Below are positions 1 through 64,000 of a DNA stretch of 64,000 nucleotides, in pieces. The notes below the pieces were generated by a model that saw nothing but the letters and a program-made list of their open reading frames with translations, was not told the DNA's origin and did no database searches. The position numbers were made by a program, and so were the translations under genes. Source of the DNA: Schwartzia succinivorans DSM 10502 (GTDB lineage: Bacteria; Bacillota; Negativicutes; Selenomonadales; Selenomonadaceae); contig NZ_FQUG01000004.1 of the NCBI RefSeq assembly GCF_900129225.1, forward strand, positions 222,565-286,564, read 5' to 3'. Numbering within the stretch: position 1 is the stretch's first letter; every line of letters begins with the position of its first letter.

Positions 1-3000
1 TGTCAGCTCATCCTTACAGCGCTGCAGCCACTTCTGATAGAGTATTTCCGTGGAGCCTGCTTCCATCTCGTAGGGCTTCATGCGGTTTTTCACACGCACG
101 AGAAGGTCACCGTACACGATTGCCTTTGTTATGTCTGTCGAGCAGCTCCGTGTCATGTTGAAGGCATCCGTTTCGCTTGGACGTCCTATACATGCAAATA
201 CAGGAATCTGCGGATAGCCCGCGTCCTTCAGCGCCGCACGCATGAGATTGAGATAGTTTGTAGCCCGGCACGCGCCGCAGGTCTGGAACAGCATGACCGA
301 GGTATGCTCAGGGTCACACTGACCGCTCTTGATAGCGGCGAGAAGCTGTCCTACCACGACTATGCAGGGATAGCACATGTCGTTATGGATATATCTGAGT
401 CCCAAATCTATCGCTGTTTTCTCAGGCATATCAGGGATTACGAGATTATATCCGTGTCTGTTCAGCGCGGTTTTAAGAAGCTCAAACTGAACAGGCGCCA
501 TCTGCGGAGCAAGTATGGTATGCGTTTTACGGCATTCCTTTGTGAAGTGCGGACGCTCAGCAGGTTTTACAGGCTCATAGGGTGCTGCTTTTCTTCTTGA
601 AAGCGCCGCAAGAAGCGAGCGGACACGAATACGCGCCGCACCGAGGTTCGAGACCTCGTCCAGCTTTATCATGGTATAAAGACGGTTGTGGGATTCAAGT
701 ATAGACTTGACCTGCCCAGTGGTGATTGCATCCAGGCCACAGCCGAAGGAGCTGAACTGAATCAGGGTGATGTTGTCATGCTCTGCCGCAAAGCTTGCCG
801 CATGGTAGAGGCGCGCATGATAGCTCCACTGATTGACGATATCCAGCGGATCACCCTTGACAGGGATATGGTAGACCATATCCTCAGAGAGCACCGCCAG
901 TCCATAGGACTGAATCATCTCAGGAATACCGTGGTTAATCTCCGGGTCAATATGATACGGACGGCCAACAAGAAGAACTGCCGGGATATGCTCCTCCTCA
1001 ATCTTCTTGAGTATTTTCCTTCCATATTTTTCTACATCATTTTTGTAATATCTAAGCTCAATATATGCAGCGTCAACTGCATCTGCTATTTCTTCCTTAG
1101 GTATGCCAATAACAGAAAGCTCTTCCGTCAGACGCTTTACAAGCCGTGCCGGGTCATTGATTGGCAGGAACGGCTGCAGGAAGGTAATTCCTTTTTCCTT
1201 GAGGATGTCCATGTTGCCACGGATATTTTCCGCGTAGGAAGCAACTACAGGACAGTTGTAATGGTTGTCCCCCGGATGGAATTTGTCCTCCATGTTATAG
1301 GGTATGCACGGATAGAAAATGGTTTTGACGTCCTTTTCTACCAGATTCATTATATGGCCGTGCACCAGCTTGGCAGGATAGCAGAGGGAATCCGACGGAA
1401 CTGTCGCCATTCCCTTGAAGTATGTTTTTGCCGTTGTTTTATCCGACAGAACTACCTCATAGCCCAGCATAGTGAAGAAGGTAAACCAGAATGGATAATC
1501 CTCGTACATGTTGAGAACGCGCGGTATTCCGATCTGACCGCGTTTCGGATGCGCCAACGGTTTGTAATATTCAAAGAGACGATGATACTTATATTCGTAG
1601 ATATTGGGAGCCTTGTCGTCCCTGCGCTCCTGCCCTGCTCCACGCTCGCAGCGGTTTCCGGTGAAGTACCGTGTTCCGTCGGCAAAGGTGGACATGGTTA
1701 CGAGGCACTGGTTGCCGCATCCGTGACAGTGATAGGATTTCGTATCTACGGTAAATGAATCAAGCTCAGCTTCGGAAAGAAGGGTTGATTTTGTATTTCC
1801 CGATTCCAATGCCAAAATCGCAGCGCCGTATGCGCCCATAAGTCCTGCAATATCCGGTCTGATAACCTCACGGTGCAGAAGCCCCTCCATGGAACGCAGA
1901 ACCGCGTCGTTATAGAATGTACCGCCCTGAACAACGATATGCTCTCCGAGACTGTCCACATCACGGAGCTGCATCACTTTGAACAAGGCATTTTTTATGA
2001 CAGACAGAGCTATGCCCGCGGAAATGTCGCTGACATCCGCGCCTTCCTTCTGTGCCTGTTTTACTCTGGAATTCATGAATACGGTACAGCGTGTACCCAA
2101 ATCCACAGGCTCACGGGAGTCGATTGCTTTCTTTGCAAATTCCTCGGAGGTCATACCGAGTCCCTGGGCGAAATTCTGAATAAACGAGCCGCAGCCTGCG
2201 GAGCATGCCTCGTTTAATGTTATATTTCCGATATTGCCGTCATTGACGAAGAAGCATTTCATATCCTGTCCGCCAATGTCCATTACAAATGTGACATCAG
2301 GACAGAATTCCTGAGCCGCACGAAGATGGGCGAAGGTCTCAACCTCGCCTGCGTCAGCGTGGACAGCGGCTTTTACTATGCCTTCTCCGTAGCCTGTGGT
2401 CAGCACGGAGGCAACATACTGCTTTTCTGTCTTCGTCTTATAGAAGTTTTTCAGCTCTTCAATCACGGACTTCAACGGAGAACCGCCGTTGCTGCCGTAA
2501 GCCGTGTAAAGAAGCTCTTTATTTTTTCCGATAACAGCAAGCTTCGTAGTAGTCGAGCCTGCATCAATACCAAGGTAAAGCGGTCCCTCATAGGACGCAA
2601 AATCTCCCTTAGGTACACGGTTTTTGTCATGGCGTGCCTTGAAGGCCCTGTATTCTTCATCATTGTTGAATAATACAAAGGTCGAATTGTGGTGGTCCAT
2701 GACAACGTCATTGCGCACCTTTTCTATGCTCTCTGTAAGATGGCTGATATCCAGCACCTTGCTCTCATCCGAAAGTGCTGCTCCAACCGCAACAAAATAA
2801 CAGCCGTCCTTTACCTCGACGACATCATCAGGTTCAAGATTAAGCGTTTCAATAAAACGCTTTCTGAGGGCAGACAGGAAATAAAGCGGCCCGCCAAGGA
2901 AAGCGATGTTGCCTGCGATAGGACGTCCCTGAGCAAGGTTTCCTATAGTCTGATTGACAACAGCCTGAAAGATTGAAAGAGCTATGTCTGCTTTTTCAGC

Positions 3001-3537
3001 GCCGTCATTTATCAATGCCTGAATGTCTGTTTTTGCAAATACACCGCAGCGTGACGCAATCGTATAGACCTGCTTGCCCTTTTCCGCCAGCGCATTAAGT
3101 CCTGAAGCATCTGTGGAAAGAAGTGCCGCCATGTGGTCGATAAAAGCGCCCGTTCCTCCGGCGCACACTCCGTTCATGCGCTGCTCGGACGCGCGTCCGA
3201 AATATGTAATCTTTGCGTCCTCGCCGCCCAGCTCTACTGCAGTATCCGTCTCAGGAATCAGCGATTTGACCGCTGAAGCACACGCTACGACCTCCTGCAC
3301 AAAAGGAAGACCTACACGCTGGGCTACACCCATACCCGCTGACCCTGTCAGAGCAAAAGAAAAACGCTGTCCCCCGACAACGTCACGCAGAGCAGTCAAA
3401 TTGTCATGTAAAGCCTTGCTAATCTCAGAAAAATGGCGTTCATAGGTTTTGTAGACTATTTCCTTTGCCTGATTCAGCACGACAACCTTTATTGTCGTCG
3501 AACCGATATCAATACCTACGTTTAATGCCGCTCCCAT
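1..3537 (-). CDS. 2-hydroxyacyl-CoA dehydratase activase-like protein (BadF/BcrA + DUF2229), C-terminus beyond the window
   Basis: This frame stays open from an ATG at 3537 to base 1, giving 1179 residues with no stop. The family is usually near 1400 residues, so the C-terminus is missing. Two actin-like ATPase modules are visible. The first has DIGSTT at residue 10 and MNGVCAGGTGAF near 120. The second has GIDAGSTTTK near 325, DIGGQDMK near 420 and NEACSAGCGSF near 445. A cysteine cluster CHGCGNQC lies near 605 and a DUF2229-type region begins near 670. Known relatives are ATP-dependent electron activators of radical dehydratases, with a 4Fe-4S cluster bound between subunits. Fused double-module proteins like this are common in anaerobic Firmicutes, but their substrate is mostly unknown. 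AGGTGG lies 13 nt before the ATG. No dehydratase subunit gene is in view. Confidence 0.9.
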   Translation of the reverse strand, partial: MGAALNVGIDIGSTTIKVVVLNQAKEIVYKTYERHFSEISKALHDNLTALRDVVGGQRFSFALTGSAGMGVAQRVGLPFVQEVVACASAVKSLIPETDTAVELGGEDAKITYFGRASEQRMNGVCAGGTGAFIDHMAALLSTDASGLNALAEKGKQVYTIASRCGVFAKTDIQALINDGAEKADIALSIFQAVVNQTIGNLAQGRPIAGNIAFLGGPLYFLSALRKRFIETLNLEPDDVVEVKDGCYFVAVGAALSDESKVLDISHLTESIEKVRNDVVMDHHNSTFVLFNNDEEYRAFKARHDKNRVPKGDFASYEGPLYLGIDAGSTTTKLAVIGKNKELLYTAYGSNGGSPLKSVIEELKNFYKTKTEKQYVASVLTTGYGEGIVKAAVHADAGEVETFAHLRAAQEFCPDVTFVMDIGGQDMKCFFVNDGNIGNITLNEACSAGCGSFIQNFAQGLGMTSEEFAKKAIDSREPVDLGTRCTVFMNSRVKQAQKEGADVSDISAGIALSVIKNALFKVMQLRDVDSLGEHIVVQGGTFYNDAVLRSMEGLLHREVIRPDIAGLMGAYGAAILALESGNTKSTLLSEAELDSFTVDTKSYHCHGCGNQCLVTMSTFADGTRYFTGNRCERGAGQERRDDKAPNIYEYKYHRLFEYYKPLAHPKRGQIGIPRVLNMYEDYPFWFTFFTMLGYEVVLSDKTTAKTYFKGMATVPSDSLCYPAKLVHGHIMNLVEKDVKTIFYPCIPYNMEDKFHPGDNHYNCPVVASYAENIRGNMDILKEKGITFLQPFLPINDPARLVKRLTEELSVIGIPKEEIADAVDAAYIELRYYKNDVEKYGRKILKKIEEEHIPAVLLVGRPYHIDPEINHGIPEMIQSYGLAVLSEDMVYHIPVKGDPLDIVNQWSYHARLYHAASFAAEHDNITLIQFSSFGCGLDAITTGQVKSILESHNRLYTMIKLDEVSNLGAARIRVRSLLAALSRRKAAPYEPVKPAERPHFTKECRKTHTILAPQMAPVQFELLKTALNRHGYNLVIPDMPEKTAIDLGLRYIHNDMCYPCIVVVGQLLAAIKSGQCDPEHTSVMLFQTCGACRATNYLNLMRAALKDAGYPQIPVFACIGRPSETDAFNMTRSCSTDITKAIVYGDLLVRVKNRMKPYEMEAGSTEILYQKWLQRCKDELT

Positions 3538-3687
3538 GGGAAAAATAACACCACCTGATTTGTTTCTAACCCGATTGTATCCGGAATAATTATCCCGCCC
3601 GCTTCCCGCGGGCGGACTACATAATCAAAGAATTTAAGAAATTCTCAGCCTTTAAATGAAAATCAGCTGAATTTCATTTACGTAAAC

Positions 3688-3693
3688 ATTATA
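3688..3693 (-). promoter_or_regulatory. possible -10 element for the activase gene
   Basis: TATAAT reads on the minus strand about 150 nt before the activase ATG. No convincing -35 lies 16-18 nt upstream, so this is tentative. The leader between it and the gene holds a GC-rich 8-bp inverted repeat (about 3597-3616) without a U-tract. That repeat could be an RNA hairpin, not a terminator. Confidence 0.3.
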
Positions 3694-3720
3694 GCGCAAA
3701 ATGCCTATATTTTCTATGAT

Positions 3721-4701
3721 TTATTTTTTATTCAGGAAACCTGCGCCAAATACCTTGATTGTATAGTAAAAGCCAATCAGGAACGGTATATATTCGGCAA
3801 TAAATCTCCAGCAGACAGCAACAATTCCAACAGTTCCTGCCGGTACAATATCCGTAAAGAGCAAAACAAAGCCGCCCTCTGCTATGCCCGAGCCTCCCGG
3901 CGTAGGCATGAAATACAGGAGCATATTGAGGAAAATCATTTTTCCCATTACGGCATACCAGTCAGCATCCGTAACGCCAAGTCCAAGCATGAGGCACGGC
4001 ACTATGGCGTAAATGGCGATAAGCGAAAGGCCTGATTCGAGAAACACGAGAAGCATCGCCCACGGTGAAGCGTAAAGAAGACGTACTGCGTTCTGCGTGT
4101 CACGATAGCCTTTAAGGAATGTTCTGCGGCGTGCAGGCGACAGTTTTTTTGCGATGCGCACTGCAATCTTATTCAGCATTTTGGATTTCATTCCAAGAAT
4201 CAAAAATAAGATAATAAGAAAGGCCGCAATAGATATTCCTGCCAGATATTCGTTCGATACTCCCGGAAGTATATGAGAGTCATGCATGAAGATGAACGGC
4301 AGACAGAGAATAAGGAACAGGATTGACACGACTGTCCGCACGAACACCAATACTGTTGCCTTTCCTGTCGGTACTCCCGCATGCCGCAAAAACATGAGCT
4401 GGGCAACGGCTCCGCCTGTTGCTCCCGGCGTCAGCAGCGCAAGGAAATAGTTGCCGAACACGACCTGAACAGCTTCACCAAGAGTGATTTCCTCATGGGA
4501 TATATGCACAAGATGCATAAGCCTGCTGCCATCAAGGAACAGACCTATTGATACGCATAATACCGCCAGTGCCAATGACCACGGCTGAAACACTGTTAAA
4601 TTCGTAAGCGTATGGATATCCACGGTGAAATAAATAACCGAACCGGATATAACAAGCACCAGCAATATAAGTATTGCGAGACGCTTATAGAAATTACTCA
4701 T
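3721..4701 (-). CDS. UPF0104 / lysylphosphatidylglycerol-synthase-TM-type flippase-like membrane protein
   Basis: The 326-residue protein is almost entirely hydrophobic, with about eight predicted membrane segments. Conserved-looking motifs include GNYFLALLTPGATGGAVAQL near residue 90 and FMPTPGGSGIAEGGF near 265. These match the family of integral membrane proteins related to the flippase domain of MprF. Family members are implicated in moving lipids or lipid-linked molecules across the inner membrane, but the cargo here cannot be read from sequence. AAGGAG sits a few bases before the ATG. The gene follows queC after 26 nt and is probably the last gene of the long run that begins at def. Confidence 0.8.
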   Translation of the reverse strand: MSNFYKRLAILILLVLVISGSVIYFTVDIHTLTNLTVFQPWSLALAVLCVSIGLFLDGSRLMHLVHISHEEITLGEAVQVVFGNYFLALLTPGATGGAVAQLMFLRHAGVPTGKATVLVFVRTVVSILFLILCLPFIFMHDSHILPGVSNEYLAGISIAAFLIILFLILGMKSKMLNKIAVRIAKKLSPARRRTFLKGYRDTQNAVRLLYASPWAMLLVFLESGLSLIAIYAIVPCLMLGLGVTDADWYAVMGKMIFLNMLLYFMPTPGGSGIAEGGFVLLFTDIVPAGTVGIVAVCWRFIAEYIPFLIGFYYTIKVFGAGFLNKK

Positions 4702-4727
4702 CCACGAAAGCTCCTTAACAGAGAAAT

Positions 4728-5408
4728 TTATTTCTGAATTTCATAGGGTACGGGATCATTGACTCCTGCTTCCTCAAAGCCGCGCAGTCTCAGTCTGCAG
4801 CTGTCGCAGACACCGCACGCCTTCTCGCCGCCTTTATAGCAGCTGTGCGTGTATTCAAGCGGAGCATGAAGCTTCGTTCCCAAAAGTACGATTTCCTTCT
4901 TTGACAAGTCCTGCAGCGGTGTTTCGATTGTAATGCCTTTATGCTCCACCGCCGTAGCTCTTGTGGCGTAATTTGCCAAATCCTGGAATTTGGCGATAAA
5001 TTCCGGTCTGCAGTCAGGATATCCAGAATAATCCACTGCGTTTACACCGATAAATACATGCTGCGCTCCGAGAACCTCCGCATATCCCATAGCATAGCTG
5101 AGGAAAATCAGATTCCTTGCAGGAACATAGGTGATTGGAACATCCTCACGGTCAGGATTGCCTGCCGGAACGTCTATATTCTCGTCCGTAAGCGCCGAGC
5201 CGCCGATGGCATCCATATTCGTCTCTATGATTAAGTGTCTTTTTACACCGAAATGCTTTGCAACCTTTTTGGCACTTTCAAGCTCTATGTTATGACGCTG
5301 ATGGTAGTTGAAGCTTATAGGATAGAGCTCCATGCCTTTGCTGTGAGCCACAGCCATGCAAACCGTCGAATCAAGTCCTCCTGAAAGGAGAACAACTGCC
5401 TTTTCCAT
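4728..5408 (-). CDS. queC: 7-cyano-7-deazaguanine synthase
   Basis: QueC converts 7-carboxy-7-deazaguanine to preQ0 using ATP and ammonia, in queuosine biosynthesis. The N-terminus holds the PP-loop motif LLSGGLDSTV. The C-terminus carries the zinc-binding cysteines in SCYKGGEKACGVCDSC, and all four are visible. The internal ATG at 5408 is chosen because AGGGGG lies 6 nt before it. An in-frame ATG at 5426 would overlap the rpe stop (ATGA) but has no ribosome site of its own. The length of 226 residues is normal. queD, queE and queF are not in the window. The sense-codon spacing after rpe implies co-transcription. Confidence 0.95.
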   Translation of the reverse strand: MEKAVVLLSGGLDSTVCMAVAHSKGMELYPISFNYHQRHNIELESAKKVAKHFGVKRHLIIETNMDAIGGSALTDENIDVPAGNPDREDVPITYVPARNLIFLSYAMGYAEVLGAQHVFIGVNAVDYSGYPDCRPEFIAKFQDLANYATRATAVEHKGITIETPLQDLSKKEIVLLGTKLHAPLEYTHSCYKGGEKACGVCDSCRLRLRGFEEAGVNDPVPYEIQK

Positions 5409-5422
5409 ATTGAACCCCCTTG

Positions 5423-6067
5423 TCATCCGCGAAGCGAAGTGATTGCCGCTGCCAGATTGTCACTGCCGAAGACAGCCGAACCTGCTACAAGTACATTTGC
5501 TCCTGCCGCAATAACTTCTTTTGCTGTTGACGGATTTATTCCTCCATCAACCTCAATATCAAAATCCAGCTTACGCTCATTCATCATATCACGAAGCTGC
5601 TGTATTTTTCTGACCGTGGACGGAATGAATTTCTGTCCGCCAAAGCCCGGATTTACCGTCATGATAAGAACCATATCCAGTTCATCAAGAAGCGCGTCAG
5701 CCTCCGAAACCGAGGTTCCCGGATTGAGCGCAAGTCCTGCCTTCAGACCGTGAGCATGAATCTGCTGCACGATTCTGTGGGCGTGCTTTGCCGCCTCTGC
5801 ATGAAATGTGATTATGTCCGCGCCGGCTTTTGCAAACGCGTCAATCTGTGTTTCCGGATGCTCAACCATAAGATGCACATCAAAAACTTTTTCGGAATGC
5901 GGGCGAAGCTTTTCAACAACAGGAGAGCCCAGTGTGATGTTCGGTACGAAGGTGCCGTCCATTACATCAATATGAATGTAATCTGCTCCTGCTTTATCTA
6001 CTCGTTTAACCTCCTCACCCAATGCTGCGAAGTCTGCCGATAAAATTGATGGTGCTATATATATCAT
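5423..6067 (-). CDS. rpe: ribulose-phosphate 3-epimerase
   Basis: This TIM-barrel enzyme interconverts ribulose 5-phosphate and xylulose 5-phosphate in the pentose phosphate pathway. [17 protein letters not shown] opens the protein. The metal-site histidine and aspartate are in [16 protein letters not shown], the central loop is [12 protein letters not shown], and the second aspartate is in IEVDGGIN. The phosphate-binding end is [13 protein letters not shown]. The length of 214 residues is normal. AAGGAG precedes the ATG. It lies 11 nt after the PASTA kinase stop. In many Firmicutes the GTPase gene rsgA sits between these two genes, but it is absent here. Confidence 0.96.
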
Positions 6068-6078
6068 GTCTTTCTCCT

Positions 6079-7794
6079 TTAGTTATTGCTTTTTCCTGAT
6101 TCGTTCTGTTTGCTCGGCCCTGAGGACTGAGTCGTGTTTTCATTCTTCCCTGTTGAAGGAGCTTTTCCGTTCGATACTACGAAATCAATGCTTGTTCCTT
6201 CTTCAACAGAGGTGCCGTTTGGCGACTGGCTTATTATCGTGCCCGGCGCCTGTTTGCTGTTCTGCTTTGATACCGAGCCGACCTTGAGTCCAAGAGATTT
6301 CAGGCTTGATTTCGCTGCGTCGATAGTTCCGCCGGTAAAGTCAGGAACCTTAACGAGCTGAACCTTTTTGCCCTTGCTTACCGTGATATCAACGGATTTC
6401 CCCTTGTTGATTTTGCTTCCCGGCTGCGGGTCCTGGTCAAGAACAGTTCCAACGTCCTTATCTGATTCCTTCATGTAGACGCTGCCTACCACAAGTCCCA
6501 TCTTACGGAGCTTTTCTTCTACCGCGGATTTTGACAGTCCCTTCAGGTCAGGCATTGTAAGCTCTTCTCCGCCCTTGCTCACATATATGGTTATGACACG
6601 CTGCTCCTTAACTACAGAGCCTGCCTCCGGCGACTGCTTGGCAACCTGCCCTGCAGGCACATTCGCGTCATAGGTTTCCGCGATATTTACCCTGAGATTC
6701 TGTGCCTCCAAAAGCTGCTTTGCAAGAGCTACAGGACGTCCTGTAACATCAGGAACCGTAATCTCTGCCGAGCTCCAGAATTTGCCGAAGGAAAGGAATG
6801 CTCCAATGGCGAATCCCAATACGAGAACGGCAACTATGCTGAAGATAAATTTTCTTGATTTATAAACCGGTTGCTGTGGCTCTTCATCTTCTGCAATTTC
6901 AAGGTCAGCCTCGGTGACACGGGGCATCATCTGTGTGGCGAAGGGGTCAACCGCCGGTACTGTTTCCTGCTTAAAGCCAAGCAGGCGTTCAGTTGAGGCA
7001 ATATCCTCTGCCATTCCGCTGGCATCCGGTCTGTCGTTGGGGTCCTTCGACATTGCCTTGAAGACAATCGCTTCTACAACAGCAGGAATCTGTGCGTCAA
7101 TAGAGCGGATTGACCTCGGCTGGTCCTGAAGATGCTTCAGCGCAACGCTTACTGTTGTTTCTCCTGTAAACGGCAGGTGTCCCGTCAGCATCTCATAGAG
7201 AACAACGCCGAGAGAATATACATCGGATTTGGGAGTTATCTTCGTTCCCTTTGCCTGCTCAGGCGAAAAATAATGAACAGAGCCGACTACATTTCCGTTA
7301 TAGGTCATAGTCGTTGATGTAACTGCTCTTGCTATTCCAAAGTCTGCTACCTTGACACGCCCGTCCTGCATTACAAGGATATTATGCGGTTTAACGTCAC
7401 AGTGTACCAGATTATTTTTGTGCGCGTGGGACAATGCCTCTGCAATTTCCTTTGCAATCTTCAAGGATTCGGGAATAGACAGATGGCCTTCTCTCGTTAT
7501 CTTATCCTTAAGAGTCTCGCCATCAACATATTCCATAACGATATAGTGCATTCCGTCCTCTACACCGACATCGTAGATGTTGACTATGTTCGGATGGGAA
7601 AGACGCGCCGCGCCCTGTGCCTCCATCTGGAATTTTGCCAAGAATTCTTTATCTCCTGCAAGCTGTGCATGCAGAATTTTTACAGCAACCACGCGGTCAA
7701 GAATTTTATCGTGTGCTTTATACACATCTGCCATACCGCCACCGCCGATGCGTTCAAGAATCTCATATCGATTGTCCAAAACGCCCTGTAACAT
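6079..7794 (-). CDS. prkC: PASTA-domain eukaryotic-type Ser/Thr protein kinase
   Basis: This membrane kinase senses cell-wall fragments and phosphorylates wall-growth and division proteins. Residues 1 to about 265 form a Hanks-type kinase: a Gly-rich loop [13 protein letters not shown], the lysine in VAVKIL, the catalytic loop HCDVKPHNI, and ADFGIARAV with an activation loop containing [12 protein letters not shown]. One membrane segment lies near residues 317-340. Three PASTA repeats follow (about 343-410, 411-480, 482-550), and then a Ser/Asn-rich tail. HCDVKPHN replaces the more usual HRDVKPHN, so this is a non-RD kinase. It is the last wall gene of the fhaA-to-kinase run. The name PrkC/StkP is by family only. 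AGGAGG lies 8 nt before the ATG. Confidence 0.95.
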
Positions 7795-7807
7795 GGTTGT
7801 ATCCTCC

Positions 7808-9214
7808 TTACATCATTTGCAAAATCAAATCGCGGACAATAGGAGCAGCCACACTGCCGCCACCGCCGCCGTTTTCTATCAAAACAGCGAATGCTGTCTT
7901 TTTTCCTTTTATTACTGCCGTTCCAATGAACCAGGCATGATCACTGCCTGACGCATTTTCCGCGGTTCCTGTCTTTCCCGTGACGCGAACTCCGTCAACA
8001 TAGGCCGCTGTTCCTGTACCTTCACGGACAACAGCCTCCATATAGGAATTTATGATTTTTGCCTCCGACCTGGGAATACTTCCCTTCCACGCCGTCGGCA
8101 TTGTTTTAGAGGTTCTTATTCCCTTGGGAGAGATTATCTCGTCGACCAGATAGGGCTTCATGATTTTACCTTCATTTACAAAGCCCTCCGCCAGCATAGC
8201 CATAGCCATCGGTGTAACCAGAAGCTTGCTTTGGCCTATGCCAATCTGTGCCAGCTCTCCCGGCGACAATGAGTCAAAATCAGGAAGCTCCGCAAGGTGA
8301 CTCTCTATATCTCCGGAAAGTGTTTCATCAAAGGAAACGCCTGAAAACATTTCTTTAAGTCCGCCTTTTCCCAGTCGGCCTGCAAGTGTTCCGAAGGTAA
8401 CATTGCAGGATTCTGTCAGCGCATCCTTAAGCGTTACCCTGCCATGCACCTCTCCGTGGCTTTCAGCGATTGTATATCCGCCGCCCACGTCCAAAACACC
8501 GCTGCAATCGAAGACCTCATCAGTCTTCACCCTGCCGTCCTTCAAGGCATAGGCCGCAACCAGCGGCTTTATTGTGGAGCCTGGCGGATAAAGCCCCTGA
8601 ACCGCACGGTTCAGAAGAACGCTGTCCTTATCTGTTGATATTTCATCCCAATGCTCTGCGGCATCCTCCGGGTTAAAGGACGGTGAGCTTGCCATGACGA
8701 GCACTGCTCCGGTATCGGCATCCAAAACCACGACAGCGCCCTTTCTTCCGCCAAGCGCTTCGTAGGCTGTCTGCTGAAGCTCGGCATCAATAGTCAGCTT
8801 TACGGTGCTGCCGGATGAATCCGAAAAAAGCTGCGCCATCGGGCCCATATGACTGTCGGCTGCGGACCGCCCTGTAAGGGCCATAGCCGCATAATGCTCG
8901 ATTCCGGCAGAGCCGGTCTCAACTCCGACATATCCTGTTACAGGTTCCGCAGCTTCCCCGTAAGGGTAGCTTCTTACGCCATCATCTGTTTTCGCAAGGG
9001 TTCTTCCCTTGCTGTCAACAATACTTCCTCTGGAAATACCTGATATCTCCTGAAGACCTCTTGAGTTAAGCGGATGATGTGTAAGCATCTGACCTTCTGC
9101 AATTTCAATATATAAAATATAGCAAAACAGACAAAGCAGCATACCTATGAGTATCCATGCTGTCTGAAGTATATTTCTTCTGATGGAATCGCTCGGTTTA
9201 CCCGACACGTTCAT
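7808..9214 (-). CDS. pbpA: class B penicillin-binding protein (PbpA/PBP2-type transpeptidase)
   Basis: This is a 468-residue bitopic transpeptidase that crosslinks peptidoglycan in the periplasm. An N-terminal membrane segment lies near residues 13-35. The active-site serine is in PPGSTIKP (SxxK), the second motif is SCN in TESCNVTFG, and the third is KTG in RVTGKTGTAENASG. Its small dimerisation region and compact size resemble the PbpA proteins encoded next to rodA and Ser/Thr kinases, rather than large cell-division FtsI. It overlaps the ftsW/rodA-like gene by 17 bp, the expected pairing of a SEDS polymerase with its cognate class B PBP. The exact subclass (elongation or division) is inferred from context. 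Confidence 0.92.
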   Translation of the reverse strand: MNVSGKPSDSIRRNILQTAWILIGMLLCLFCYILYIEIAEGQMLTHHPLNSRGLQEISGISRGSIVDSKGRTLAKTDDGVRSYPYGEAAEPVTGYVGVETGSAGIEHYAAMALTGRSAADSHMGPMAQLFSDSSGSTVKLTIDAELQQTAYEALGGRKGAVVVLDADTGAVLVMASSPSFNPEDAAEHWDEISTDKDSVLLNRAVQGLYPPGSTIKPLVAAYALKDGRVKTDEVFDCSGVLDVGGGYTIAESHGEVHGRVTLKDALTESCNVTFGTLAGRLGKGGLKEMFSGVSFDETLSGDIESHLAELPDFDSLSPGELAQIGIGQSKLLVTPMAMAMLAEGFVNEGKIMKPYLVDEIISPKGIRTSKTMPTAWKGSIPRSEAKIINSYMEAVVREGTGTAAYVDGVRVTGKTGTAENASGSDHAWFIGTAVIKGKKTAFAVLIENGGGGGSVAAPIVRDLILQMM

Positions 9215-10457
9215 TTCCCTCTTTTTCTAAAATCGTTAGAAGCGCAAGCATCAAATAACTTGCTATCATTGAGCTGCCCCCGTAGCTTATGAAGGGCAGC
9301 GTGATGCCGGTGAGCGGAAGAAACTTTGTAACTCCTGCGGCAATTATAAACGCCTGCAGCATAAACGCGGTTCCGCAGCCTGCGGCAATCAGTGTATATA
9401 CAAGGCGCGTCTGAGAGAGCGCCGTTCGTATCGAATGGTAAAACAAATACAAATATCCAAGTAAAACGGCTGTCATTCCTAAAAATCCGAGTTCCTCGGC
9501 AATAGCCGAAAAAACAAAATCGGTGTGAACTGCCGGTATTATATCAGGATTTCCGTGCGCGTAGCCCACGCCCCAGATACTGCCCGTCCCAATGGCAAAT
9601 AAGGACTGAACAATCTGATATGCCATTCCCGACGGGTCCTGCCAGGGATGCAGCCATATCGCCACACGCACCCTTACATGCGAGAAAAGCATATAACTCA
9701 CTGATGAAGCCGCCGAGAAGAAAAGCATCGCAACCGCAACGTAGGATTTACTCCCCGTTGCCATATAAGTCATAAAAACAGCAATGCCGAAAAACAGCAG
9801 CGCCGAGCCTAAATCTCTTGCTACCACAAAGAGCAGCATGGCCATTCCCCAAATCAGAAGCAACGGGGCTATAAAGCGCAGAGGCGGCATCTTGAAAACA
9901 AAAAACTGTCTCAGGTTTTCTGTCAGAACATCCCTATGGTCAGCGAGATACGCGGCAAGAAACAGAATCAGAACGATTTTACCGAATTCTGACGGCTGAA
10001 TCGTAAATGAGCCAATGGCTATCCAATTTCGGCTGCCGCCAATCTCTGTGCCTATAATCAGCGGAAGAATCAGCAATACAAGGCAGAGAATACCCAGGCT
10101 GTAGGGATAGTCGAGCAGAACAAGGACGTGCTTTTTCAGGAGCACTGCTGCAGAAAATACTACTATACCAAGGATAACCCAGCAAAGCTGCATCTTCAGC
10201 ATCTGCGGAACAAGCCGTGCCGTCATCAAAAGCCCTATCGCAGAAAGAAAGACGGCAATCGGAAAAAACCTGGCGGTTTTACCGAAGCTGTGTGACAGGA
10301 CTCCTTCTGTTACGAGCATAACAAGGCTGACAGCCCCGAACAGTCCCAGAGTTACATTATCAACTCCGGGGCGGTGTCCCAATATCAATACGCCAATCCC
10401 GCAGCCAAGTGCCAAAAGCGGCCAAAGAAGCAGATTTATTCCACTGCGTTCAAGCAT
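9198..10457 (-). CDS. SEDS-family peptidoglycan glycosyltransferase (FtsW/RodA/SpoVE)
   Basis: SEDS proteins polymerise lipid II into glycan strands. This 419-residue protein has about ten membrane segments. Signature stretches include GGSRNWIAIGSFTIQPSEFG, where the PSEFGK region is highly conserved, VARDLGSALLFFGIAVF with the key aspartate, DFVFSAIAEELGFLG, and LPLTGITLPFISYGGSSM near the C-terminus. It starts with ATG overlapping the phosphatase stop by 8 bp and overlaps the pbp gene downstream. By analogy with the mycobacterial kinase operon it would be RodA. FtsW and RodA cannot be told apart safely from motifs alone, so no symbol is given. Confidence 0.92.
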   Translation of the reverse strand: MLERSGINLLLWPLLALGCGIGVLILGHRPGVDNVTLGLFGAVSLVMLVTEGVLSHSFGKTARFFPIAVFLSAIGLLMTARLVPQMLKMQLCWVILGIVVFSAAVLLKKHVLVLLDYPYSLGILCLVLLILPLIIGTEIGGSRNWIAIGSFTIQPSEFGKIVLILFLAAYLADHRDVLTENLRQFFVFKMPPLRFIAPLLLIWGMAMLLFVVARDLGSALLFFGIAVFMTYMATGSKSYVAVAMLFFSAASSVSYMLFSHVRVRVAIWLHPWQDPSGMAYQIVQSLFAIGTGSIWGVGYAHGNPDIIPAVHTDFVFSAIAEELGFLGMTAVLLGYLYLFYHSIRTALSQTRLVYTLIAAGCGTAFMLQAFIIAAGVTKFLPLTGITLPFISYGGSSMIASYLMLALLTILEKEGNERVG

Positions 10458-11166
10458 GATAATCCACTACCACAGCCGTTATGTTGTCGCGGCTTCCTGC
10501 ATCCAGCGCTGCCTTTACAAGAAGTGCAGCTTTGTCCTGAGATGTTTCTTCAGTCAGGATACGGCATATATCCTCATCAGATACAACGGTATAAAGGCCA
10601 TCTGTACAAAGAAGTACAATATCACCGTCCGATGTACCGAAGCGCCCGGTATCAACCTTGAGGTTTTCCTCAACTCCGACGGCACGCATAAGCATATTCC
10701 TCTTGGGATGATTACGCGCCTCCTCAGGAGTAATCTTACCCTTTTCTATCAAATCCTGCACAAAGGAATGATCCTTTGTGAGCTGTGTAATATTTCCATC
10801 ATGTATATGATACAGTCTGCTGTCTCCCACATGCGCAAATACGCAGACATCCACATCTGCATGAAAAAGTGTTGCAGTCGTTCCCATACCTGCGTATTCA
10901 GGATGAACGGACACCTTCTGCAAGATTTCATCGTTTGCCTTCAGAACAGCATTCTTCAAAGCGAGCTCATCTATGTTGGACGCTCCGTCTAAAACCTCCT
11001 GCACCGTATCAACAAATATATGACTTGCAACCTCACCGGCAGCATGACCTCCCATACCGTCAGCTACCACATAGGTATCCGATGCCATGCAGGCAAAGCT
11101 GTCTTCATTCATAGGCCTTGTTGAGCCTATATCGGTTGCTGCATAAACCTTTGACACCACAGTCAC
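10450..11166 (-). CDS. prpC: PP2C-family Ser/Thr protein phosphatase
   Basis: The 238-residue protein is a stand-alone metal-dependent phosphatase that reverses phosphorylation by the downstream PASTA kinase. Visible PP2C motifs are ATDIGSTRPMNEDSF, VVADGMGGHAAGEVAS with metal-binding aspartate, AHVGDSRLYHI, LTKDHSFVQDLIEKG, LLCTDGLYTVVSD and SRDNITAVVVDY. All expected aspartates are present. Its start overlaps the end of the preceding FHA gene by 4 bp. Homologues are called PrpC, Stp or PstP. The symbol is by family and context. Confidence 0.93.
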   Translation of the reverse strand: MTVVSKVYAATDIGSTRPMNEDSFACMASDTYVVADGMGGHAAGEVASHIFVDTVQEVLDGASNIDELALKNAVLKANDEILQKVSVHPEYAGMGTTATLFHADVDVCVFAHVGDSRLYHIHDGNITQLTKDHSFVQDLIEKGKITPEEARNHPKRNMLMRAVGVEENLKVDTGRFGTSDGDIVLLCTDGLYTVVSDEDICRILTEETSQDKAALLVKAALDAGSRDNITAVVVDYHA

Positions 11167-11609
11167 CTCTCAAAAAGGATTGTAATCATCCCGATGCGGA
11201 TGTGATCACCATTTCTTAATATCCTGCGTTCACTCAGGACCTCTTCATTTACATACGTATGGTTAGAACTGCCAAGGTCCTGAACCGTATAAAGAGTCTG
11301 TACACGCCGGAATACTATATGGTGATGTGAAACAAAATTATCTGAAATGACAAGATCATTATCTTCGGCTCTGCCCACTGTCAGGGACTCACGGAATGCA
11401 AACCGTCTTCCCTTGTATGCATCAGGTCCGTCCAGAATCGTCAGAACGGCTTCATCAGGCTCATTCCCGGCGGCTCTGTCCTCCTGCTTGTTTATTATCA
11501 GCGCAGGAGAAAGACTTTTTCCCATTTTCCACAGGAAATAAAACAGGAAAAACAAAATACCATACTGCAAAAGCACCTGGGCAAATGTTATCGCAAAAGA
11601 ACTGCTCAT
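11163..11609 (-). CDS. fhaB: membrane-anchored FHA-domain protein (FhaB/FipA-like)
   Basis: The 148-residue protein starts with one membrane segment (about residues 8-28) and ends with an FHA phosphothreonine-binding domain (about 70-148). FHA signature residues are visible in LTVGRAEDNDLVISD, VSHHHIVFR and DLGSSNHTYVN, which supply the conserved Gly-Arg, Ser-His and Asn. FHA proteins dock to phosphorylated kinases and their targets. The gene overlaps fhaA and the phosphatase gene by 4 bp at each end, so it is translationally coupled. In mycobacteria the equivalent FhaB interacts with phosphorylated FtsZ and PbpA. That role is only inferred here. Confidence 0.88.
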   Translation of the reverse strand: MSSSFAITFAQVLLQYGILFFLFYFLWKMGKSLSPALIINKQEDRAAGNEPDEAVLTILDGPDAYKGRRFAFRESLTVGRAEDNDLVISDNFVSHHHIVFRRVQTLYTVQDLGSSNHTYVNEEVLSERRILRNGDHIRIGMITILFER

Positions 11610-12349
11610 TCCGGCACCTCGTAGCGGAGTATTGTATTTCCGATTTGTATTATGTCATCCTGATTCAGGACAGTGCTTTCAATGCGTTCGCCGTTCACAA
11701 AGGTTCCGTTCGTGCTCTGGGCATCGTAAAGCACATGACGGTGGCGGACGTATTCGATGTACGCGTGCAGCCTTGATGCCTTAGGGTCCGTAAGCAGGAA
11801 TTCGTTCTCACTCCGTCTTCCTATGTATATCTTCTGCTCTCCAAGCTCCAGACGCGCGCCCTCATCATCTCCGGATTCAACAGCCAGAGAAGCAAAGAGC
11901 CTGACAGGCGGAAGATTCAGCGGCACGTTAAAGGATTTCTTATCCAGCACCAGAGTACCGTCCTCCACATCCTTTTTCTTCGATTTCTCTGCGTCTTCGA
12001 AATATGAAGTGACCTGACAAATACTCTTCGTTATATCCTCGCTTTTAATCAGGCGGATAGAAAAAATTCCATCCATGTAGACATCCGATGTTATGAGCAG
12101 CTTCTGCATGAAAACAGACAAATCCTCGATAAAGCGTCTCGACGATAATCGCTGATAATCCTCAATGCCCATGAGAACCTCATATACGTTGGGAACAAAG
12201 TCGCCTCTTTTGCTCTTTTTCCTTTTCCGCATAAGTTCATGCTCAAGTGCCTTGCGGACTTCAACCGGCTCCAGCTCACTGCTGAATTTGCGGTTGAAAA
12301 AGCCTTCGATATGGTTTTCAAGAAATGCTTCCCAATCAGGCAGCCCCAT
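11606..12349 (-). CDS. fhaA: DUF3662 + FHA-domain protein (FhaA-like)
   Basis: The 247-residue protein has an N-terminal DUF3662/FhaA domain starting MGLPDWEAFLENHIEGFF. This domain was first seen in mycobacterial FhaA, which binds the lipid II flippase MurJ when that is phosphorylated. A charged linker and a C-terminal FHA domain (about residues 160-247) follow, with IYIGRRSENEFLLTD, ASRLHAYIEY and DAQSTNGTFVNGERI. The start at 12349 is chosen because GGGAGG lies 8 nt upstream and the conserved domain begins there. An ATG at 12403 would add 18 residues unlike the family. It is the first gene of the FHA/phosphatase/kinase block, 64 nt after rlmN. Confidence 0.9.
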   Translation of the reverse strand: MGLPDWEAFLENHIEGFFNRKFSSELEPVEVRKALEHELMRKRKKSKRGDFVPNVYEVLMGIEDYQRLSSRRFIEDLSVFMQKLLITSDVYMDGIFSIRLIKSEDITKSICQVTSYFEDAEKSKKKDVEDGTLVLDKKSFNVPLNLPPVRLFASLAVESGDDEGARLELGEQKIYIGRRSENEFLLTDPKASRLHAYIEYVRHRHVLYDAQSTNGTFVNGERIESTVLNQDDIIQIGNTILRYEVPE

Positions 12350-12413
12350 AGAGACGCCTCCCTTCCAAAGGTATATTGTACGGCAATCCTGTACGTTCGT
12401 CAAAAATCACAGA

Positions 12414-13463
12414 TTAAGCATCGTTTTCCTTCATGTATTGATTCCTGAGCTGACCGCAGGCAGCCTGAATATCCGTCCCCATCTCCTTGCGGATTGTCGC
12501 CGAAATATGCTGCCGCGTCAAAATATCCAAAAAACGCTGTATACGTTCAGCAGACGGCCTGAACAGCGCACGCTCCGTCACAGGATTTATGGGAATCAGA
12601 TTCACATTTGCAAGCTGGCCGTGCAGAAGATGGCTCAGCTCTCTGGCATGTTCTTCGCCGTCGTTGACATTTTCAATAAGTATATATTCGTATGTGACAC
12701 GGCGTTTCGTTTTCTCACCGTAAAGCTTTCCTGCCTTTACTACCTCGGCAATCTTCCATTTTTTGTTCACAGGCATGATTTTGTCACGGACAGTATCATT
12801 GGGCGCGTGAAGGGAAATAGAAAGCGTAATCGGAAGATTTTCCTCCATCAGTCGGTAAATCCCCGGTACTACGCCTGACGTAGACAGGGCAACGTTCCGA
12901 TAGCTGAAATTTTTGCAGTATGGCTCGTGCATGAGATGCAGAAAAGCCATGACCTCATCATAGTTCATCATGGGCTCTCCCGAACCCATCAAAACCATAG
13001 TATCAACTTTTTTATCTTCCTTTTTCAACAGGTCGTCAATAAACAAAACCTCAGCAAGCATCTCACCGCGGGTAAGGCTGCGGGCAACGCCGTTCACCGT
13101 AGACGCGCAAAAAGCACAGCCCATGGCGCACCCTGCCTGGGTAGATATGCATACGCTATTTCCGTAGGGCTGCCGCATAAGTACGGTCTCTACCGCAACC
13201 CCGTCATTAAACTCAAGGAGATATTTCGAGGTTTTTCCGTCACTTGAATCCCACTGCTCCACAAGCTTGGCCCGATTTATGTCAAAGGCTGCTTCCAGCT
13301 CCTCGCGGAGCTTCTTTGGAAGATTCGTCATATCAGAAAAATGCACCGCACCCTTTTGATACATCCATTCTGCTATTTGCTTTGTGCGGTACGCAGGAAG
13401 CTTGAAGGGCTTCAGTGCCTCTGCCAAACCTTCTGTATCAAGTCCAAAAATATTTGTCTTCAT
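12414..13463 (-). CDS. rlmN: dual-specificity 23S rRNA/tRNA (adenine C2) methyltransferase
   Basis: This radical-SAM enzyme methylates A2503 of 23S rRNA and A37 of some tRNAs. The cluster-binding CxxxCxxC is in QAGCAMGCAFCAST near residue 115. Supporting motifs are VLMGSGEPMMNYDEV and SLHAPNDTVRDKIMPVN. The methyl-accepting cysteine near the C-terminus is probably that in DIQAACGQLR. The length of 349 residues is normal. The ATG follows directly on the rsmB stop codon (TAA then ATG), so translation is likely coupled. Confidence 0.96.
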   Translation of the reverse strand: MKTNIFGLDTEGLAEALKPFKLPAYRTKQIAEWMYQKGAVHFSDMTNLPKKLREELEAAFDINRAKLVEQWDSSDGKTSKYLLEFNDGVAVETVLMRQPYGNSVCISTQAGCAMGCAFCASTVNGVARSLTRGEMLAEVLFIDDLLKKEDKKVDTMVLMGSGEPMMNYDEVMAFLHLMHEPYCKNFSYRNVALSTSGVVPGIYRLMEENLPITLSISLHAPNDTVRDKIMPVNKKWKIAEVVKAGKLYGEKTKRRVTYEYILIENVNDGEEHARELSHLLHGQLANVNLIPINPVTERALFRPSAERIQRFLDILTRQHISATIRKEMGTDIQAACGQLRNQYMKENDA

Positions 13464-14804
13464 TTATTTCACTTTCCGCATTCTGGCTATGAAAAAGCCG
13501 TCAATTCCATCCTTGTGCGGATAGAACTGAACCATATCCTCATCCGGTCTTTTTTTCAATGGCAGGAAGCTTCCTGTTTTTTCGAGAACAAACTCATCAT
13601 GACGCTTCAGAAATTCCGTAACTACGTCCTGATTTTCGGCAGGCTCGATTGTACAGGTGCTGTAAACCAGAATACCGCCTGTTTTCAGCGCAGGAACAGC
13701 ACCGTCAAGGATTTCAAGCTGAAGGGCCGGAAGCTCTGCATTGCCCTTCTCAGTTTTGCTCCAGCGTGCGTCGGCCCTACGGCGCAAAACACCCATACCT
13801 GAGCATGGAGCATCTACGAGAAGCCTGTCTGCCATACCACTGTACAGCTTACCGATATTTCTGGCATCTCCCTCATGGGTTTCAATACAAGTGATACCGA
13901 GTCTTTCGGCATTTTCATTTATTTTTTTGAGCTTTACCTCATAGAGGTCAAATGCCGCGATACGGCCTTTATTCTGCATGAGCTGCGCTATATGCGTCGT
14001 TTTTCCTCCCGGCGCGCTGCAGGCATCTATTACAAACTCTCCGGGCTTAGGCTCAAGAACATGCGCGACCTGCATTGAGCTTTCATCCTGTACCTGAAAA
14101 TACCCTTCCGCCAACAGCCTTGACGCATCCAGTGAACCGTGACTGCCCCTGCAGACGATGCCCTCAGGCGCAAATTCGGATGCTTCTGCGTCCCAGCCTT
14201 CTTCAAGAAGTTTGGAAAGCAGCCCGTCCCTCGTCGTTTTCAGTGTATTCGTTCTGACCGACAGAACCGCAGGCGCGTTATCAAAGGTACAAAGGCGTTC
14301 CGCAGCATCATATCCGAACTGCTTAATCCATCTGCGAACAATCCACTCGGGATGCATAGAGGAAAGTGCCAGATGCTGCGTTGCCTTGCCCTTTCCCTCA
14401 GGGAAAGCGGCTTTCTCAGGGCTGCGCGCCAAATTGCGCAAAACTGCGTTAACAAACTTCACTTCTCCGGCATTCCCGTATTTTTTTGCAATTTCAACTG
14501 ATTCATTGCATACCGCAGCATCAGGAACCTTTTCCAGATACCTGAGCTGATATGCTCCCACGCGGAGGATTGCACGGATATAGGGCTTCATCTTCGATAC
14601 AGGCCTTGAAACATACTGACGAATAATCCAGTCCAGCGTTCCTGCGGCCTTCACCGTTCCATAGACCAGCTCGGTCATGAACCGCCTGTCTATATCAGAA
14701 TAGCTTCCGTTCCTCAACGCATTTACGAGGGCAACATTGGCATAGGCGCCATTTTCAAATACGTCATGCACAACCTCAACAGCTGCAGCCCGTACCTTAT
14801 CCAT
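13464..14804 (-). CDS. rsmB: 16S rRNA (cytosine(967)-C5)-methyltransferase
   Basis: The 446-residue protein has an N-terminal NusB-like RNA-binding region (about 1-140) and a C-terminal SAM-dependent methyltransferase. Motif I is DACSAPGGKTTHIAQLM, motif IV with one catalytic cysteine is VDAPCSGMGVLRR, and motif VI with the second cysteine is VYSTCTIEPAENQ. GAGGAG precedes the ATG. Its start overlaps the DUF116 gene by 8 bp and it abuts rlmN, giving two ribosomal-RNA methylases in tandem after fmt and def. Confidence 0.95.
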   Translation of the reverse strand: MDKVRAAAVEVVHDVFENGAYANVALVNALRNGSYSDIDRRFMTELVYGTVKAAGTLDWIIRQYVSRPVSKMKPYIRAILRVGAYQLRYLEKVPDAAVCNESVEIAKKYGNAGEVKFVNAVLRNLARSPEKAAFPEGKGKATQHLALSSMHPEWIVRRWIKQFGYDAAERLCTFDNAPAVLSVRTNTLKTTRDGLLSKLLEEGWDAEASEFAPEGIVCRGSHGSLDASRLLAEGYFQVQDESSMQVAHVLEPKPGEFVIDACSAPGGKTTHIAQLMQNKGRIAAFDLYEVKLKKINENAERLGITCIETHEGDARNIGKLYSGMADRLLVDAPCSGMGVLRRRADARWSKTEKGNAELPALQLEILDGAVPALKTGGILVYSTCTIEPAENQDVVTEFLKRHDEFVLEKTGSFLPLKKRPDEDMVQFYPHKDGIDGFFIARMRKVK

Positions 14805-15588
14805 TCACATTCTCCTCTTTTATCAGCATGGATTCGATTTCACTGCGCACCATATTGATATCGACATGAGTATTGTAGCAGGGACCGTTTGGTCTTATGT
14901 TCATAACGCCAACCGCAGGCAGCGGATAAACATCCTGTATGCCGCTTGTAAGGTCCCGTTCGCATGCGATTGCCAAAACTGCCTTCGGGCGTATTTTTTT
15001 CACTGTCTGCCGCGCCAGGGTTCCACCCGTGACAACAAAGAAATGAAATCCCATTTCCTCTGCCAGAGTGACAAGCGCGCCGATATCACACTGACCGCAG
15101 CGTTTGCAGTTTGCCATCGGGTCCCGCGTTATTTTATGCGGACAGCTGGCAAGCTGAAGGCAGTGAGGAGTGACAACAAGAAGCTCTTCCGGTCTGACCT
15201 TTATATGCTGATGATGAATAATCTGGTTGCTGACCGCCACAAAGGAACATTCAATTTTCCTGCGGTCAAAGCCGAACACCTTTCCCATCATGATAGCAAT
15301 AGGAAATAAAAGATTGATTAAAGCATACGTCTTTCTCTGAAATACAGACAAAAACGGCACACCCATAATCGCCCCGACTATACCTACAATACCAAGCCCG
15401 GTAAAAAGGAAGATGCCTGCCAGAAGCGCCCCTAATATCAACGGCAGATATTCACTTATCTCCTGGAGTCCCAGATAGCTTACGCGCCACACGGCATAAA
15501 CCATCACACCGACAACCAGAAGGCTCAGTGACATAAGTGCAACAAAAAGACGCTTCTTCGGTCTTTCAACCTCAAATGCTTTTACCAT
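14797..15588 (-). CDS. DUF116 membrane protein
   Basis: The 263-residue protein has two N-terminal membrane segments (about residues 12-33 and 45-72) and a C-terminal DUF116 domain. The domain begins near FGFDRRKIECSFVAVSNQI. It contains a cysteine set in TPHCLQLASCPHKITRD and CKRCGQCDIG, typical of a metal- or Fe-S-binding site, and ends with ACERDLTSGIQD and GPCYNTHVD. DUF116 proteins are widespread in anaerobes and have no established biochemical role. The conserved position between fmt and rsmB in several Firmicutes is suggestive but not proof of a translation-related role. GAGGGA precedes the ATG. Confidence 0.85.
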   Translation of the reverse strand: MVKAFEVERPKKRLFVALMSLSLLVVGVMVYAVWRVSYLGLQEISEYLPLILGALLAGIFLFTGLGIVGIVGAIMGVPFLSVFQRKTYALINLLFPIAIMMGKVFGFDRRKIECSFVAVSNQIIHHQHIKVRPEELLVVTPHCLQLASCPHKITRDPMANCKRCGQCDIGALVTLAEEMGFHFFVVTGGTLARQTVKKIRPKAVLAIACERDLTSGIQDVYPLPAVGVMNIRPNGPCYNTHVDINMVRSEIESMLIKEENVNG

Positions 15589-15597
15589 ATACGTCCC

Positions 15598-16542
15598 TCA
15601 ATCTAAAACATCAAATCTCGTATGCTCATCAAGCGAATGACCGCACACAAAGTTGGCGGCACTCATGCGCTTCTTTCCCGGTGCCTGAAGCTCAAGGATT
15701 TCCAGCGCGCCGTCGCCTGTCCCTATCATGAAACCTTTTTTTGTAAGGTTAACCACTTCTCCGGGGGCTGCATCTACGCTTGCTTCAGTGCAGCGTGTAC
15801 GCCATATTTTGAACAGCTTCCCATCCAGGGTAGTATACGCCCCGGGCCAGGAATCCAGTCCACGAACAAGATTATGAATCTCCTGCGCGGATTTCTTCCA
15901 GTCGATACGACCTGTTTCCTTAGTAATCATCGGAGCATAATTCGACAGCGAATCATCCTGTGGTGTACGCTCCAGAGTACCTTCCTGAAGTGCCTGAACA
16001 GTGGAAGCCAAAAGCTCTGCACCCTTTTCCGAAAGAGTGTCATGAAGGGTTTCCAGGTTCATATCAGGAGTTATTTCAACAACCGACTTCTGAAGCATAT
16101 CTCCTGTATCAAGCCCTGCATTCATGAACATAGTCGTTACGCCTGTTTCTTTTTCGCCATTGATAAGACACCACTGCATCGGAGCGGCACCGCGATAGCG
16201 CGGCAGAAGCGAAGCGTGAACATTGATACATCCATATTTGGGGATATCGAGAATCCGCTGCGAAAGAATCTGTCCAAAGGCAACAACCACAATAAGGTCA
16301 GGCTTCAGCGCCTCAAGAATAGGCACGAAATCATCAGCTTTGACCTTAATCGGCTGATAGACAGGAATCCCCTTCTCCTGCGCGAATTTCTTCACAGGAG
16401 TTGCAGTAAACTTCTGTCCCCGACCTGAACGCTGGTCCGGCTGGGTTACAACTGCAATGACATCTGATATCTCAGTCAGTTTTTTTGCGCACGGAACAGC
16501 AAACTCAGGCGTCCCCATAAAAATTGTACGTAACTTACTCAT
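15598..16542 (-). CDS. fmt: methionyl-tRNA formyltransferase
   Basis: Fmt formylates initiator Met-tRNA using 10-formyltetrahydrofolate. The N-terminus reads MSKLRTIFMGTPEFAVP, followed by VVTQPDQRSGRGQK and the catalytic core CINVHASLLPRYRGAAPMQW. The C-terminal OB-like domain follows from about residue 205. The start at 16542 has AGGAGG 6 nt upstream and overlaps the end of def by 8 bp. A start 23 codons further upstream would lie inside def and adds unrelated sequence. The length of 314 residues is normal. def and fmt are the usual partners in removing and adding the formyl group. Confidence 0.96.
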   Translation of the reverse strand: MSKLRTIFMGTPEFAVPCAKKLTEISDVIAVVTQPDQRSGRGQKFTATPVKKFAQEKGIPVYQPIKVKADDFVPILEALKPDLIVVVAFGQILSQRILDIPKYGCINVHASLLPRYRGAAPMQWCLINGEKETGVTTMFMNAGLDTGDMLQKSVVEITPDMNLETLHDTLSEKGAELLASTVQALQEGTLERTPQDDSLSNYAPMITKETGRIDWKKSAQEIHNLVRGLDSWPGAYTTLDGKLFKIWRTRCTEASVDAAPGEVVNLTKKGFMIGTGDGALEILELQAPGKKRMSAANFVCGHSLDEHTRFDVLD

Positions 16543-16999
16543 TGGCTGCCTCCTGACGCAGGCTCTTTGCAATATCAATAAACAGAACTCCATCGAGATG
16601 GTCAAGCTCATGCTGGATGCAGCGTGCCAAAAGCTGCTCTGCCTTCAGCTTTTTCCTCTTTCCGAAACGGTTGGTGAACTCCACCGTAACCTTTTCGGCG
16701 CGCTCAACGTCGCCAAAAATATTCGGTACGGAAAGACAACCTTCCGAGTCTATGACCTTTCCTTCACGATGTGTTATCAGCGGGTTAATCATTTCAATCA
16801 ATCCCTCTCCCACATCAATAACAACAACACGGATTGCCTTTCCAATCTGTGGAGCTGCCAGTCCGATACCGTTTGATTTGTACATTGTTTCTGCCATATC
16901 ATCAAGCAAAGCCTTGAGCTTTGCATCTACTCTCTGAACCGGAGCGCATACCTCCTTGAGTACAGGCGCGCCCGCTTTCTTTATATCCAATAAAGCCAT
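16535..16999 (-). CDS. def: peptide deformylase
   Basis: This metalloenzyme removes the formyl group from nascent proteins. The three signature motifs are present: GIGLAAPQIG, EGCLSVP with the metal-binding cysteine, and QHELDHLDG with two histidines and the catalytic glutamate. The start at 16999 gives the usual MALLDIKKAG N-terminus, with AGGAAG upstream, and 154 residues. An ATG at 17023 is less likely. This is the first gene of the long minus-strand run, with a plausible promoter just upstream. Confidence 0.96.
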   Translation of the reverse strand: MALLDIKKAGAPVLKEVCAPVQRVDAKLKALLDDMAETMYKSNGIGLAAPQIGKAIRVVVIDVGEGLIEMINPLITHREGKVIDSEGCLSVPNIFGDVERAEKVTVEFTNRFGKRKKLKAEQLLARCIQHELDHLDGVLFIDIAKSLRQEAANE

Positions 17000-17046
17000 G
17001 AACAACTTCCTTTCAAACAACAACTATAGAAAACATTAACTAATCT

Positions 17047-17075
17047 ATTTTAACACCTTTATTCAGGTTTTTCCA
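17047..17075 (-). promoter_or_regulatory. likely promoter of the def-fmt operon
   Basis: On the minus strand TGGAAA (17070-17075) and TAAAAT (17047-17052) are 17 nt apart, about 50 nt before the def start. The -35 match is moderate and the spacing is ideal. Confidence 0.5.
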
Positions 17076-17100
17076 CAGACAAAACTCACGAACCCCATGT

Positions 17101-17138
17101 AAAACAAAAGAGCTATCGTCCCGAAAGACAATAGCTCT
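17101..17138 (-). terminator. intrinsic terminator of the flagellin gene
   Basis: An inverted repeat (AGAGCTAT / ATAGCTCT with an inner GTC-GAC extension) is followed on the minus strand by TTTTGTTTT. It lies 17 nt past the flagellin stop. Confidence 0.85.
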
Positions 17139-17154
17139 AAACGTCTTAATTAAA

Positions 17155-17958
17155 TTACTGCAAAAGCTTCAGTACACTTGCATTGTTATGCATGAAAAGC
17201 TTCTGTGCGTAAATTGCCATCTGATTCTGCGTATTTGCAGAGCTCAGCTGTGTTACAGCCTTGGCAATATCCAAATCATCACTTGTTGACTCTGCATTCA
17301 TCAGCGCCTCGGTCTGAGTCGTGTAGTTTGCAGATGCGAATGTCAGATTCTGCTGTACCGCACCGATATTCGTTTCCTCATCAAGCGCAGCATTCAAAGC
17401 TGAATCAACAGTATCAAGTGCTGCAGCAATTCCCTCGTTCGTGGAAAGGTCAATCTTGGAATTTCCGTTTTCATCAGTAAGTCCAAGGCCCTGTGCCGTC
17501 ATGTTGCCAAGCTGAACATTCTTGTAGCCGTCGATTCCTGCTACAGTGAGCGAAGCCGAGCCGTCCAGAAGCTTCTTGCCGTTATACTCAACGCTCGCGT
17601 TGTCATTTACGGTTGCAATCGTCTGATTTACGTTCTTCTGAATTGCAGCGACATCCGTATCCTTGTTTGTTCCATTTGCAGCCTGAAGAATCTGCGAACG
17701 AAGGGAAGAAAGCGCATTCACCGTAGAGCTTACGCCGCCGGCAGCGACATTCAGGAGCGAATTCATCGTCTGCGTGTTGTTGTTGGACTGTTCTGCCGCA
17801 CCGATATTCGAATTCATACGAACCGAAATCGCATAATCAGAAGGACCATACGATGCAGACGGATGCGCGCTGCCCGTAGAAATCTGCTTTATCAGTGACT
17901 GCCTTGCTTTATCAGTGCTATTTACCTGATTCAAGTAACCCAATCCGTTAATAGCCAT
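17155..17958 (-). CDS. compact divergent flagellin-family protein
   Basis: The 267-residue protein shows flagellin-like architecture: an N-terminal heptad-rich helix (SLIKQISTG, DYAISVRMNSNIGAAEQS), a short central region (about residues 140-190, VEYNGKKLLDG) and a C-terminal helix ending NNASVLKLLQ. N- and C-terminal D0/D1 parts are kept, but the variable D2/D3 part is almost absent. The usual AADDAAGLAIS block reads SYGPSDYAISVRM, so it is a divergent member. Flagellins are secreted without cleavage and polymerise into the filament. The start at 17958 follows GGAG by 9 nt; the ATG 3 codons upstream is too close to the site. It forms a single-gene unit between def and metK with no flagellar genes nearby. 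Confidence 0.78.
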   Translation of the reverse strand: MAINGLGYLNQVNSTDKARQSLIKQISTGSAHPSASYGPSDYAISVRMNSNIGAAEQSNNNTQTMNSLLNVAAGGVSSTVNALSSLRSQILQAANGTNKDTDVAAIQKNVNQTIATVNDNASVEYNGKKLLDGSASLTVAGIDGYKNVQLGNMTAQGLGLTDENGNSKIDLSTNEGIAAALDTVDSALNAALDEETNIGAVQQNLTFASANYTTQTEALMNAESTSDDLDIAKAVTQLSSANTQNQMAIYAQKLFMHNNASVLKLLQ

Positions 17959-17978
17959 TATTACCATCTCCTTGCAAA

Positions 17979-17994
17979 TGGGAGTATACTCCCA
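17979..17994. promoter_or_regulatory. perfect 16-bp palindrome in the flagellin leader
   Basis: TGGGAGTATACTCCCA reads identically on both strands. It lies in the predicted 5' leader, a few bases upstream of the ribosome site. It could be an operator, or an mRNA 5' hairpin that controls stability or translation. Confidence 0.55.
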
Positions 17995-18009
17995 CATATA
18001 ACTTTCAAT

Positions 18010-18040
18010 TATATTTTACCTAAAATGGAATAAACAATCA
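18010..18040 (-). promoter_or_regulatory. likely sigma-70-type promoter of the flagellin gene
   Basis: Minus-strand TTGATT and TAAAAT are separated by 17 nt, roughly 60 nt before the flagellin start. A sigma-28 flagellar consensus is not obvious, which is unusual for a flagellin gene. Coordinates are approximate to a few bases. Confidence 0.5.
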
Positions 18041-18052
18041 AGTATTACACAC

Positions 18053-18082
18053 ACAAAAATCGGTGCCACAAGGGCACCGATT
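18053..18082 (-). terminator. intrinsic terminator of metK
   Basis: A 10-bp stem AATCGGTGCC / GGCACCGATT with a short loop is followed on the minus strand by TTTTTGTGTG. It lies about 80 nt past the metK stop. Confidence 0.85.
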
Positions 18083-18160
18083 TGTTATTTAGAACTTATG
18101 GATTATAAAGCTTTCAAATAAACCTCAAAAGCAAAACGCCTCGATAAAACTTAAGTCCTA

Positions 18161-19351
18161 TTAAAGACCAGCCTCTTTGCGAAGAATTTCTGCCTTGTCA
18201 GTATGCTCCCACGGAAGGTCAACATCAGTACGGCCGAAGTGACCATAAGCAGCTGTCTGAGCATAGATAGGACGACGGAGATTCAAAGTCTTGATAATTC
18301 CCGCCGGGCGAAGGTCGAAGTTCTTGCGTACGAGCTCGACAATCTTTGCATCCGAAACCTTGCCTGTACCAAATGTTTCAGCAAAGATGGAAACAGGCTG
18401 TGCAACACCGATAGCATAAGCCAGCTGAATCTCGCAGCGGTCAGCCAGACCTGCGGCAACGATATTCTTTGCAACATAGCGGGCTGCATAAGCTGCGGAA
18501 CGGTCTACCTTTGTAGGATCCTTACCGGAGAATGCGCCGCCGCCATGACGTGCCATACCGCCATAAGTATCAACGATAATCTTACGGCCTGTAAGACCGG
18601 AATCACCCTGTGGACCGCCGATGACGAATTTGCCCGTCGGGTTGATGTAATATTTTGTCTCATCATTGAGAAGCTCTGCCGGAACAACTGCCTTGATGAC
18701 CTTTTCAATCATATCCTTGCGAATCTGCTCCTGCGTAACATCCGGGTCATGCTGTGTGGAAATAACGATTGTATCGATCGCAACCGGTTTTCCATCCTCG
18801 TAAGCAACCGTTACCTGAGTCTTTCCGTCCGGACGGAGATAAGGAACCTCACCGCTCTTGCGGACCTCAGTCAGGCGGCGTGCAAGCTTATGTGCAAGCG
18901 CAATCGGGAGAGGCATATATTCTTCCGTCTCGTTCGTAGCATAGCCGAACATCATACCCTGGTCGCCTGCGCCGATTGCCTCTGCGGAATCGTCCTTGCC
19001 TTCCTTTGCTTCAAGAGCCTTGTCAACGCCCATAGCAATATCAGCGGACTGCTCATCAATAGAAACAAGAATACCGCAGGTATTGGAATCAAAGCCGTAC
19101 TCAGCCTTTGTATAACCGATGTTCTCTACCGTGTTGCGGATAATCTTCGGAATATCAATGTAGCACTCCGTCGAAATCTCACCTACAACGTGAACCTGTC
19201 CTGTCGTAACAAGTGTCTCACATGCAACACGGCCGTTCGGGTCCTGTGCAAGAATCGCATCAAGAATCGTATCGGAAATCTGATCTGCCATCTTGTCAGG
19301 ATGACCTTCCGTAACAGACTCGGATGTAAACAACAAACGTTCTTTGCTCAT
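18161..19351 (-). CDS. metK: S-adenosylmethionine synthetase
   Basis: MetK makes SAM from methionine and ATP. The N-terminal motif [20 protein letters not shown], the hallmark [13 protein letters not shown] and the phosphate-binding [19 protein letters not shown] are all intact over 396 residues. AAGGAGG sits before the ATG. The gene stands alone between two terminators, and its leader is a SAM-I riboswitch with its own terminator hairpin, so expression should fall when SAM is plentiful. ftsK, the SAH/MTA deaminase and adenosylhomocysteinase lie just upstream. Confidence 0.98.
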
Positions 19352-19390
19352 GTTTTTTCCTCCTTAAATTTACGTATCTTCTGCTAAATA

Positions 19391-19533
19391 GAAAAACTCT
19401 CTTCCACAAAGAAGAGAGTAATTTGCATTTCTCTCATCTTTTAGGTATCTGCCTAAAGGAATTGGCACCGTTTTGAAATAATCAATGGTTGCCGCAGCTT
19501 CATCGGGCCAGTCCCTCTGCTGCTCTGGATGAG
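19391..19533 (-). ncRNA. SAM-I (S-box) riboswitch with terminator expression platform, metK leader
   Basis: On the minus strand the aptamer runs from about 19533 to 19433. The P1 strands are CTCATC and GATGAG. The conserved core AGAGGGACTGGCCCGATGAA is followed by GCGGCAACC and then GGTGCCAATTCC, all S-box signatures. Downstream, ACTCTCTTC / GAAGAGAGT (19396-19419) forms a hairpin followed by TTTTTC (19390-19395), the terminator. SAM binding stabilises the aptamer and so favours termination before metK. The assignment rests on conserved core sequence and P1 pairing. Confidence 0.95.
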
Positions 19534-19559
19534 TTCAGTTCATATTCAGCTTTGTATGT

Positions 19560-19589
19560 ATGGTATCACACAAATATAAACCGCGTCAA
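19560..19589 (-). promoter_or_regulatory. promoter of the metK riboswitch transcript
   Basis: Minus-strand TTGACG (19584-19589) and TACCAT (19560-19565) are 18 nt apart. The start would fall about 20 nt before the aptamer. Confidence 0.6.
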
Positions 19590-19590
19590 T

Positions 19591-19636
19591 ATAAAAAAAT
19601 AATAGTCTCCAACCATGAATGTGGTTGAAGACTATT
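19591..19636 (-). terminator. intrinsic terminator of ftsK
   Basis: A long stem (AATAGTCTTCAACCA / TGGTTGGAGACTATT, one mismatch) is followed on the minus strand by ATTTTTTTAT. It sits just past the ftsK stop and directly upstream of the metK promoter. Confidence 0.9.
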
Positions 19637-19652
19637 CAATATATTTTTAGTG

Positions 19653-22184
19653 CTACATAACAGAGTCAACAGTTTCTCTTGCCTCTGCTTCTGTCATAAG
19701 AATCTCCCTTGGTTTACTTCCGGCGTTCGGACCTACAATACCAAGCTCCTCCATCGTATCAATAAGACGTGCGGCTCTTGTGTAGCCAATCCTGAAGCGG
19801 CGCTGTATGCTTGAGGTCGATGCCTGTCCGCTCTGCATGATAAGCTCAACAGCCTTTGGAAGAAGCTCATCCATCGCAGGGCCTGAGGATTTACCCTTGC
19901 CGTTTTCCTTTTCATCTGCCGCCTGGGCTGCCTGCTCCGTGAAATTTATAATTTCCTCGTTCGGCTCAGCTTCCTGTCCCTGGGCGCGGATAAATTCGAG
20001 AAGTCTGTCTACCTCATCATCGCCAATGAACGCACCCTGAACGCGCTGCGGCTTGGATGAACCCACCGGGTAAAAGAGCATATCGCCCTTTCCAAGCAGC
20101 TTCTCCGCTCCGCTCATATCCAGAATCGTACGTGAATCAACCTGTGAAGAAACAGCAAAGGATATACGGGACGGAATATTTGCCTTTATGATACCCGTGA
20201 TAACATCAACGGACGGACGCTGGGTTGCAACCACGAGATGAATACCCGCCGCGCGTGCCTTCTGCGCGATTCGGCAGATTGCATCCTCCACATCATGCGG
20301 AGCCACCATCATGAGGTCGGCAAGCTCGTCGATGACGAGAACAATGGACGGCATTTTATCATCAGGCAGTTTGTTGTTATAGCCCTCGATATTGCGGACT
20401 CCATGCTCGGCGAATTTGCCGTAGCGTTTTTCCATCTCCTGCACAGCCCAGTTAAGAACAGATGCCGCCTTGCGCATATCAGTGACAACAGGAACCATGA
20501 GATGAGGAATACCGTTATAATTGGAAAGCTCGACCATCTTCGGGTCAATAAGAATAAACTTGACCTCGTCAGGAGCTGCCTTGAAAAGAATACTCGTAAT
20601 AAGTGTATTAACACACACAGATTTACCTGAGCCTGTTGCACCTGCAATCAAAAGATGCGGCATCTTCGCAAGGTCGGCAAAAATTGCCTTTCCGCTGACA
20701 TCCTTTCCGAGACCTACTGTAAGCTTGGATTTTGCCTTTGCGAAGGCTGCATCCTCCAAAACATCGCGAAGTACTACACCTTCAAGCTCGCGGTTCGGAA
20801 CCTCAACTCCGATTGCGGATTTTCCCGGAATCGGCTCTATACGTACGGAAAAAGCAGCCAATGCCAGCGCCAGATCATCGGCAAGATTTGTTATCTTGCT
20901 CACTTTTACTCCCGGTGCGGGCTCAAGCTCGTACCGCGTTACAGCAGGGCCGTGGCATGCGTTCAAAATCGTCGCCTTGACCTTGAAATTTTCAAGTGTC
21001 TGGCTCAAGACCTGCGCCTTATCGGCAATTTCCTGCTCAAGGGCAGCGTTGCGCACATGAGGACGCTTTGTAAGTATTTCCTCAACACGAGGAATACGGT
21101 ATACCTGCTCCGCCGGTGCTTCCGCTGACACAGCAGCAGGCTCCTGCTTAGATGCGGCTGCCGCTTCAGCTACAGGGGCTGCCTTTGGTGCAGGCGGCAC
21201 AGGAACAGATGTCGAAGGTTCATCATCCTCAGGAGTCTCAGGTGCATAGACCTCTCCCTGCCCCTGCTTTTCCTCACTGTACTCGATAGTAAAGCTTGGA
21301 GGCATAGGAAGCTCAGGCTCCTGTACAGATTCCGGTACTGCCGTCTGCGGCTGCACTGCCTCCTGCGGTTTTGATTCAGTCACTGAAACAGGAACGCTTT
21401 CCACAGGCTCTTCAACCGGGAACGTTTCTTCATAAAACAGCTCTTCCTCCACTGGCTCCGGTTCAGGCTCAGGAACAGGCTGCTCCCTTAAAGACTGTTT
21501 AGACTTGGGAACTGCCGCTCCTCCCGAGAACCGCGTATCCTCCTCCTGATTGTAGAAGGACTCCTTCTTCGCCCGGGCAGCACGAATCTCCCTGACCTTG
21601 TCATAGGTCGTTTCCATGGCTGACTGTGCTTTCATAAGCCCTTCCTGGGCATGCTTTTCGGTCTTTTTTACTCCCGATGCCAAAGACCAGGTAGTAGCAA
21701 GAAGAACCGAACCTACTCCGCAGGCAATCAAAACAATAAGTGCCCCGTCCACACCGAAAAACTTTCGAACAAGCAGCAGGATACCTCCTCCAAGAAGGCC
21801 CCCGCCCTCAGGCAGACTCGGCGGCAGAATCTCCTCTCCCACCGGAATCGCAAGATGATGATAAACCGCCAAAAGCATCGTATAAAAGACAGCCACACCC
21901 AAGAAGCGTTTTGAAAGCTTGAACCCGCGGTGGTTAACTATCAGCTGTGCCCCGACAAGAAGCAGCAAAAGCGCAAAAAACCAACTCCCTACGCCAAAAA
22001 AATAACGCAGGAAGCGTGCAAAATAAAACCCTATAAAGCCGACATTAAGACCTGCAAGGCCGCAAAGAGAAACGGCGGAAACCGCAACCGTTGCGATTCC
22101 GCCCAACTCATAACGCCGTCCTGCATCTGCAGCCGCAGGCTTTGCAGCAATTTTTTTCTTCCGTGTTCTCCTTCTTTTATCCAA
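19653..22184 (-). CDS. ftsK: FtsK/SpoIIIE-family DNA translocase
   Basis: FtsK pumps chromosomal DNA through the closing septum. The N-terminus has four membrane segments (about residues 30-170). A Pro/Glu-rich linker (about 215-360) leads to the alpha domain and RecA-like motor with Walker [20 protein letters not shown] and Walker [15 protein letters not shown]. The C-terminal gamma winged helix contains [20 protein letters not shown], which recognises KOPS-like sites. The start is uncertain. AGGTGG (22190-22195) best supports a TTG at 22184 (843 residues), whereas a GTG at 22193 overlaps that site. The gene lies between the deaminase gene and metK. Confidence 0.96.
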
Positions 22185-22206
22185 TACAACCACCTAAAAC
22201 AAATCG

Positions 22207-23481
22207 TTACTGCGTAATCCTTTTAGCGCATTTCTCTGCTTCAAAGAGAATCTTCTCTTCATCGAGTGTTTTCAGCTCGCCTTTCTCCATCAGGAGCTTT
22301 CCGTCAACCATTACCGTATCAACAGAATGGCTCGGAGCCGAATAAACAAGCAGAGATACAAGGTCAAATTTCGGAGTCCATTCCGGCCCGTGCATGTTGT
22401 AAAGAACAATATCCGCCAAAGCACCCTTCTCCAGCTTGCCTGCGTCCTTCACACCTACCGCTTCTGCACCGTACTCGGTTCCCATCTTGAGAGCCTCGCC
22501 TGCAGGCACAGCAAGCGGGTCAAGAGCGTCAACCTTATGAAGCAGTGCTGCCAAACGCACCTCTTCAAGCATATCAAGATTATTGTTGCTGGACGTACCG
22601 TCTGTTCCAAGTGCCGTGCAGACCCCTGCCTTCAGAAGCTTCGGAACAGGGGCAATACCGCTGGCAAGCTTCATATTGCTTCCCGGATTATGGGCAGCGC
22701 GTACATGATACTTCTTCATGAGCGCAATATCATCATCATTCAGCCAGACGCTGTGTGCCGAAAGCACGCCGCAGTCAAGAATACCGGTCTCCTCCATAAG
22801 TCCGAATGGAGTTTTGCCATGTTCCTTCAGGCAGTTCTCCACCTCGCCCTTTGTCTCGGCAAGATGAATATGAACCTCCGCCTTGCGCTCCTTTGCCGCC
22901 TCAGCGACACGGCGCAGGAAATCCGGAGGGCATGTATACGGAGCATGAGGTCCGAACATAACCGTGATACGGCCGTCAGCAGCACCGTGAAAATCCTTGA
23001 ACAGTGTCTTGTTTTCCTCAAAAGCCTGCTCTCCGTTGGGAGCAACACCAATAATTCCTCTGGCAAGTACGCCGCGCAGACCTGACTCGATAGTCATTTC
23101 AGCAACCTTTTCCATGTCGCCGTACATATCCGCAAAGGTAGTTGTACCTGTACGAACCATTTCGACTGCTGCCAGCATGGCACCCCAGTAAATGTCATCC
23201 TTGCGCATTTTCGCCTCAATAGGCCAGATTTTATTCTGCAGCCAATCCATGAGGTTCATGTCGTCAGCATAGCTTCTGAGCAGAGTCATAGACGCATGGG
23301 TATGTGCGTTGACAAGTCCCGGAATTGCAAGATGATTTTTACCGTCGATAACGGTATCCGCAGAAAAATTCTCCGGAACATCACCAACCGCAGCAATACG
23401 CTGTCCGTCTACGGCAATACTTACCTCTTTAACGCTCCCGTCGGGGAGTACAGCCATTGTGTCCTTAATCAGAGTCTTCAT
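22207..23481 (-). CDS. mtaD: 5-methylthioadenosine/S-adenosylhomocysteine deaminase (amidohydrolase)
   Basis: The 424-residue TIM-barrel amidohydrolase carries the metal-binding motifs VNAHTHASMTLLRS near residue 65, MFGPHAPYTCP, VHIHLAETKGEVE, LSAHSVWLND and GTDGTSSNNNLDM. These match enzymes that deaminate SAH, methylthioadenosine or adenosine to the inosyl forms. GGAGG precedes the ATG. The gene lies 19 nt downstream of adenosylhomocysteinase, which supports a role in clearing SAH or related by-products of SAM use. Sequence alone cannot separate SAH, MTA and 5-deoxyadenosine as substrate. Confidence 0.9.
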   Translation of the reverse strand: MKTLIKDTMAVLPDGSVKEVSIAVDGQRIAAVGDVPENFSADTVIDGKNHLAIPGLVNAHTHASMTLLRSYADDMNLMDWLQNKIWPIEAKMRKDDIYWGAMLAAVEMVRTGTTTFADMYGDMEKVAEMTIESGLRGVLARGIIGVAPNGEQAFEENKTLFKDFHGAADGRITVMFGPHAPYTCPPDFLRRVAEAAKERKAEVHIHLAETKGEVENCLKEHGKTPFGLMEETGILDCGVLSAHSVWLNDDDIALMKKYHVRAAHNPGSNMKLASGIAPVPKLLKAGVCTALGTDGTSSNNNLDMLEEVRLAALLHKVDALDPLAVPAGEALKMGTEYGAEAVGVKDAGKLEKGALADIVLYNMHGPEWTPKFDLVSLLVYSAPSHSVDTVMVDGKLLMEKGELKTLDEEKILFEAEKCAKRITQ

Positions 23482-23500
23482 GCCCTGCGCCTCCTAAGCT

Positions 23501-24742
23501 TTAGTCCAGTCCGAGATATGCACGCTGCTCAGCTGTCAGCGTATCAATGGAAATTCCCATCGAAGCAAGCTTGATTTCTGCAATCTTAGTATTGATTTCA
23601 TCCGGCATCAGATAAACCTTTTTGTCCATTTCCTTGTAATGGTTCAAAAGGTGAAGTGCCGAGAAGAACTGTACAGCAAAGGAAAGATCCATAATCTCAG
23701 CCGGATGTCCGTCACCTGCTGCGAGGTTTACGAGACGGCCCTCAGCCAGGAGGTAAATCTTGCGTCCATCCTTCTGCAGGAATTCCTCAATATTATTTCT
23801 GACTGTTTTACGGGAAACAGAAAGTGCCTCAAGCTCCGGAATATTGATTTCAACATCAAAATGACCGGAATTTGCAAGGATTGCTCCATCCTTCATATCC
23901 TCGAAGTGACGTTTGCGTAGTATATCCTTATCGCCTGTTAGTGTCAGGAAAATATCACCGATTTTCGCAGCCTCATCCATAGGCATAACGCGAAAGCCGT
24001 CGAATACTGCCTCAATAGCCTTAATCGGGTCAACCTCTGTGATGATGACATTTGCACCAAGGCCTTTGGCACGCATAGCACCGCCCTTACCGCACCAGCC
24101 GTAGCCAGCGATAACAACATTTTTGCCTGCGATTACGAGATTCGTAGTACGCATGATGCCGTCCCAGGTTGACTGGCCTGTTCCGTAACGGTTATCAAAG
24201 AGATATTTGCAGTAAGCATCGTTTGCCGCAATCATCGGGAAATCGAGCTCGCCTTTATGCTCAAGGAGGTGCAGCCGATGTACGCCTGTTGTCGTTTCCT
24301 CAGAACCGCCCATAAGCTCGCCAAGAAGCTCGCGGCGTTTCTCATGAAGCATAGCCACAAGGTCACCGCCGTCATCCATGATGAAATGCGGTTTGATATC
24401 CAATGCCTTGTTGAGGTACATATCATATTCCTCGTCAGAGCATGCATGGGTAGCGAATACATGGATTCCTTCCTCAGCAAGCGCAGCAGCAACATCATCC
24501 TGCGTTGAAAGCGGGTTTGAACCCGTAATGGCAACCTCTGCGCCGGCATGTTTAAAAACAAGCGCAAGATATGCTGTCTTTGCCTCAAGGTGTATCGTCA
24601 TAACAATACGCTTGCCTGCGAACGGCTTCGTCTTGGAGAACTCCTCGTCAATATGCTTCAGAACAGGCATGAAATTCTCAACCCATTTAATTTTATCGTG
24701 CCCCGACGGAGCGAGTTTAATGTCTTTAATCATTGAATCCAT
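23501..24742 (-). CDS. ahcY: adenosylhomocysteinase (or S-inosylhomocysteine hydrolase)
   Basis: This NAD-dependent enzyme splits S-adenosylhomocysteine into homocysteine and adenosine. The 413-residue protein has the substrate motif TGVHRLH, the NAD-binding [18 protein letters not shown], and NSGHFDVEI near residue 275. It lacks the longer insert of eukaryotic enzymes and looks like the shorter archaeal/Thermotoga-type form. A short-form enzyme next to an SAH-type deaminase may hydrolyse S-inosylhomocysteine, as shown for Methanocaldococcus; here this is inference. GGGAGG precedes the ATG by 8 nt. It is the first gene of its operon and has a good promoter. Confidence 0.94.
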
Positions 24743-24784
24743 TTATATGACCTCCCAATGTTATTTCAATTCCATAGATATTTA

Positions 24785-24823
24785 ATTATAACGCATTTGT
24801 TCCAGTTTTGCCAAGGGCAAAAC
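24785..24823 (-). promoter_or_regulatory. promoter of the ahcY-mtaD operon with a palindrome over the -35
   Basis: Minus-strand TTGGCA (24809-24814) and TATAAT (24785-24790) are 18 nt apart. A perfect 8-bp inverted repeat GTTTTGCC-AAG-GGCAAAAC (24805-24823) covers the -35, as expected of a repressor operator. Confidence 0.65.
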
Positions 24824-24856
24824 TTCCTCTATCAGCGTTTCAACGAAACAACCGCT

Positions 24857-24905
24857 CTAAAAAAACAATGGAATGACAGCTCCTCCAAGAGCACGCCATT
24901 CCATT
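24857..24905 (-). terminator. intrinsic terminator of the surE/small-membrane-protein operon
   Basis: Nine-bp arms AATGGAATG / CATTCCATT, with an inner GCTC/GAGC helix, are followed on the minus strand by GTTTTTTTAG. Confidence 0.85.
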
Positions 24906-24924
24906 ACTAATTCAACACATATCA

Positions 24925-25395
24925 TCAATGATGGTCACCCGGGAAAATCGCATCATCAGACTCATAGTATCTCAAGGTACCGCCGCCGGGAAGCTCCGGC
25001 TCATCATCGTCATCCGGGTCCCCGTCCCAATATTTAGGACAGTCCTCCTCGGGCACTCCTCCGGCATCGTTCCGAAACTCGCAGCCATAATCATCGCATT
25101 CATCACATGAAACATAGCCGTCACTTCCGCCCGTATACATCAGGGGATTAGCTGCTGCAGGTGAAGCTGCTTCCCTATTTTCTAAGGAATCAGCAGTCTC
25201 ATTATGCATATGCTCATTTGAAGGCATCATCTTTGGCTTTGCAAGATTAGGCAAAAACGCCAGAACAGGCCCCGCAATCAAGGGAGTAAAAAAAAACGCC
25301 AATCCTCCCCACAGCCATCCGTTCCTGCCGCGCTTCGATGCCCAGTATCCAATAAAAGCTGCGGAAAGAATCAAAACTACAAATGACATAGACAT
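24925..25395 (-). CDS. small membrane protein with an acidic, cysteine-containing tail; function unknown
   Basis: The 156-residue protein is not recognised. Residues 1-50 form two hydrophobic segments separated by a short basic turn (YWASKRGRNGW). A polar linker follows, then a tail (about 100-156) with VSCDECDDYGCEF and EEDCPKYWDGDPDDDDEPE. Four cysteines in a CxxC-x4-C-x11-C arrangement plus dense aspartates suggest metal binding, but this is inference. The residues just before this tail are low-complexity. It is the last gene after aroC-aroK-aroB-surE, 24 nt past surE, and is followed by a strong terminator. GGGAG precedes the ATG; the ATG two codons later is an alternative start. Confidence 0.7.
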   Translation of the reverse strand: MSMSFVVLILSAAFIGYWASKRGRNGWLWGGLAFFFTPLIAGPVLAFLPNLAKPKMMPSNEHMHNETADSLENREAASPAAANPLMYTGGSDGYVSCDECDDYGCEFRNDAGGVPEEDCPKYWDGDPDDDDEPELPGGGTLRYYESDDAIFPGDHH

Positions 25396-25419
25396 TCATC
25401 TCCCTGCAGGATAATTACG

Positions 25420-26175
25420 CTAATCATTTTCCCGGTACTTTTTCAACGCCTCATAATCCGTCATGTCAATCATGAGCGGCGATACGGCTATCCGGCCGTG
25501 ATTGCAGATGGATATGTCCGAGTCCATGGCGTTGTAACCGTCGTAGATTTCTCCGCCTACGTGGAAAAAAAGCTTCCCGTCACGTTCTATGCGTTCAAAG
25601 GCGTTCAGATAGTCACGGTGTCCTACACTTCCATAGACAAATTTCGGCTCGCCCTCGGCGAGTATCTGCGGAAAGTTCACATTGAGGAAAGCAGGCTCTG
25701 CTTCTCTTTCCATAAGCTTCGGAAGCTCATTGGCAAAAATCGCTGCTGCTTCGGAAAAGGGCATTTTTGAAAAGAAGTCCAGTGACACAGCTATAGAAAA
25801 TATTCCGTGCATATAGCCTTCCATAGCAGCACCTACAGTACCTGAATACAATACATCAGAACCGAGATTTGCTCCCTGATTTATTCCGGATAATACAAGG
25901 TCGGGCTTTTTGTCTTTTTCGCAAAGTGCTTCCAGATACAGCTTCACGCAGTCTGTGGGAGTACCGTCAATTTTCCAGCCGGTAATTCCCATGTTCTCAA
26001 GGTCCTTGTATTGAGCTGCCTCGATATCACTGTGTACTGTCAAGGCATGCGCCATACCGCTCTGCTGTCTCGCAGGGGCCGCCAACACAACCTCATGCTG
26101 TCCTGCCAGTGCCTTTGCAAGAGCCTGCAGTCCCTCTGCCTCGATTCCGTCGTCATTCGATATAAGTATCCGCAT
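25420..26175 (-). CDS. surE: 5'/3'-nucleotidase SurE
   Basis: SurE is a metal-dependent nucleotidase/exopolyphosphatase linked to stationary-phase survival. The N-terminal metal motif ILISNDDGIEAEG, the asparagine in LSGINQGANLGSDVLYSGTV, and the later VNVNFP-like LNVNFPQI region match the family over 251 residues. AGGTGA precedes the ATG. It follows aroB after 8 nt. Confidence 0.95.
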   Translation of the reverse strand: MRILISNDDGIEAEGLQALAKALAGQHEVVLAAPARQQSGMAHALTVHSDIEAAQYKDLENMGITGWKIDGTPTDCVKLYLEALCEKDKKPDLVLSGINQGANLGSDVLYSGTVGAAMEGYMHGIFSIAVSLDFFSKMPFSEAAAIFANELPKLMEREAEPAFLNVNFPQILAEGEPKFVYGSVGHRDYLNAFERIERDGKLFFHVGGEIYDGYNAMDSDISICNHGRIAVSPLMIDMTDYEALKKYREND

Positions 26176-26183
26176 TTTTTCAC

Positions 26184-27272
26184 CTACTCAGCTAATACCA
26201 TACGCATACATTTCTTTACTACGTCGTCGGGAGCTTCCGTAATATCCGAAACATGTCCTATTCTGTCCAGAAGAACCCAATGTACGATGCCGTTCACCGT
26301 TTTTTTGTCATGAAGTGTGGATTCGAACATCGCTTCAAGGCTTACTCCTTCTGCTTTTGTCGGCAGATGCAGCTTTTCTATAAGCGCTGTAAGACGCTGT
26401 ACCTCTTCGTCCTTCAGCAATCCGAGCTCACGGCTTATGTTAGCCGCTCCAATCATGCCTATTGCAACGGCCTCACCATGATTATACCTCAAATATCCTG
26501 TTTCTTTCTCAATCGCATGTGCCATTGTATGACCGAAATTCAGGATACGGCGGAGTCCTTTTTCTTTTTCGTCCTGCGTGACGACGTCGGCTTTAATTTC
26601 GCAGGAGCGTCCTATGATATGCTCCAGTGAGGACTCTGCCAATGCCTGAATTTTTTCCGTGTTGTCCTCAAGGTACCTGAAGAAATCCTCGTCGTAAATC
26701 GCTCCGTATTTTATTATTTCACCGAGTCCTGTATATATTTCACGTTTAGGAAGGCTTTCGAGGCAGGATATATCTATCAGTACGAATTTCGGCTGATAGA
26801 ACGCTCCAATCATGTTTTTACCGAGGCGGTGGTTGACCGCCACCTTGCCGCCAACGCTGGAATCCACCTGGGCAAGAAGACTCGTGGCAAGCTGAATGAA
26901 GGGAACTCCACGCATATATGTTGCCGCTACAAATCCCGTCAAATCTCCCACGACACCGCCGCCGAGAGCAAAAATCGGAGATTTGCGGTCAAGGCCGAGC
27001 TCTATGGCACGGGTGTATATTTTCTCAGCTGTTTCCAGTGATTTTGAGGTTTCTCCGGCAGGAACAACAAACACGTCTGCCTGCAGTCCGGCTTTGGTGA
27101 TACTTTCCTTTACTTTTTCGGTGTAAAGCTTTCCAACATTTGAATCTGTAACCAAAAGAGCTCTCGAAGAAAATTTATGCTCTCCAATCTGTTTTTCAAG
27201 CTCTTCAGCCAATCCTTTTCCTATTGTTATGTCATATCCATTTACAGGAAGCGCAACCTTTACTTTACGCAT
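26184..27272 (-). CDS. aroB: 3-dehydroquinate synthase
   Basis: AroB performs the second step of the shikimate pathway, making 3-dehydroquinate from DAHP with NAD and a divalent metal. Visible motifs are FALGGGVVGDLTGFVAATYM, QLATSLLAQVDSSVGGKVAV and the metal-binding histidines in LNFGHTMAHAIE and YNHGEAVAIGM. The length of 362 residues is normal. The ATG overlaps the aroK stop region by 8 bp, with AGAGGG upstream. Confidence 0.97.
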   Translation of the reverse strand: MRKVKVALPVNGYDITIGKGLAEELEKQIGEHKFSSRALLVTDSNVGKLYTEKVKESITKAGLQADVFVVPAGETSKSLETAEKIYTRAIELGLDRKSPIFALGGGVVGDLTGFVAATYMRGVPFIQLATSLLAQVDSSVGGKVAVNHRLGKNMIGAFYQPKFVLIDISCLESLPKREIYTGLGEIIKYGAIYDEDFFRYLEDNTEKIQALAESSLEHIIGRSCEIKADVVTQDEKEKGLRRILNFGHTMAHAIEKETGYLRYNHGEAVAIGMIGAANISRELGLLKDEEVQRLTALIEKLHLPTKAEGVSLEAMFESTLHDKKTVNGIVHWVLLDRIGHVSDITEAPDDVVKKCMRMVLAE

Positions 27273-27798
27273 GGCAGCAGCCCTCTCTTTTTACATAATG
27301 TACGATTTCATCCGCAATCTGCAGCGGAGACTGTTCACTGGTGTCCACAAAATAATCCGCATGGCTGTACATCTCCCTGCGTTCTTCAAGGAGCGCGCAA
27401 ATTGCAGCCCGTCTGTCTCCCTCGTCCTTTCCGTCAAGAACGGGACGTACCCCAGGACGCCGTGTGCGTTCCAGGATTGTTTCCACATCTGCTGTGAGGC
27501 AGATAATTATCCCGTTCTCGTGAAGGATTTTTCTGTTTTCCTCGCTCTTTACGGTGCCTCCGCCCGTAGCGATAACAACGTGGCGCCGTCCCGAAAGCTC
27601 CTCGACCGCTTCACGCTCTGCACGCCGAAAGTACGCTTCTCCATCTGAAGCGAATATTTCAGGAATCTTCCGCCCTTCCTTTGCCTCGATATACTGGTCC
27701 ATATCTACGAAGGAAAAGCCCATACGGTTTGCCAGCACTCTCCCCGTGCTGGATTTCCCTGTCCCCATGAAGCCTATAAGAACGATATTTTTCTTCAT
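27265..27798 (-). CDS. aroK: shikimate kinase
   Basis: The 177-residue protein is a P-loop kinase that phosphorylates shikimate. Walker A is GFMGTGKSSTGRVLA, the shikimate-binding aspartate is in VDMDQYIE, and IATGGGTVK and the lid RPGVRPVLDG complete the set. The start at 27798 has AGGTGA 5 nt upstream, and the aroC stop ends just before it. An ATG 11 codons upstream lies inside aroC and is unlikely. Confidence 0.95.
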   Translation of the reverse strand: MKKNIVLIGFMGTGKSSTGRVLANRMGFSFVDMDQYIEAKEGRKIPEIFASDGEAYFRRAEREAVEELSGRRHVVIATGGGTVKSEENRKILHENGIIICLTADVETILERTRRPGVRPVLDGKDEGDRRAAICALLEERREMYSHADYFVDTSEQSPLQIADEIVHYVKREGCCHA

Positions 27799-27799
27799 A

Positions 27800-28954
27800 T
27801 CATTCACCTGCAAGACGCGCCTTATAAGCATTCATTGCCGACAGTAAATCTGTCATAGCATCTCCGCCGAATTTCTCTACAACGGCACGGGCGATGACAA
27901 ACGCCGCCATAGCCTCACCTACAACAGATGCCGCGGAAACAGCACAGACGTCGCTGCGCTCCTTGCATGCCAGCACTGCTTCCTTTGACTCTATGTCTAT
28001 TGAATGAAGCGGTGTCATAAGCGTTGGAATCGGCTTCATAACTGCACGGATTGTGATTTCCTCTCCGTTGGTCATGCCGCCCTCCAGTCCGCCTGCATGG
28101 TTTGTCCTGCGGTATACCTTCTTGTTCTCATCATAGTACATTTCATCATGGGCTTTGCTGCCGGGGAGTTCTGCGTATTCGAAGCCTGCTCCGATTTCAA
28201 CGCCCTTTATTGCCTGAATCGACATCATTGCACCGGCAAGCGCCGCGTCAAGACGGCGGTCCCACTGGATATGGCTTCCAAGCCCTATAGGCGCGCCACG
28301 TACTATTACTTCAAATACGCCGCCAAGAGTATCTCCTGCTTCCTTTGCCCCGCGGATGCGTTCCTTCATTTTTTCTTCTGCTTCGGCATCATAGCAGTTA
28401 AGCTCAGAGCTTCCTTTACCTATTTCATCACGATTGATTTTATCTTCATTTACCTTTATTCCGCCGATTTCTACGACGTGAGATACAACCTCCATGCCGC
28501 ATGCTGAAAGAAGAGCCTTGCATACTCCCCCCACTGCAACGCGCATAGCTGTCTCTCTTGCGCTGGAGCGCTCAAGTATATCCCTGATATCTTCTCTGTC
28601 ATATTTCTGCACGCCAACATAATCCGCATGTCCCGGACGTGCCGCCGTAACTTTTTCACCTGCAGGATTGCCGAATGCCGCCATGCGGTCAGTCCAGTTT
28701 GTCCAATCCTTGTTTATTACCGAAAGGGTTACAGGTCCGCCAAGTGTCTCTCCGAAACGGACTCCTGACAAAATCTCCACACGGTCAGTTTCTATCTTCA
28801 TTCTCCCGCCGCGGCCGTATCCCTGCTGCCTGCGTGCGAGGTCTTTGTTTATTGCTTCCTCAGAGAGTCCGAGTCCTGCCGGAATACCTTCTAAAATCGC
28901 GGTAAGACGCGGTCCGTGAGATTCTCCCGCAGTCATAAAACGAAGATTTCCCAT
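27800..28954 (-). CDS. aroC: chorismate synthase
   Basis: AroC forms chorismate from EPSP using reduced FMN. Family signatures are FMTAGESHGPRLTAILEGIP at the N-terminus, RPGHADYVGVQKY and ERSSARETAMRVAVG in the middle, and GGMTNGEEITIRAVMKPIPT near the C-terminus. The length of 384 residues is typical. GGAGG precedes the ATG. It heads the aroC-aroK-aroB-surE run and lies about 70 nt downstream of the pseudopilus operon, so the two may be linked or separate. Confidence 0.97.
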   Translation of the reverse strand: MGNLRFMTAGESHGPRLTAILEGIPAGLGLSEEAINKDLARRQQGYGRGGRMKIETDRVEILSGVRFGETLGGPVTLSVINKDWTNWTDRMAAFGNPAGEKVTAARPGHADYVGVQKYDREDIRDILERSSARETAMRVAVGGVCKALLSACGMEVVSHVVEIGGIKVNEDKINRDEIGKGSSELNCYDAEAEEKMKERIRGAKEAGDTLGGVFEVIVRGAPIGLGSHIQWDRRLDAALAGAMMSIQAIKGVEIGAGFEYAELPGSKAHDEMYYDENKKVYRRTNHAGGLEGGMTNGEEITIRAVMKPIPTLMTPLHSIDIESKEAVLACKERSDVCAVSAASVVGEAMAAFVIARAVVEKFGGDAMTDLLSAMNAYKARLAGE

Positions 28955-29027
28955 CTTTATTCCTCCATAGTGTGCGATTACTTTACAAAACAGTTTAATC
29001 TATCCTGTGCAATAACGCAAACAATCT

Positions 29028-29561
29028 TTATGAAACAGATGAAAAAATGTAAACCATAACAGTTCCCTCAAACTGTCCGTTTTTGTCAGTTTTTCCCTGC
29101 ATTTCACGGATATCTGTAAATCTTCCGTCCTGCTCAAGCAGATACAGAAAATCCAGCCATTCAAAATATGTTCCCGACGCAGATACGACAATCTGCTGCT
29201 CCTTGTAGGCTTCAAAGGATTTTTCGTCCCCCGGAAGTATTTTCTTTATTTTCACTCCGCTTTTCCTGCTCCACTGCTGCAGCGATGTCAAAAATGACGC
29301 CGAATCCATCTGCTTCGGAAGCAGTCCTGAAACAATTTTTTCCTGTTTTCCCATACGCTTCACGTCATCTGCGGCGTTTTTATGAAGCGATGCAAAGCGC
29401 TCAAGCTGCTTTTTATGCTGCTTCAAAAGCTCAAGCTCGCGTTCTGCGGATGCGGTTTCTTCTTTCTGCTTTGGATAAAGATAAAAAATAAAGCCTGCCG
29501 CCAGTACGGCAAAAATAAAAAACACCGTCACGAATTTCTGCACTCCGCGCGTAAGTGTCAT
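29028..29561 (-). CDS. PilO/GspM-like pseudopilus assembly protein
   Basis: The 177-residue bitopic protein has an N-terminal membrane segment (about residues 10-28), a coiled coil (about 35-70) and a small periplasmic ferredoxin-like fold. The stretch GLLPKQMDSASFLTSLQQW resembles the PilO signature, where inner-membrane PilO pairs with PilN. It follows the fused GspL/PilMN-like gene after 11 nt, the position of gspM after gspL or pilO after pilN. Membership is supported mainly by architecture and context. Confidence 0.75.
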   Translation of the reverse strand: MTLTRGVQKFVTVFFIFAVLAAGFIFYLYPKQKEETASAERELELLKQHKKQLERFASLHKNAADDVKRMGKQEKIVSGLLPKQMDSASFLTSLQQWSRKSGVKIKKILPGDEKSFEAYKEQQIVVSASGTYFEWLDFLYLLEQDGRFTDIREMQGKTDKNGQFEGTVMVYIFSSVS

Positions 29562-29572
29562 ATCTCCACTTC

Positions 29573-30742
29573 CTAAAATTTCATTATCAGGGAGAACTGT
29601 ACACGTCCATCCTTTTCTGTCTCCACTGTTTCAAGTCTGGGAGCTTCCTTCAGAAGAAGCGGCTCCTCCGCCCATATCCCTACATACTCGGATACCAGCT
29701 CATAGCTGTTTGCTGTGCCCTTTACGCGTACAGCTCCTTTTCCCGTTGTTTCTATACCGTCAACCGCGACACCCTGAACCGTTTTAGCTCCGAGAGCAGT
29801 AAAAACAGCGTACCAGGATATCCGTTTTTCACCAAGTGTCTTCAGCGTGTCCGAAGATGCTTTTATTTCTTTTTTCTTATTCAAAAAATCCTTCTGCAGC
29901 TCCAGCTCACCCGAACGAAGAAAAAGCTCCTGTTCAACAGCTTTCTTTTCCTTCTCAATCCGCATGAGCTTCCATTCTCCTGTTCCGTATACCAGTGCAA
30001 AAATAAAAAGCATGGGGAGAATCAGACATGCTGATGTCTTTCGCCAGTCCCACGCTCCCTCCTGCCTGAAGTTCGGAAGAAAGTTTTCATTTTGGGGAAG
30101 GCCGCGCATAATACGCCAAGCAGCGAAAAAAGCCTGCTGAAGCGGTTCTTTTTCGTCTCCCATTTTTTCCCATGTAAAAAATACAGGCAGGGATGCAGTC
30201 TCATTTCCCCATACTGCACACTGCTCTCTTTCCTCAAAAAGAAGCTCAGATTTCTCTACCACAGCAATAACCCTGAAGCCGTTATCTCTGAAGGCCTTAT
30301 ACAGTTCATCCATTAACTGATACTCCATAATACCTATTTCGTAGGTATTATCAGCTCCCTTGCGGTAGGTATAGACATGCTTTACAAAGGGCGAGTTGGC
30401 TTCAATCTCCCAATGCATTGCCTCAGGAATTTCCTTATCGGCAAGGGGCGGGAATTGCTTTTCATAGGAAAAAATCATATTCTCCGGCACAGAGAGCACG
30501 ACCTTCTTTTCCTTTATTCCATTTTCAGCACACCTGACTGCCAATTCTTCCGCAAGCTGACCGATATGCTCAAAGTGAGTCGGATATTCCTGCTTATCCT
30601 CCAGAAAAATCCTGCAGGAATCCGTGTGCAGCATGTGCAGCTTATCCGCCTCCGCGCGCTGCAGGAAAGAATAATAAACTGCATCCTGATTCAAAAACAC
30701 CCCTATGCAGCTTTTGACCTCACTGCGAAAAAAACGTTTCAT
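29573..30742 (-). CDS. GspL-like protein: PilM-type cytoplasmic domain fused to PilN-type membrane domain
   Basis: The 389-residue protein starts with a cytoplasmic region (about 1-215) resembling a shortened PilM/GspL actin-like domain, for example IGVFLNQDAVYYSF and VVLSVPENMIFSYEKQFP. NFLPNFRQ near residue 220 resembles the PilN NLLP-type box. One membrane segment lies at about 236-255. A coiled coil (about 260-305) and a periplasmic PilN-like fold follow. PilM plus PilN in one chain is the layout of GspL, which anchors the secretion ATPase to the inner membrane. The first domain is shorter than usual PilM. The gene overlaps the GspK-like gene by 4 bp. Confidence 0.75.
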   Translation of the reverse strand: MKRFFRSEVKSCIGVFLNQDAVYYSFLQRAEADKLHMLHTDSCRIFLEDKQEYPTHFEHIGQLAEELAVRCAENGIKEKKVVLSVPENMIFSYEKQFPPLADKEIPEAMHWEIEANSPFVKHVYTYRKGADNTYEIGIMEYQLMDELYKAFRDNGFRVIAVVEKSELLFEEREQCAVWGNETASLPVFFTWEKMGDEKEPLQQAFFAAWRIMRGLPQNENFLPNFRQEGAWDWRKTSACLILPMLFIFALVYGTGEWKLMRIEKEKKAVEQELFLRSGELELQKDFLNKKKEIKASSDTLKTLGEKRISWYAVFTALGAKTVQGVAVDGIETTGKGAVRVKGTANSYELVSEYVGIWAEEPLLLKEAPRLETVETEKDGRVQFSLIMKF

Positions 30743-31155
30743 TGAACCGCACCCCAGCGCTCTATGCGGTATCCCGGCTCGTCCTTTTTAGCAAGTTTCG
30801 CATACAGTCTTGTTTTTGTTTTTTCCTTTTTACTCTCTGCCATGAGATAAATTATCTCTCCCTGTTTCCGCGCGTAAACCGCGCAGGATATCCCGTTCTC
30901 TGTATTCCTTCCTGACCATATGCTTTTGGATTTGGCCGCCGAAAGGGTGTTCACTGTTTCCGGATGCGCTCTCAGGTACTCCAAAGCCCCACGGATACCG
31001 TTCTGCGCCTCCATCTGAAGTGCTGCCGATGCTATAAAATGACGCGTTTCCTTCATTTCTCTGCGAACAACTATATAGGCAGACATGGCAAGAAGCGAAA
31101 GAATCAAAATAACACATATTCCCGATAAAGCCGCAAAGCCCTTTTGATTTCCCAT
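30739..31155 (-). CDS. GspK/PilX-like minor pseudopilin
   Basis: The 138-residue protein starts MGNQKGFAALSG and then has a single hydrophobic helix (about residues 8-30). The Gly-Phe junction fits prepilin peptidase cleavage, but the usual glutamate at +5 is leucine. That is a feature of GspK, the pseudopilin at the tip of the pseudopilus. It is much shorter than classical GspK (about 300 residues), so PilX-like is an equal reading. It sits between the GspJ-like and GspL-like genes, as K does in gsp operons, overlapping neighbours by 1-4 bp. Confidence 0.65.
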   Translation of the reverse strand: MGNQKGFAALSGICVILILSLLAMSAYIVVRREMKETRHFIASAALQMEAQNGIRGALEYLRAHPETVNTLSAAKSKSIWSGRNTENGISCAVYARKQGEIIYLMAESKKEKTKTRLYAKLAKKDEPGYRIERWGAVQ

Positions 31156-31664
31156 TATATGCCACCACGAGTATTATTCATCATGTACTCAACAGTACGA
31201 AGCTCGTATTCATGTCCTGTCGCCCGATTTCTTCCCTTTATATGTATATAGAGTCCTGCTGCTCCTACAGCATCAAAATCCATTTCCTCGATTTCAATCG
31301 TTCCAAGAGTGCTTTCTCCGGTAAGAGGCTGACTGTTTCTGCGTATCCTTGGGAAATTTTCCCGCGTAAGCTCGTAATTAACTCTTGTTGTTTTGTTATC
31401 CGAGGTTTTTCCGTAGATTGTTATGCGTCCGCTGTCACATTCTACACGGTCGGCAAACATAACGTCATTGCATATACGTTTCATTGAAAACTGGACATCA
31501 CGCTGGAGGGCCCAGTCACTAACCATGAAAAAATATGATTTTATCCCCCACCCGAAAATGACAGTCAGTGAAAGCAGGAGTACAGCAAAAAGCGGCAGGG
31601 ATACGGACAGCTCCATCATGCTGAATCCTTTTTCCTGCCGCAGCCAATGCAGGTTTTTATCCAC
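31155..31664 (-). CDS. GspJ/PilW-like minor pseudopilin
   Basis: About 169 residues are read from a GTG at 31664, which has GGTGG just upstream and gives a short leader ending RQEKG before the cleavage site FSMMELSVS. The glutamate at +5 is present and a hydrophobic helix follows. An in-frame ATG at 31727 would need a 36-residue leader, unusual for a prepilin, so the GTG is preferred but not certain. A polar C-terminal domain of about 115 residues fits PilW/GspJ. The gene overlaps the preceding pseudopilin by 8 bp. Confidence 0.65.
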   Translation of the reverse strand: MDKNLHWLRQEKGFSMMELSVSLPLFAVLLLSLTVIFGWGIKSYFFMVSDWALQRDVQFSMKRICNDVMFADRVECDSGRITIYGKTSDNKTTRVNYELTRENFPRIRRNSQPLTGESTLGTIEIEEMDFDAVGAAGLYIHIKGRNRATGHEYELRTVEYMMNNTRGGI

Positions 31665-32046
31665 CACAGTCCACCAGCTTCCTGAATTTTTCCTCCCGCT
31701 TGTCTGCAGCGCCCTTCCATCTGACACAGACCGTCACCTCACGAAGGCCTGCTCCTTCCTCGGCGCCCCTCATGGTCGTCTCGACTTCATATTCCCTGCC
31801 GTTCAGATTTTTTATATCCGGTCCGTTGTCTCCAAGCCACGGAATATCTCCCGTGTACCCGCGGTAAAAGACTGCATTCGCTTCAATACGCGCCATCTGT
31901 TCACGGGCAAGATATACCGCAGCGTGCGATGCCTCTGATTCTGCTCTCTGCCGATTCAGCATTCCGTATGAAAAGCACAGCAAAGATGCCGTGACGAGCA
32001 AAAATCCTGTAACAGCTGTTTCCAAAAGCAAAAAACCTTTTTCCAT
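31657..32046 (-). CDS. GspI/PilV-like minor pseudopilin
   Basis: The 129-residue protein begins MEKGFLLLETAVTGFLL, a very short prepilin leader with Gly-Phe cleavage and glutamate at +5, followed by one hydrophobic helix. AREQMARIEANAVFYR after the helix is like the conserved AxxQME region of PilV/GspI proteins. Two cysteines, one at the very C-terminus, may pair. It directly follows the GspH-like stop codon with no gap. Confidence 0.75.
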   Translation of the reverse strand: MEKGFLLLETAVTGFLLVTASLLCFSYGMLNRQRAESEASHAAVYLAREQMARIEANAVFYRGYTGDIPWLGDNGPDIKNLNGREYEVETTMRGAEEGAGLREVTVCVRWKGAADKREEKFRKLVDCGG

Positions 32047-32505
32047 CTAATCCTCCGGCGGATTGTCCGACACGCGTATACGCCCCTCGACATCTATGAT
32101 GACATACTGCCACAATCCATGATAATCAAGCTTCAGCGTAGCAGGGTTTGCAGTTCCAAGGACTCCGAAGCTGACACGTTTTATATCTCCGGTAATCCTC
32201 ATACCCTCGGGAAGACTGTGCCGCTCATAGCTTGTCCTGTTTACATAGATATAATATTCGCTGCCGCCTCCGCGAAATGTAGGATATGAGTCAGCCCTTA
32301 TGTCGCTGAATCTCTCACTCTGCGACGGATACCCCATTGAGATCTCCCTGAGATACCTTAGCTCAGAGACAAGAGCTGCTGCCTCACGCCGAAGAACGAG
32401 TTTGTCTGAAATCCCTGTAAATACCGGTACAGCCACTGCAGCCGCCAAGGAAAGCAGAGCCATTACGACAAGTATTTCAAGCAGCGAAAAGCCCTTCTGT
32501 TTCAT
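32047..32505 (-). CDS. GspH/FimT-like minor pseudopilin
   Basis: The 152-residue protein starts MKQKGFSLLEILVVMALLSL, a classical prepilin leader with Gly-Phe cleavage and glutamate at +5. The C-terminal domain (SFGVLGTANPATLKLDYHG, VIIDVEGRIRV) looks like the GspH/FimT beta-sandwich. The start at 32505 has GGGGA upstream and follows the peptidase stop by one base. In-frame ATGs further upstream lie inside the peptidase gene. Confidence 0.8.
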   Translation of the reverse strand: MKQKGFSLLEILVVMALLSLAAAVAVPVFTGISDKLVLRREAAALVSELRYLREISMGYPSQSERFSDIRADSYPTFRGGGSEYYIYVNRTSYERHSLPEGMRITGDIKRVSFGVLGTANPATLKLDYHGLWQYVIIDVEGRIRVSDNPPED

Positions 32506-32506
32506 G

Positions 32507-33079
32507 CTATATCCCCTGTATCCAAGCCCATACTGTGTTTCCGTATAAAAAAGCAAGCCATGCCCCTGCAGCGAGAAAAGGACCAAATGGAATCCGGGAT
32601 TTCATAGTCTTTTTCATCTTCATCAGCAGGAAAACAGCAGCTGCTCCTCCAAGCCAGAATGCGAAAACAAGCGCAGCCAATGTTTTCGGCCATGAAAGCC
32701 AAAAGCCAAGCACAAATGCCAGCTTGATATCACCGCCGCCCATTCCTCCACGGGTGATTGCGCGCAGAAAAAGAAGCAGTGCGAGCGCTGCAGCAGCACA
32801 CACAAAAGAAGAAATCCATCCGTCATAACCCTTCATAAAATGAAGCAGTACCGCACAGCCAAGCATCCCTAACAGCCAACGGTCAAAAATAAGTCCGTAC
32901 TTTACATCAAAGACAGCTATTCCGCTCAAAAAGAAAGCAAAGACCGTTCCATGAATTATTTCCATCGGCGTTTCGAATACACACGCTGACCAAAAGCGCC
33001 CTATAATCGTCCCCACCAGTATCCACACCATGTGACGTTTAAAAAGCTCCCGGGTCAGCTTCAGCTCTGCTTCCTTCAT
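32507..33079 (-). CDS. type 4 prepilin peptidase-like protein (A24 family), peptidase domain only
   Basis: The 190-residue membrane protein has about six membrane segments. The two catalytic aspartates of the A24 family are seen in AVFDVKYGLIFDRW and in GMGGGDIKLAFVLG (GxGD motif). The N-terminal cysteine-containing N-methyltransferase domain of full-length PilD/GspO is missing, so it may cleave prepilins without methylating them. It overlaps the GspG-like gene by 4 bp. Its position inside the pseudopilin operon supports these pseudopilins as substrates. Confidence 0.85.
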   Translation of the reverse strand: MKEAELKLTRELFKRHMVWILVGTIIGRFWSACVFETPMEIIHGTVFAFFLSGIAVFDVKYGLIFDRWLLGMLGCAVLLHFMKGYDGWISSFVCAAAALALLLFLRAITRGGMGGGDIKLAFVLGFWLSWPKTLAALVFAFWLGGAAAVFLLMKMKKTMKSRIPFGPFLAAGAWLAFLYGNTVWAWIQGI

Positions 33080-33465
33080 TTATCCTTGCGTCCGAAATCC
33101 GTAATGGTATGTGACTGGCAGAGTGCCTGTGATTTATCCTCCGACAGTGTGTAGCCGGTCTCGGTTATCTCCACGGTCGTACCATCACGCAAAAGACATT
33201 TTCCTTTTGGCGGCTTCAATTTTTCCGCATCCTGAATATAATCCTTCATATCCGTTGTAAGATTCTTGGGATATGAGCCATGCTCTGCTTCATACAGCAC
33301 GATAGCAGAATTTAAAACATTCAGGTCTGCCTGAATCTTGCTCGTATTCGCCAGTGCTACCGCTCCTGTAAACCGTGGTACGGCAACCATGGCCAACACG
33401 CCGATGATAGACATGACGAGTAGAAGCTCCAACAGCGTGAAACCCTTCTGATTCCCCAATTTCAT
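33076..33465 (-). CDS. GspG/type IV pilin-like major pseudopilin
   Basis: The 129-residue protein starts MKLGNQKGFTLLELLLVMSI, with Gly-Phe cleavage and glutamate at +5. After the hydrophobic helix comes LNVLNSAIVLYEAEHGSYPK, the segment typical of GspG and minor type IV pilins. Two C-terminal cysteines (GKCLLRDG and QALCQSH) may form a disulfide. The start at 33465 has GGGGGA 6 nt upstream; earlier in-frame ATGs are less well placed. It is the first gene of the operon, as expected for the most abundant subunit. Confidence 0.85.
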   Translation of the reverse strand: MKLGNQKGFTLLELLLVMSIIGVLAMVAVPRFTGAVALANTSKIQADLNVLNSAIVLYEAEHGSYPKNLTTDMKDYIQDAEKLKPPKGKCLLRDGTTVEITETGYTLSEDKSQALCQSHTITDFGRKDK

Positions 33466-33506
33466 AAGCATTCCCCCATTTAATGATTTATTCACTTTCT
33501 TATTCT

Positions 33507-33512
33507 ATTATA
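33507..33512 (-). promoter_or_regulatory. possible -10 element of the pseudopilus operon
   Basis: TATAAT reads on the minus strand about 40 nt before the first pseudopilin start. The -35 region is weak, so an activator may be needed. Confidence 0.4.
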
Positions 33513-33575
33513 AATAATCTGACAAATAAAGTATTTTTGCATTTACATTCGTTTTTGTTTCTACTTCTGTAAAAA

Positions 33576-33619
33576 TAGAAAACAAAAAGCGTGCAAACAC
33601 ATAAAGGTTCACACGCTTT
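33576..33619 (-). terminator. intrinsic terminator of the C69 dipeptidase gene
   Basis: Stem AAAGCGTG / CACGCTTT (extended by GAAC/GTTT pairs) is followed on the minus strand by TTTTTGTTTTC. It separates the dipeptidase from the pseudopilus operon. Confidence 0.8.
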
Positions 33620-33698
33620 AAATATATGCACTTTCTCGTTTATCATGCCCCGGTATTTCGACAGCGCGCAATATTCCGCAAAGGGACTTTTGCGACCG

Positions 33699-35279
33699 TC
33701 AATATTTCTTCGGCGTATCGGCAGCCGGCAGACGTTCGTACTTCACACCCGCAGCGGCATTAAATTTCATCATGAGCCGCCTTGAAAGCTCTTTCCAGTC
33801 TTCAAAGATTTTCAACGCGTTGCCGCGCAGAGCATCAGCGAACTGTTCCTTTGAAAAAACCGCGGAGGCGTTAATCAGACGCACGGAATTTGCCTCAGAC
33901 CGCTCCACCGCATCCCTTACAATAGGCGACATAATATTGAAGTAACCCTGTGTCAGTGCCATGACTTCATTTGAGGTCCAGTACATTTTCGTGGAATCGT
34001 AGGTATCGCGCAGCGCACGATATTCCTTAGGCACCTCCGAAACCGCGAAGGGAACGAAAGGATTCTCGTAGGGCGTGTTCATGGACATCCAGACCACCGG
34101 AGACGGGAGTGCATCACTGACCTGCGATATATGTGTGTAGCTGGTATTCGATGAAAGAAATGGGCGCTCGCCTATCTCTGACGCGTAATGGTACGGCGAG
34201 CCGTACATGCCCGCCAACGTGGTCTTCGTCTTGTCAAACTCGGTTCCCTGATAATAGTCGCGGTAAATTCGCGCGACGTCTTCGACGTTCAGCTTTTTGT
34301 CAGGACGCACAGAGAAGGGATAGGTTTTCTCATCCCATCCCCCAACACGGGACGGAAGCTTCTTCGACGGCGCAACGAGGCTCATGCCTCGCCAGACACG
34401 ACGCTTTGAATAATACGGATGGTAGAACTCCTGCGACTGCAGCGATTTCACCCAGTCCACACGGCCTTCCTCGTCGTATGCAGCCCAGCCGGCGTCCTTC
34501 AGCATTTGCGGCAAATTGGGATTGAAAATCTGGTTCGAATCGCCCTCACGGATACCGCGAATCCTAAACTGGCTCGCCGCGATGAAAAAATCCCCGTCAG
34601 GAATCTTTTCCGCAATCCAAAAGCCGCCTTTTCCCGTTGGCGACATCTGCATCTCGAAAACCCAGGCTTCTTCCCTGTCTGCGACGGCCAAAGTCTCACC
34701 GGAGCCCCAGAGTCCGTATTCGTCAATCAGCGCGCCCATCAGTTCGACGGCTTCACGGGCGGTCCTGCAGCGTTCGAGGGCTACTCGGGAGAGCTCGGAG
34801 GCGTAAAATATCCCTCCACCTTTTTTGAACGGCACTTCGGGCAAGTGCGCAGACATATCGGTACATTCCCCCATCATCAGGCCGTGCTCATTGACTATGC
34901 CATAATCGGCATCCAAATAGGCATAAGTGTGCCCGACCTCAGGAATATAGCCGATTGCCCGCGTGCGTGACCTGTCGGGGAAGTCGTAATCTGCGCTGCG
35001 TTCAGGCGCAACAAGGTTCGGCTGGTCGTAAGTGTTGTATTCCGGCATGGCACCCAGCGCCGCCGCAGAAGCATATACCGGGCGCATGCTGCCTGCCGGA
35101 TGGTCCTTTGAAGGCACATAAGCGAGATTTACCTCACCGTCGTACCCGTCGTTGGAATGGGAGACCATCACGCTCCCGTCCTCCGAGGCTCCCTTCGTCA
35201 CCACGATTACCGAGCATGCCTCTGAGCACTCCCCAAGGAGCAAAAACATCATCAGTCCCAAAGCCAGCTTTTTCAGCAA
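33699..35279 (-). CDS. secreted C69-family dipeptidase (PepD-like)
   Basis: The 526-residue protein has a signal peptide (MLKKLALGLMMFLLLGECS) ending just before CSVIVVTKGA. In C69/U34 peptidases the cysteine exposed at the new N-terminus is the nucleophile, so signal cleavage would create the active enzyme. Further family motifs are SHSNDGYDGEV, YGIVNEHGLMMGECTD, EAWVFEMQMS and the C-terminal half expected for the full length. It probably hydrolyses dipeptides in the periplasm or outside. It is a single-gene unit with its own terminator, between the pseudopilus operon and a chemoreceptor. Confidence 0.88.
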   Translation of the reverse strand: MLKKLALGLMMFLLLGECSEACSVIVVTKGASEDGSVMVSHSNDGYDGEVNLAYVPSKDHPAGSMRPVYASAAALGAMPEYNTYDQPNLVAPERSADYDFPDRSRTRAIGYIPEVGHTYAYLDADYGIVNEHGLMMGECTDMSAHLPEVPFKKGGGIFYASELSRVALERCRTAREAVELMGALIDEYGLWGSGETLAVADREEAWVFEMQMSPTGKGGFWIAEKIPDGDFFIAASQFRIRGIREGDSNQIFNPNLPQMLKDAGWAAYDEEGRVDWVKSLQSQEFYHPYYSKRRVWRGMSLVAPSKKLPSRVGGWDEKTYPFSVRPDKKLNVEDVARIYRDYYQGTEFDKTKTTLAGMYGSPYHYASEIGERPFLSSNTSYTHISQVSDALPSPVVWMSMNTPYENPFVPFAVSEVPKEYRALRDTYDSTKMYWTSNEVMALTQGYFNIMSPIVRDAVERSEANSVRLINASAVFSKEQFADALRGNALKIFEDWKELSRRLMMKFNAAAGVKYERLPAADTPKKY

Positions 35280-35440
35280 AAGAACCGCCTCCTTTGACTC
35301 ATACAGTTTTTTGATTTATTCAAGCATCTTTATTATACCTAAATAGTTACATTAATACGATAACGGAAAGTCCATATTCGACTTACCACTGCTTCAATTC
35401 CCAATAAATCAATGTATCCGAAAAAACTTATGTTGTGGAA

Positions 35441-35483
35441 TGATAAAAATCACCTCTCAACGATGTTCTCGTTGAGAGGTGAT
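35441..35483 (-). terminator. intrinsic terminator of the first chemoreceptor gene
   Basis: A perfect 13-bp stem CACCTCTCAACGA / TCGTTGAGAGGTG with a 5-nt loop is followed on the minus strand by ATTTTTATC. Confidence 0.9.
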
Positions 35484-35518
35484 TCAAATTAACGGTATGA
35501 ATCTGACTTAATGTCAAA

Positions 35519-37591
35519 TCAGAACTTGAACATGCTGGACTCCTTCTGGAGGTCATCAGCCATGTTGGAAAGATGGTGGCTGGATGCCGCAATCTCTTCC
35601 ATGGAAGCGGACTGCTCTTCCGTAGCCGCCGAAATTGATGTGATATTTTCCGTGACCTTCTGCGTAGACTGCTCGACGTTTTCTGCATCAGCGAGAACAT
35701 CTCTGCTCTTGTCGGCCACTTTAGTAGCATTAACTGCGGATTCCTTGACCATTTCATCAACGAGACGGATATGGTCTGCAATTACATTGAACTGCTTGCC
35801 TGCGTTGGTAACAGCTTCGCTGCCTACGCGGACCTTTTCCGTACCTGCGTTCATGGATTCAACAGCCTGACTTGTAACCTTTTGGACGCCGCCAATCTTC
35901 TCAGCGATTTCCTGTGCCGCGCCTGCGGACTGTTCAGCAAGCTTTCTGACTTCATCAGCAACTACCGAGAAGCCGCGGCCCTGCTCACCTGCACGGGCAG
36001 CCTCAATAGCCGCGTTCAGTGCCAGGAGGTTCGTCTGCTCTGCGATACTCTGAATCGTTCCGATAATCTCTCCGATTTCCTCAGAGCGGCGGCCAAGCTC
36101 TCCGACAGCCTTCGCGGACTCGTTTACTGTTTCAAGAACATCACGAATCTGCTCAACTGCGGAATCAATAGCAACTACGCCGTCAGCAGCAGCCTGTCCT
36201 GCCTTGCCGGAGGACTTGCTGATTTCTTCGGAGGATTCTGCGATATTCGTGACCTGGTCTGCCATGTCGCGGATATTATCCACCATGCCGTTCATCGTCT
36301 CATTCTGCTTGCTTGCAGATTCGGCGATGTCTCCGACGCGCTCAGCCACATGGGTAATGGTTTGTGCAACCTGTTCTACACCCTGTGACATCTGAGCCGA
36401 GGAGTTGGATACCTCATCGGCACTGCCTTTAATCTGACTGAGCAGATTTTTCAGCTGTTTAGTCATTTTATTGAAGGACAGTGCAAGATGTCCAATCTCG
36501 TCATCAGTTTCGACAATCAAATCATCCTGACGAAGGTCGCCGTTTGCGATGCGGTCAGCTGATTTTTCAAGAGTACGAAGCGGAGCAACGATGATATTGG
36601 AAATCCACATGGTTGCAAAGAAAATAAGAACCAATGCAACAACCAGGACAATTCCAAGTGTCATACGCATGCTGTTGACGCTTGCCATGAGCTGGGATTT
36701 ATCAACAATCGTCAGATATTTATAGCCCGTTTTATCAGAGATATATACGTTGACGAATTTTGATACACCGTCAAGCTCGATCTCGCGAAGACCCTGCGAT
36801 TTTGTATCCAATGCTGCCAAATCTCCAAGTCCGGACTCAGCCAGCTTCTTGAAGTTTGCATCCTGATGCTTCGGATCCGCGACAATGACATCATCAGCAT
36901 CAAGCATCATGATGTAGCCTGTTTCACCGATTTTAATCTCACTGATCATGTTGGTAACAACCGGAAGGTCGATATTGATACCAATAACACCCAACGGCTG
37001 ATTGCTCATGCTCTTGACTGTCGCAAAGATACCAACCGTCGGAGTACCTTTTGATGTCTTGAACGGCTTTGTGATACGAACAGCATTCACATCAGCCATG
37101 CTGTCCTTGTACCAGCCGCGCTGACGGGAATCGTAACCTTTTTTGCGCTTTACTGCCGGATACTGCAGATAGCCGCCGTCCGTTGTACCGTAGCTGACAA
37201 CGGAAATTGTGCCTTTGTTTGCATCAGCAAGGCGTTTGAACATCTGATAAGCCTGCAGCTCGAAGCCGCCCTTTGCTTCCGGCTCCATGGCAATCATGCC
37301 GTCAGGACCTGCCGCACCGTCAATATATACAGTAATATTGCCGCCATTGCGCAGTACCGGGTCATTTGCCATGTTCACAACGGTATCTCTAAGACCACGC
37401 AGGAACAAATCCATGGAGGCGTCTACCTGCGCTGCCTGCAGTTCCGTTTCCTCCTCAAACTTTGCAATTTCACCCTTTGTGATTACACGGTCAAGCACGA
37501 TACCCAAACCAAGCATTACGGCAACAAACAATATCGATATGAGTACCATAATCTTCTGCTTGACACTAAACCTTGACAAAATTTCTTCCAT
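35519..37591 (-). CDS. methyl-accepting chemotaxis protein with dCache-type sensor
   Basis: The 690-residue chemoreceptor has membrane segment 1 near residues 14-34, a large periplasmic double-Cache-like sensor (about 35-285; [23 protein letters not shown]), and membrane segment 2 near 290-315. A HAMP domain follows, and then the cytoplasmic signalling hairpin, whose tip contains [20 protein letters not shown]. No C-terminal CheR-tethering pentapeptide is seen; the chain ends with SSMFKF. The start at 37591 has AGGAGA 8 nt upstream; an ATG 14 codons earlier is less likely. Ligands such as amino acids or organic acids are typical of dCache sensors but cannot be assigned. Confidence 0.93.
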
Positions 37592-37926
37592 TCCACATCT
37601 CTCCTTCGCATAAAAAACTTTAACAACACTCATGTATTTTATTATGAATAGATTCCCCTAATGATGATAATTCGACAAGCACTGTAAAACTCCTTCTATA
37701 ATTTCATCACAATCTTTAGGAAAAATAACCTATCCCGCATCATGCATTTTAAAGCGAAATTCCTTGAAAAATTGATAAATTTCAGAAGCAATTCTAAACA
37801 TGTTCATTTATTTAAGACTATCGAACTATAACCAAGTCATTAGTATAAAAATATTATTAATTTCTGTCAACAATTTATTTTCTATCATAAGTTTAGTATT
37901 TACTTTTGAAACAATATCGATATGCA
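37592..37926. other. AT-rich intergenic region between the two chemoreceptor genes
   Basis: About 330 bases without a supportable gene. It is strongly AT-rich and must hold the promoter of the first chemoreceptor gene. No clear -35/-10 pair, tRNA or repeat was recognised. Confidence 0.5.
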
Positions 37927-37964
37927 TAAAAAAGAAGCCACCGCTGTATATAGCGATGACTTCT
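37927..37964 (-). terminator. intrinsic terminator of the second chemoreceptor gene
   Basis: A hairpin AGAAGTCATCGCT / AGCGGTGGCTTCT (a few mismatches) is followed on the minus strand by TTTTTTATG, directly after the gene. Confidence 0.8.
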
Positions 37965-37977
37965 CTTGAAATTCTAT

Positions 37978-39777
37978 TTAAATTTTGAATTTGACGACGG
38001 CATTCTGAAGATCTCCGGCCATTTCCGAAAGCTTACGGCTCGCCGTTGCAATTTCATGCATGGATGCCGTCTGCTCTTCTGTCGCTGCAGATACTGACTC
38101 AGCCTCGGAAGCAACACCTCTGCTCTTGTCGTCAATAGAAACAATGGCTTCTGTGATGTGGTCTGCGCCACTCTTCAGGTCTCCAACGAGTTCTGCCATG
38201 CGTTTGGAGGACTCAGCAACCTCGGATACCATTGTAACGATTTCATTGAAGGTTGCACCTGCGCTGTCTACCGCAACAGTACCTCCGTCGACCTTCTCAA
38301 TACCCTGCTGCATAACATCTACAGCATTCTGAGACTCGTTCTGGATGCCATGGATAAGGTTTGCAATCTCGCCTGCCTGCTCACGGGACTGTTCAGCAAG
38401 CTTTCTCACCTCATCTGCAACAACTGCAAATCCACGGCCGTGCTCGCCGGCACGTGCGGCCTCGATTGCTGCGTTGAGTGCGAGGAGGTTTGTCTGCTCA
38501 GCAATAGCGGAGATTGCGTCAACAATCGCACCAATCTGTTTGGAGGATTCACCAAGGGAACCTATTACAGCGGCAGTCTTACCGACTGCTTCCTTAATCT
38601 GCTGCATCTGCTGTACAGCTTCGCTGATTGTCGCTCCGCCATTTGCGGCTGCGTCGCTTGTTTTCTGAATCTGCTGCGTGGACGAATTAAGACGCACAGC
38701 AAAGTCGTCCATATATTTCTGCAGATTTTCGGACTGCTCAGATGCATCTGCAACCAGCGTCGTCTGCTCTGCGCATGCGCTGGCAACATTTACGACGGAA
38801 TTTGCAACGGACTCACTGACATCCGAGGACTGCTCTGCGCTTGAGGTAAGCTCCTGGGATGCGGAAGCAACGTATTCTGTCGATTCGCTGATTTTTCTCA
38901 TCAAATCACTGATATTATCCTGCATCTTACGCATCGCGCGCGCCATGCTTCCGATTTCATCAGGTCTGTCAACAATTTCCTGCTCCATAGCCTTATCGCC
39001 CTGATTTTTACGGAAATCACCGCCGCCCATAGTAGCAAGACGTCCCTCTACATACTGAAGCGGACCGGAGATGCGGGCACCAATCCAGATAGCAAAAGCG
39101 ATAAATACAACCATGAGAACAACAAGGCACGCAATCATCTGGATTGCCTGAGCCTTCAGCTCAGCTGCGGCCTCAGCTTCCTTTGCTGCGCACATGGTGT
39201 CAATATCATCAATCCACACGCCTGTACCAAGAACCCAGTGGAATGGCTTATACTCGACAGTGTAATTGCGCTTTGGAAGCGGTGTGGATTCGCCGGGCTT
39301 AGCAAACATGAGGTCTGTAAATCCGCCGCCTTCTTTTTTACCGTTCTGAATCATTTCCTGGATAAAAAGGCGTCCGCTTGGATCCTTTGAATTGATACGG
39401 GATTTTCCTTCCGTGTCGCGTCCGAGAAGAACAACGTTCACACCCTGATCAGTATCAATCCAGAAATATCCTTTTCCATCATCATAGCGCATATCGCGTA
39501 CGATGTCGGCAGCAGCCTTTTTTGCCTGCTCCTCTGTCATCTTTCCGGCAACCTGAGCTTTGTGCATCTGGTCAATAACACTGACAGCAATTTCTGTTTC
39601 CTGCTTCAGCCTCATCTCAACAGCTGCCTCTGCCTCTTTGCGGAAATCCCTGATTTCACCATTTTTCATCTGAATCATTTCATAGGTGAAGATTGCGCCC
39701 AGCACAAATATCGACACCAGTGAAACACCGACGATTATCGCGATGAAACGCGTCTTCATTGAAGAAAAACTAAACAT
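37978..39777 (-). CDS. methyl-accepting chemotaxis protein with sCache_2-type sensor
   Basis: The 599-residue chemoreceptor has membrane segment 1 near residues 10-32, a single-Cache (sCache_2/SMP_2) sensor near 40-190 with [18 protein letters not shown] and [15 protein letters not shown], membrane segment 2 near 205-228, HAMP, and the signalling hairpin with [20 protein letters not shown] at the tip. The sensor class often binds small carboxylates, which is family knowledge and not proof here. GGGGGAG precedes the ATG. The two chemoreceptors share tip sequence but have unrelated sensors, so they are not simple duplicates. Confidence 0.93.
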
Positions 39778-39858
39778 TCCACACTCCCCCTTAAAAGATA
39801 TTGCTCTGTAATATTCCGAAGCGCACGGCTCTTACAGAGCATAATTTATGAATCCAAA

Positions 39859-39899
39859 GTTTACAAAACCAATTTTATTGTAAAAACGATTTTGTAAAC
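39859..39899. promoter_or_regulatory. long inverted repeat upstream of the sCache chemoreceptor gene
   Basis: Perfect 10-bp arms GTTTACAAAA (39859-39868) and TTTTGTAAAC (39890-39899) flank an inner TTTTATTGTAAAA. The TTGTAAA motif occurs three times in both orientations. A minus-strand TATACT lies just upstream in transcription sense, near 39910, so this block sits at or just after the expected start. It is a likely operator. Confidence 0.5.
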
Positions 39900-39959
39900 C
39901 CTTACTAGTATAATTCTATGTACATAAAAAAAATCCTTCTAATTTTTTACTAAAAATTT

Positions 39960-39999
39960 GAAAAAAAGGATGCAGCGAAATATTCTTTCACTGCATTCC
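39960..39999 (-). terminator. intrinsic terminator after the decayed small gene
   Basis: Stem GGAATGCAG / CTGCATCC with inner GAAA/TTTC pairs is followed on the minus strand by TTTTTTTC. It lies about 85 nt past the stop at 40085 and suggests that gene was once a transcription unit. Confidence 0.75.
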
Positions 40000-40084
40000 A
40001 GAAATATGACCATATAAGGTTTTCCTAACCAAAACCAATAAAATCAAACGTAATCATTTTGCAATCCTGTTTATTCCGTTGATA

Positions 40085-40300
40085 TTATTTTATCAGTTCC
40101 TCCAAGTTTGCAGCAGATGTTGCAGTTATGCTCAGCATTGCAGCATTTTCTTCCGGGTGTGGGCTGCAGGTTCTGCTTTGCGAAACAATCTGCTCCCCCT
40201 TCATAACTGTGATGATAACAGAACCATCGGCCATCACACGCGTTATTGTCGTTGTTTCACCGTTTTGCTCTGTTTCTTTATCATAATCAGCAGGTCCCCT
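40085..40300 (-). pseudogene. 5'-decayed small gene, about 70 codons remain
   Basis: A minus-strand frame from 40300 to a TAA at 40085 encodes ADYDKETEQNGETTTITRV followed by MADGSVIITVMKGEQIVSQS and a polar tail ending AANLEELIK. It has a coherent composition but lacks a start with a ribosome site. The frame is cut by a stop at 40301. The next frame upstream reads KITGKGD, as if a one-base shift had broken the original N-terminus. The protein is not recognised. A short translated form could start at the ATG at 40234 (49 codons) but has no Shine-Dalgarno sequence. The C-rich repeats and the inverted-repeat element begin just upstream. Confidence 0.45.
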
Positions 40301-40338
40301 TTACCAGTAATTTTGATACAAAATAACGATGAACCCCC

Positions 40339-40455
40339 TTGCACCCCCCTACTTATCGTTAAGCAAGTATACCTCGGAAGCCGCACGGGACAAGGCTTAG
40401 AGAAAAAGAGAAGGGGGTGCATTTGCACCCCCTCGATTGGGATTTTGCACCCCCT
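40339..40455. repeat. C-rich repeat cluster (TTGCACCCCCT)
   Basis: TTGCACCCCCT occurs at 40423-40433 and 40445-40455, and with one extra C at 40339-40350. An inverted copy AGGGGGTGCA at 40412-40421 forms a 22-bp palindrome with the second copy. There is no coding support. Confidence 0.7.
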
Positions 40456-40458
40456 AAA

Positions 40459-40675
40459 TAATGTCTGCTAAATAAATGCTATATCCGCATTTCATGCTCT
40501 TGATTGGCCTGTTTCAAGGTATTATACGCATGAAACCAAGCCATTTTTCACATGATCATCACGGAAAATACACGGCTTTTGGACAGATTTCTTATTTTCG
40601 TATGCGGTTAAGGGAGCGTCTAAGCACATAGTCGCGTTGCCGTACAATGCTTTATGAATTATTTAGCAGACATTA
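40459..40675. mobile_element. 217-bp MITE-like element with perfect 17-bp terminal inverted repeats
   Basis: TAATGTCTGCTAAATAA (40459-40475) is repeated as its exact reverse complement TTATTTAGCAGACATTA (40659-40675). The interior of 183 bp has no convincing open frame. No clear target-site duplication was found. It may be a miniature inverted-repeat element or the remnant of a larger one. It sits at the left border of the accessory region. Confidence 0.5.
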
Positions 40676-40766
40676 AATACTAAAAAGGCATAGATTATCA
40701 TGGTTCCCTTTACGGAAATCACCCGGGAAAATGTAGATCAATTCCGGTGAGAAGAATGAACAGCAC

Positions 40767-41675
40767 TTAAGCTATTCTATCTTTACCATTTTCAGGAAGC
40801 CATCTAAGCAGGAAATCGCGGAAATTATGGCTGGCGTTAGTGAGTACAGTGGTCTTATCCCAGGCCAGGTATATGGTCTGACCTTGGTCATCTTCTGTGC
40901 CCAGTGGTTTCACAACAATATCTGGATGTGGATTCAGCATAGCGGCGTAGTCATAACCTATGTTTACAACCTGTTGCTGTAGGATCAGGTCAGCAATAAG
41001 CTGCTCATCGGCTGTTTCGGCTACAAGATCTATTTTCAGCCCGGGAAGCAGTATGTATTTGTCCATATTGTGACGGAAGCAATGATAAGCGCGCCCTTTA
41101 CTGACAACTCTTGTGCCATCAAGGTCCTTATACGTGATTCTATCCTTCTTGGCCAGGGGATGGTCACAATGAAGACGGACGCAGTAATGGGAGAAGAACA
41201 GCGGTTCGCCGTAAAAGCGGGTTTGGTCAAGTTCTCCCGTTACAATGGCAAAGTTGCAATGCTTTTCCAGGACTCCTTTTAAGGCTGTGTCATCTGTGGT
41301 GTCAACTGTGCTGAGAATTATATCCGGAAAGGTACGATGAAAATCCCAAAGGAATTTGGCTCCTAAAAAGGCAAAGACATGGTCGAGAGCATAGACCGTA
41401 ACCACACTTTTGGATTGCGAGGCTAACGTACGCATGCTTTCAATGCTGCGGTATTCTTCTAACAAGCGCTGGACATGGGGAAGAAGTGCAGTGGCATAGT
41501 CTGTGGGGGCAAGGCCGTGAGGATTGCGGATAAAAAGCAGTTGCCCCAGCTCGTCTTCAAGTGTCTTTATTATCTTGCTGACTCCCTGTCGTGATACATA
41601 AAGTTGGTTGGCGGCATTTTGGATATTGCCCTGTCGGTATACTTCCAAGAAATATTCCATTTGTTTTTGATTCAT
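40767..41675 (-). CDS. LysR-family transcriptional regulator
   Basis: The 302-residue protein has an N-terminal winged helix-turn-helix (MNQKQMEYFLEVYRQGNIQ, ANQLYVSRQGVSKIIKTLED) and a C-terminal effector-binding domain of the periplasmic-binding fold. The start at 41675 follows AGGAG by 8 nt; a GTG three codons earlier is too close to that site. It is divergent from the metallo-hydrolase gene with a 154-bp gap holding two back-to-back promoters. By the usual LysR pattern it probably controls that neighbour. The effector is unknown. Confidence 0.92.
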   Translation of the reverse strand: MNQKQMEYFLEVYRQGNIQNAANQLYVSRQGVSKIIKTLEDELGQLLFIRNPHGLAPTDYATALLPHVQRLLEEYRSIESMRTLASQSKSVVTVYALDHVFAFLGAKFLWDFHRTFPDIILSTVDTTDDTALKGVLEKHCNFAIVTGELDQTRFYGEPLFFSHYCVRLHCDHPLAKKDRITYKDLDGTRVVSKGRAYHCFRHNMDKYILLPGLKIDLVAETADEQLIADLILQQQVVNIGYDYAAMLNPHPDIVVKPLGTEDDQGQTIYLAWDKTTVLTNASHNFRDFLLRWLPENGKDRIA

Positions 41676-41701
41676 AATAGGCACTCCTTTCGTTTGTTTT
41701 T

Positions 41702-41730
41702 ATTTTACAGCAATATTTTAGTTGCTACAA
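41702..41730 (-). promoter_or_regulatory. promoter of the LysR gene
   Basis: Minus-strand TTGTAG (41725-41730) and TAAAAT (41702-41707) are exactly 17 nt apart. Confidence 0.6.
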
Positions 41731-41746
41731 TAGAGAACTTATTTGC

Positions 41747-41775
41747 TTGTCGCGGTGTAATAAGGGAATTATACT
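41747..41775 (+). promoter_or_regulatory. promoter of the metallo-hydrolase gene
   Basis: TTGTCG (41747-41752) and TATACT (41770-41775) are exactly 17 nt apart. Its -35 lies 16 bp from the -35 of the divergent LysR promoter, so one bound LysR could affect both. Confidence 0.65.
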
Positions 41776-41829
41776 AGACCTATAACAACACGAACGCAAC
41801 TTATTAGTGACGCAAAGGAGAGTATGACC

Positions 41830-42621
41830 ATGAAGATGACACAAATCCGTAATGCTACCAATCGCCTCGAATACGCAGGCAAGGTTTTTCTTATAGATCC
41901 ATGGTTGATGCCGAAACATCAGTTTTCTTTTATTGATGTGCCTGGCAGGCCTTATCATGTGCCGGATGAGATGAAGGAGCATCTTCTCATGCCCTTTTAT
42001 GACTTACCTATGTCGATGGAAGAGATCCTGACAGGGGTGGATTACTATCTGGTAACACATTTGCATCCTGACCATATCGATATGGGCATGGACGGTACCG
42101 TTGGTGCGCCGCTGGACAAAAATGTTCCGGTCATTTGCCAAAATCAACAAGACGCGGAAGCTTTTCAGAAGTCAGGCTTCTGTGAGGTGATGGTGTTATC
42201 TGAAGATGGCATGATGTGCGGGCAGGCAAAGCTGACAAAACTACCAGCACGCCATGGAACCGTGGTTCCTTGTGGCGATGCGATGGGGGTAATGTTTGCC
42301 GCTGAAGGAGAAAAGACATTCTATCTGGCGGGCGATACGGTTTGGTATCCAGTAGTGGCTGATGTGTTAAAGCGTTACCAGCCGGAGGTGGTGGCGCTCA
42401 ACTGCTGTGCTGCCGAGACCGTGGAAAATGGCAGGCTTATCATGGATGCTGAAGATGTCCATTGCGTAGCCAAAACTGCCCCGGAGGCCAGACTTTATCT
42501 GACTCACTTGGACAATGTGGCCCATGCTGCTCTTACACGCCATACGCTAAAAGGAAGTTTGGCAGAGCGCGGTGTGACCAATTATGATATGCCGCGAGAT
42601 GGACAGGTAATAACTTATTGA
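41830..42621 (+). CDS. metallo-beta-lactamase-fold hydrolase (UlaG-like)
   Basis: The 263-residue protein has the metal-binding HxHxDH motif in THLHPDHIDMG near residue 77. Further ligand histidines are in LPARHGTVVP and LYLTHLDNVAHA, and the aspartate is in LAGDTVWYPVV. The layout resembles UlaG-type lactonases and other MBL hydrolases, not true beta-lactamases. There is no signal peptide, so it is cytoplasmic. The start at 41830 has AGGAG 9 nt upstream; an ATG two codons earlier is too close. It is alone on the plus strand, divergent from its likely LysR regulator. The substrate is unknown. Confidence 0.85.
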   Translation: MKMTQIRNATNRLEYAGKVFLIDPWLMPKHQFSFIDVPGRPYHVPDEMKEHLLMPFYDLPMSMEEILTGVDYYLVTHLHPDHIDMGMDGTVGAPLDKNVPVICQNQQDAEAFQKSGFCEVMVLSEDGMMCGQAKLTKLPARHGTVVPCGDAMGVMFAAEGEKTFYLAGDTVWYPVVADVLKRYQPEVVALNCCAAETVENGRLIMDAEDVHCVAKTAPEARLYLTHLDNVAHAALTRHTLKGSLAERGVTNYDMPRDGQVITY

Positions 42622-42640
42622 GTCTGTTTAAACTTTTGAT

Positions 42641-43342
42641 TCATCTTTCAGAGCGTAGCCACGAAACAATCTGTTCTCGTACCTTGTCCATGTCTCTTTT
42701 GTATATTTTTATCCCGTCAACAACATCAGCATTTGGCTCCAAATGCTGAATATATGATACAGTTCCCGCAAATCCTCCTCCACCGGAAATAACAACGGCA
42801 ATGATTTTCTTTTCAGAAAAATCATAGGTATCGAAGAAGGAATATACCGGCATCGGCAAGTCACCCCACCAATTTGGATATACAAAATATATCGTCCGGT
42901 AGTCATTCAGGTTTTCCAAATGAGACGATAATGCGGGGCGTGTGTCCTCCGTTTTTTCACGCTTACCGACTTCTAAGATTTCCTCATACCCGGTAGGATA
43001 TTTTCTGACGGTTTGGATAGGAAACAAATCTCCTTTTGTTTCTGTTGCAATCCATTCTGCCAGAACCTGTTCATCCGAACGAAAACCAACGCCATCCGGT
43101 TTCAGGCTCGGTCCGGTAACAGCGTCTATATTTTGGTCAGATGCTGTGTTAATCCCACGGGAAAAATAAATAACTAACGGCTTGGAATCTATACTGTCCT
43201 TAGATTCAGTTATTGAATTTGCGGAAGGCACGGCACTATTTGCCATAGCCTGTTCGTTTCTATTCCCACAAGCCGTAAAGGTGACCGCAAAAGCCGCCAC
43301 GCCTACTACAAGTATCAGCCGTAAGAAACATTGACTTTTCAT
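42641..43342 (-). CDS. flavodoxin-fold lipoprotein
   Basis: The 233-residue protein has a lipoprotein-like signal (VAAFAVTFTACGN with the cysteine at about residue 25), a Ser/Asn-rich linker and a flavodoxin-like domain. FMN-site features are LVIYFSRGINTAS near residue 55, IYFVYPNWWGDLPMPVYSFF and VVISGGGGFAG. A flavodoxin fold anchored outside the cytoplasm is less common than cytoplasmic flavodoxin and suggests extracytoplasmic electron transfer. It is the last gene of the minus-strand redox block and lies 12 nt after the FMN reductase gene. Confidence 0.82.
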   Translation of the reverse strand: MKSQCFLRLILVVGVAAFAVTFTACGNRNEQAMANSAVPSANSITESKDSIDSKPLVIYFSRGINTASDQNIDAVTGPSLKPDGVGFRSDEQVLAEWIATETKGDLFPIQTVRKYPTGYEEILEVGKREKTEDTRPALSSHLENLNDYRTIYFVYPNWWGDLPMPVYSFFDTYDFSEKKIIAVVISGGGGFAGTVSYIQHLEPNADVVDGIKIYKRDMDKVREQIVSWLRSER

Positions 43343-43354
43343 GGGATTGTCATC

Positions 43355-44014
43355 TCACTTTGATTTAATCATGAGTTCTTCGCCAATAGCAAAGGCTTTT
43401 TTGCAATCCTCAGGGAAATGCACATCCCGCCATGCTGCCTTTTCTTCTGGGGAGAACACTTCACAGACGTATTTGCCATAGTCGTCAAACTGATATGTAT
43501 TGAAGGAGTGAAGAATCAGCGGCTTCTGAAAATAATTTTCGAGGAATATCTCAAAAAGCCCCATATACTCCCGATAGCCGTCGCGCAGCATCTCATCTTC
43601 CTTCACGTTCATTGTGTAAATGCAAGCCGTGGGAATCTTTTTTTGCACAAGGTTGGGGTAGCCGTGCTTATACTGCATATAAGGAAAGAAGAATCTCTCG
43701 TAGAATGCGTGAAGTTGCCCCGTGATGGTGCGGTAATAAATGGGAGAGCCAAATACCACCGCATCGGCATCACGCAATTTTTCCAACACGTCATACAAAT
43801 CATCGCGAACAGCGCATTTCCCATAGCTTGCACCATCCTTGCGCTTGCAAGCAAAACAACTGCGACAGCCGGTGTATTTCAGGCTGTAAAGGTCGATCCG
43901 TTCTGCCAGCACATCAGGATCGGCTTTTTTTGCTCCCTCCAGTACCTTGTCAAGCAAGGTCGCCGTATTCTTGTTTTTGCGCGGACTTCCGTTGATCGCG
44001 TAAATCTTCTTCAT
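43355..44014 (-). CDS. NAD(P)H-dependent FMN reductase/flavodoxin-family oxidoreductase
   Basis: The 219-residue protein begins MKKIYAINGSPRKNKNTATL, the typical phosphate-binding loop of iron-sulfur-flavoprotein/FMN reductases. TGCRSCFACKRKDG contains a cysteine set like those of iron-sulfur flavoproteins. VFGSPIYYRTITGQLHAFYE follows. The start at 44014 has GGAGGAG upstream; an ATG 8 codons earlier is less likely. It shares the fold with the next gene upstream but differs in length and in its C-terminal third. Confidence 0.87.
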   Translation of the reverse strand: MKKIYAINGSPRKNKNTATLLDKVLEGAKKADPDVLAERIDLYSLKYTGCRSCFACKRKDGASYGKCAVRDDLYDVLEKLRDADAVVFGSPIYYRTITGQLHAFYERFFFPYMQYKHGYPNLVQKKIPTACIYTMNVKEDEMLRDGYREYMGLFEIFLENYFQKPLILHSFNTYQFDDYGKYVCEVFSPEEKAAWRDVHFPEDCKKAFAIGEELMIKSK

Positions 44015-44125
44015 AAACACTCCTCCATATACCCACAATCATCAAATGATACGTATCGTAGCAATGAGACAAGTGACAGCATGATTTTCTCCTATCGAAC
44101 GAACCGTTGAATATTTCATTCTTTT

Positions 44126-44737
44126 TCAGCGTATGAAGTGGGTGAGCGTAATCTTCTCATATTCCGGGGATGCGCCTCCGGCTTTGATTCCATTCAGAAG
44201 CCACGCTATATTCTGTGCCAGTGTCCGCATGGTTTGAAGTCCCTCGGCATCTTTGGCCACATCCTCCGGCGTGAAGCCGTGTACCTGATTCCAGTATTGA
44301 GAGGTCGCTACTACCATATTGGTCATCTGAAAATACATATTGAGCCGCGTAAATGCCGCTGATGCGCCCCCGCGACGGCAGGACACCACGGCTGCGGCAA
44401 TCTTTCCCGCGAACCGTCCGCTTGCACTGAACATGAAGCGATCGAGAAAGCTCGTGAGCCGACCGTTCGGTCCGTCGTAGTAAACCGGCGAGCCAACAAC
44501 CATGCCGTCAAATTCATCCCATCTGGCAATTGTTTCATTTACCAGATCATTGAACACACATTTTCCCGTTTCCTGACATTTGTAGCAGGCAATGCAGTCC
44601 TGCATTGGCTTCTTGCCAAGCCAGAGGATTTCGGACTCCACATTAAGCTCGCCCAGCTTGTCAGCAACTTCCTTCAGCGCGGTAAAAGTGCAGCCTTTTT
44701 CATTTGGACTGCCGTTGATTAAAAGAATTTTTGACAT
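44126..44737 (-). CDS. flavodoxin-family FMN reductase with CxxCxxC-like cysteine motif
   Basis: The 203-residue protein begins MSKILLINGSPNEKGCTFTA and has CIACYKCQETGKC near residue 50 and VVGSPVYYDGPNGRLTSFLD near 82. This is the NADPH-dependent FMN reductase/iron-sulfur-flavoprotein family. It follows the nitroreductase gene after about 50 nt and precedes the second family member after about 110 nt. Substrate unknown; possible roles are flavin reduction, quinone reduction or detoxification. Confidence 0.87.
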   Translation of the reverse strand: MSKILLINGSPNEKGCTFTALKEVADKLGELNVESEILWLGKKPMQDCIACYKCQETGKCVFNDLVNETIARWDEFDGMVVGSPVYYDGPNGRLTSFLDRFMFSASGRFAGKIAAAVVSCRRGGASAAFTRLNMYFQMTNMVVATSQYWNQVHGFTPEDVAKDAEGLQTMRTLAQNIAWLLNGIKAGGASPEYEKITLTHFIR

Positions 44738-44790
44738 CTCGCATCTCTCCTATCAAAAAAATTCATTGTGAAATTCCTGGCGAATATCTT

Positions 44791-45345
44791 TTATTTTTGC
44801 CCATACTTCTCGTAATGAACATTTTGCCAAACCAAATCTTTTTCCGTACGAGGGGATTTTGTTTCGCCTTTTTGTCCCAAGGCCACCACATTTAGTACAG
44901 AGAAATTATCCGGCACACCGAGGATTTGTCGGATTTCCTCATCGGCACTTTTCCTTTGTCCCTGCCGATTCCGCATGTGAATCCAGCAAGCCCCCACACC
45001 AAACTTCTCAGCAGCCAGCAGAACGTAGGTGGAAGCAATGGCCGCATCCTCAATCCAGAGTTCGCAGTCTGCCGTATCGGCCATGACCACGATGGCGGCA
45101 TCAGCCGTGGGAAGCGGCCCTGCACCCATGCGCTTGCAACGTGCAACGGCCTCAATGGTCGCCCGGTCACGCAGGACAACAAATTCTATGGGATGCCGTC
45201 CCCAAGATGAGGGAGCTAAAAGTGCAATCTTCAAGATTTCTTTCACCACATCGTCCGGAACTCTCTCTCCCGTGTAACGGCGAATAGAACGGCGGTGACG
45301 TACCAATTCATACAAGGAATTTTCCTGACCTTCATTTGAAAACAT
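44791..45345 (-). CDS. nitroreductase-family protein
   Basis: The 184-residue FMN-dependent oxidoreductase has RHRRSIRRYTGERV near the N-terminus, LLAPSSWGRHPIEFVVL, and a C-terminal stretch with GACWIHMRNRQGQR. The start at 45345 has AGGAGG 9 nt upstream. It overlaps the SDR gene stop by 14 bp; an earlier in-frame ATG lies well inside the SDR gene. Such enzymes reduce nitro compounds, quinones or flavin. It is the second gene of the redox block. Confidence 0.88.
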   Translation of the reverse strand: MFSNEGQENSLYELVRHRRSIRRYTGERVPDDVVKEILKIALLAPSSWGRHPIEFVVLRDRATIEAVARCKRMGAGPLPTADAAIVVMADTADCELWIEDAAIASTYVLLAAEKFGVGACWIHMRNRQGQRKSADEEIRQILGVPDNFSVLNVVALGQKGETKSPRTEKDLVWQNVHYEKYGQK

Positions 45346-45982
45346 ACTCGATATCCTCCTGCTTCTCATAAAGCTCCCAGTATTTCTCCGCAATGTCGGC
45401 AGGATCATAATGAGTGCCCGGTGCAATGCTGCCCATGATAGTGACGATGCCCACATAGACTCCCTTTTCCTTCACTTCCTGCGACAGAGCAAATGTGAGT
45501 GCCCGAAGGGCTGCCTTATCCACGGAAACGCAAGTGTATTCTGCCATGGGATAGAGGGCGAAACCGCCGCCGGTGAAGAGAATAGCCCCGCTTCCCTTGG
45601 CAATCTGCTCTGGCAATACAAGATTTGCCGAATGAAGTGCGCTGGCCACATCCACCTGATAATGTTCCATGAGGTCGGAGCTTTGGAGTTTTGTGGGAAA
45701 TCCCGCCGTCAGGATTGCGGCATTGTAAATAAGCACATCTACGCTTCCATGCTCCTGCCGTATCTTCTGAAAAGCCGCTGTCAGGGACTCGGTGCTGGCG
45801 GCATCTGCCGCATAGGTATAGGCTTCAATCCCCTGGGTTTTCAGTTCATCTGTCAGAGGCTCAAGTTTGTCAAGGTTTCTCGCCAACATTGCAACCTTGA
45901 AATCGTGCATACCGAATACCTTGGCAATGTTTACGCCCATTCCCTTGCCTGCACCTACCACAACAGCCAACTTCTTCTCCAT
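45332..45982 (-). CDS. short-chain dehydrogenase-like protein with altered active site
   Basis: The 216-residue Rossmann-fold protein has the NAD(P) loop VVVGAGKGMGVNIAKVF and the structural DVLIYNAAI (usual NNAG). The classical catalytic YxxxK reads VSVDK, so valine occupies the tyrosine position while the lysine remains (EYTCVSVDKAAL). It is also shorter than most SDRs. It may be catalytically altered or inactive, or use a nearby tyrosine three residues earlier. It is the first gene of the minus-strand redox block and is divergent from a LysR gene with a 111-bp gap. Confidence 0.82.
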   Translation of the reverse strand: MEKKLAVVVGAGKGMGVNIAKVFGMHDFKVAMLARNLDKLEPLTDELKTQGIEAYTYAADAASTESLTAAFQKIRQEHGSVDVLIYNAAILTAGFPTKLQSSDLMEHYQVDVASALHSANLVLPEQIAKGSGAILFTGGGFALYPMAEYTCVSVDKAALRALTFALSQEVKEKGVYVGIVTIMGSIAPGTHYDPADIAEKYWELYEKQEDIEYVFK

Positions 45983-46014
45983 GATAAATTTCTCCTCTCA
46001 ATTTTGTGCCTTGA

Positions 46015-46043
46015 TTGTATCTGTGTCTATTGTATGGTAGAAT
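46015..46043 (+). promoter_or_regulatory. promoter of the second LysR gene, with ATTGTAT direct repeats
   Basis: TTGTAT (46015-46020) and TAGAAT (46038-46043) are exactly 17 nt apart. ATTGTAT occurs at 46014-46020 and again at 46029-46035, a possible LysR binding pair in the shared divergent promoter. Confidence 0.5.
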
Positions 46044-46093
46044 CCACATAAAGAAAAATATATTTTTGTTTATAGGAGGATAACTAAAAAGTT

Positions 46094-46957
46094 ATGTTGA
46101 CACATAATCTGCGAATATTCCTTGAGGTGGCCAATCGACAGAGCATCACCGAGACAGCCAATGCCCGCTACATCTCCCAACCCGCTGTCAGCAAGGCCAT
46201 TCAGTCGCTGGAAAAAGAACTGAGTTTGAAACTTTTTCATCGTGACAAGAAAAGCGGCATGATACCCACGGAAGCGGGAAAGAAAATCCTCCTGCTGGCG
46301 CGGCAAATGGAGGACTTGGAGAACCGTATCTACCAGACTGCCTTCCGGGAGAACAACTTCATCGGCGGAAAACTCCGCATTGCGTCTGTCCCCGTCACCA
46401 CAACGGTGCTGCTGTCCAAGGTTCTGCGGCAATACCGGGAGGCGTACCCTTATGTTACGGTGGAAATTAAAGAGGGCAGTCCCCTTGTTGTGCGGAAGAT
46501 GGTGGAGGAACACGCCGTTGATTTTGCCGTTACTTACGCTCCTTTCGGCAACTTGGATGCCGAAATTCTCATTAGGGATGAAATGGTGGGCATATTGCCT
46601 CCGGATTCAGATACGGAAATTATGGAAATCGGCAAAGAGACAGAACATATGATTCTTTGTCGTGCCGGAATGGAAACGGTGATGGAGCGTCTGCCTTCCG
46701 AACAGAGGATTGATTTTAGCCGAAGTCTGCTGGTGCAGAATGCCGAAACTGTAGTGCGTATGGTGGATGAGGGTAACGGAGTGGGGCTTATCTCCAAATT
46801 TACACTATCTTCCATGTCGCACCATTTGCGGATTTGTCAAATACAGCCGACACTTGACACACAGATTGGCCTCCTTGCTTATGATTTAGCCGATCTGACT
46901 CCCGTGGCGCAGGAATTTGCCCGCATGATGCGGGAGTTATGCGCGGAAATGATGTGA
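46094..46957 (+). CDS. LysR-family transcriptional regulator
   Basis: The 287-residue protein has an N-terminal winged helix (HNLRIFLEVANRQSITETAN, YISQPAVSKAIQSLEKEL) and a LysR effector domain (LRIASVPVTTTVLLSKVLRQ). It is divergent from the SDR-nitroreductase-reductase block and probably controls it. AGGAGG lies an unusually long 14 nt before the ATG, but no better start is seen. It is followed by its own terminator. Confidence 0.93.
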   Translation: MLTHNLRIFLEVANRQSITETANARYISQPAVSKAIQSLEKELSLKLFHRDKKSGMIPTEAGKKILLLARQMEDLENRIYQTAFRENNFIGGKLRIASVPVTTTVLLSKVLRQYREAYPYVTVEIKEGSPLVVRKMVEEHAVDFAVTYAPFGNLDAEILIRDEMVGILPPDSDTEIMEIGKETEHMILCRAGMETVMERLPSEQRIDFSRSLLVQNAETVVRMVDEGNGVGLISKFTLSSMSHHLRICQIQPTLDTQIGLLAYDLADLTPVAQEFARMMRELCAEMM

Positions 46958-46964
46958 AATGCAG

Positions 46965-46997
46965 AAACAGAGCGTAACAACTGCGCTCTGTTTTACC
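46965..46997 (+). terminator. intrinsic terminator of the second LysR gene
   Basis: Stem AAACAGAGCG / CGCTCTGTTT is followed by TTACC. It lies immediately after the stop codon. Confidence 0.75.
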
Positions 46998-46999
46998 AA

Positions 47000-47179
47000 A
47001 ATTATGAGAATGGCGGGATGGCTCTGCTCCACGAAGTAGCTGGGGACTTGCCCGGTGTTCTTCACTACCTTCTTCGTGAGGAAGTCCGGCGTGAAGGTCT
47101 TTTGGATGCGGGCGCAGCCCGTATACTTCTCGTTGTCGAGAATCCCATTGATATTGGCGGCGTTCCATTTGCTCTTGCA
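47000..47179 (-). pseudogene. fragment of a large serine recombinase
   Basis: About 60 codons on the minus strand read KWNAANINGILDNEKYTGCA, then RIQKTFTPDFLTKKVVKN and GQVPSYFVEQSHPAI. This matches the recombinase domain of large serine recombinases found in integrative elements (W..xI..IL.NEKYxGd...QKtyt.DFLtkK). Neither the catalytic N-terminal domain nor the C-terminal zinc/coiled-coil region is present, and sequence before and after does not continue the family. It is a relic of an integrated element at the right edge of the accessory region. Confidence 0.75.
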
Positions 47180-47264
47180 ATTTAGCAAGTAAACATATAC
47201 TTTATTCCGAAAATAGAAAAAGCCGCTTAACAATCTTAAGTTATGACAATTTATCTTATCACAC

Positions 47265-47315
47265 AACAAAACGGAGCCATAATCAAAATCTTTTACATTC
47301 TGTCATGGCTCCGTT
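47265..47315 (-). terminator. intrinsic terminator of the PepT-like gene
   Basis: An 11-bp stem AACGGAGCCAT / ATGGCTCCGTT with a long loop is followed on the minus strand by TTGTTGTG. It directly follows the peptidase gene. Confidence 0.65.
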
Positions 47316-47320
47316 AATTT

Positions 47321-48472
47321 TTACTTTTTAAGCTCCGCGCCTTCTATGACAATCTGGAGTGCCCAGCGGGCAGCGTCATAGAGGTCTTTTTCTTTTATGT
47401 ATTCTTCCTTTGTATGTGCATTTTCCATACCGACGGCAAGGACAACTGTGGGAACGCCGTATGTATTAAAATGATTAGCGTCAGAGCCGCCGCCGGATTC
47501 TTCAAGGGATACAGGGAAATCAAGCTTTTCTGCAGCTTTCTTCGCAAGCTGAATTGCCGGTGAATCTTTTTCCAACACATACGGCCCGTAATCAGGACTG
47601 ACCTCTGCAGTGATTTTGCAGTTCACGGAGGCAGCACCTTTTTCGAAGTGTTCTACAATATCCTGGGTGATTTTATCAAGCTTTGCCTTATTGCGGCTGC
47701 GGCTTTCATAATAAATATCACAGGTATCTGCGACGACGTTTGTGGCACTGCCGCCGACGATGCGCCCTACATTGCAGGTTGTTTCTTCGTCTATGCGCCC
47801 CTGCGGAGCATCCGCCAGGAGCTTTCCTGCCGCGATTATTGCATTGATTCCGTTTTCAGGCGCAATTCCCGCGTGAGCTGCTTTGCCTTCTATATGAATG
47901 TGCAGCTGATTCTTCCCGGGAGCCATAAAGGTCATAGAACCTGGATGACCATGAGTATCCAAGGTAAAGCCGCAGTCGGAATGCAACAGGCTTGTATCAA
48001 GATTTTGCGAACCATGTACTCCGTTTTCCTCAGAGGTTGTAAAAACCACCTGCAGCGGACCGTGCAGAATATTTTTTTCTTTGAGCTGACGCAGTGTCTC
48101 AAGAACAGCCACTACTCCGGCCTTGTCATCTCCGCCAAGTATGGTTGTTCCATCCGAGCGTATTATTCCGTTATCCAGAACAGGCTTTACCCCTTCACAC
48201 GGCTCAACACAGTCCATGTGCGCTGTCAGCATTATTGTCTGTATATTTTCATGGGCAGCATCTGAGGCTGGAAAATCCGCAACAAGATTCCCACAGTTTC
48301 CTCCAAGCTTTTCTCCTGCATTATCCTCATGCACCATGCCGCCCAGCTCGGTCAGACGCTTCGTCAAAAGGTCTCCGATTTCGCGCTCGTCATGTGTGGA
48401 GCAGCAGATTTTAACAAGCTCAAAGAATTCGTCCAATACTCGTTTTTCATCAATCACAGCGGTTTGCGGCAT
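47321..48472 (-). CDS. M20-family peptidase (PepT-like)
   Basis: The 383-residue zinc peptidase has the metal ligands in MLTAHMDCVEP, the bridging aspartate in TTILGGDDKAGVVAVLE, the catalytic glutamate pair in FTTSEENGVHG, and SGGGSDANHFNTYG near the C-terminus. A dimerisation domain (about residues 185-290) is inserted. It resembles PepT-like M20 peptidases that act on short peptides in the cytoplasm. AAGGAG precedes the ATG. It lies 23 nt after the DcuC-type carrier, which points to uptake followed by hydrolysis or to shared regulation. Confidence 0.88.
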   Translation of the reverse strand: MPQTAVIDEKRVLDEFFELVKICCSTHDEREIGDLLTKRLTELGGMVHEDNAGEKLGGNCGNLVADFPASDAAHENIQTIMLTAHMDCVEPCEGVKPVLDNGIIRSDGTTILGGDDKAGVVAVLETLRQLKEKNILHGPLQVVFTTSEENGVHGSQNLDTSLLHSDCGFTLDTHGHPGSMTFMAPGKNQLHIHIEGKAAHAGIAPENGINAIIAAGKLLADAPQGRIDEETTCNVGRIVGGSATNVVADTCDIYYESRSRNKAKLDKITQDIVEHFEKGAASVNCKITAEVSPDYGPYVLEKDSPAIQLAKKAAEKLDFPVSLEESGGGSDANHFNTYGVPTVVLAVGMENAHTKEEYIKEKDLYDAARWALQIVIEGAELKK

Positions 48473-48495
48473 GACATTCTCTCCTTAACGTCCGA

Positions 48496-49770
48496 TCAAA
48501 GTAAAATCATAAGTACAATAGCCGAAACAAGGCATGGAAGGAAGTTTCTTTTCGATACCTCAATCGGATTGACCTTTGCAAGCCCTGAGCAGATAATAGC
48601 CGCACCTGCGACAGGAGACATAGAGCGTCCCATAGCTCCCGCAATCTGCGCCAGAGAACCAAGGTCCATGATAGTCATTCCGAACTGTTCGGCGAAGGGT
48701 GTAACCGCGCCGTTGAAGGCAAATGCAGCCGCATCACCGGAGCCGGAGATAACCGCGATAAAGAATGGGCCGAAGGTGCCCGCTGCAGCAGCAATGGACT
48801 GAGAGCCCTTCATAAGTTCGGTCAGTGCGCCTGTAAGACCAACGGCTGCCATACCTGTAGTAAAGACGCTTGCACAGACAATCAGACCGATAACATCAGC
48901 ATAAGCGGCGCCCATACCGGAAAAGAAGTTGCGGCATACCTCCTGTGCGTCGGACCAGGTAACGAGAAGACCAAGAACTACACCGATAATCATTGAAAGA
49001 GGAACTCCCATTGCAGGCAGAATGCCAACCTGTTTTGAGCCAAGAACCAAAAGGAGCAATGGAACTACAGGCACAATCGCCCGAAGCGGATTGACTTTGA
49101 AATTGCTCATCTGAAGGTGTTCTTCCTCAGCTACCTTCTCAAGATATTCTTTTCTTCTTTCGTCAGACGCGCCTTCCTTCATGAAATGCGCGTAAGCAGT
49201 CATCACGATAACACAGGCTATAGATGCAACCACCGAGGCAGGGGTTTCGTTGATAATGACTGTCATCATATCCGTACCTGCAAGCTCGGCAACAAACGGG
49301 TTATGCGCGTTGCCCGGGCTGATTGCGCTTCCCCACGTTCCCGCAAGAACAGTAGCAGCAGCCATTGCCGGATGTACACCTGCAGCTATCAAGGTCGGAA
49401 TCATTATACTTCCAACTGCTGCCGAACAGCCCGCCGCTGAAGGAATTGCCAAGCTGATCCACCAGGTCAGCAAAAAGGACAACGGTACGAGCAATCCACG
49501 GCCTTTATTGAGCACACCGGATATGGACTGAACAAGATGCTGGTCGCACTGAGTAAGCTTCATAACATACGAAAAACCCATAACTGTACAAATTGTCGGT
49601 ACTAATGAATTGTTTACCATCGCTTTGGTAAACGCCTTCATGATATCCTCCGGAAGGCCTCCGATAAGACACATAATAAGACCTGCACAGAATAGTATGA
49701 GCCGTGCTTCATATTTTTTCACAATGAGCACAAAGGTTAGAATTACCAGAATTATTCCGGCAATCAACAT
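48496..49770 (-). CDS. dcuC: DcuC-family C4-dicarboxylate carrier
   Basis: The 424-residue membrane protein has about 11-12 segments. Family stretches include WWISLAIPSAAGCSAAVGS, GTWGSAISPGNAHNPF and SGSGDAAAFAFNGAVTP. DcuC-type carriers exchange or export C4-dicarboxylates such as succinate in anaerobic metabolism. The gene is followed closely by a peptidase. Some DcuC/YfcC relatives may carry amino-acid derivatives or peptides, so the true substrate is open. AGGGGG precedes the ATG. Confidence 0.85.
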   Translation of the reverse strand: MLIAGIILVILTFVLIVKKYEARLILFCAGLIMCLIGGLPEDIMKAFTKAMVNNSLVPTICTVMGFSYVMKLTQCDQHLVQSISGVLNKGRGLLVPLSFLLTWWISLAIPSAAGCSAAVGSIMIPTLIAAGVHPAMAAATVLAGTWGSAISPGNAHNPFVAELAGTDMMTVIINETPASVVASIACVIVMTAYAHFMKEGASDERRKEYLEKVAEEEHLQMSNFKVNPLRAIVPVVPLLLLVLGSKQVGILPAMGVPLSMIIGVVLGLLVTWSDAQEVCRNFFSGMGAAYADVIGLIVCASVFTTGMAAVGLTGALTELMKGSQSIAAAAGTFGPFFIAVISGSGDAAAFAFNGAVTPFAEQFGMTIMDLGSLAQIAGAMGRSMSPVAGAAIICSGLAKVNPIEVSKRNFLPCLVSAIVLMILL

Positions 49771-50021
49771 AAAAATACCCCCTACGAATCATTTCATATG
49801 TTCTATAAGCAAACCTTATCATATACTAAAGATGTCTACCTATAAAACACATTTTGTACTCAATTACTATACCATTTTTCTTTACAACTTATCAATAACA
49901 ATCTCGATTTCCGTTAAATATAAAGAATTCCGGTGTAAATAATCTATTTTTCTCAAGCCATACTACAAGGAAAGCATTATTTTAGTCCATCTCCAATGTA
50001 CTTACTTCACCCCTAAAACAG
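49771..50021. other. AT-rich intergenic region upstream of dcuC
   Basis: About 250 bases without a supportable gene. It must hold the dcuC promoter; a minus-strand TATGAT near 49820 is a possible -10, with no clear -35. Nothing else was recognised. Confidence 0.4.
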
Positions 50022-50058
50022 CAAAAGCTTCGGCTGATAATTCAACCGAAGCTTTTGT
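50022..50058 (-). terminator. intrinsic terminator of the amidohydrolase/DUF3100 operon
   Basis: A 15-bp near-perfect stem CAAAAGCTTCGG / CCGAAGCTTTTG is followed on the minus strand by CTGTTTTAGG. Confidence 0.75.
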
Positions 50059-50077
50059 TACATATTTACAAAACAAA

Positions 50078-50524
50078 TTAAATCTGTCCGATGGATTTCA
50101 GGATTACCTGCGCGATGATAGCGGAACCGATGTATGTTCCGATAAATACAACACAGGAAACAGCGATTATTCTCCAGCTGCTTTTTGCAAAAACATCAAG
50201 GTCCTTGCAAATTGCGATACCGGCGTAAGCAAGTATAGGCGTACAGAGCTGCAGGAAGCCTACCTTTGATACAGCGGCGTTAATAAAAGCTGCTGTCGGA
50301 AGTGCCGGATATGTCAAAATACATCCGATGGTAACGACATAAGCAACACCCGGAATACCTCCCGGAATCACCTTGCCGAGCCAAATTCCGACAAAGGCAA
50401 GCGCAATAAGAATAAGCATGCCGGGGATTGCTTCAACAAAAGCAAACTTTGTTCCAACGACGTTTGCAACCAGAGACATAATTCCGCAAACTACCAGCGC
50501 CTCAAGTGTTTCTGTCATTTTCAT
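50078..50524 (-). CDS. small membrane protein, partner of the DUF3100 protein
   Basis: The 148-residue protein has four or five membrane segments and Gly-rich loops (IWLGKVIPGGIPGVAYVV, TPILAYAGIAICKDLD). It overlaps the DUF3100 gene by 4 bp (ATGA), so the two are translationally coupled and probably form one carrier. It is not recognised as a named family. The role in transport is inferred from topology and context. Confidence 0.75.
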   Translation of the reverse strand: MKMTETLEALVVCGIMSLVANVVGTKFAFVEAIPGMLILIALAFVGIWLGKVIPGGIPGVAYVVTIGCILTYPALPTAAFINAAVSKVGFLQLCTPILAYAGIAICKDLDVFAKSSWRIIAVSCVVFIGTYIGSAIIAQVILKSIGQI

Positions 50525-51330
50525 TCTGCATGCGCCTCCTTTTCAGATTCAGGTGCAGGTTCACCGTATTTTATACGGTACACCTTGCGATACAGCCACT
50601 CAGAGAGCGGAAGGCCCATCCAGATACTCATGTAAAGACCATCAAGTCCTGAAAGCATATTCGATGCCGCACCGAAAGCAGCGAGCTGGTCTGCCATTTC
50701 AGGGAACATCGCAGAAAGCGAACCCACAGCTGCTGACATCATGCTGGCAGAGCCGACACCTGCAGCCATAGCCAATGCATACGGATGAAGCGGAAGATAC
50801 GCGGCCGCGAAGCTCGCCATGAGTCCGAAGAAAATCGTGCCGATAACAGTACCGGCAATGTAAACGCCCATAACGCCGCGACCTTCCGCAGCATCAAGAC
50901 CGTAGCGCTCACCGATAAGAGCGACATTCGGCTCACGGGCAATGGAGTGCGCCGCGCCGATTGTTTCACGTTTGAGTCCGAGGAAAACTGCGACAGGTAC
51001 GCCAACAAGAATCGTACCGAGATTTCCGAACTCCTGAAGAATAAGTGCAGGTGATGCGGCCAGGATTTTAGGCAGACTCGGTCCTACGAGCGTACCGTAT
51101 TTTGCCATGAGCAGCATCAGAGTAACTCCAAGCAGTGAGCTTGCAGCGTTGATTTCAGTATCACGGGAAATTTTCAAAAACCGCGGTGCCGTGAGAACAC
51201 CCATCAAAAGCGCGTACATCATCGGCAGCAGGACGATTTTTCCAACTCCCAGAGTGAACGCAATGTTGCCGATTTTTTCCGCAACAACGACTAACACCAG
51301 AACAATCAGATGAAGCCGTAAATTCTTCAT
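50521..51330 (-). CDS. DUF3100 membrane protein
   Basis: The 269-residue protein has about seven membrane segments. Characteristic stretches are GKIVLLPMMYALLMGVL, LGLKRETIGAAHSIAREPN and LAMAAGVGSASMMSAAVGSL. DUF3100 has no established biochemical function. Here it lies between a small membrane partner and an M20D amidohydrolase, consistent with uptake of an N-acylated or amide substrate that the hydrolase then cleaves. AAGGGGG precedes the ATG. The amidohydrolase gene lies 61 nt upstream in the same direction. Confidence 0.8.
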   Translation of the reverse strand: MKNLRLHLIVLVLVVVAEKIGNIAFTLGVGKIVLLPMMYALLMGVLTAPRFLKISRDTEINAASSLLGVTLMLLMAKYGTLVGPSLPKILAASPALILQEFGNLGTILVGVPVAVFLGLKRETIGAAHSIAREPNVALIGERYGLDAAEGRGVMGVYIAGTVIGTIFFGLMASFAAAYLPLHPYALAMAAGVGSASMMSAAVGSLSAMFPEMADQLAAFGAASNMLSGLDGLYMSIWMGLPLSEWLYRKVYRIKYGEPAPESEKEAHAE

Positions 51331-51391
51331 AAGAATACCCCCTTATTTTTTATATATGATAACAGACAAAGGAAAAATCCTGTTGTCCGGG

Positions 51392-52735
51392 TTATTCTTC
51401 TGTTTTCTCGAAGTATCCGTCGAGTTTTTCGATGAATTCTTCTTTAGTCAGAAGCGGCTTATAATCCGCAAGAATTTTCTTTGCCTTGGCTGCATCCTCA
51501 TAAAGAAGGTCTACAATAGTGCAGGCAAATGCTTTCGCAGGTGTAAGAACTGCCGCGTCGAAATCCGTTACAGTGAAGTCCTTCGTATGAAGCGAGCCGT
51601 CAACGCCGCCGATAAACGGATGAATCGCCGGCATGATATGAGAAAGGTCTCCCATGTCTGTCGAAGCCTTGAAATGTCCTGCGTCAATAATCTCAGTTTC
51701 AGGAACCTGTTCCTTTACATTATCCACAAAAAGCTCGTTCAGCTCAGCAGAGCAGTTAAGCGGAAGCATTCCCGGCATTGTCTCGATAATCGTCTTCGCA
51801 CCTACTGCTGCGCCGCCTGCGCGGAGCGCAGCATCAACTCTTGGATGCGTGCTGTCAATAGCATCCATTGTTGCCGCGCGGACATAAAGCTCCATGCGTA
51901 CATCCTCAGGAACATTATTCACAAGGTCTCCGCCCTTTGTAATAATCGGATGTACACGCACGACATCCTTCTCCTGAAATGTCTCACGCAGAGCATTGAT
52001 TCCCATAATTCCGAGACATGCCGCATTCAGGGCATTTACACCTTCATGAGGAGCATTAGCAGCATGAGCAGAGCGTCCCACGTACTGTACAAGCTTCACA
52101 ACAAAGCCGTTGCTGGACTGTCCGATAGCAACGGTTTTTCCCGGTGTATGGTCACGGGAATGCATCATCATAGCCATATCTACATCATCAAACGCGCCGC
52201 GGTAGATAAGCTCATCCTTTCCACAGAGGTAATGGAGCTTACCTTCCTGACGAAGCTTCTGGCGGTATGTGATTTCTACATATTCCTCTGCAGGAACGGC
52301 AAAAAACACCGCATCTCCCGAAAGCTCCTGCATAACTCCCGACTGTATAAGGCCCTGTGCCGCAGCCAGCATAGCCGAGGTCTGAAGAAAATGACCACAG
52401 GTATGCGCTGCTCCTGTAAGAGGATCAGCCTTTGGGCTGTCAGGAGTTCCTATGGCATCAAGCTCACCTATGACTGCAACCGTCGGACCTGCTGTCTTCC
52501 CCTTTACACGCGCCTTAACTCCTGTAAGCGCAAGTCCTGTTTCCGGAGACAGCCCCAGCTTTTTCATATATGCCTCAATCTTTGCAGCAGTCTTTGTTTC
52601 CTTATATCCCAGCTCCGGCGTGCTTTCTATATCTGCCGCCAATGCCTCGATTTCACTCCGCGCTGCATCAATCTTCTCACAAATAAGCTGTTTCATTTCT
52701 TCCTTTGTCACATAATCACCTTCGTATATAAACAT
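51392..52735 (-). CDS. M20D-family amidohydrolase (AbgB-like)
   Basis: The 447-residue protein has metal-site motifs AAHTCGHFLQTSAMLAAAQG with the cysteine and histidine, AVPAEEYVE with paired glutamates, and HSRDHTPGKT. A dimerisation domain is inserted (about residues 205-320). These features match M20D amidohydrolases such as AbgB and indole-acetyl-amino-acid hydrolases, which cut amide bonds of N-acyl or aminobenzoyl amino acids. It heads the operon with the DUF3100 pair. The start has AGGAAG upstream and a good promoter. The substrate is not determined. Confidence 0.87.
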   Translation of the reverse strand: MFIYEGDYVTKEEMKQLICEKIDAARSEIEALAADIESTPELGYKETKTAAKIEAYMKKLGLSPETGLALTGVKARVKGKTAGPTVAVIGELDAIGTPDSPKADPLTGAAHTCGHFLQTSAMLAAAQGLIQSGVMQELSGDAVFFAVPAEEYVEITYRQKLRQEGKLHYLCGKDELIYRGAFDDVDMAMMMHSRDHTPGKTVAIGQSSNGFVVKLVQYVGRSAHAANAPHEGVNALNAACLGIMGINALRETFQEKDVVRVHPIITKGGDLVNNVPEDVRMELYVRAATMDAIDSTHPRVDAALRAGGAAVGAKTIIETMPGMLPLNCSAELNELFVDNVKEQVPETEIIDAGHFKASTDMGDLSHIMPAIHPFIGGVDGSLHTKDFTVTDFDAAVLTPAKAFACTIVDLLYEDAAKAKKILADYKPLLTKEEFIEKLDGYFEKTEE

Positions 52736-52759
52736 TTGTCCACTTCCTATAACTTTTTA

Positions 52760-52789
52760 AGTATAGCACATTCAAATCTGCCGCTTCAA
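52760..52789 (-). promoter_or_regulatory. promoter of the amidohydrolase-DUF3100 operon
   Basis: Minus-strand TTGAAG (52784-52789) and TATACT (52760-52765) are 18 nt apart, about 25 nt before the gene start. Confidence 0.6.
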
Positions 52790-52868
52790 TAGACTTTGCA
52801 CCCAAAAAGCCGCATTGTCATAAAAAATAAAGGAATCATACGTCCAAGTTATCTGTTACAGTACAACA

Positions 52869-52903
52869 TAAAAAACCGGCAGACACATAATCGTATCTGC
52901 CGG
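52869..52903 (-). terminator. intrinsic terminator of the exported PLP-enzyme gene
   Basis: Stem CCGGCAGA / TCTGCCGG is followed on the minus strand by TTTTTTAT. It lies 14 nt past the stop. Confidence 0.85.
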
Positions 52904-52916
52904 AATAAATATCATT

Positions 52917-54173
52917 TTACTTTTGTGCGCTGAGATCGTTCAGGAAATCCTGAAGCTTATCAAGTTTTACATGCTGCATAACAACGATATGGGACAACTC
53001 GCCTCCAAGACGCGCATCAAAATCCGGTGCAAGGTCATATTTCTCTACAATGGCCTTTGGCGGACGTTTGAAATAAACTGTGTTTGACATAGGTTCAAGC
53101 CATGCCTGCCATCCCATCTCATCCAGCTTAGCCTTAAGCCATGCAGCGCGCTCCAGCATACCCTGTGCCTGCTCGGTGAACCCTTTATCTCCATACTTAC
53201 GTATAATCCATAAGAGCTTCAGCGGGGATAAAGCTGAACGGGAACAATTAATCATCGGCATGCTGCCGTCTAAATACGTGACATTGTACGGGTTCTGATT
53301 TTGTTTGACCTCCATTGTAGTGAGGAAAATACCCGCGGGCTCGTCCATTCCGAAGAACTTGTGACCGCTGACTGCTATTGAATCGAACGGATGAACCTTA
53401 CGGTTAACAGCATCCTTATACTGTGTATATGGGAGATACCCTCCGAAAAGCGCAGCATCCACATGCCGATATACCTCAATATCAGGATATTTTGCCAGGA
53501 CAGCGTTCAATGCATCCATATCATCAACACCGCCCTTGAAGGTTGTTCCCATTGCATAAACCATAAGTGCAGGACGATCCGGAACAAGTCTGCTTTCAAG
53601 CTCTTCCGGAATCATGCGGCCGTGCTCATCTGAAGGTACAAGCACAAGGTCAATATTCTGCACATCGGCCAGTCGCATGTTGGAATAGTGCGCCGCATCC
53701 GATACGTACATAACAGGCTTTTTCTGTGTTTTCTTCTCAAGATATTTGGAGCCGAAATAAATTCCGTGGCTGTTGCCGTCGGTTCCGCTAAACGTGACAA
53801 TACCCCAAAGATTATTCAAATCGAAGCCATAATGCGGTCCGAAGAAATCAATGACAGCACGCTCGAATTTCAGCGCATTGAGGTGACCGCCTTCATGAAT
53901 CTCAAACGGGTCTCCGGCGTTATTTACCATAGCCCTGTACGAATGAGAGTCCAGATACCATTTGTAAAACTCTGTCAGATGAATGTCATGATTGGCAGGA
54001 TAGCCGAAATCATACGCCTTGTGCGTGTCAATGTACTCAGCATATTTATCAAGTACCGCCTGTTCCTCCGAGGTCGGAGCTGAATATGCTGTTCCGCAGG
54101 AAACCCCAAAAATGACCGCAGCAGCCAAAATACCTGCCGCTTTTTTAACCCCTTTAGCCTGAATAAATCTCAT
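52917..54173 (-). CDS. exported PLP-dependent decarboxylase-like protein (histidine/group II type)
   Basis: The 418-residue protein has a clear signal peptide: basic start MRFIQAKGVKK, hydrophobic core AAGILAAAVIFGV, and a probable cleavage site after TAYSA. The mature part is a fold-type I PLP enzyme. FSGTDGNSHGIYFG binds cofactor phosphate, YRHVDAALFGGYLP carries the aspartate, and IAVSGHKFFGMDEPAGIF carries the Schiff-base lysine. SGHKFFG and the general layout resemble PLP-type histidine decarboxylase. PLP enzymes are normally cytoplasmic, so export is unusual. It is a single-gene unit with GGGAGG before the ATG and its own terminator. The substrate is not proven; an amino acid decarboxylated outside the inner membrane is inferred. 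Confidence 0.82.
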   Translation of the reverse strand: MRFIQAKGVKKAAGILAAAVIFGVSCGTAYSAPTSEEQAVLDKYAEYIDTHKAYDFGYPANHDIHLTEFYKWYLDSHSYRAMVNNAGDPFEIHEGGHLNALKFERAVIDFFGPHYGFDLNNLWGIVTFSGTDGNSHGIYFGSKYLEKKTQKKPVMYVSDAAHYSNMRLADVQNIDLVLVPSDEHGRMIPEELESRLVPDRPALMVYAMGTTFKGGVDDMDALNAVLAKYPDIEVYRHVDAALFGGYLPYTQYKDAVNRKVHPFDSIAVSGHKFFGMDEPAGIFLTTMEVKQNQNPYNVTYLDGSMPMINCSRSALSPLKLLWIIRKYGDKGFTEQAQGMLERAAWLKAKLDEMGWQAWLEPMSNTVYFKRPPKAIVEKYDLAPDFDARLGGELSHIVVMQHVKLDKLQDFLNDLSAQK

Positions 54174-54274
54174 TCTTTTCCCTCCCGTTCAACTTGAACA
54201 AAATAATTTTTACACTAGGAATATATTTGACACAAAAAAAGAATTTCCTTCTTTTTAATCTTATTCATAAGTAA

Positions 54275-54306
54275 AAGCGGCAGATACCCTAAGATACCTG
54301 CCGCTT
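54275..54306 (-). terminator. hairpin, likely intrinsic terminator
   Basis: A near-perfect 12-bp stem AAGCGGCAGGTA / TATCTGCCGCTT is followed on the minus strand by TTACTTATG. It begins 3 nt after the stop of a 31-codon open frame, so it probably ends that transcript. Confidence 0.6.
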
Positions 54307-54309
54307 CAT

Positions 54310-54405
54310 TTAGTTAAACTTATCCGGACCTTTACCAATCTTTTCGCACAAGACCTGATAATTATCTATGATTATTGGAAAAATTTTCTCCAAACTAAAA
54401 GACAT
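54310..54405 (-). CDS. possible 31-residue small protein
   Basis: A minus-strand frame encodes MSFSLEKIFPIIIDNYQVLC, then EKIGKGPDKFN and a stop. A terminator-like hairpin follows within 4 nt. No strong ribosome site precedes the ATG, and upstream lies another long hairpin. It could be a genuine small protein, or the 3' relic of a gene. It is not recognised. It is kept because a gene-like end directly precedes a terminator in a region with no other gene. Confidence 0.3.
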   Translation of the reverse strand: MSFSLEKIFPIIIDNYQVLCEKIGKGPDKFN

Positions 54406-54445
54406 CGCTTCATCTGCCAATCAGCAGTGAAACGATGTCTTTTGT
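54397..54445. terminator. long hairpin, possible bidirectional terminator
   Basis: AAAAGACATCG / CGATGTCTTTT forms a perfect 11-bp outer helix with a mostly paired interior (TTCA, CTGC). T-rich tails lie on both strands. Confidence 0.5.
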
Positions 54446-54493
54446 GTTTTCAGTTATATACATGCCCTGAACCGGGGAAAAAACAATGTGGGC

Positions 54494-54524
54494 GTAAAAA
54501 AAGAGTCGGCAAAATCACCGACTC
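54494..54524 (-). terminator. intrinsic terminator of the toxin-antitoxin operon
   Basis: Stem GAGTCGG / CCGACTC is followed on the minus strand by TTTTTTTACG. The stem overlaps the last base pair of the toxin stop codon. Confidence 0.85.
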
Positions 54525-54789
54525 ACTCGTAAATTTCTCGTCTATGTCCAACAGTCAAGGCCAATATGACAAGATTGCTGTCCTGTATATCGCAAATTAT
54601 TCTGTAGTCCCCGATTCTATACCGCAATAGTCCGGCAAGATTCGCAGTTAAGCCTTTACCATGTAAACGCGGATTTTCGCAATTCACAAGATTGTTCTGA
54701 ATCCACTGCTTTAAGATACGCTGAGTATACTTGTCCAGCTTTTTAAACTCCTTATCAAATCGCAGCGTAGTTCTTACTTGATAAATCAT
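54523..54789 (-). CDS. RelE/ParE-family toxin
   Basis: The 88-residue protein matches the RelE superfamily: MIYQVRTTLRFDKEFKKLD at the N-terminus, a central helix pair, GLLRYRIGDYRIICDIQD with conserved arginine and tyrosine, and the C-terminal HRREIYE. RelE-type toxins cleave mRNA in the ribosome, whereas ParE-type toxins block gyrase; the Arg/Tyr pattern favours a RelE-like RNase. It overlaps its antitoxin by 4 bp. The strong terminator follows directly. Confidence 0.92.
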   Translation of the reverse strand: MIYQVRTTLRFDKEFKKLDKYTQRILKQWIQNNLVNCENPRLHGKGLTANLAGLLRYRIGDYRIICDIQDSNLVILALTVGHRREIYE

Positions 54790-55007
54790 ATATCAAGTTC
54801 CTCCCACAGTTCTTCAATAGGATGACTTTTCTTTCCGCCGGCTACGTACTCTGCGCGAGCCTCTTTAGCAACAATGACATCATACTCATCCTGAATTTTT
54901 TCGAATAATGCTCTTTTGAATGCTTCGCCTAATGATAGTGAATTAAGCTTTGCGTAGCTCTCCGCGAGTTTACGCTCTTCATCGCTAAGTCTGATTGAAA
55001 ATGCCAT
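54786..55007 (-). CDS. RelB/ribbon-helix-helix antitoxin
   Basis: The 73-residue protein starts MAFSIRLSDEERKLAESYAK, an N-terminal ribbon-helix-helix DNA-binding motif, and ends in an acidic tail (HPIEELWEELDI) that would wrap around and neutralise the toxin. AGGGG precedes the ATG at 55007; ATGs three codons earlier are too close to that site. It comes before the toxin gene, the usual order for relBE. Its operator is likely the palindrome on its own promoter. Confidence 0.9.
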   Translation of the reverse strand: MAFSIRLSDEERKLAESYAKLNSLSLGEAFKRALFEKIQDEYDVIVAKEARAEYVAGGKKSHPIEELWEELDI

Positions 55008-55022
55008 AACCATCACCCCTTT

Positions 55023-55058
55023 TAGTACATCGTACTACATCATTGCTATTTATGTCAA
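55023..55058 (-). promoter_or_regulatory. promoter and operator of the toxin-antitoxin operon
   Basis: Minus-strand TTGACA (55053-55058) and TACGAT (55029-55034) are 18 nt apart. The palindrome TAGTAC-ATC-GTACTA (55023-55037) covers the -10. This layout predicts autorepression by the antitoxin or the complex. Confidence 0.75.
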
Positions 55059-55088
55059 TTATTCTTCAATATTTCTACTTTTGTTTAA

Positions 55089-55110
55089 AATACATCAGTT
55101 ATGATGTATT
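55089..55110. repeat. 9-bp inverted repeat upstream of the toxin-antitoxin promoter
   Basis: AATACATCA and TGATGTATT are separated by GTTA. It lies about 30 bp upstream of the -35 and could be a second operator. TACATCA-like half-sites differ from the TAGTAC half-sites of the main palindrome. Confidence 0.4.
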
Positions 55111-55149
55111 CTGTAAATATAGTATATCTTTCAATAATTCTCCACAACA

Positions 55150-55200
55150 CAAAACCCTCCGATAAATCAAGGTACTTCCTGATTTATCGGAGGGTTTATT
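55150..55200. terminator. intrinsic terminator of the cob operon, bidirectional
   Basis: A perfect 15-bp stem CCCTCCGATAAATCA / TGATTTATCGGAGGG with a 10-nt loop has T-rich tails on both strands. It ends the cobS-pduX-cobD transcript. Confidence 0.9.
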
Positions 55201-55209
55201 TTTCACTCA

Positions 55210-56271
55210 TCACAGCGACCGCAAGGCCGCCAAAAGTTCTTCATTTTCTTCTCTTGTTTTGACCGCGACGCGGACAAACATATTATCCAGTCCCGGATAA
55301 TTAGAGCAATCACGCAGGAGAAAGCCTTTTTTGCGCATCCGGGCACAGAACGCCGCGGAGCTTTCCCATTCTTCTCCCAGGCGGATAAGGATAAAATTGA
55401 CCGTTGGTTCGAAGACCTTGAAGCCCTTAATCGTGCGAAGCTCGTTTGCAAATCGTACACACTCCTCCGCAACAAGCTTACGCGATTTTTTCTGATACTC
55501 CATATCCTTAAGTGCCGCGACACCTGCCCGCTGCGCGGGAAGGTTCACGTTCCACGGGTCCTTTCCCATGTCCATCTTCTTCACGCGTTTCGGGTTTGTA
55601 ATTGCAAAACCGAGGCGCAGTCCAGGAAGAGCGTAAAATTTCGTCAGCGAGCGGAGTATTATGAGGTTGTCGTATTTCTCCGTAAGCGCCCGAACAGAAT
55701 ACTCATCCTCGTCCTCACGAAAATCAAGGAATGATTCATCTACGGCAACAATCGTTCCGGTTAATTCTGCTTTTTTAATGAGCTTTTCCAGTTCTGCACT
55801 TTTTAGCATATTACCTGTTGGGTTGTTCGGATTGCCTAAAAGAATGCAATCAATGCCCTCAAGCTCTATCGAATCCACGGAAAGAGCGAAATCCTCATCC
55901 TCCTTCAGTGTATGATAGACAACCTCTGCCCCTGCCGCCAGTGCCGCACGCTCGTACTCACTGAAGGAGGGTATCGGTAGCAGAACCTTTTTCGGATGCT
56001 CTGTATGAAAAAGCACATAAAAAAGCTCTGCCGCGCCATTTCCAAGTACAAAACACTCGGCAGGAACTCCGTAAAAGTCTGAGAGCACTTCCTTTAGTTC
56101 TTTTCCGTTCGGGTCAGGATAATGAATAATATCATCTATGGAATCTGCCACCGCAGACCGTACAGATGCAGCCAATCCCATTGGATTTATATTGGCACTG
56201 AAATCTCTCCAGCCGCCCTCAGGTGCTCCTTCACGATATACGTTTCCACCATGCACGAATCTGTTTTCCAT
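55210..56271 (-). CDS. cobD: L-threonine-O-3-phosphate decarboxylase (CobD-type aminotransferase fold)
   Basis: CobD makes (R)-1-amino-2-propanol phosphate, the linker of the cobalamin nucleotide loop. The 353-residue fold-type I PLP protein has RDFSANINPMG, LGNGAAELFYVL, LGNPNNPTGN, and the PLP lysine in LRSLTKFYALPGLRLGF. Sequence type is close to histidinol-phosphate aminotransferase, but the neighbours pduX and cobS decide the name. It follows pduX after 3 nt. The terminator lies just downstream. Confidence 0.9.
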   Translation of the reverse strand: MENRFVHGGNVYREGAPEGGWRDFSANINPMGLAASVRSAVADSIDDIIHYPDPNGKELKEVLSDFYGVPAECFVLGNGAAELFYVLFHTEHPKKVLLPIPSFSEYERAALAAGAEVVYHTLKEDEDFALSVDSIELEGIDCILLGNPNNPTGNMLKSAELEKLIKKAELTGTIVAVDESFLDFREDEDEYSVRALTEKYDNLIILRSLTKFYALPGLRLGFAITNPKRVKKMDMGKDPWNVNLPAQRAGVAALKDMEYQKKSRKLVAEECVRFANELRTIKGFKVFEPTVNFILIRLGEEWESSAAFCARMRKKGFLLRDCSNYPGLDNMFVRVAVKTREENEELLAALRSL

Positions 56272-56274
56272 AGG

Positions 56275-57138
56275 TTACCCCTTTTCTATGTCCGCACCGC
56301 CCGATATAAGCTCTGCGCTCTGTAAGAATGTAAGGTGCGGGAATTTCTGCTGTAAGACAGCTGCCTGTTTTTCCACAAAAAGTTTTTTCCTGTCAGGTGA
56401 AAACAATACTCCGAGTATCGTTCCGCTGTGCGCAACATTTATGCCAAGTGCTCCTAGAGCTCTTGCTTCCTCTATGATTTCCTTAAGCTTTGCTTTGTGA
56501 AGAATCGACTGATTTGCTACTGCGCTCTTTGTGGCAGCCGCAGCTATGGACGCAGCTGTACGCGGTTCAGACAAAAGCGCCAGCGCAGCATCCGTCTGTC
56601 GCTCATTTTTCTCACTGAGCTCCCCTAAATCCTTTCTCTGATGAAAGTCAAGGGTATCTACTGCTCCGCCTGTATCAAATATGGCTATCTGGATACGGGG
56701 CAATACTCCCAGTGATTCATAGCACTCTCCGGTCATGTGATTCAGGCGGACGACTCCGTCAAAAAAAATACCGTCCGTCGGCTCAATACCTGCAGCTATT
56801 CGAGATACCTCAGGCGCTGTGATTTCATGTCCGAACACCGCTGCTACAGCGTAGCATACTGCAGCTATGTCAGCACTTGATGAAGCCATCCCCTTTCCGA
56901 TTGGAAGCTCAGAGGAAAGAGTTATACCATAGGGAAACGACGTTTCTCCCAGATAGTGCAGGGTACGTTCGAGGGCCTTTTCAGCCTTTGCTCCAAGACC
57001 GCGGTGTGCCATGTTTTCATCTGTTACGGTTACTGTCGTATATAAATTCACCGGGCATGTAACGAGGAAAGGAACGCCCTCCCGCGTCCCCTGTACAAGC
57101 TCGCCGCATGATCCCGGCACTTTTACTGTAAGCTTCAT
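56275..57138 (-). CDS. pduX: L-threonine kinase (PduX-type GHMP kinase)
   Basis: PduX phosphorylates L-threonine to feed CobD in cobalamin synthesis. The 287-residue GHMP kinase starts MKLTVKVPGSCGELVQGT, a signature of the PduX group. The ATP loop is PIGKGMASSSADIAAVC, and EPTDGIFFDGVVRL follows. The C-terminal motif is NVAHSGTILGVLF. The order cobS-pduX-cobD supports the assignment. Confidence 0.9.
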   Translation of the reverse strand: MKLTVKVPGSCGELVQGTREGVPFLVTCPVNLYTTVTVTDENMAHRGLGAKAEKALERTLHYLGETSFPYGITLSSELPIGKGMASSSADIAAVCYAVAAVFGHEITAPEVSRIAAGIEPTDGIFFDGVVRLNHMTGECYESLGVLPRIQIAIFDTGGAVDTLDFHQRKDLGELSEKNERQTDAALALLSEPRTAASIAAAATKSAVANQSILHKAKLKEIIEEARALGALGINVAHSGTILGVLFSPDRKKLFVEKQAAVLQQKFPHLTFLQSAELISGGADIEKG

Positions 57139-57160
57139 GGAGTTTCTTCTCCCATTCGTT

Positions 57161-57925
57161 CTATTGAATAAATCTTCCTGCGATAAGATATGTCAACAGC
57201 ACAAGTGCTTCAGTAAGCGTAGCAGTCGCGCCGTATACATCTCCTGTCATTCCACCGATTCTTTTGGTCACGTAGCCTGCAAAGAAATATGAAAACGCCG
57301 TACCGACAGCAAGACATATATATGCAAGTATGCCGCATGGAACAAGCAGAATAAGCGTTGATATAAGTGCTATTATCAGAGTGTTGGCTGTCGAATAATC
57401 GGAAAACATTCTGCCAAGCCCGTCAGGACGCGCCAAAGGGAAGCGGCGTATTTCTATGACAACCATAAGCCTTGCTATAATCGGCATTATGAAAAGTGCA
57501 GGAACAAGCACAGACGGCTCCATATCCAAAAGAGTCCCCCACTCCAAAAGCATGAGTGCAACAAAGCAGAATACGGCATTTGAGCCGACGCAGCTGTCCT
57601 TCATGATTTCAAGCATACGTTCACGGGAACGTCCGGAGAAAACTCCGTCCATAGTATCCATGAAACCGTCGCAGAAAATCCCCCCTGACATGAGTATGGG
57701 GAGTACCAAAAGCACAACAGTCACGAGGTGCGTTGGAAGTGTCACTCCGCAGGAAGGCAAAAACACAGTCATAAGATATGCGGCACCGGCGTAAATTGCC
57801 CCCAAAACCGCACCTATAAGCGGAAAGTATTTTACACTTTCTCCGAAGTCCTGCTCCGTCCAGTTATCCTGTTTTACGATACAAAGACGCGTCAAAAACT
57901 GCAGTCCGATAAAAAAAGCACGCAT
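57161..57925 (-). CDS. cobS: adenosylcobinamide-GDP ribazoletransferase (cobalamin synthase)
   Basis: CobS joins adenosylcobinamide-GDP and alpha-ribazole at the membrane, the penultimate or last step of cobalamin assembly. The 254-residue protein has about six membrane segments, with FLTRLCIVK at the N-terminus, the metal-binding GGIFCDGFMDTMDGVFSGRS near residue 80 and KDSCVGSNAVFCF. AGGAG precedes the ATG by 7 nt. cobU, cobT and cobC are not in the window, and no cobalamin riboswitch is seen in the short gap upstream. Confidence 0.93.
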   Translation of the reverse strand: MRAFFIGLQFLTRLCIVKQDNWTEQDFGESVKYFPLIGAVLGAIYAGAAYLMTVFLPSCGVTLPTHLVTVVLLVLPILMSGGIFCDGFMDTMDGVFSGRSRERMLEIMKDSCVGSNAVFCFVALMLLEWGTLLDMEPSVLVPALFIMPIIARLMVVIEIRRFPLARPDGLGRMFSDYSTANTLIIALISTLILLVPCGILAYICLAVGTAFSYFFAGYVTKRIGGMTGDVYGATATLTEALVLLTYLIAGRFIQ

Positions 57926-57943
57926 CCAAAAGCTCCTTGATTT

Positions 57944-57980
57944 TGAAACGCGAAAACAGCTTTTCCCTTTAAGCGTTTCA
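57944..57980. repeat. 8-bp inverted repeat between the lipid kinase gene and cobS
   Basis: TGAAACGC (57944-57951) and GCGTTTCA (57973-57980) with a 21-nt loop sit in the 56-nt gap. There is no U-tract. It could be an mRNA processing or attenuation site. Confidence 0.35.
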
Positions 57981-57981
57981 C

Positions 57982-58866
57982 TTAATAAAACATTTCAATC
58001 GCATGAGGAAGTGTCTCCACTGTCATTGGAAGAGAAGGTCCCTTCTCTCCGTCGAGGTCGCCCTCAACAGCTTCACCCGCATCGACTGTGATTTTTTTCG
58101 CCTGAACATACAAAAGGTTCGGGTCATCAGGACGCACATTTCCCGAAACAACATCCTTTGCCAAAGCAACAAAGCTCGGAATACTGCATTTTTTTACAAC
58201 AATCAAATCCAGCTTTCCGTCATCAAGCCTTGCAAGAGGCGCAACATTTTTCAGTCCTCCTGCGGTACCGCTGTTGACAATAACAAAGAAATAAGCATGC
58301 ACATCATATTCTGAACCGTCTGCCTCTATATGCAGCGGCAACGCGCGGAAATTCGGAACCTCACCGATCCCGCGGATGTAGTACGCGATTTTTCCAATCG
58401 CGTTTTTGATACGCACATTTACCTCATGAGCTACCGTCGTCAGCATTCCAGCACTGGCAACATTTATGAAATATCTTCCGTTGGCACATCCCACATCTAC
58501 AGGCATAGTCTTGCCAGACACAATGCGGTCAAAATACGCATTCTTTACGTCCATACCACCGGTAAGATTAAGAAAGGTCGCAAAATCGTTTGAGGTTCCG
58601 CTGCCATAGACGGCAATAGGAGTTTTCAGTTCATGGCGGACGACATAGTCAACCACCTCGCCCAGAGTACCGTCACCACCTGCAGCAATAACTCCGTCAG
58701 GAGCAGCTTCACGTATAAAATCAGGAAGACCTGAGTTGTCTATCTTGGTACGGTAAGGAATAAGCATAGCGCCGCGCTTATCAAAAGCTTCTATTATTTC
58801 ATCAAGCTGGCGCGGAAATGTCGCATGTCCCGAAACAGGATTATATACAAGTACAAAGCGCTTCAA
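57982..58866 (-). CDS. diacylglycerol kinase-family lipid kinase (YegS/DagK-like)
   Basis: The 294-residue cytoplasmic protein has the nucleotide-binding start VYNPVSGHATFPRQLDEI, the catalytic GGDGTLGEVVDYVV, VYGSGTSNDFATFL, and the C-terminal VEGDLDGEKGPSLPMTV, where EGDLDGE matches the DGE motif. Members phosphorylate diacylglycerol or related lipids for phospholipid recycling. It overlaps the lipid flippase-like gene by 4 bp, which supports a shared role in envelope lipid traffic. Confidence 0.9.
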   Translation of the reverse strand: MKRFVLVYNPVSGHATFPRQLDEIIEAFDKRGAMLIPYRTKIDNSGLPDFIREAAPDGVIAAGGDGTLGEVVDYVVRHELKTPIAVYGSGTSNDFATFLNLTGGMDVKNAYFDRIVSGKTMPVDVGCANGRYFINVASAGMLTTVAHEVNVRIKNAIGKIAYYIRGIGEVPNFRALPLHIEADGSEYDVHAYFFVIVNSGTAGGLKNVAPLARLDDGKLDLIVVKKCSIPSFVALAKDVVSGNVRPDDPNLLYVQAKKITVDAGEAVEGDLDGEKGPSLPMTVETLPHAIEMFY

Positions 58867-60563
58867 TGTGCTTCCTCCTTATTTGCAGATACTTCCTCCG
58901 CCGGTGTCTTAAATACACCGATACGGCGCAGGAAACGTATGCTCACACGCCCTAGCATTGGCACGCGTGCCATATCCTCCTCGCCGATACCGCCGATAAT
59001 AAGCATAACAGCAATGTATACGGCACACCCGAAAAATGTCGCGCCAAATGTGGATACGGCGTTGATTGCCCATGCGGACATAGTGAAATCGTAAAAGAGC
59101 TTTACAGCGCCTGCCATAACAACCGAAGCGCCGACTGCTTTCGCCAGATGTCCCCACTCCATACCATAACCAATATATTTATAAATAAAAAACATATTGA
59201 TTATCGCGGCAACACCCATATCAGCTGCCGTAGCAAAAGCAGCACCAAGAATACCCAACGCAGGAATAGCCGTGAGTGTCCAGTTCAGCACAACCTTTGC
59301 CACAGCCGCAAGAATCATGTTGACCATAGGAATCGAAGGATGTCCGAGTCCCTGAAGAATGCCTGTCGATACCTGATGCAGTCCGAGCAAAACAATACTG
59401 AAGGAGCATGCCCATACAGCAGGTCCAGCCCCGGGGGCGCTGTATATAAGTGAGGAAATAGGCGTCGCCAGCACGCAAACCACAACAAAAGCCGGAAAGC
59501 ATACAAAGTTTGAAATACGGATTCCTGCTGCCGTCTGCTCATATACGCGCTTTGTATCGTTCAGTGCTTTCGCCTCGGAGAGCGCAGGAATAATACTCAC
59601 CGCGAGAGATGCCGTGATTATCGTAGAAAGATTGATAAGCGGTACAGCCATACCGGTGAGATAACCAAAAAGCTCGGTAGCCTGATTTACAGTGTAGCCT
59701 GCAACCTCAAGACGCTGCGGTACTATTACAAGGTCGAGATTTGAAACAACCGGAAGCATAATGCTTGCCGCAGAAACCGGCAGCGCAAGCTTGAAAAGAC
59801 GTGTAATAATATGTGTCCACGGAGTATCGTACTCGTCCGGACGGGGCTTCAGTTCCTCCGGGGTATACATCTCCTTAATATCACGGTCAAGCTTCCAGTG
59901 ATAATAAACAAGTACAATAAGACCTGCCACGGCACCGGCACATGCACCCATGCTGGCTCCTGCCGCCGCAAACTCAAGGCCCCATGGCAGGAACAAATCT
60001 GCCAGCACCACCATAGTGATGACGCGGAAAATCTGTTCAACGATCTGAGACATGGCTGTCGGAGTCATGCGCTGCCAGCCCTGCAGATATCCTCTTGAGC
60101 TGGCCAGAAGTGTTACGAAGAAGATGGCAGGCGCCAAAACAACTACAGAGTAATATGCCCGCGGGTCGCGGATGAATTGATAGTCGATGAGCCAGCCTGC
60201 TCCAAAATACGTCAAAAGAGAGAACACAATACCCGTCAAAAGCATCAACCACATAGATATGTGGAACACACGCCGGGCTCCGAAAATATCCTTCACTGCC
60301 ACACGCTCTGCCGTAATTATGGATATAGCAACAGGTACTCCTGCCGTAGAAACGGAAAGCGCGAAGAAATATATCGGGAACGCCATCTGGTAAAGCCCGA
60401 TGCCTTCGCCGCCAAGTACGCGTGACACAAAAATCCAGTTCAGAGAACCGATGACTTTTACCACAATACCTGCTATTGTGAGGATAAATGTTCCCTTCAT
60501 TAAGGATTCGCCTTTGTTAGACTTCTCCTTTGCGGAATCATTTTGTTCGTTAATAATAAACAC
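58863..60563 (-). CDS. MOP-superfamily polysaccharide/lipid exporter (SpoVB/MurJ-like)
   Basis: The 566-residue protein has about 14 membrane segments. It includes MKGTFILTIAGIVVKVIGSL near the start, VLGGEGIGLYQMAFPIYF and RGYLQGWQRMTPTAMSQIVE, and is typical of SpoVB/Wzx-type flippases for lipid-linked sugars. The longest reading starts with a GTG at 60563. An ATG at 60500, where the family similarity begins, may be the true start; neither has a strong ribosome site. It overlaps the lipid kinase gene. A good promoter lies upstream. Confidence 0.88.
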   Translation of the reverse strand: MFIINEQNDSAKEKSNKGESLMKGTFILTIAGIVVKVIGSLNWIFVSRVLGGEGIGLYQMAFPIYFFALSVSTAGVPVAISIITAERVAVKDIFGARRVFHISMWLMLLTGIVFSLLTYFGAGWLIDYQFIRDPRAYYSVVVLAPAIFFVTLLASSRGYLQGWQRMTPTAMSQIVEQIFRVITMVVLADLFLPWGLEFAAAGASMGACAGAVAGLIVLVYYHWKLDRDIKEMYTPEELKPRPDEYDTPWTHIITRLFKLALPVSAASIMLPVVSNLDLVIVPQRLEVAGYTVNQATELFGYLTGMAVPLINLSTIITASLAVSIIPALSEAKALNDTKRVYEQTAAGIRISNFVCFPAFVVVCVLATPISSLIYSAPGAGPAVWACSFSIVLLGLHQVSTGILQGLGHPSIPMVNMILAAVAKVVLNWTLTAIPALGILGAAFATAADMGVAAIINMFFIYKYIGYGMEWGHLAKAVGASVVMAGAVKLFYDFTMSAWAINAVSTFGATFFGCAVYIAVMLIIGGIGEEDMARVPMLGRVSIRFLRRIGVFKTPAEEVSANKEEAH

Positions 60564-60629
60564 CGTCCTGACGCCCCTTCAAAAACAGGGCGCACGAATA
60601 GAAAGGCATAGAAATGCCCATACATAGAA

Positions 60630-60658
60630 ATATTAAGCCGAAACAGGTAGTTTGTCAA
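60630..60658 (-). promoter_or_regulatory. promoter of the flippase-lipid kinase-cob operon
   Basis: Minus-strand TTGACA (60653-60658) and TAATAT (60630-60635) are exactly 17 nt apart. The start site would lie about 60 nt before the GTG and 120 nt before the ATG. Confidence 0.75.
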
Positions 60659-60785
60659 TTTATACGGCGTATATATAGGCATTTTCATATACTATGAAAT
60701 TCTCAAAACATTACTTATTCTACTTTAACATAGCTTTATTTTTCTCTGATGTATGGTAAAATTTACGTGAAAGGGAGTATGGAAT

Positions 60786-61787
60786 ATGACTGTGGGCAAT
60801 ACCCCATCATCGAATATCAGTGAAGCAAAGCAGATGCTGGCTTCACTCACCGACAATCCAAAGCTTTTATATGTAATCTGCCCTTTTAATATCGGCGACT
60901 TTTTAGTAAACGGCGGCCTATGCTACGCTTTGCAGATAAAAAAGCGTAAAACCTCCTGTGCCTTGATTGTTTGCGAAAAATTCAAAGACTCACAAATTGA
61001 TTTTATCGGAGTATCACAAATCATTTATATTCCATCAGAAAAAATGGAAATGATAAAGGATTATATCCGTGAGAACTCACTTTATGAGACAGACAATTAC
61101 ATATACGGTCACTTCCATGTCAAAAACGGCGGCTATGACTGGAATACATCGCTGCACTTTTTTGACAGATACCGTGAAAATGTATTCGGGCTTCCACTTG
61201 GAACTGAAATACTTCCGCCAATTATTGAAGATATTTCAGTTGAGCAGCAGCAAAAGCTACATGCAATGTATCAGCTCAGCAAACGAACTGTTATAATAAC
61301 GCCCTATGCCAACAGCTCAACACAGCTCTTCTCTGATGAAGTTTGGTTTGGGCTGGTGAATAAACTAAAAGCACTTGGATATATCGTATATACAAACGTT
61401 GCGGGAAAAGAACTCCCCATCAAGGGAACTATGCGTATAAAGCTTACCTTCCCCGAGCTTGTCTATGCCGCAGGCAAAGTGAAATGCTTTATCGGCCGAC
61501 GCAGCGGTATCTTCGATTTGCTGTGCTTCACAGACGCAGAGCTTTTATGTATTTTATACGTTGATTACTGGCATGACGACTTGAGGAAAAATTTCCCTTA
61601 CAAAAAAAGCTATGCGTTTTATTACGCCGGACACTACAAGGCTGTATTGGAAAACGCCCGAAAAATGAATGCGGATGATCTGACAGAGGTGCAGCTAAAC
61701 GTCCCACATGTAGATGCGTCAGAAATTTATTTTGAAGAAGATATGATGACAGATGCCATCATCAATACTGTTAAAGAGTTAGAATAA
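60786..61787 (+). CDS. GT-B/glycosyltransferase-9-like protein, function unknown
   Basis: The 333-residue protein has two Rossmann-like halves. The N-terminal half has LLYVICPFNIGDFLVNGG, where the INGD/IGD-type loop recalls heptosyltransferases. The C-terminal half has VIITPYANSSTQLFSDEVWF, LKALGYIVYTNVAGKE and FIGRRSGIFDLLCF, like the sugar-nucleotide site of GT9 enzymes, which have the SGP-H pattern near that position. Key catalytic residues are not clear, so it may be a divergent or inactive relative. AAAGGGAG precedes the ATG. The GalT/HIT-like gene follows after 35 nt. Confidence 0.6.
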   Translation: MTVGNTPSSNISEAKQMLASLTDNPKLLYVICPFNIGDFLVNGGLCYALQIKKRKTSCALIVCEKFKDSQIDFIGVSQIIYIPSEKMEMIKDYIRENSLYETDNYIYGHFHVKNGGYDWNTSLHFFDRYRENVFGLPLGTEILPPIIEDISVEQQQKLHAMYQLSKRTVIITPYANSSTQLFSDEVWFGLVNKLKALGYIVYTNVAGKELPIKGTMRIKLTFPELVYAAGKVKCFIGRRSGIFDLLCFTDAELLCILYVDYWHDDLRKNFPYKKSYAFYYAGHYKAVLENARKMNADDLTEVQLNVPHVDASEIYFEEDMMTDAIINTVKELE

Positions 61788-61822
61788 TATTTCAATAATC
61801 CCAGTATCAAAGAAGGGTTCAT

Positions 61823-62581
61823 ATGACGATTAATATCGCACGTTTTAATGTATCAATCGGGAAAAACAAACCCGAAAATATCATTCATACCGAAAACAGC
61901 TGCCCGTTCTGCAGTCCTGACACTCTCACAGACATAATCGAAACTGAAGACAGTATGATTTTTCTACGAAATAAATACAACGTCATCGAAGACGCGGATC
62001 AGTTTGTTCTCGTTGAAGCTGACAGATGCGGCATAGATATGCCCGACTACTCAAAGGAACACATGCGGCGGCTTATAGACTTCGGTCTGAGACAGTGGCA
62101 AAAGCTTGAGGACTCCGGTCTCTACGAGCATGTTGTTTTCTTCAAAAACCACGGACATTTTTCCGGTGGAACGATGCGCCATCCCCACATGCAGATTGTC
62201 GGATTTCATCATATAGACTCCTCTCTCATGATTGAACCCGAAAGCTTCGAGGGAATAACTATTGCGGAAAAGGACGGCGTTCTTTTGAATGCATCAACGC
62301 ATCCGCGCCTGGGCTTCGGGGAGTTTAATGTCATTTCCCCCAAAGAGCCTCCCGATACCTTCGCTGATTACATCCAGACAACGGTAGGATTCATTACCAA
62401 GCGGTTCAAAAAAAGTCAGGACAGCTATAACATCTTTTTCTATCATTTCGACGACAAGGTTGCAGCAAAGCTCATGCCGCGCTACCCGACCTCTCCATTT
62501 TACGTGGGCTACAACATACGGCTTATGTCGACAAACTTCGAGGATGTCTGTGAGGCTCTTCGCAAATCCATACAGGAATAA
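61823..62581 (+). CDS. GalT/HIT-like protein (DUF4931 type)
   Basis: The 252-residue protein has a zinc-like CPFC near residue 29, HVVFFKNHGHFSGGTMRHPH near 118-137 and HPHMQIVGFHH, the histidine-triad-like catalytic motif of galactose-1-phosphate uridylyltransferase relatives. It is shorter than GalT and resembles DUF4931 proteins. A nucleotide-sugar or nucleotide phosphoryl transfer is inferred. Together with the GT-B-like neighbour it forms a two-gene unit ending at a strong terminator. Confidence 0.7.
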   Translation: MTINIARFNVSIGKNKPENIIHTENSCPFCSPDTLTDIIETEDSMIFLRNKYNVIEDADQFVLVEADRCGIDMPDYSKEHMRRLIDFGLRQWQKLEDSGLYEHVVFFKNHGHFSGGTMRHPHMQIVGFHHIDSSLMIEPESFEGITIAEKDGVLLNASTHPRLGFGEFNVISPKEPPDTFADYIQTTVGFITKRFKKSQDSYNIFFYHFDDKVAAKLMPRYPTSPFYVGYNIRLMSTNFEDVCEALRKSIQE

Positions 62582-62587
62582 ACCACA

Positions 62588-62625
62588 AAACGGTCAATGC
62601 AAAATGCACTGACCGTTTTTCATTC
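62588..62625. terminator. intrinsic terminator of the GT-B/DUF4931 unit, bidirectional
   Basis: Stem AAACGGTCA / TGACCGTTT with inner GCA/TGC pairs is followed by TTTC on the plus strand and by TTGTGG on the minus strand. Confidence 0.85.
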
Positions 62626-62669
62626 GATTTCGGCGTGATTCAAACACCCATCATACAATAATACGGGTG

Positions 62670-63224
62670 TCAGCCGCCTATTTTATTGTGATACTTTATA
62701 CGCTCAATCATTATACGATAGCCTGCTGTAAAAAAGTATTTGCATTCAGGATCCTCGATTGCCTCTTTGACCTGCTCACTTCCGCCGCCAAACATGCCAA
62801 CACGCCTATTGAAAAAGCCTTTTGCTTCCTCAAATTTATTAAACGCATTGATCTCCGCAAAACGGTCACGAAGATTGTCACCGTTTTCGATTACACAGAA
62901 GCCTTCCATTTCATCATAGCTGTTTTCATCTGCAAGAGCATTTTCAGTATCCATATCCTTCGTTCCCTTTTCTTCGCACAAGAGAGAAAGCAAATATGCA
63001 ACTTCTCCATGAAACCGCTCAGGCGGAAGAAGTGTCTCAACCAGCGCCGCCTGCTGACCAAACGTTTCCACATGGAAAACAGGATGGTCTATTGAATCGA
63101 GCTCCTCTACAAACTTTTTTTCTGCATCTCTTATAAGATTGTTTAAATCATATTGCGGCAGCGGTGCATCTGTAAGATTTGCATCCTGCTTCACAAGGTA
63201 CGTATATATCCGCACGCTGTTCAT
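62670..63224 (-). CDS. uncharacterised 184-residue protein
   Basis: The soluble protein has no recognised domain. It starts MNSVRIYTYLVKQDANLTDA and contains acidic stretches near the middle. The later parts are AFNKFEEAKGFFNRRVGMFG and KYFFTAGYRIMIERIKYH. The start at 63224 has GGAGG 9 nt upstream and overlaps the preceding small gene by 4 bp (ATGA), so the two are coupled. An ATG 16 codons earlier lies inside that gene. A plus-strand frame over the same bases is considered a shadow. Confidence 0.7.
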   Translation of the reverse strand: MNSVRIYTYLVKQDANLTDAPLPQYDLNNLIRDAEKKFVEELDSIDHPVFHVETFGQQAALVETLLPPERFHGEVAYLLSLLCEEKGTKDMDTENALADENSYDEMEGFCVIENGDNLRDRFAEINAFNKFEEAKGFFNRRVGMFGGGSEQVKEAIEDPECKYFFTAGYRIMIERIKYHNKIGG

Positions 63225-63508
63225 CGTAACGATCCTCCGTAACGGAACGCGTAATTCTTCGTTTTCTGCCATAGCGCATTGCGTTCCTCTTCCGTAAACT
63301 CACCTGTCGGATCCAGGCTTTTCAATGTGCTCTCAACAGCGTAACTGAGGCGTGCGTTCTTATCCGTCCCACCACTGGGATCCTGCATATAATAATAAGC
63401 CAGACAACGAAGCGATTTCTGCATCTCCCGCCGGTCTGTATATGCTATAAAGCCGGCAACGGCCAAAAGAATCATGGCCAGGACGAGAATCATCGTGCTC
63501 ATTACCAT
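63221..63508 (-). CDS. uncharacterised 95-residue single-pass membrane protein
   Basis: Residues 3-23 (MSTMILVLAMILLAVAGFIA) are one hydrophobic segment. A charged cytoplasmic or periplasmic tail of about 70 residues follows, including DPSGGTDKNARLSYAVEST. GAGGAGG lies 7 nt before the ATG. It is coupled to the next gene by a 4-bp overlap. It follows prfC after about 60 nt. No family is recognised. Confidence 0.7.
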   Translation of the reverse strand: MVMSTMILVLAMILLAVAGFIAYTDRREMQKSLRCLAYYYMQDPSGGTDKNARLSYAVESTLKSLDPTGEFTEEERNALWQKTKNYAFRYGGSLR

Positions 63509-63570
63509 TTGGTTTCCTCCTCATACTTCACAAAGGGAACGAGAACCGTCCCCTGCTTACATCTTCCGCG

Positions 63571-64000
63571 TCAGACTTCTTTACGGTCAGGCGGTACCGG
63601 ATAGAGCTGAAGGTCAGGATTATTATCTGTTATCCAGCCCAAAGCCCACTCATTGCTCACCAAAAGCACAGGATATCCGTGACGGTCATATACGAACATA
63701 CCTCTATCTGCTCCCCGGAGCGACGTCGGCGTCACCTCATGTCCGTCCTCATACTGCATCCAGCGTGCAACCTCGTACGGCTGCATAGTGAGTTCTATGT
63801 CTACATTATACTCGCTCTTGAGGCGATATTGCAAAACATCAAACTGCAAGGTACCGACTGTACCGACAATATAGGATTCAGTGCCGGCTCCCGCCTGCTG
63901 GAAAAGCTGTATAGCGCCCTCCTGGGTGAGCTGCTCTATTCCTTTTACAAACTGCTTGCGCTTCATGGTATCCTTGGCCTGAACGCGGGCAAATTTTTCC
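63571..64000 (-). CDS. prfC: peptide chain release factor 3, C-terminal part
   Basis: The frame enters from the right edge and gives 142 codons. EKFARVQAKDTMKRKQFVKG and IEQLTQEGAIQLFQQ, then VGTLQFDVLQYRLKSEYNVD, match the C-terminal domain of RF3, the GTPase that recycles RF1/RF2 after termination. The GTPase domain lies outside the window. The internal ATG at 63966 is not a true start, because the conserved sequence continues upstream of it. Confidence 0.93.
   Translation of the reverse strand, partial: EKFARVQAKDTMKRKQFVKGIEQLTQEGAIQLFQQAGAGTESYIVGTVGTLQFDVLQYRLKSEYNVDIELTMQPYEVARWMQYEDGHEVTPTSLRGADRGMFVYDRHGYPVLLVSNEWALGWITDNNPDLQLYPVPPDRKEV

Follow-up and report, generated by a model that had tools for sequence, protein, structure and literature searches.

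Eight tightly packed open reading frames on the minus strand at 29028-33465 of a 64,000-nucleotide stretch of the Schwartzia succinivorans genome (the whole of which is called the window here) raise the question of which machine they belong to. Their order recalls a type II secretion operon, some of their hallmarks recall a type IV pilus, and the ATPase, the platform protein and the secretin are, as the initial annotation stated, absent from the window. That annotation left two explanations: the missing parts lie elsewhere in the genome, or the operon is a minimal or novel envelope-spanning apparatus. The reading put forward here, with a probability of about 0.82, is that the operon is one locus of the only type IV filament machine in the genome, a pilus most likely serving DNA uptake, to which it contributes the filament subunits, their peptidase and the alignment complex of the inner membrane.

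The gene products are, in gene order, a major pilin, a prepilin peptidase, four minor pilins, a PilM-PilN fusion and PilO. They are followed by housekeeping genes which, wherever the cluster is intact in the class, come after pilO as a landmark and lie outside the machine:

33076..33465, minus strand: major pilin G, 129 aa; leader MKLGNQKG/FTLLE; N_methyl 3.8e-8; syntenic relatives
32507..33079, minus strand: prepilin peptidase O, 190 aa; A24 domain with GGGD motif; Peptidase_A24 2.9e-14
32047..32505, minus strand: minor pilin H, 152 aa; leader MKQKG/FSLLE; N_methyl 3.1e-8
31657..32046, minus strand: minor pilin I, 129 aa; leader MEKG/FLLLE; syntenic family profile 3e-37
31155..31727 (putative start), minus strand: minor pilin J; leader RQEKG/FSMME; N_methyl 0.03; syntenic family profile 1e-60
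30739..31155, minus strand: minor pilin K, small, 138 aa; leader MGNQKG/FAALS, without Glu5; syntenic family profile 1e-44, alignment
29573..30742, minus strand: truncated PilM fused to PilN (L), 389 aa; PilM 1.6e-8, PilN 3.7e-6
29028..29561, minus strand: PilO (M), 177 aa; Pfam PilO 1.6e-8; profile against solved PilO 2.8e-18
26184..28954, minus strand: aroC (27800-28954), aroK (27265-27831) and aroB (26184-27272); class synteny

Neighbouring genes overlap by 1-4 nt, abut directly or, from L to M, are separated by a gap of 11 nt; the overlap of I and J is larger, with the start of J being putative, and for G a start at 33495 is an alternative that would give 139 aa. Other genomes of the class have relatives of all eight genes in an identical order, and profiles made from these relatives give within-set E-values of 1e-37 to 1e-124, which excludes chance as the source of the set. 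Frames, junctions and same-order relatives thus confirm the eight-gene pilin operon as first annotated. The prepilin leaders of G, H, I and J have Glu at position 5, while K has a leader with Ser at this position; pseudopilins of the GspK type, which sit at the tip, likewise lack Glu5. Pfam recognises the prepilin N-terminal motif of G and of H, the A24 peptidase and PilO; the matches of J and of the PilN section of L stay under the cut-off, and I and K have none. In the domain search no domain besides A24, and hence no N-terminal methylation domain, was detected in peptidase O.

Profile searches of the genome (2.66 Mb in 20 contigs, rated 100% complete, with the window on contig C9) recovered one set of the missing parts. 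Exactly two T2SSE ATPases score above the cut-off in the whole genome, PilB and PilT, and they sit side by side on contig C6 next to the only copy of the platform protein PilC, in the order comM-pilB-pilT-pilC-histidine phosphatase. The only secretin gene of the genome is found on contig C13 in the order galU-pgi-178 aa protein-secretin-LuxR-type regulator. Searched alone, the 178 aa protein gave no Pfam, NCBIfam or PDB match; its family profile matches GspC (3e-5) and, weakly, PilP (0.09). The A24 peptidase and PilO occur once each in the genome, as genes O and M of the operon. The prepilin motif model, which misses I and K even here, has no match outside the operon in the whole genome, and the profile searches revealed no second prepilin set, peptidase or secretin. 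A third PF00437 match, on contig C18 (5.6e-4, under the cut-off), sits among hydrogenase maturation genes and was rejected as a pilus ATPase. The three loci together make up one complete machine, and nothing points to another. For its parts, presence, gene order, homology and occurrence in single copy are directly established, and we infer that the parts from the three loci cooperate.

To see how the cluster is arranged in relatives, iterated profiles were used to annotate forty genome stretches of the same class; the class name of these relatives rests on agreement with published loci. Two genomes of other families (G017 and G002) have an unbroken run of pilB-pilT-pilC-G-O-H-I-J-K-PilM-PilN-PilO-aroC-aroK-aroB, with comM upstream in G017. 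G005 has the same run, preceded by the secretin and GspC/PilP-like genes and followed by aroK-aroB. A relative from the same family as S. succinivorans (G191) has the run with the fused gene, and a glycosylase-like gene and two aconitase-family genes lie between pilC and G. The junction interrupted there is the exact point at which the S. succinivorans genome is cut: comM-pilBTC lies on C6, and the window has genes G to M and then aroC-aroK-aroB. The operon is thus the downstream half of a known cluster, with a break that separates pilC from the gene of the major pilin. Breaks of this sort are found repeatedly in the family: that of G179 falls between K and L instead, and among the 27 family members whose draft-genome positions allow a judgement, L lies close to pilB in about one half and far from it in the other. 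At least two changes between the joined and the split state are needed for the sampled cases on a nine-marker tree. The split is not an artefact of assembly, because the sequence runs on into other genes at each broken end: on C6 pilC is followed by the histidine-phosphatase gene, and on C9 a dipeptidase gene precedes the gene of pilin G about 101 kb inside the contig. The motor would be absent from the window because an ancestral comM-pilB-pilT-pilC-pilins-pilMN-pilO-aroCKB cluster broke between pilC and the gene of the major pilin.

Two explanations fare poorly against these findings. For an envelope-spanning apparatus that is minimal or new and does without motor and secretin, the only point in favour was the absence of these genes from the window; motor, platform and secretin are each encoded once in other parts of the genome and are linked to the operon in relatives, which makes such an apparatus hardly conceivable. 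That the split marks the loss of function of a decaying remnant could be argued from relatives in which L is interrupted by an IS605-type transposase gene (G057) or pilT is present only as a fragment (G182). In S. succinivorans, however, all parts including motor, platform and secretin are intact open frames and the leader and peptidase motifs are retained, so that decay appears quite improbable.

A scattered type II secretion system, in which a short periplasmic pseudopilus pushes folded proteins through the secretin, would account for the collinearity of G-H-I-J-K-L-M with gsp, for the GspL layout of L and for the GspC-like partner of the secretin. The "exact gsp order" first proposed stands for these seven genes but not for the peptidase gene, which lies between G and H here, while E. 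coli has the order gspG-H-I-J-K-L-M-O with gspO last. Motor and platform also score best, by a slight margin over the pilus models, against the models of GspE (480 bits for PilB, versus 430 bits with the PilB model) and GspF, and PilB, the platform protein and the small C13 protein are the single parts that lean towards type II secretion or are ambiguous. Against this, no type II secretion model reached its curated cut-off (GspD 212 of 351 bits, GspE 480 of 630, GspF 296 of 424, GspG 46 of 89); the PilB, PilC and PilQ models likewise stay under theirs. G scores 46.4 bits with GspG and 41.9 bits with ComGC, and H 36.7 bits with GspH, all under the cut-off. PilT, encoded directly after pilB, scores 373.5 bits, above the PilT/PilU family cut-off of 319.1, and the genome thus does not show the lack of a retraction ATPase that marks type II secretion. 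The secretin is nearest to PilQ, both by model (227.3 bits, versus 211.8 bits for GspD, both under the cut-off) and among solved structures (1.2e-40, versus 6e-30 for GspD).

The alignment complex points the same way. The "GspL-like PilM-PilN fusion" of the initial annotation proved to be a PilM-PilN fusion, but its profile does not identify it as GspL (0.31, versus the PilM and PilN values listed above), and of the "PilO/GspM-like" assignment for M the PilO part is upheld while GspM is matched at noise level only (0.11 for E. coli GspM, 0.13 for the GspM model). The pilus-like hallmarks that had been pointed out, the PilN-like box and PilO, are thus the telling ones. Taken together, the features of a type IVa pilus are present: PilT, the PilM/PilN/PilO set and a PilQ-type secretin, and, over two loci, extension ATPase, platform, prepilin peptidase and several pilins. 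A monoderm Com pilus would have neither secretin nor PilT, and both are found. With the pil-aroKB synteny resembling E. coli hof and not gsp, a type II secretion system is improbable, and judged by its sequence the operon is a type IV pilus or competence locus of the class.

What this pilus serves is suggested by further genes. ComEC and DprA are encoded in the genome, the ComEA gene lies just upstream of comEC, and the ComM gene adjoins pilB; by homology, these four make up a full DNA-uptake set. comEC, comEA and dprA are also present in many genomes without known transformability. The pilus might instead be used mainly to adhere or twitch and take up DNA only secondarily or not at all, a use that the same gene set, which includes PilT, would serve and that is compatible with the DNA-uptake reading; the position of comM next to pilB and the presence of ComEA, ComEC and DprA make adhesion or twitching an unlikely main role, as does the related locus of Veillonella parvula, a pilB-pilT-...-peptidase-pilins cluster required for transformation, with a loss of at least 3 logs on deletion (PMC5397411). 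PilT, the PilM/PilN/PilO matches, the PilQ-near secretin, the pil-aroKB synteny, the DNA-uptake gene set and the V. parvula locus make a DNA-uptake type IV pilus the best reading.

The machine would most likely be a retractable DNA-uptake pilus, with DNA as a cargo suggested by homology. Prepilins would be cleaved by peptidase O, and G would be polymerised by PilB and the platform PilC (both from C6) below a tip formed by H, I, J and K. A complex of PilMN and PilO, together with the GspC/PilP-like protein from C13, would link the platform to the secretin, also from C13. Retraction of the filament by PilT (C6) would pull DNA into the periplasm, from where ComEA and ComEC would move it inwards, with DprA protecting it.

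The one unusual part of this otherwise ordinary type IV pilus / DNA-uptake machine is the fused, shortened PilM-PilN. L consists of an actin-like domain (residues ~7-214), the box NFLPN at 220, a helix with a membrane span (~233-305) and a ferredoxin-like domain (~307-389). An AlphaFold2 model (mean pLDDT 83, pTM 0.58; 14 sequences) likewise has an actin-like domain, a long helix with a membrane span and a ferredoxin-like domain. In VIA-align comparisons made among the candidates of Foldseek, the model matches PilM with Z 17.0 (202 residues, 4.0 A) and cytoplasmic GspL with Z 12.7, and residues 307-389 match periplasmic GspL domains with Z 11.7. L matches PilM in its first half and PilN in its second in the profile search. 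Aligned with PilM and PilN of three other families, it covers the first ~170 residues of PilM and resumes at the N-terminal box NFLPN of PilN. The ~150 PilM residues skipped include the second phosphate motif (IIDIG) and the GGGS motif. By pattern match the three nucleotide-site motifs are absent from all 14 fused proteins examined and present in 3/3 separate PilM proteins of other families; this loss predicts that the fused PilM no longer binds nucleotide.

Within the family, fusion is the normal state: no matched member has a separate PilN-sized frame, while PilN matches outside the family are nearly all frames of 150-250 aa. G078, which groups with unfused families, has another fusion, this one full-length (524 aa); the fusion history then takes two changes, with long branches making the placement of G078 less sure. 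G060 has a separate PilM of 284 aa that is also motif-less, and motif loss and fusion are therefore distinct events. The L profile matches PilN of the class with 5.6e-31, PilM of the class with 1.7e-13 and E. coli GspL with 2e-4; HofM and HofO of E. coli have diverged too far to give a signal with the L and M profiles. L is a truncated PilM fused to PilN and nearer to PilM and PilN of the class than to GspL. On the simplest account, it seems to have reached the layout of GspL independently. More tentatively, and with considerable doubt, the pilus of one family of diderm Firmicutes may have rebuilt the GspL design independently, from PilN and a PilM without its nucleotide-binding half, with a GspC-like partner and with PilT kept. 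This would be a retractable, partly secretion-like DNA-uptake pseudopilus that works without PilM having to bind ATP. No report of a PilM-PilN fusion in a pilus system was recognised among the titles and abstracts of the open-access papers listed (15 of 150).

A candidate new apparatus is thereby removed, and a complete part-by-part assignment of one pilus machine takes its place. The motif-less PilM-PilN is a natural experiment on the origin of GspL from PilM and PilN, and also bears on whether PilM needs to bind nucleotide in a working PilT-driven pilus. The recurrent cuts indicate that linkage of motor and pilin genes is dispensable, and a window-level or locus-based search would miscall split genomes as lacking the system.

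Among known systems, the competence locus of V. parvula (VPAR_RS05490-05435; Knapp 2017, PMC5397411) likewise has two traffic ATPases, the second PilT-like, and an F-domain protein, then a prepilin peptidase next to pilins, followed by pilin-like and hypothetical genes. The order in G060 (family f25), B-T-C-G-O-H-I-J-K-PilM-PilN-last gene, comprises 12 genes, equal to the count in PMC5397411. Unlike the V. parvula locus, the set of S. succinivorans is cut in two after pilC, and its PilM and PilN are fused and shortened. For all Negativicutes examined, Antunes 2016 (PMC5007114) describes PilQ together with a type IV pilus locus that is conserved, likewise a type IV pilus cluster with a PilQ-type secretin in a diderm Firmicute lineage; the portion of that report drawn on here mentions neither a split nor a PilM-PilN fusion.

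The hofMNOPQ-aroKB cluster of E. coli, with its type IV pilus/DNA-utilisation genes, likewise has the PilM/N/O genes directly upstream of aroK-aroB, but hofM and hofN are separate, and the secretin and PilP-like genes belong to the same cluster. The type II secretion system has been described as a type IVa pilus that lost PilT, in which PulL corresponds to PilM and PilN (review, PMC10191384; compare PMC6668835). GspL (EpsL, PulL, XcpY) shares with L the actin-like cytoplasmic domain, the single membrane span and the ferredoxin-like periplasmic domain; unlike GspL, L keeps the NFLP box of PilN and is accompanied by PilO and PilT instead of GspM.

The prepilin peptidase encoded at 32507-33079 of the window may, judging from its sequence, cleave without methylating, because it comprises only 190 aa and a domain search gave no match to an N-terminal methylation domain. 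Upstream of the pilin operon lies a group of genes in which the first of the two chemotaxis protein genes carries a dCache domain:

33699-39777 of the window: one gene for a C69-family dipeptidase, two for methyl-accepting chemotaxis proteins

A LuxR-type response regulator gene is found after the secretin gene in several members of the family (9296-10030 of L012, a stretch from one of the genomes), and this regulator might provide a link from a signal to pilus expression.

Among genomes of the same class, the fused pilMN gene of G057 (L113, 10884-12765) is split by a stretch with an IS605-type OrfB (TnpB-like) transposase gene, so that this relative, whose genome is a single contig, amounts to a natural knock-out. 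The PilM-PilN fusion is also present at full length (524 aa) in G078 (L145, 10176-11750), a genome otherwise grouping with the unfused families; the 18 kb surrounding this gene yielded no pilC. In G182 (L142, 8601-13517) pilB has only a 125 aa piece of pilT behind it, about 4.5 kb away and beyond a UvrD-like helicase gene, so the motor block appears to be broken there. In G191 (L106, 5863-8593), three genes separate pilC from the major pilin gene, one resembling HhH-GPD glycosylases and two of the aconitase family (leuC/leuD-like); they occupy the same junction at which the locus is cut in the window's genome.

In another family, represented by G053 (L123, 7204-11416) and G015 (L144), the pilus locus is organised differently: pilBTC is flanked by several G-like pilin genes, five of them in G053, and on these two stretches no minor pilin or PilM/N/O genes turned up near it.
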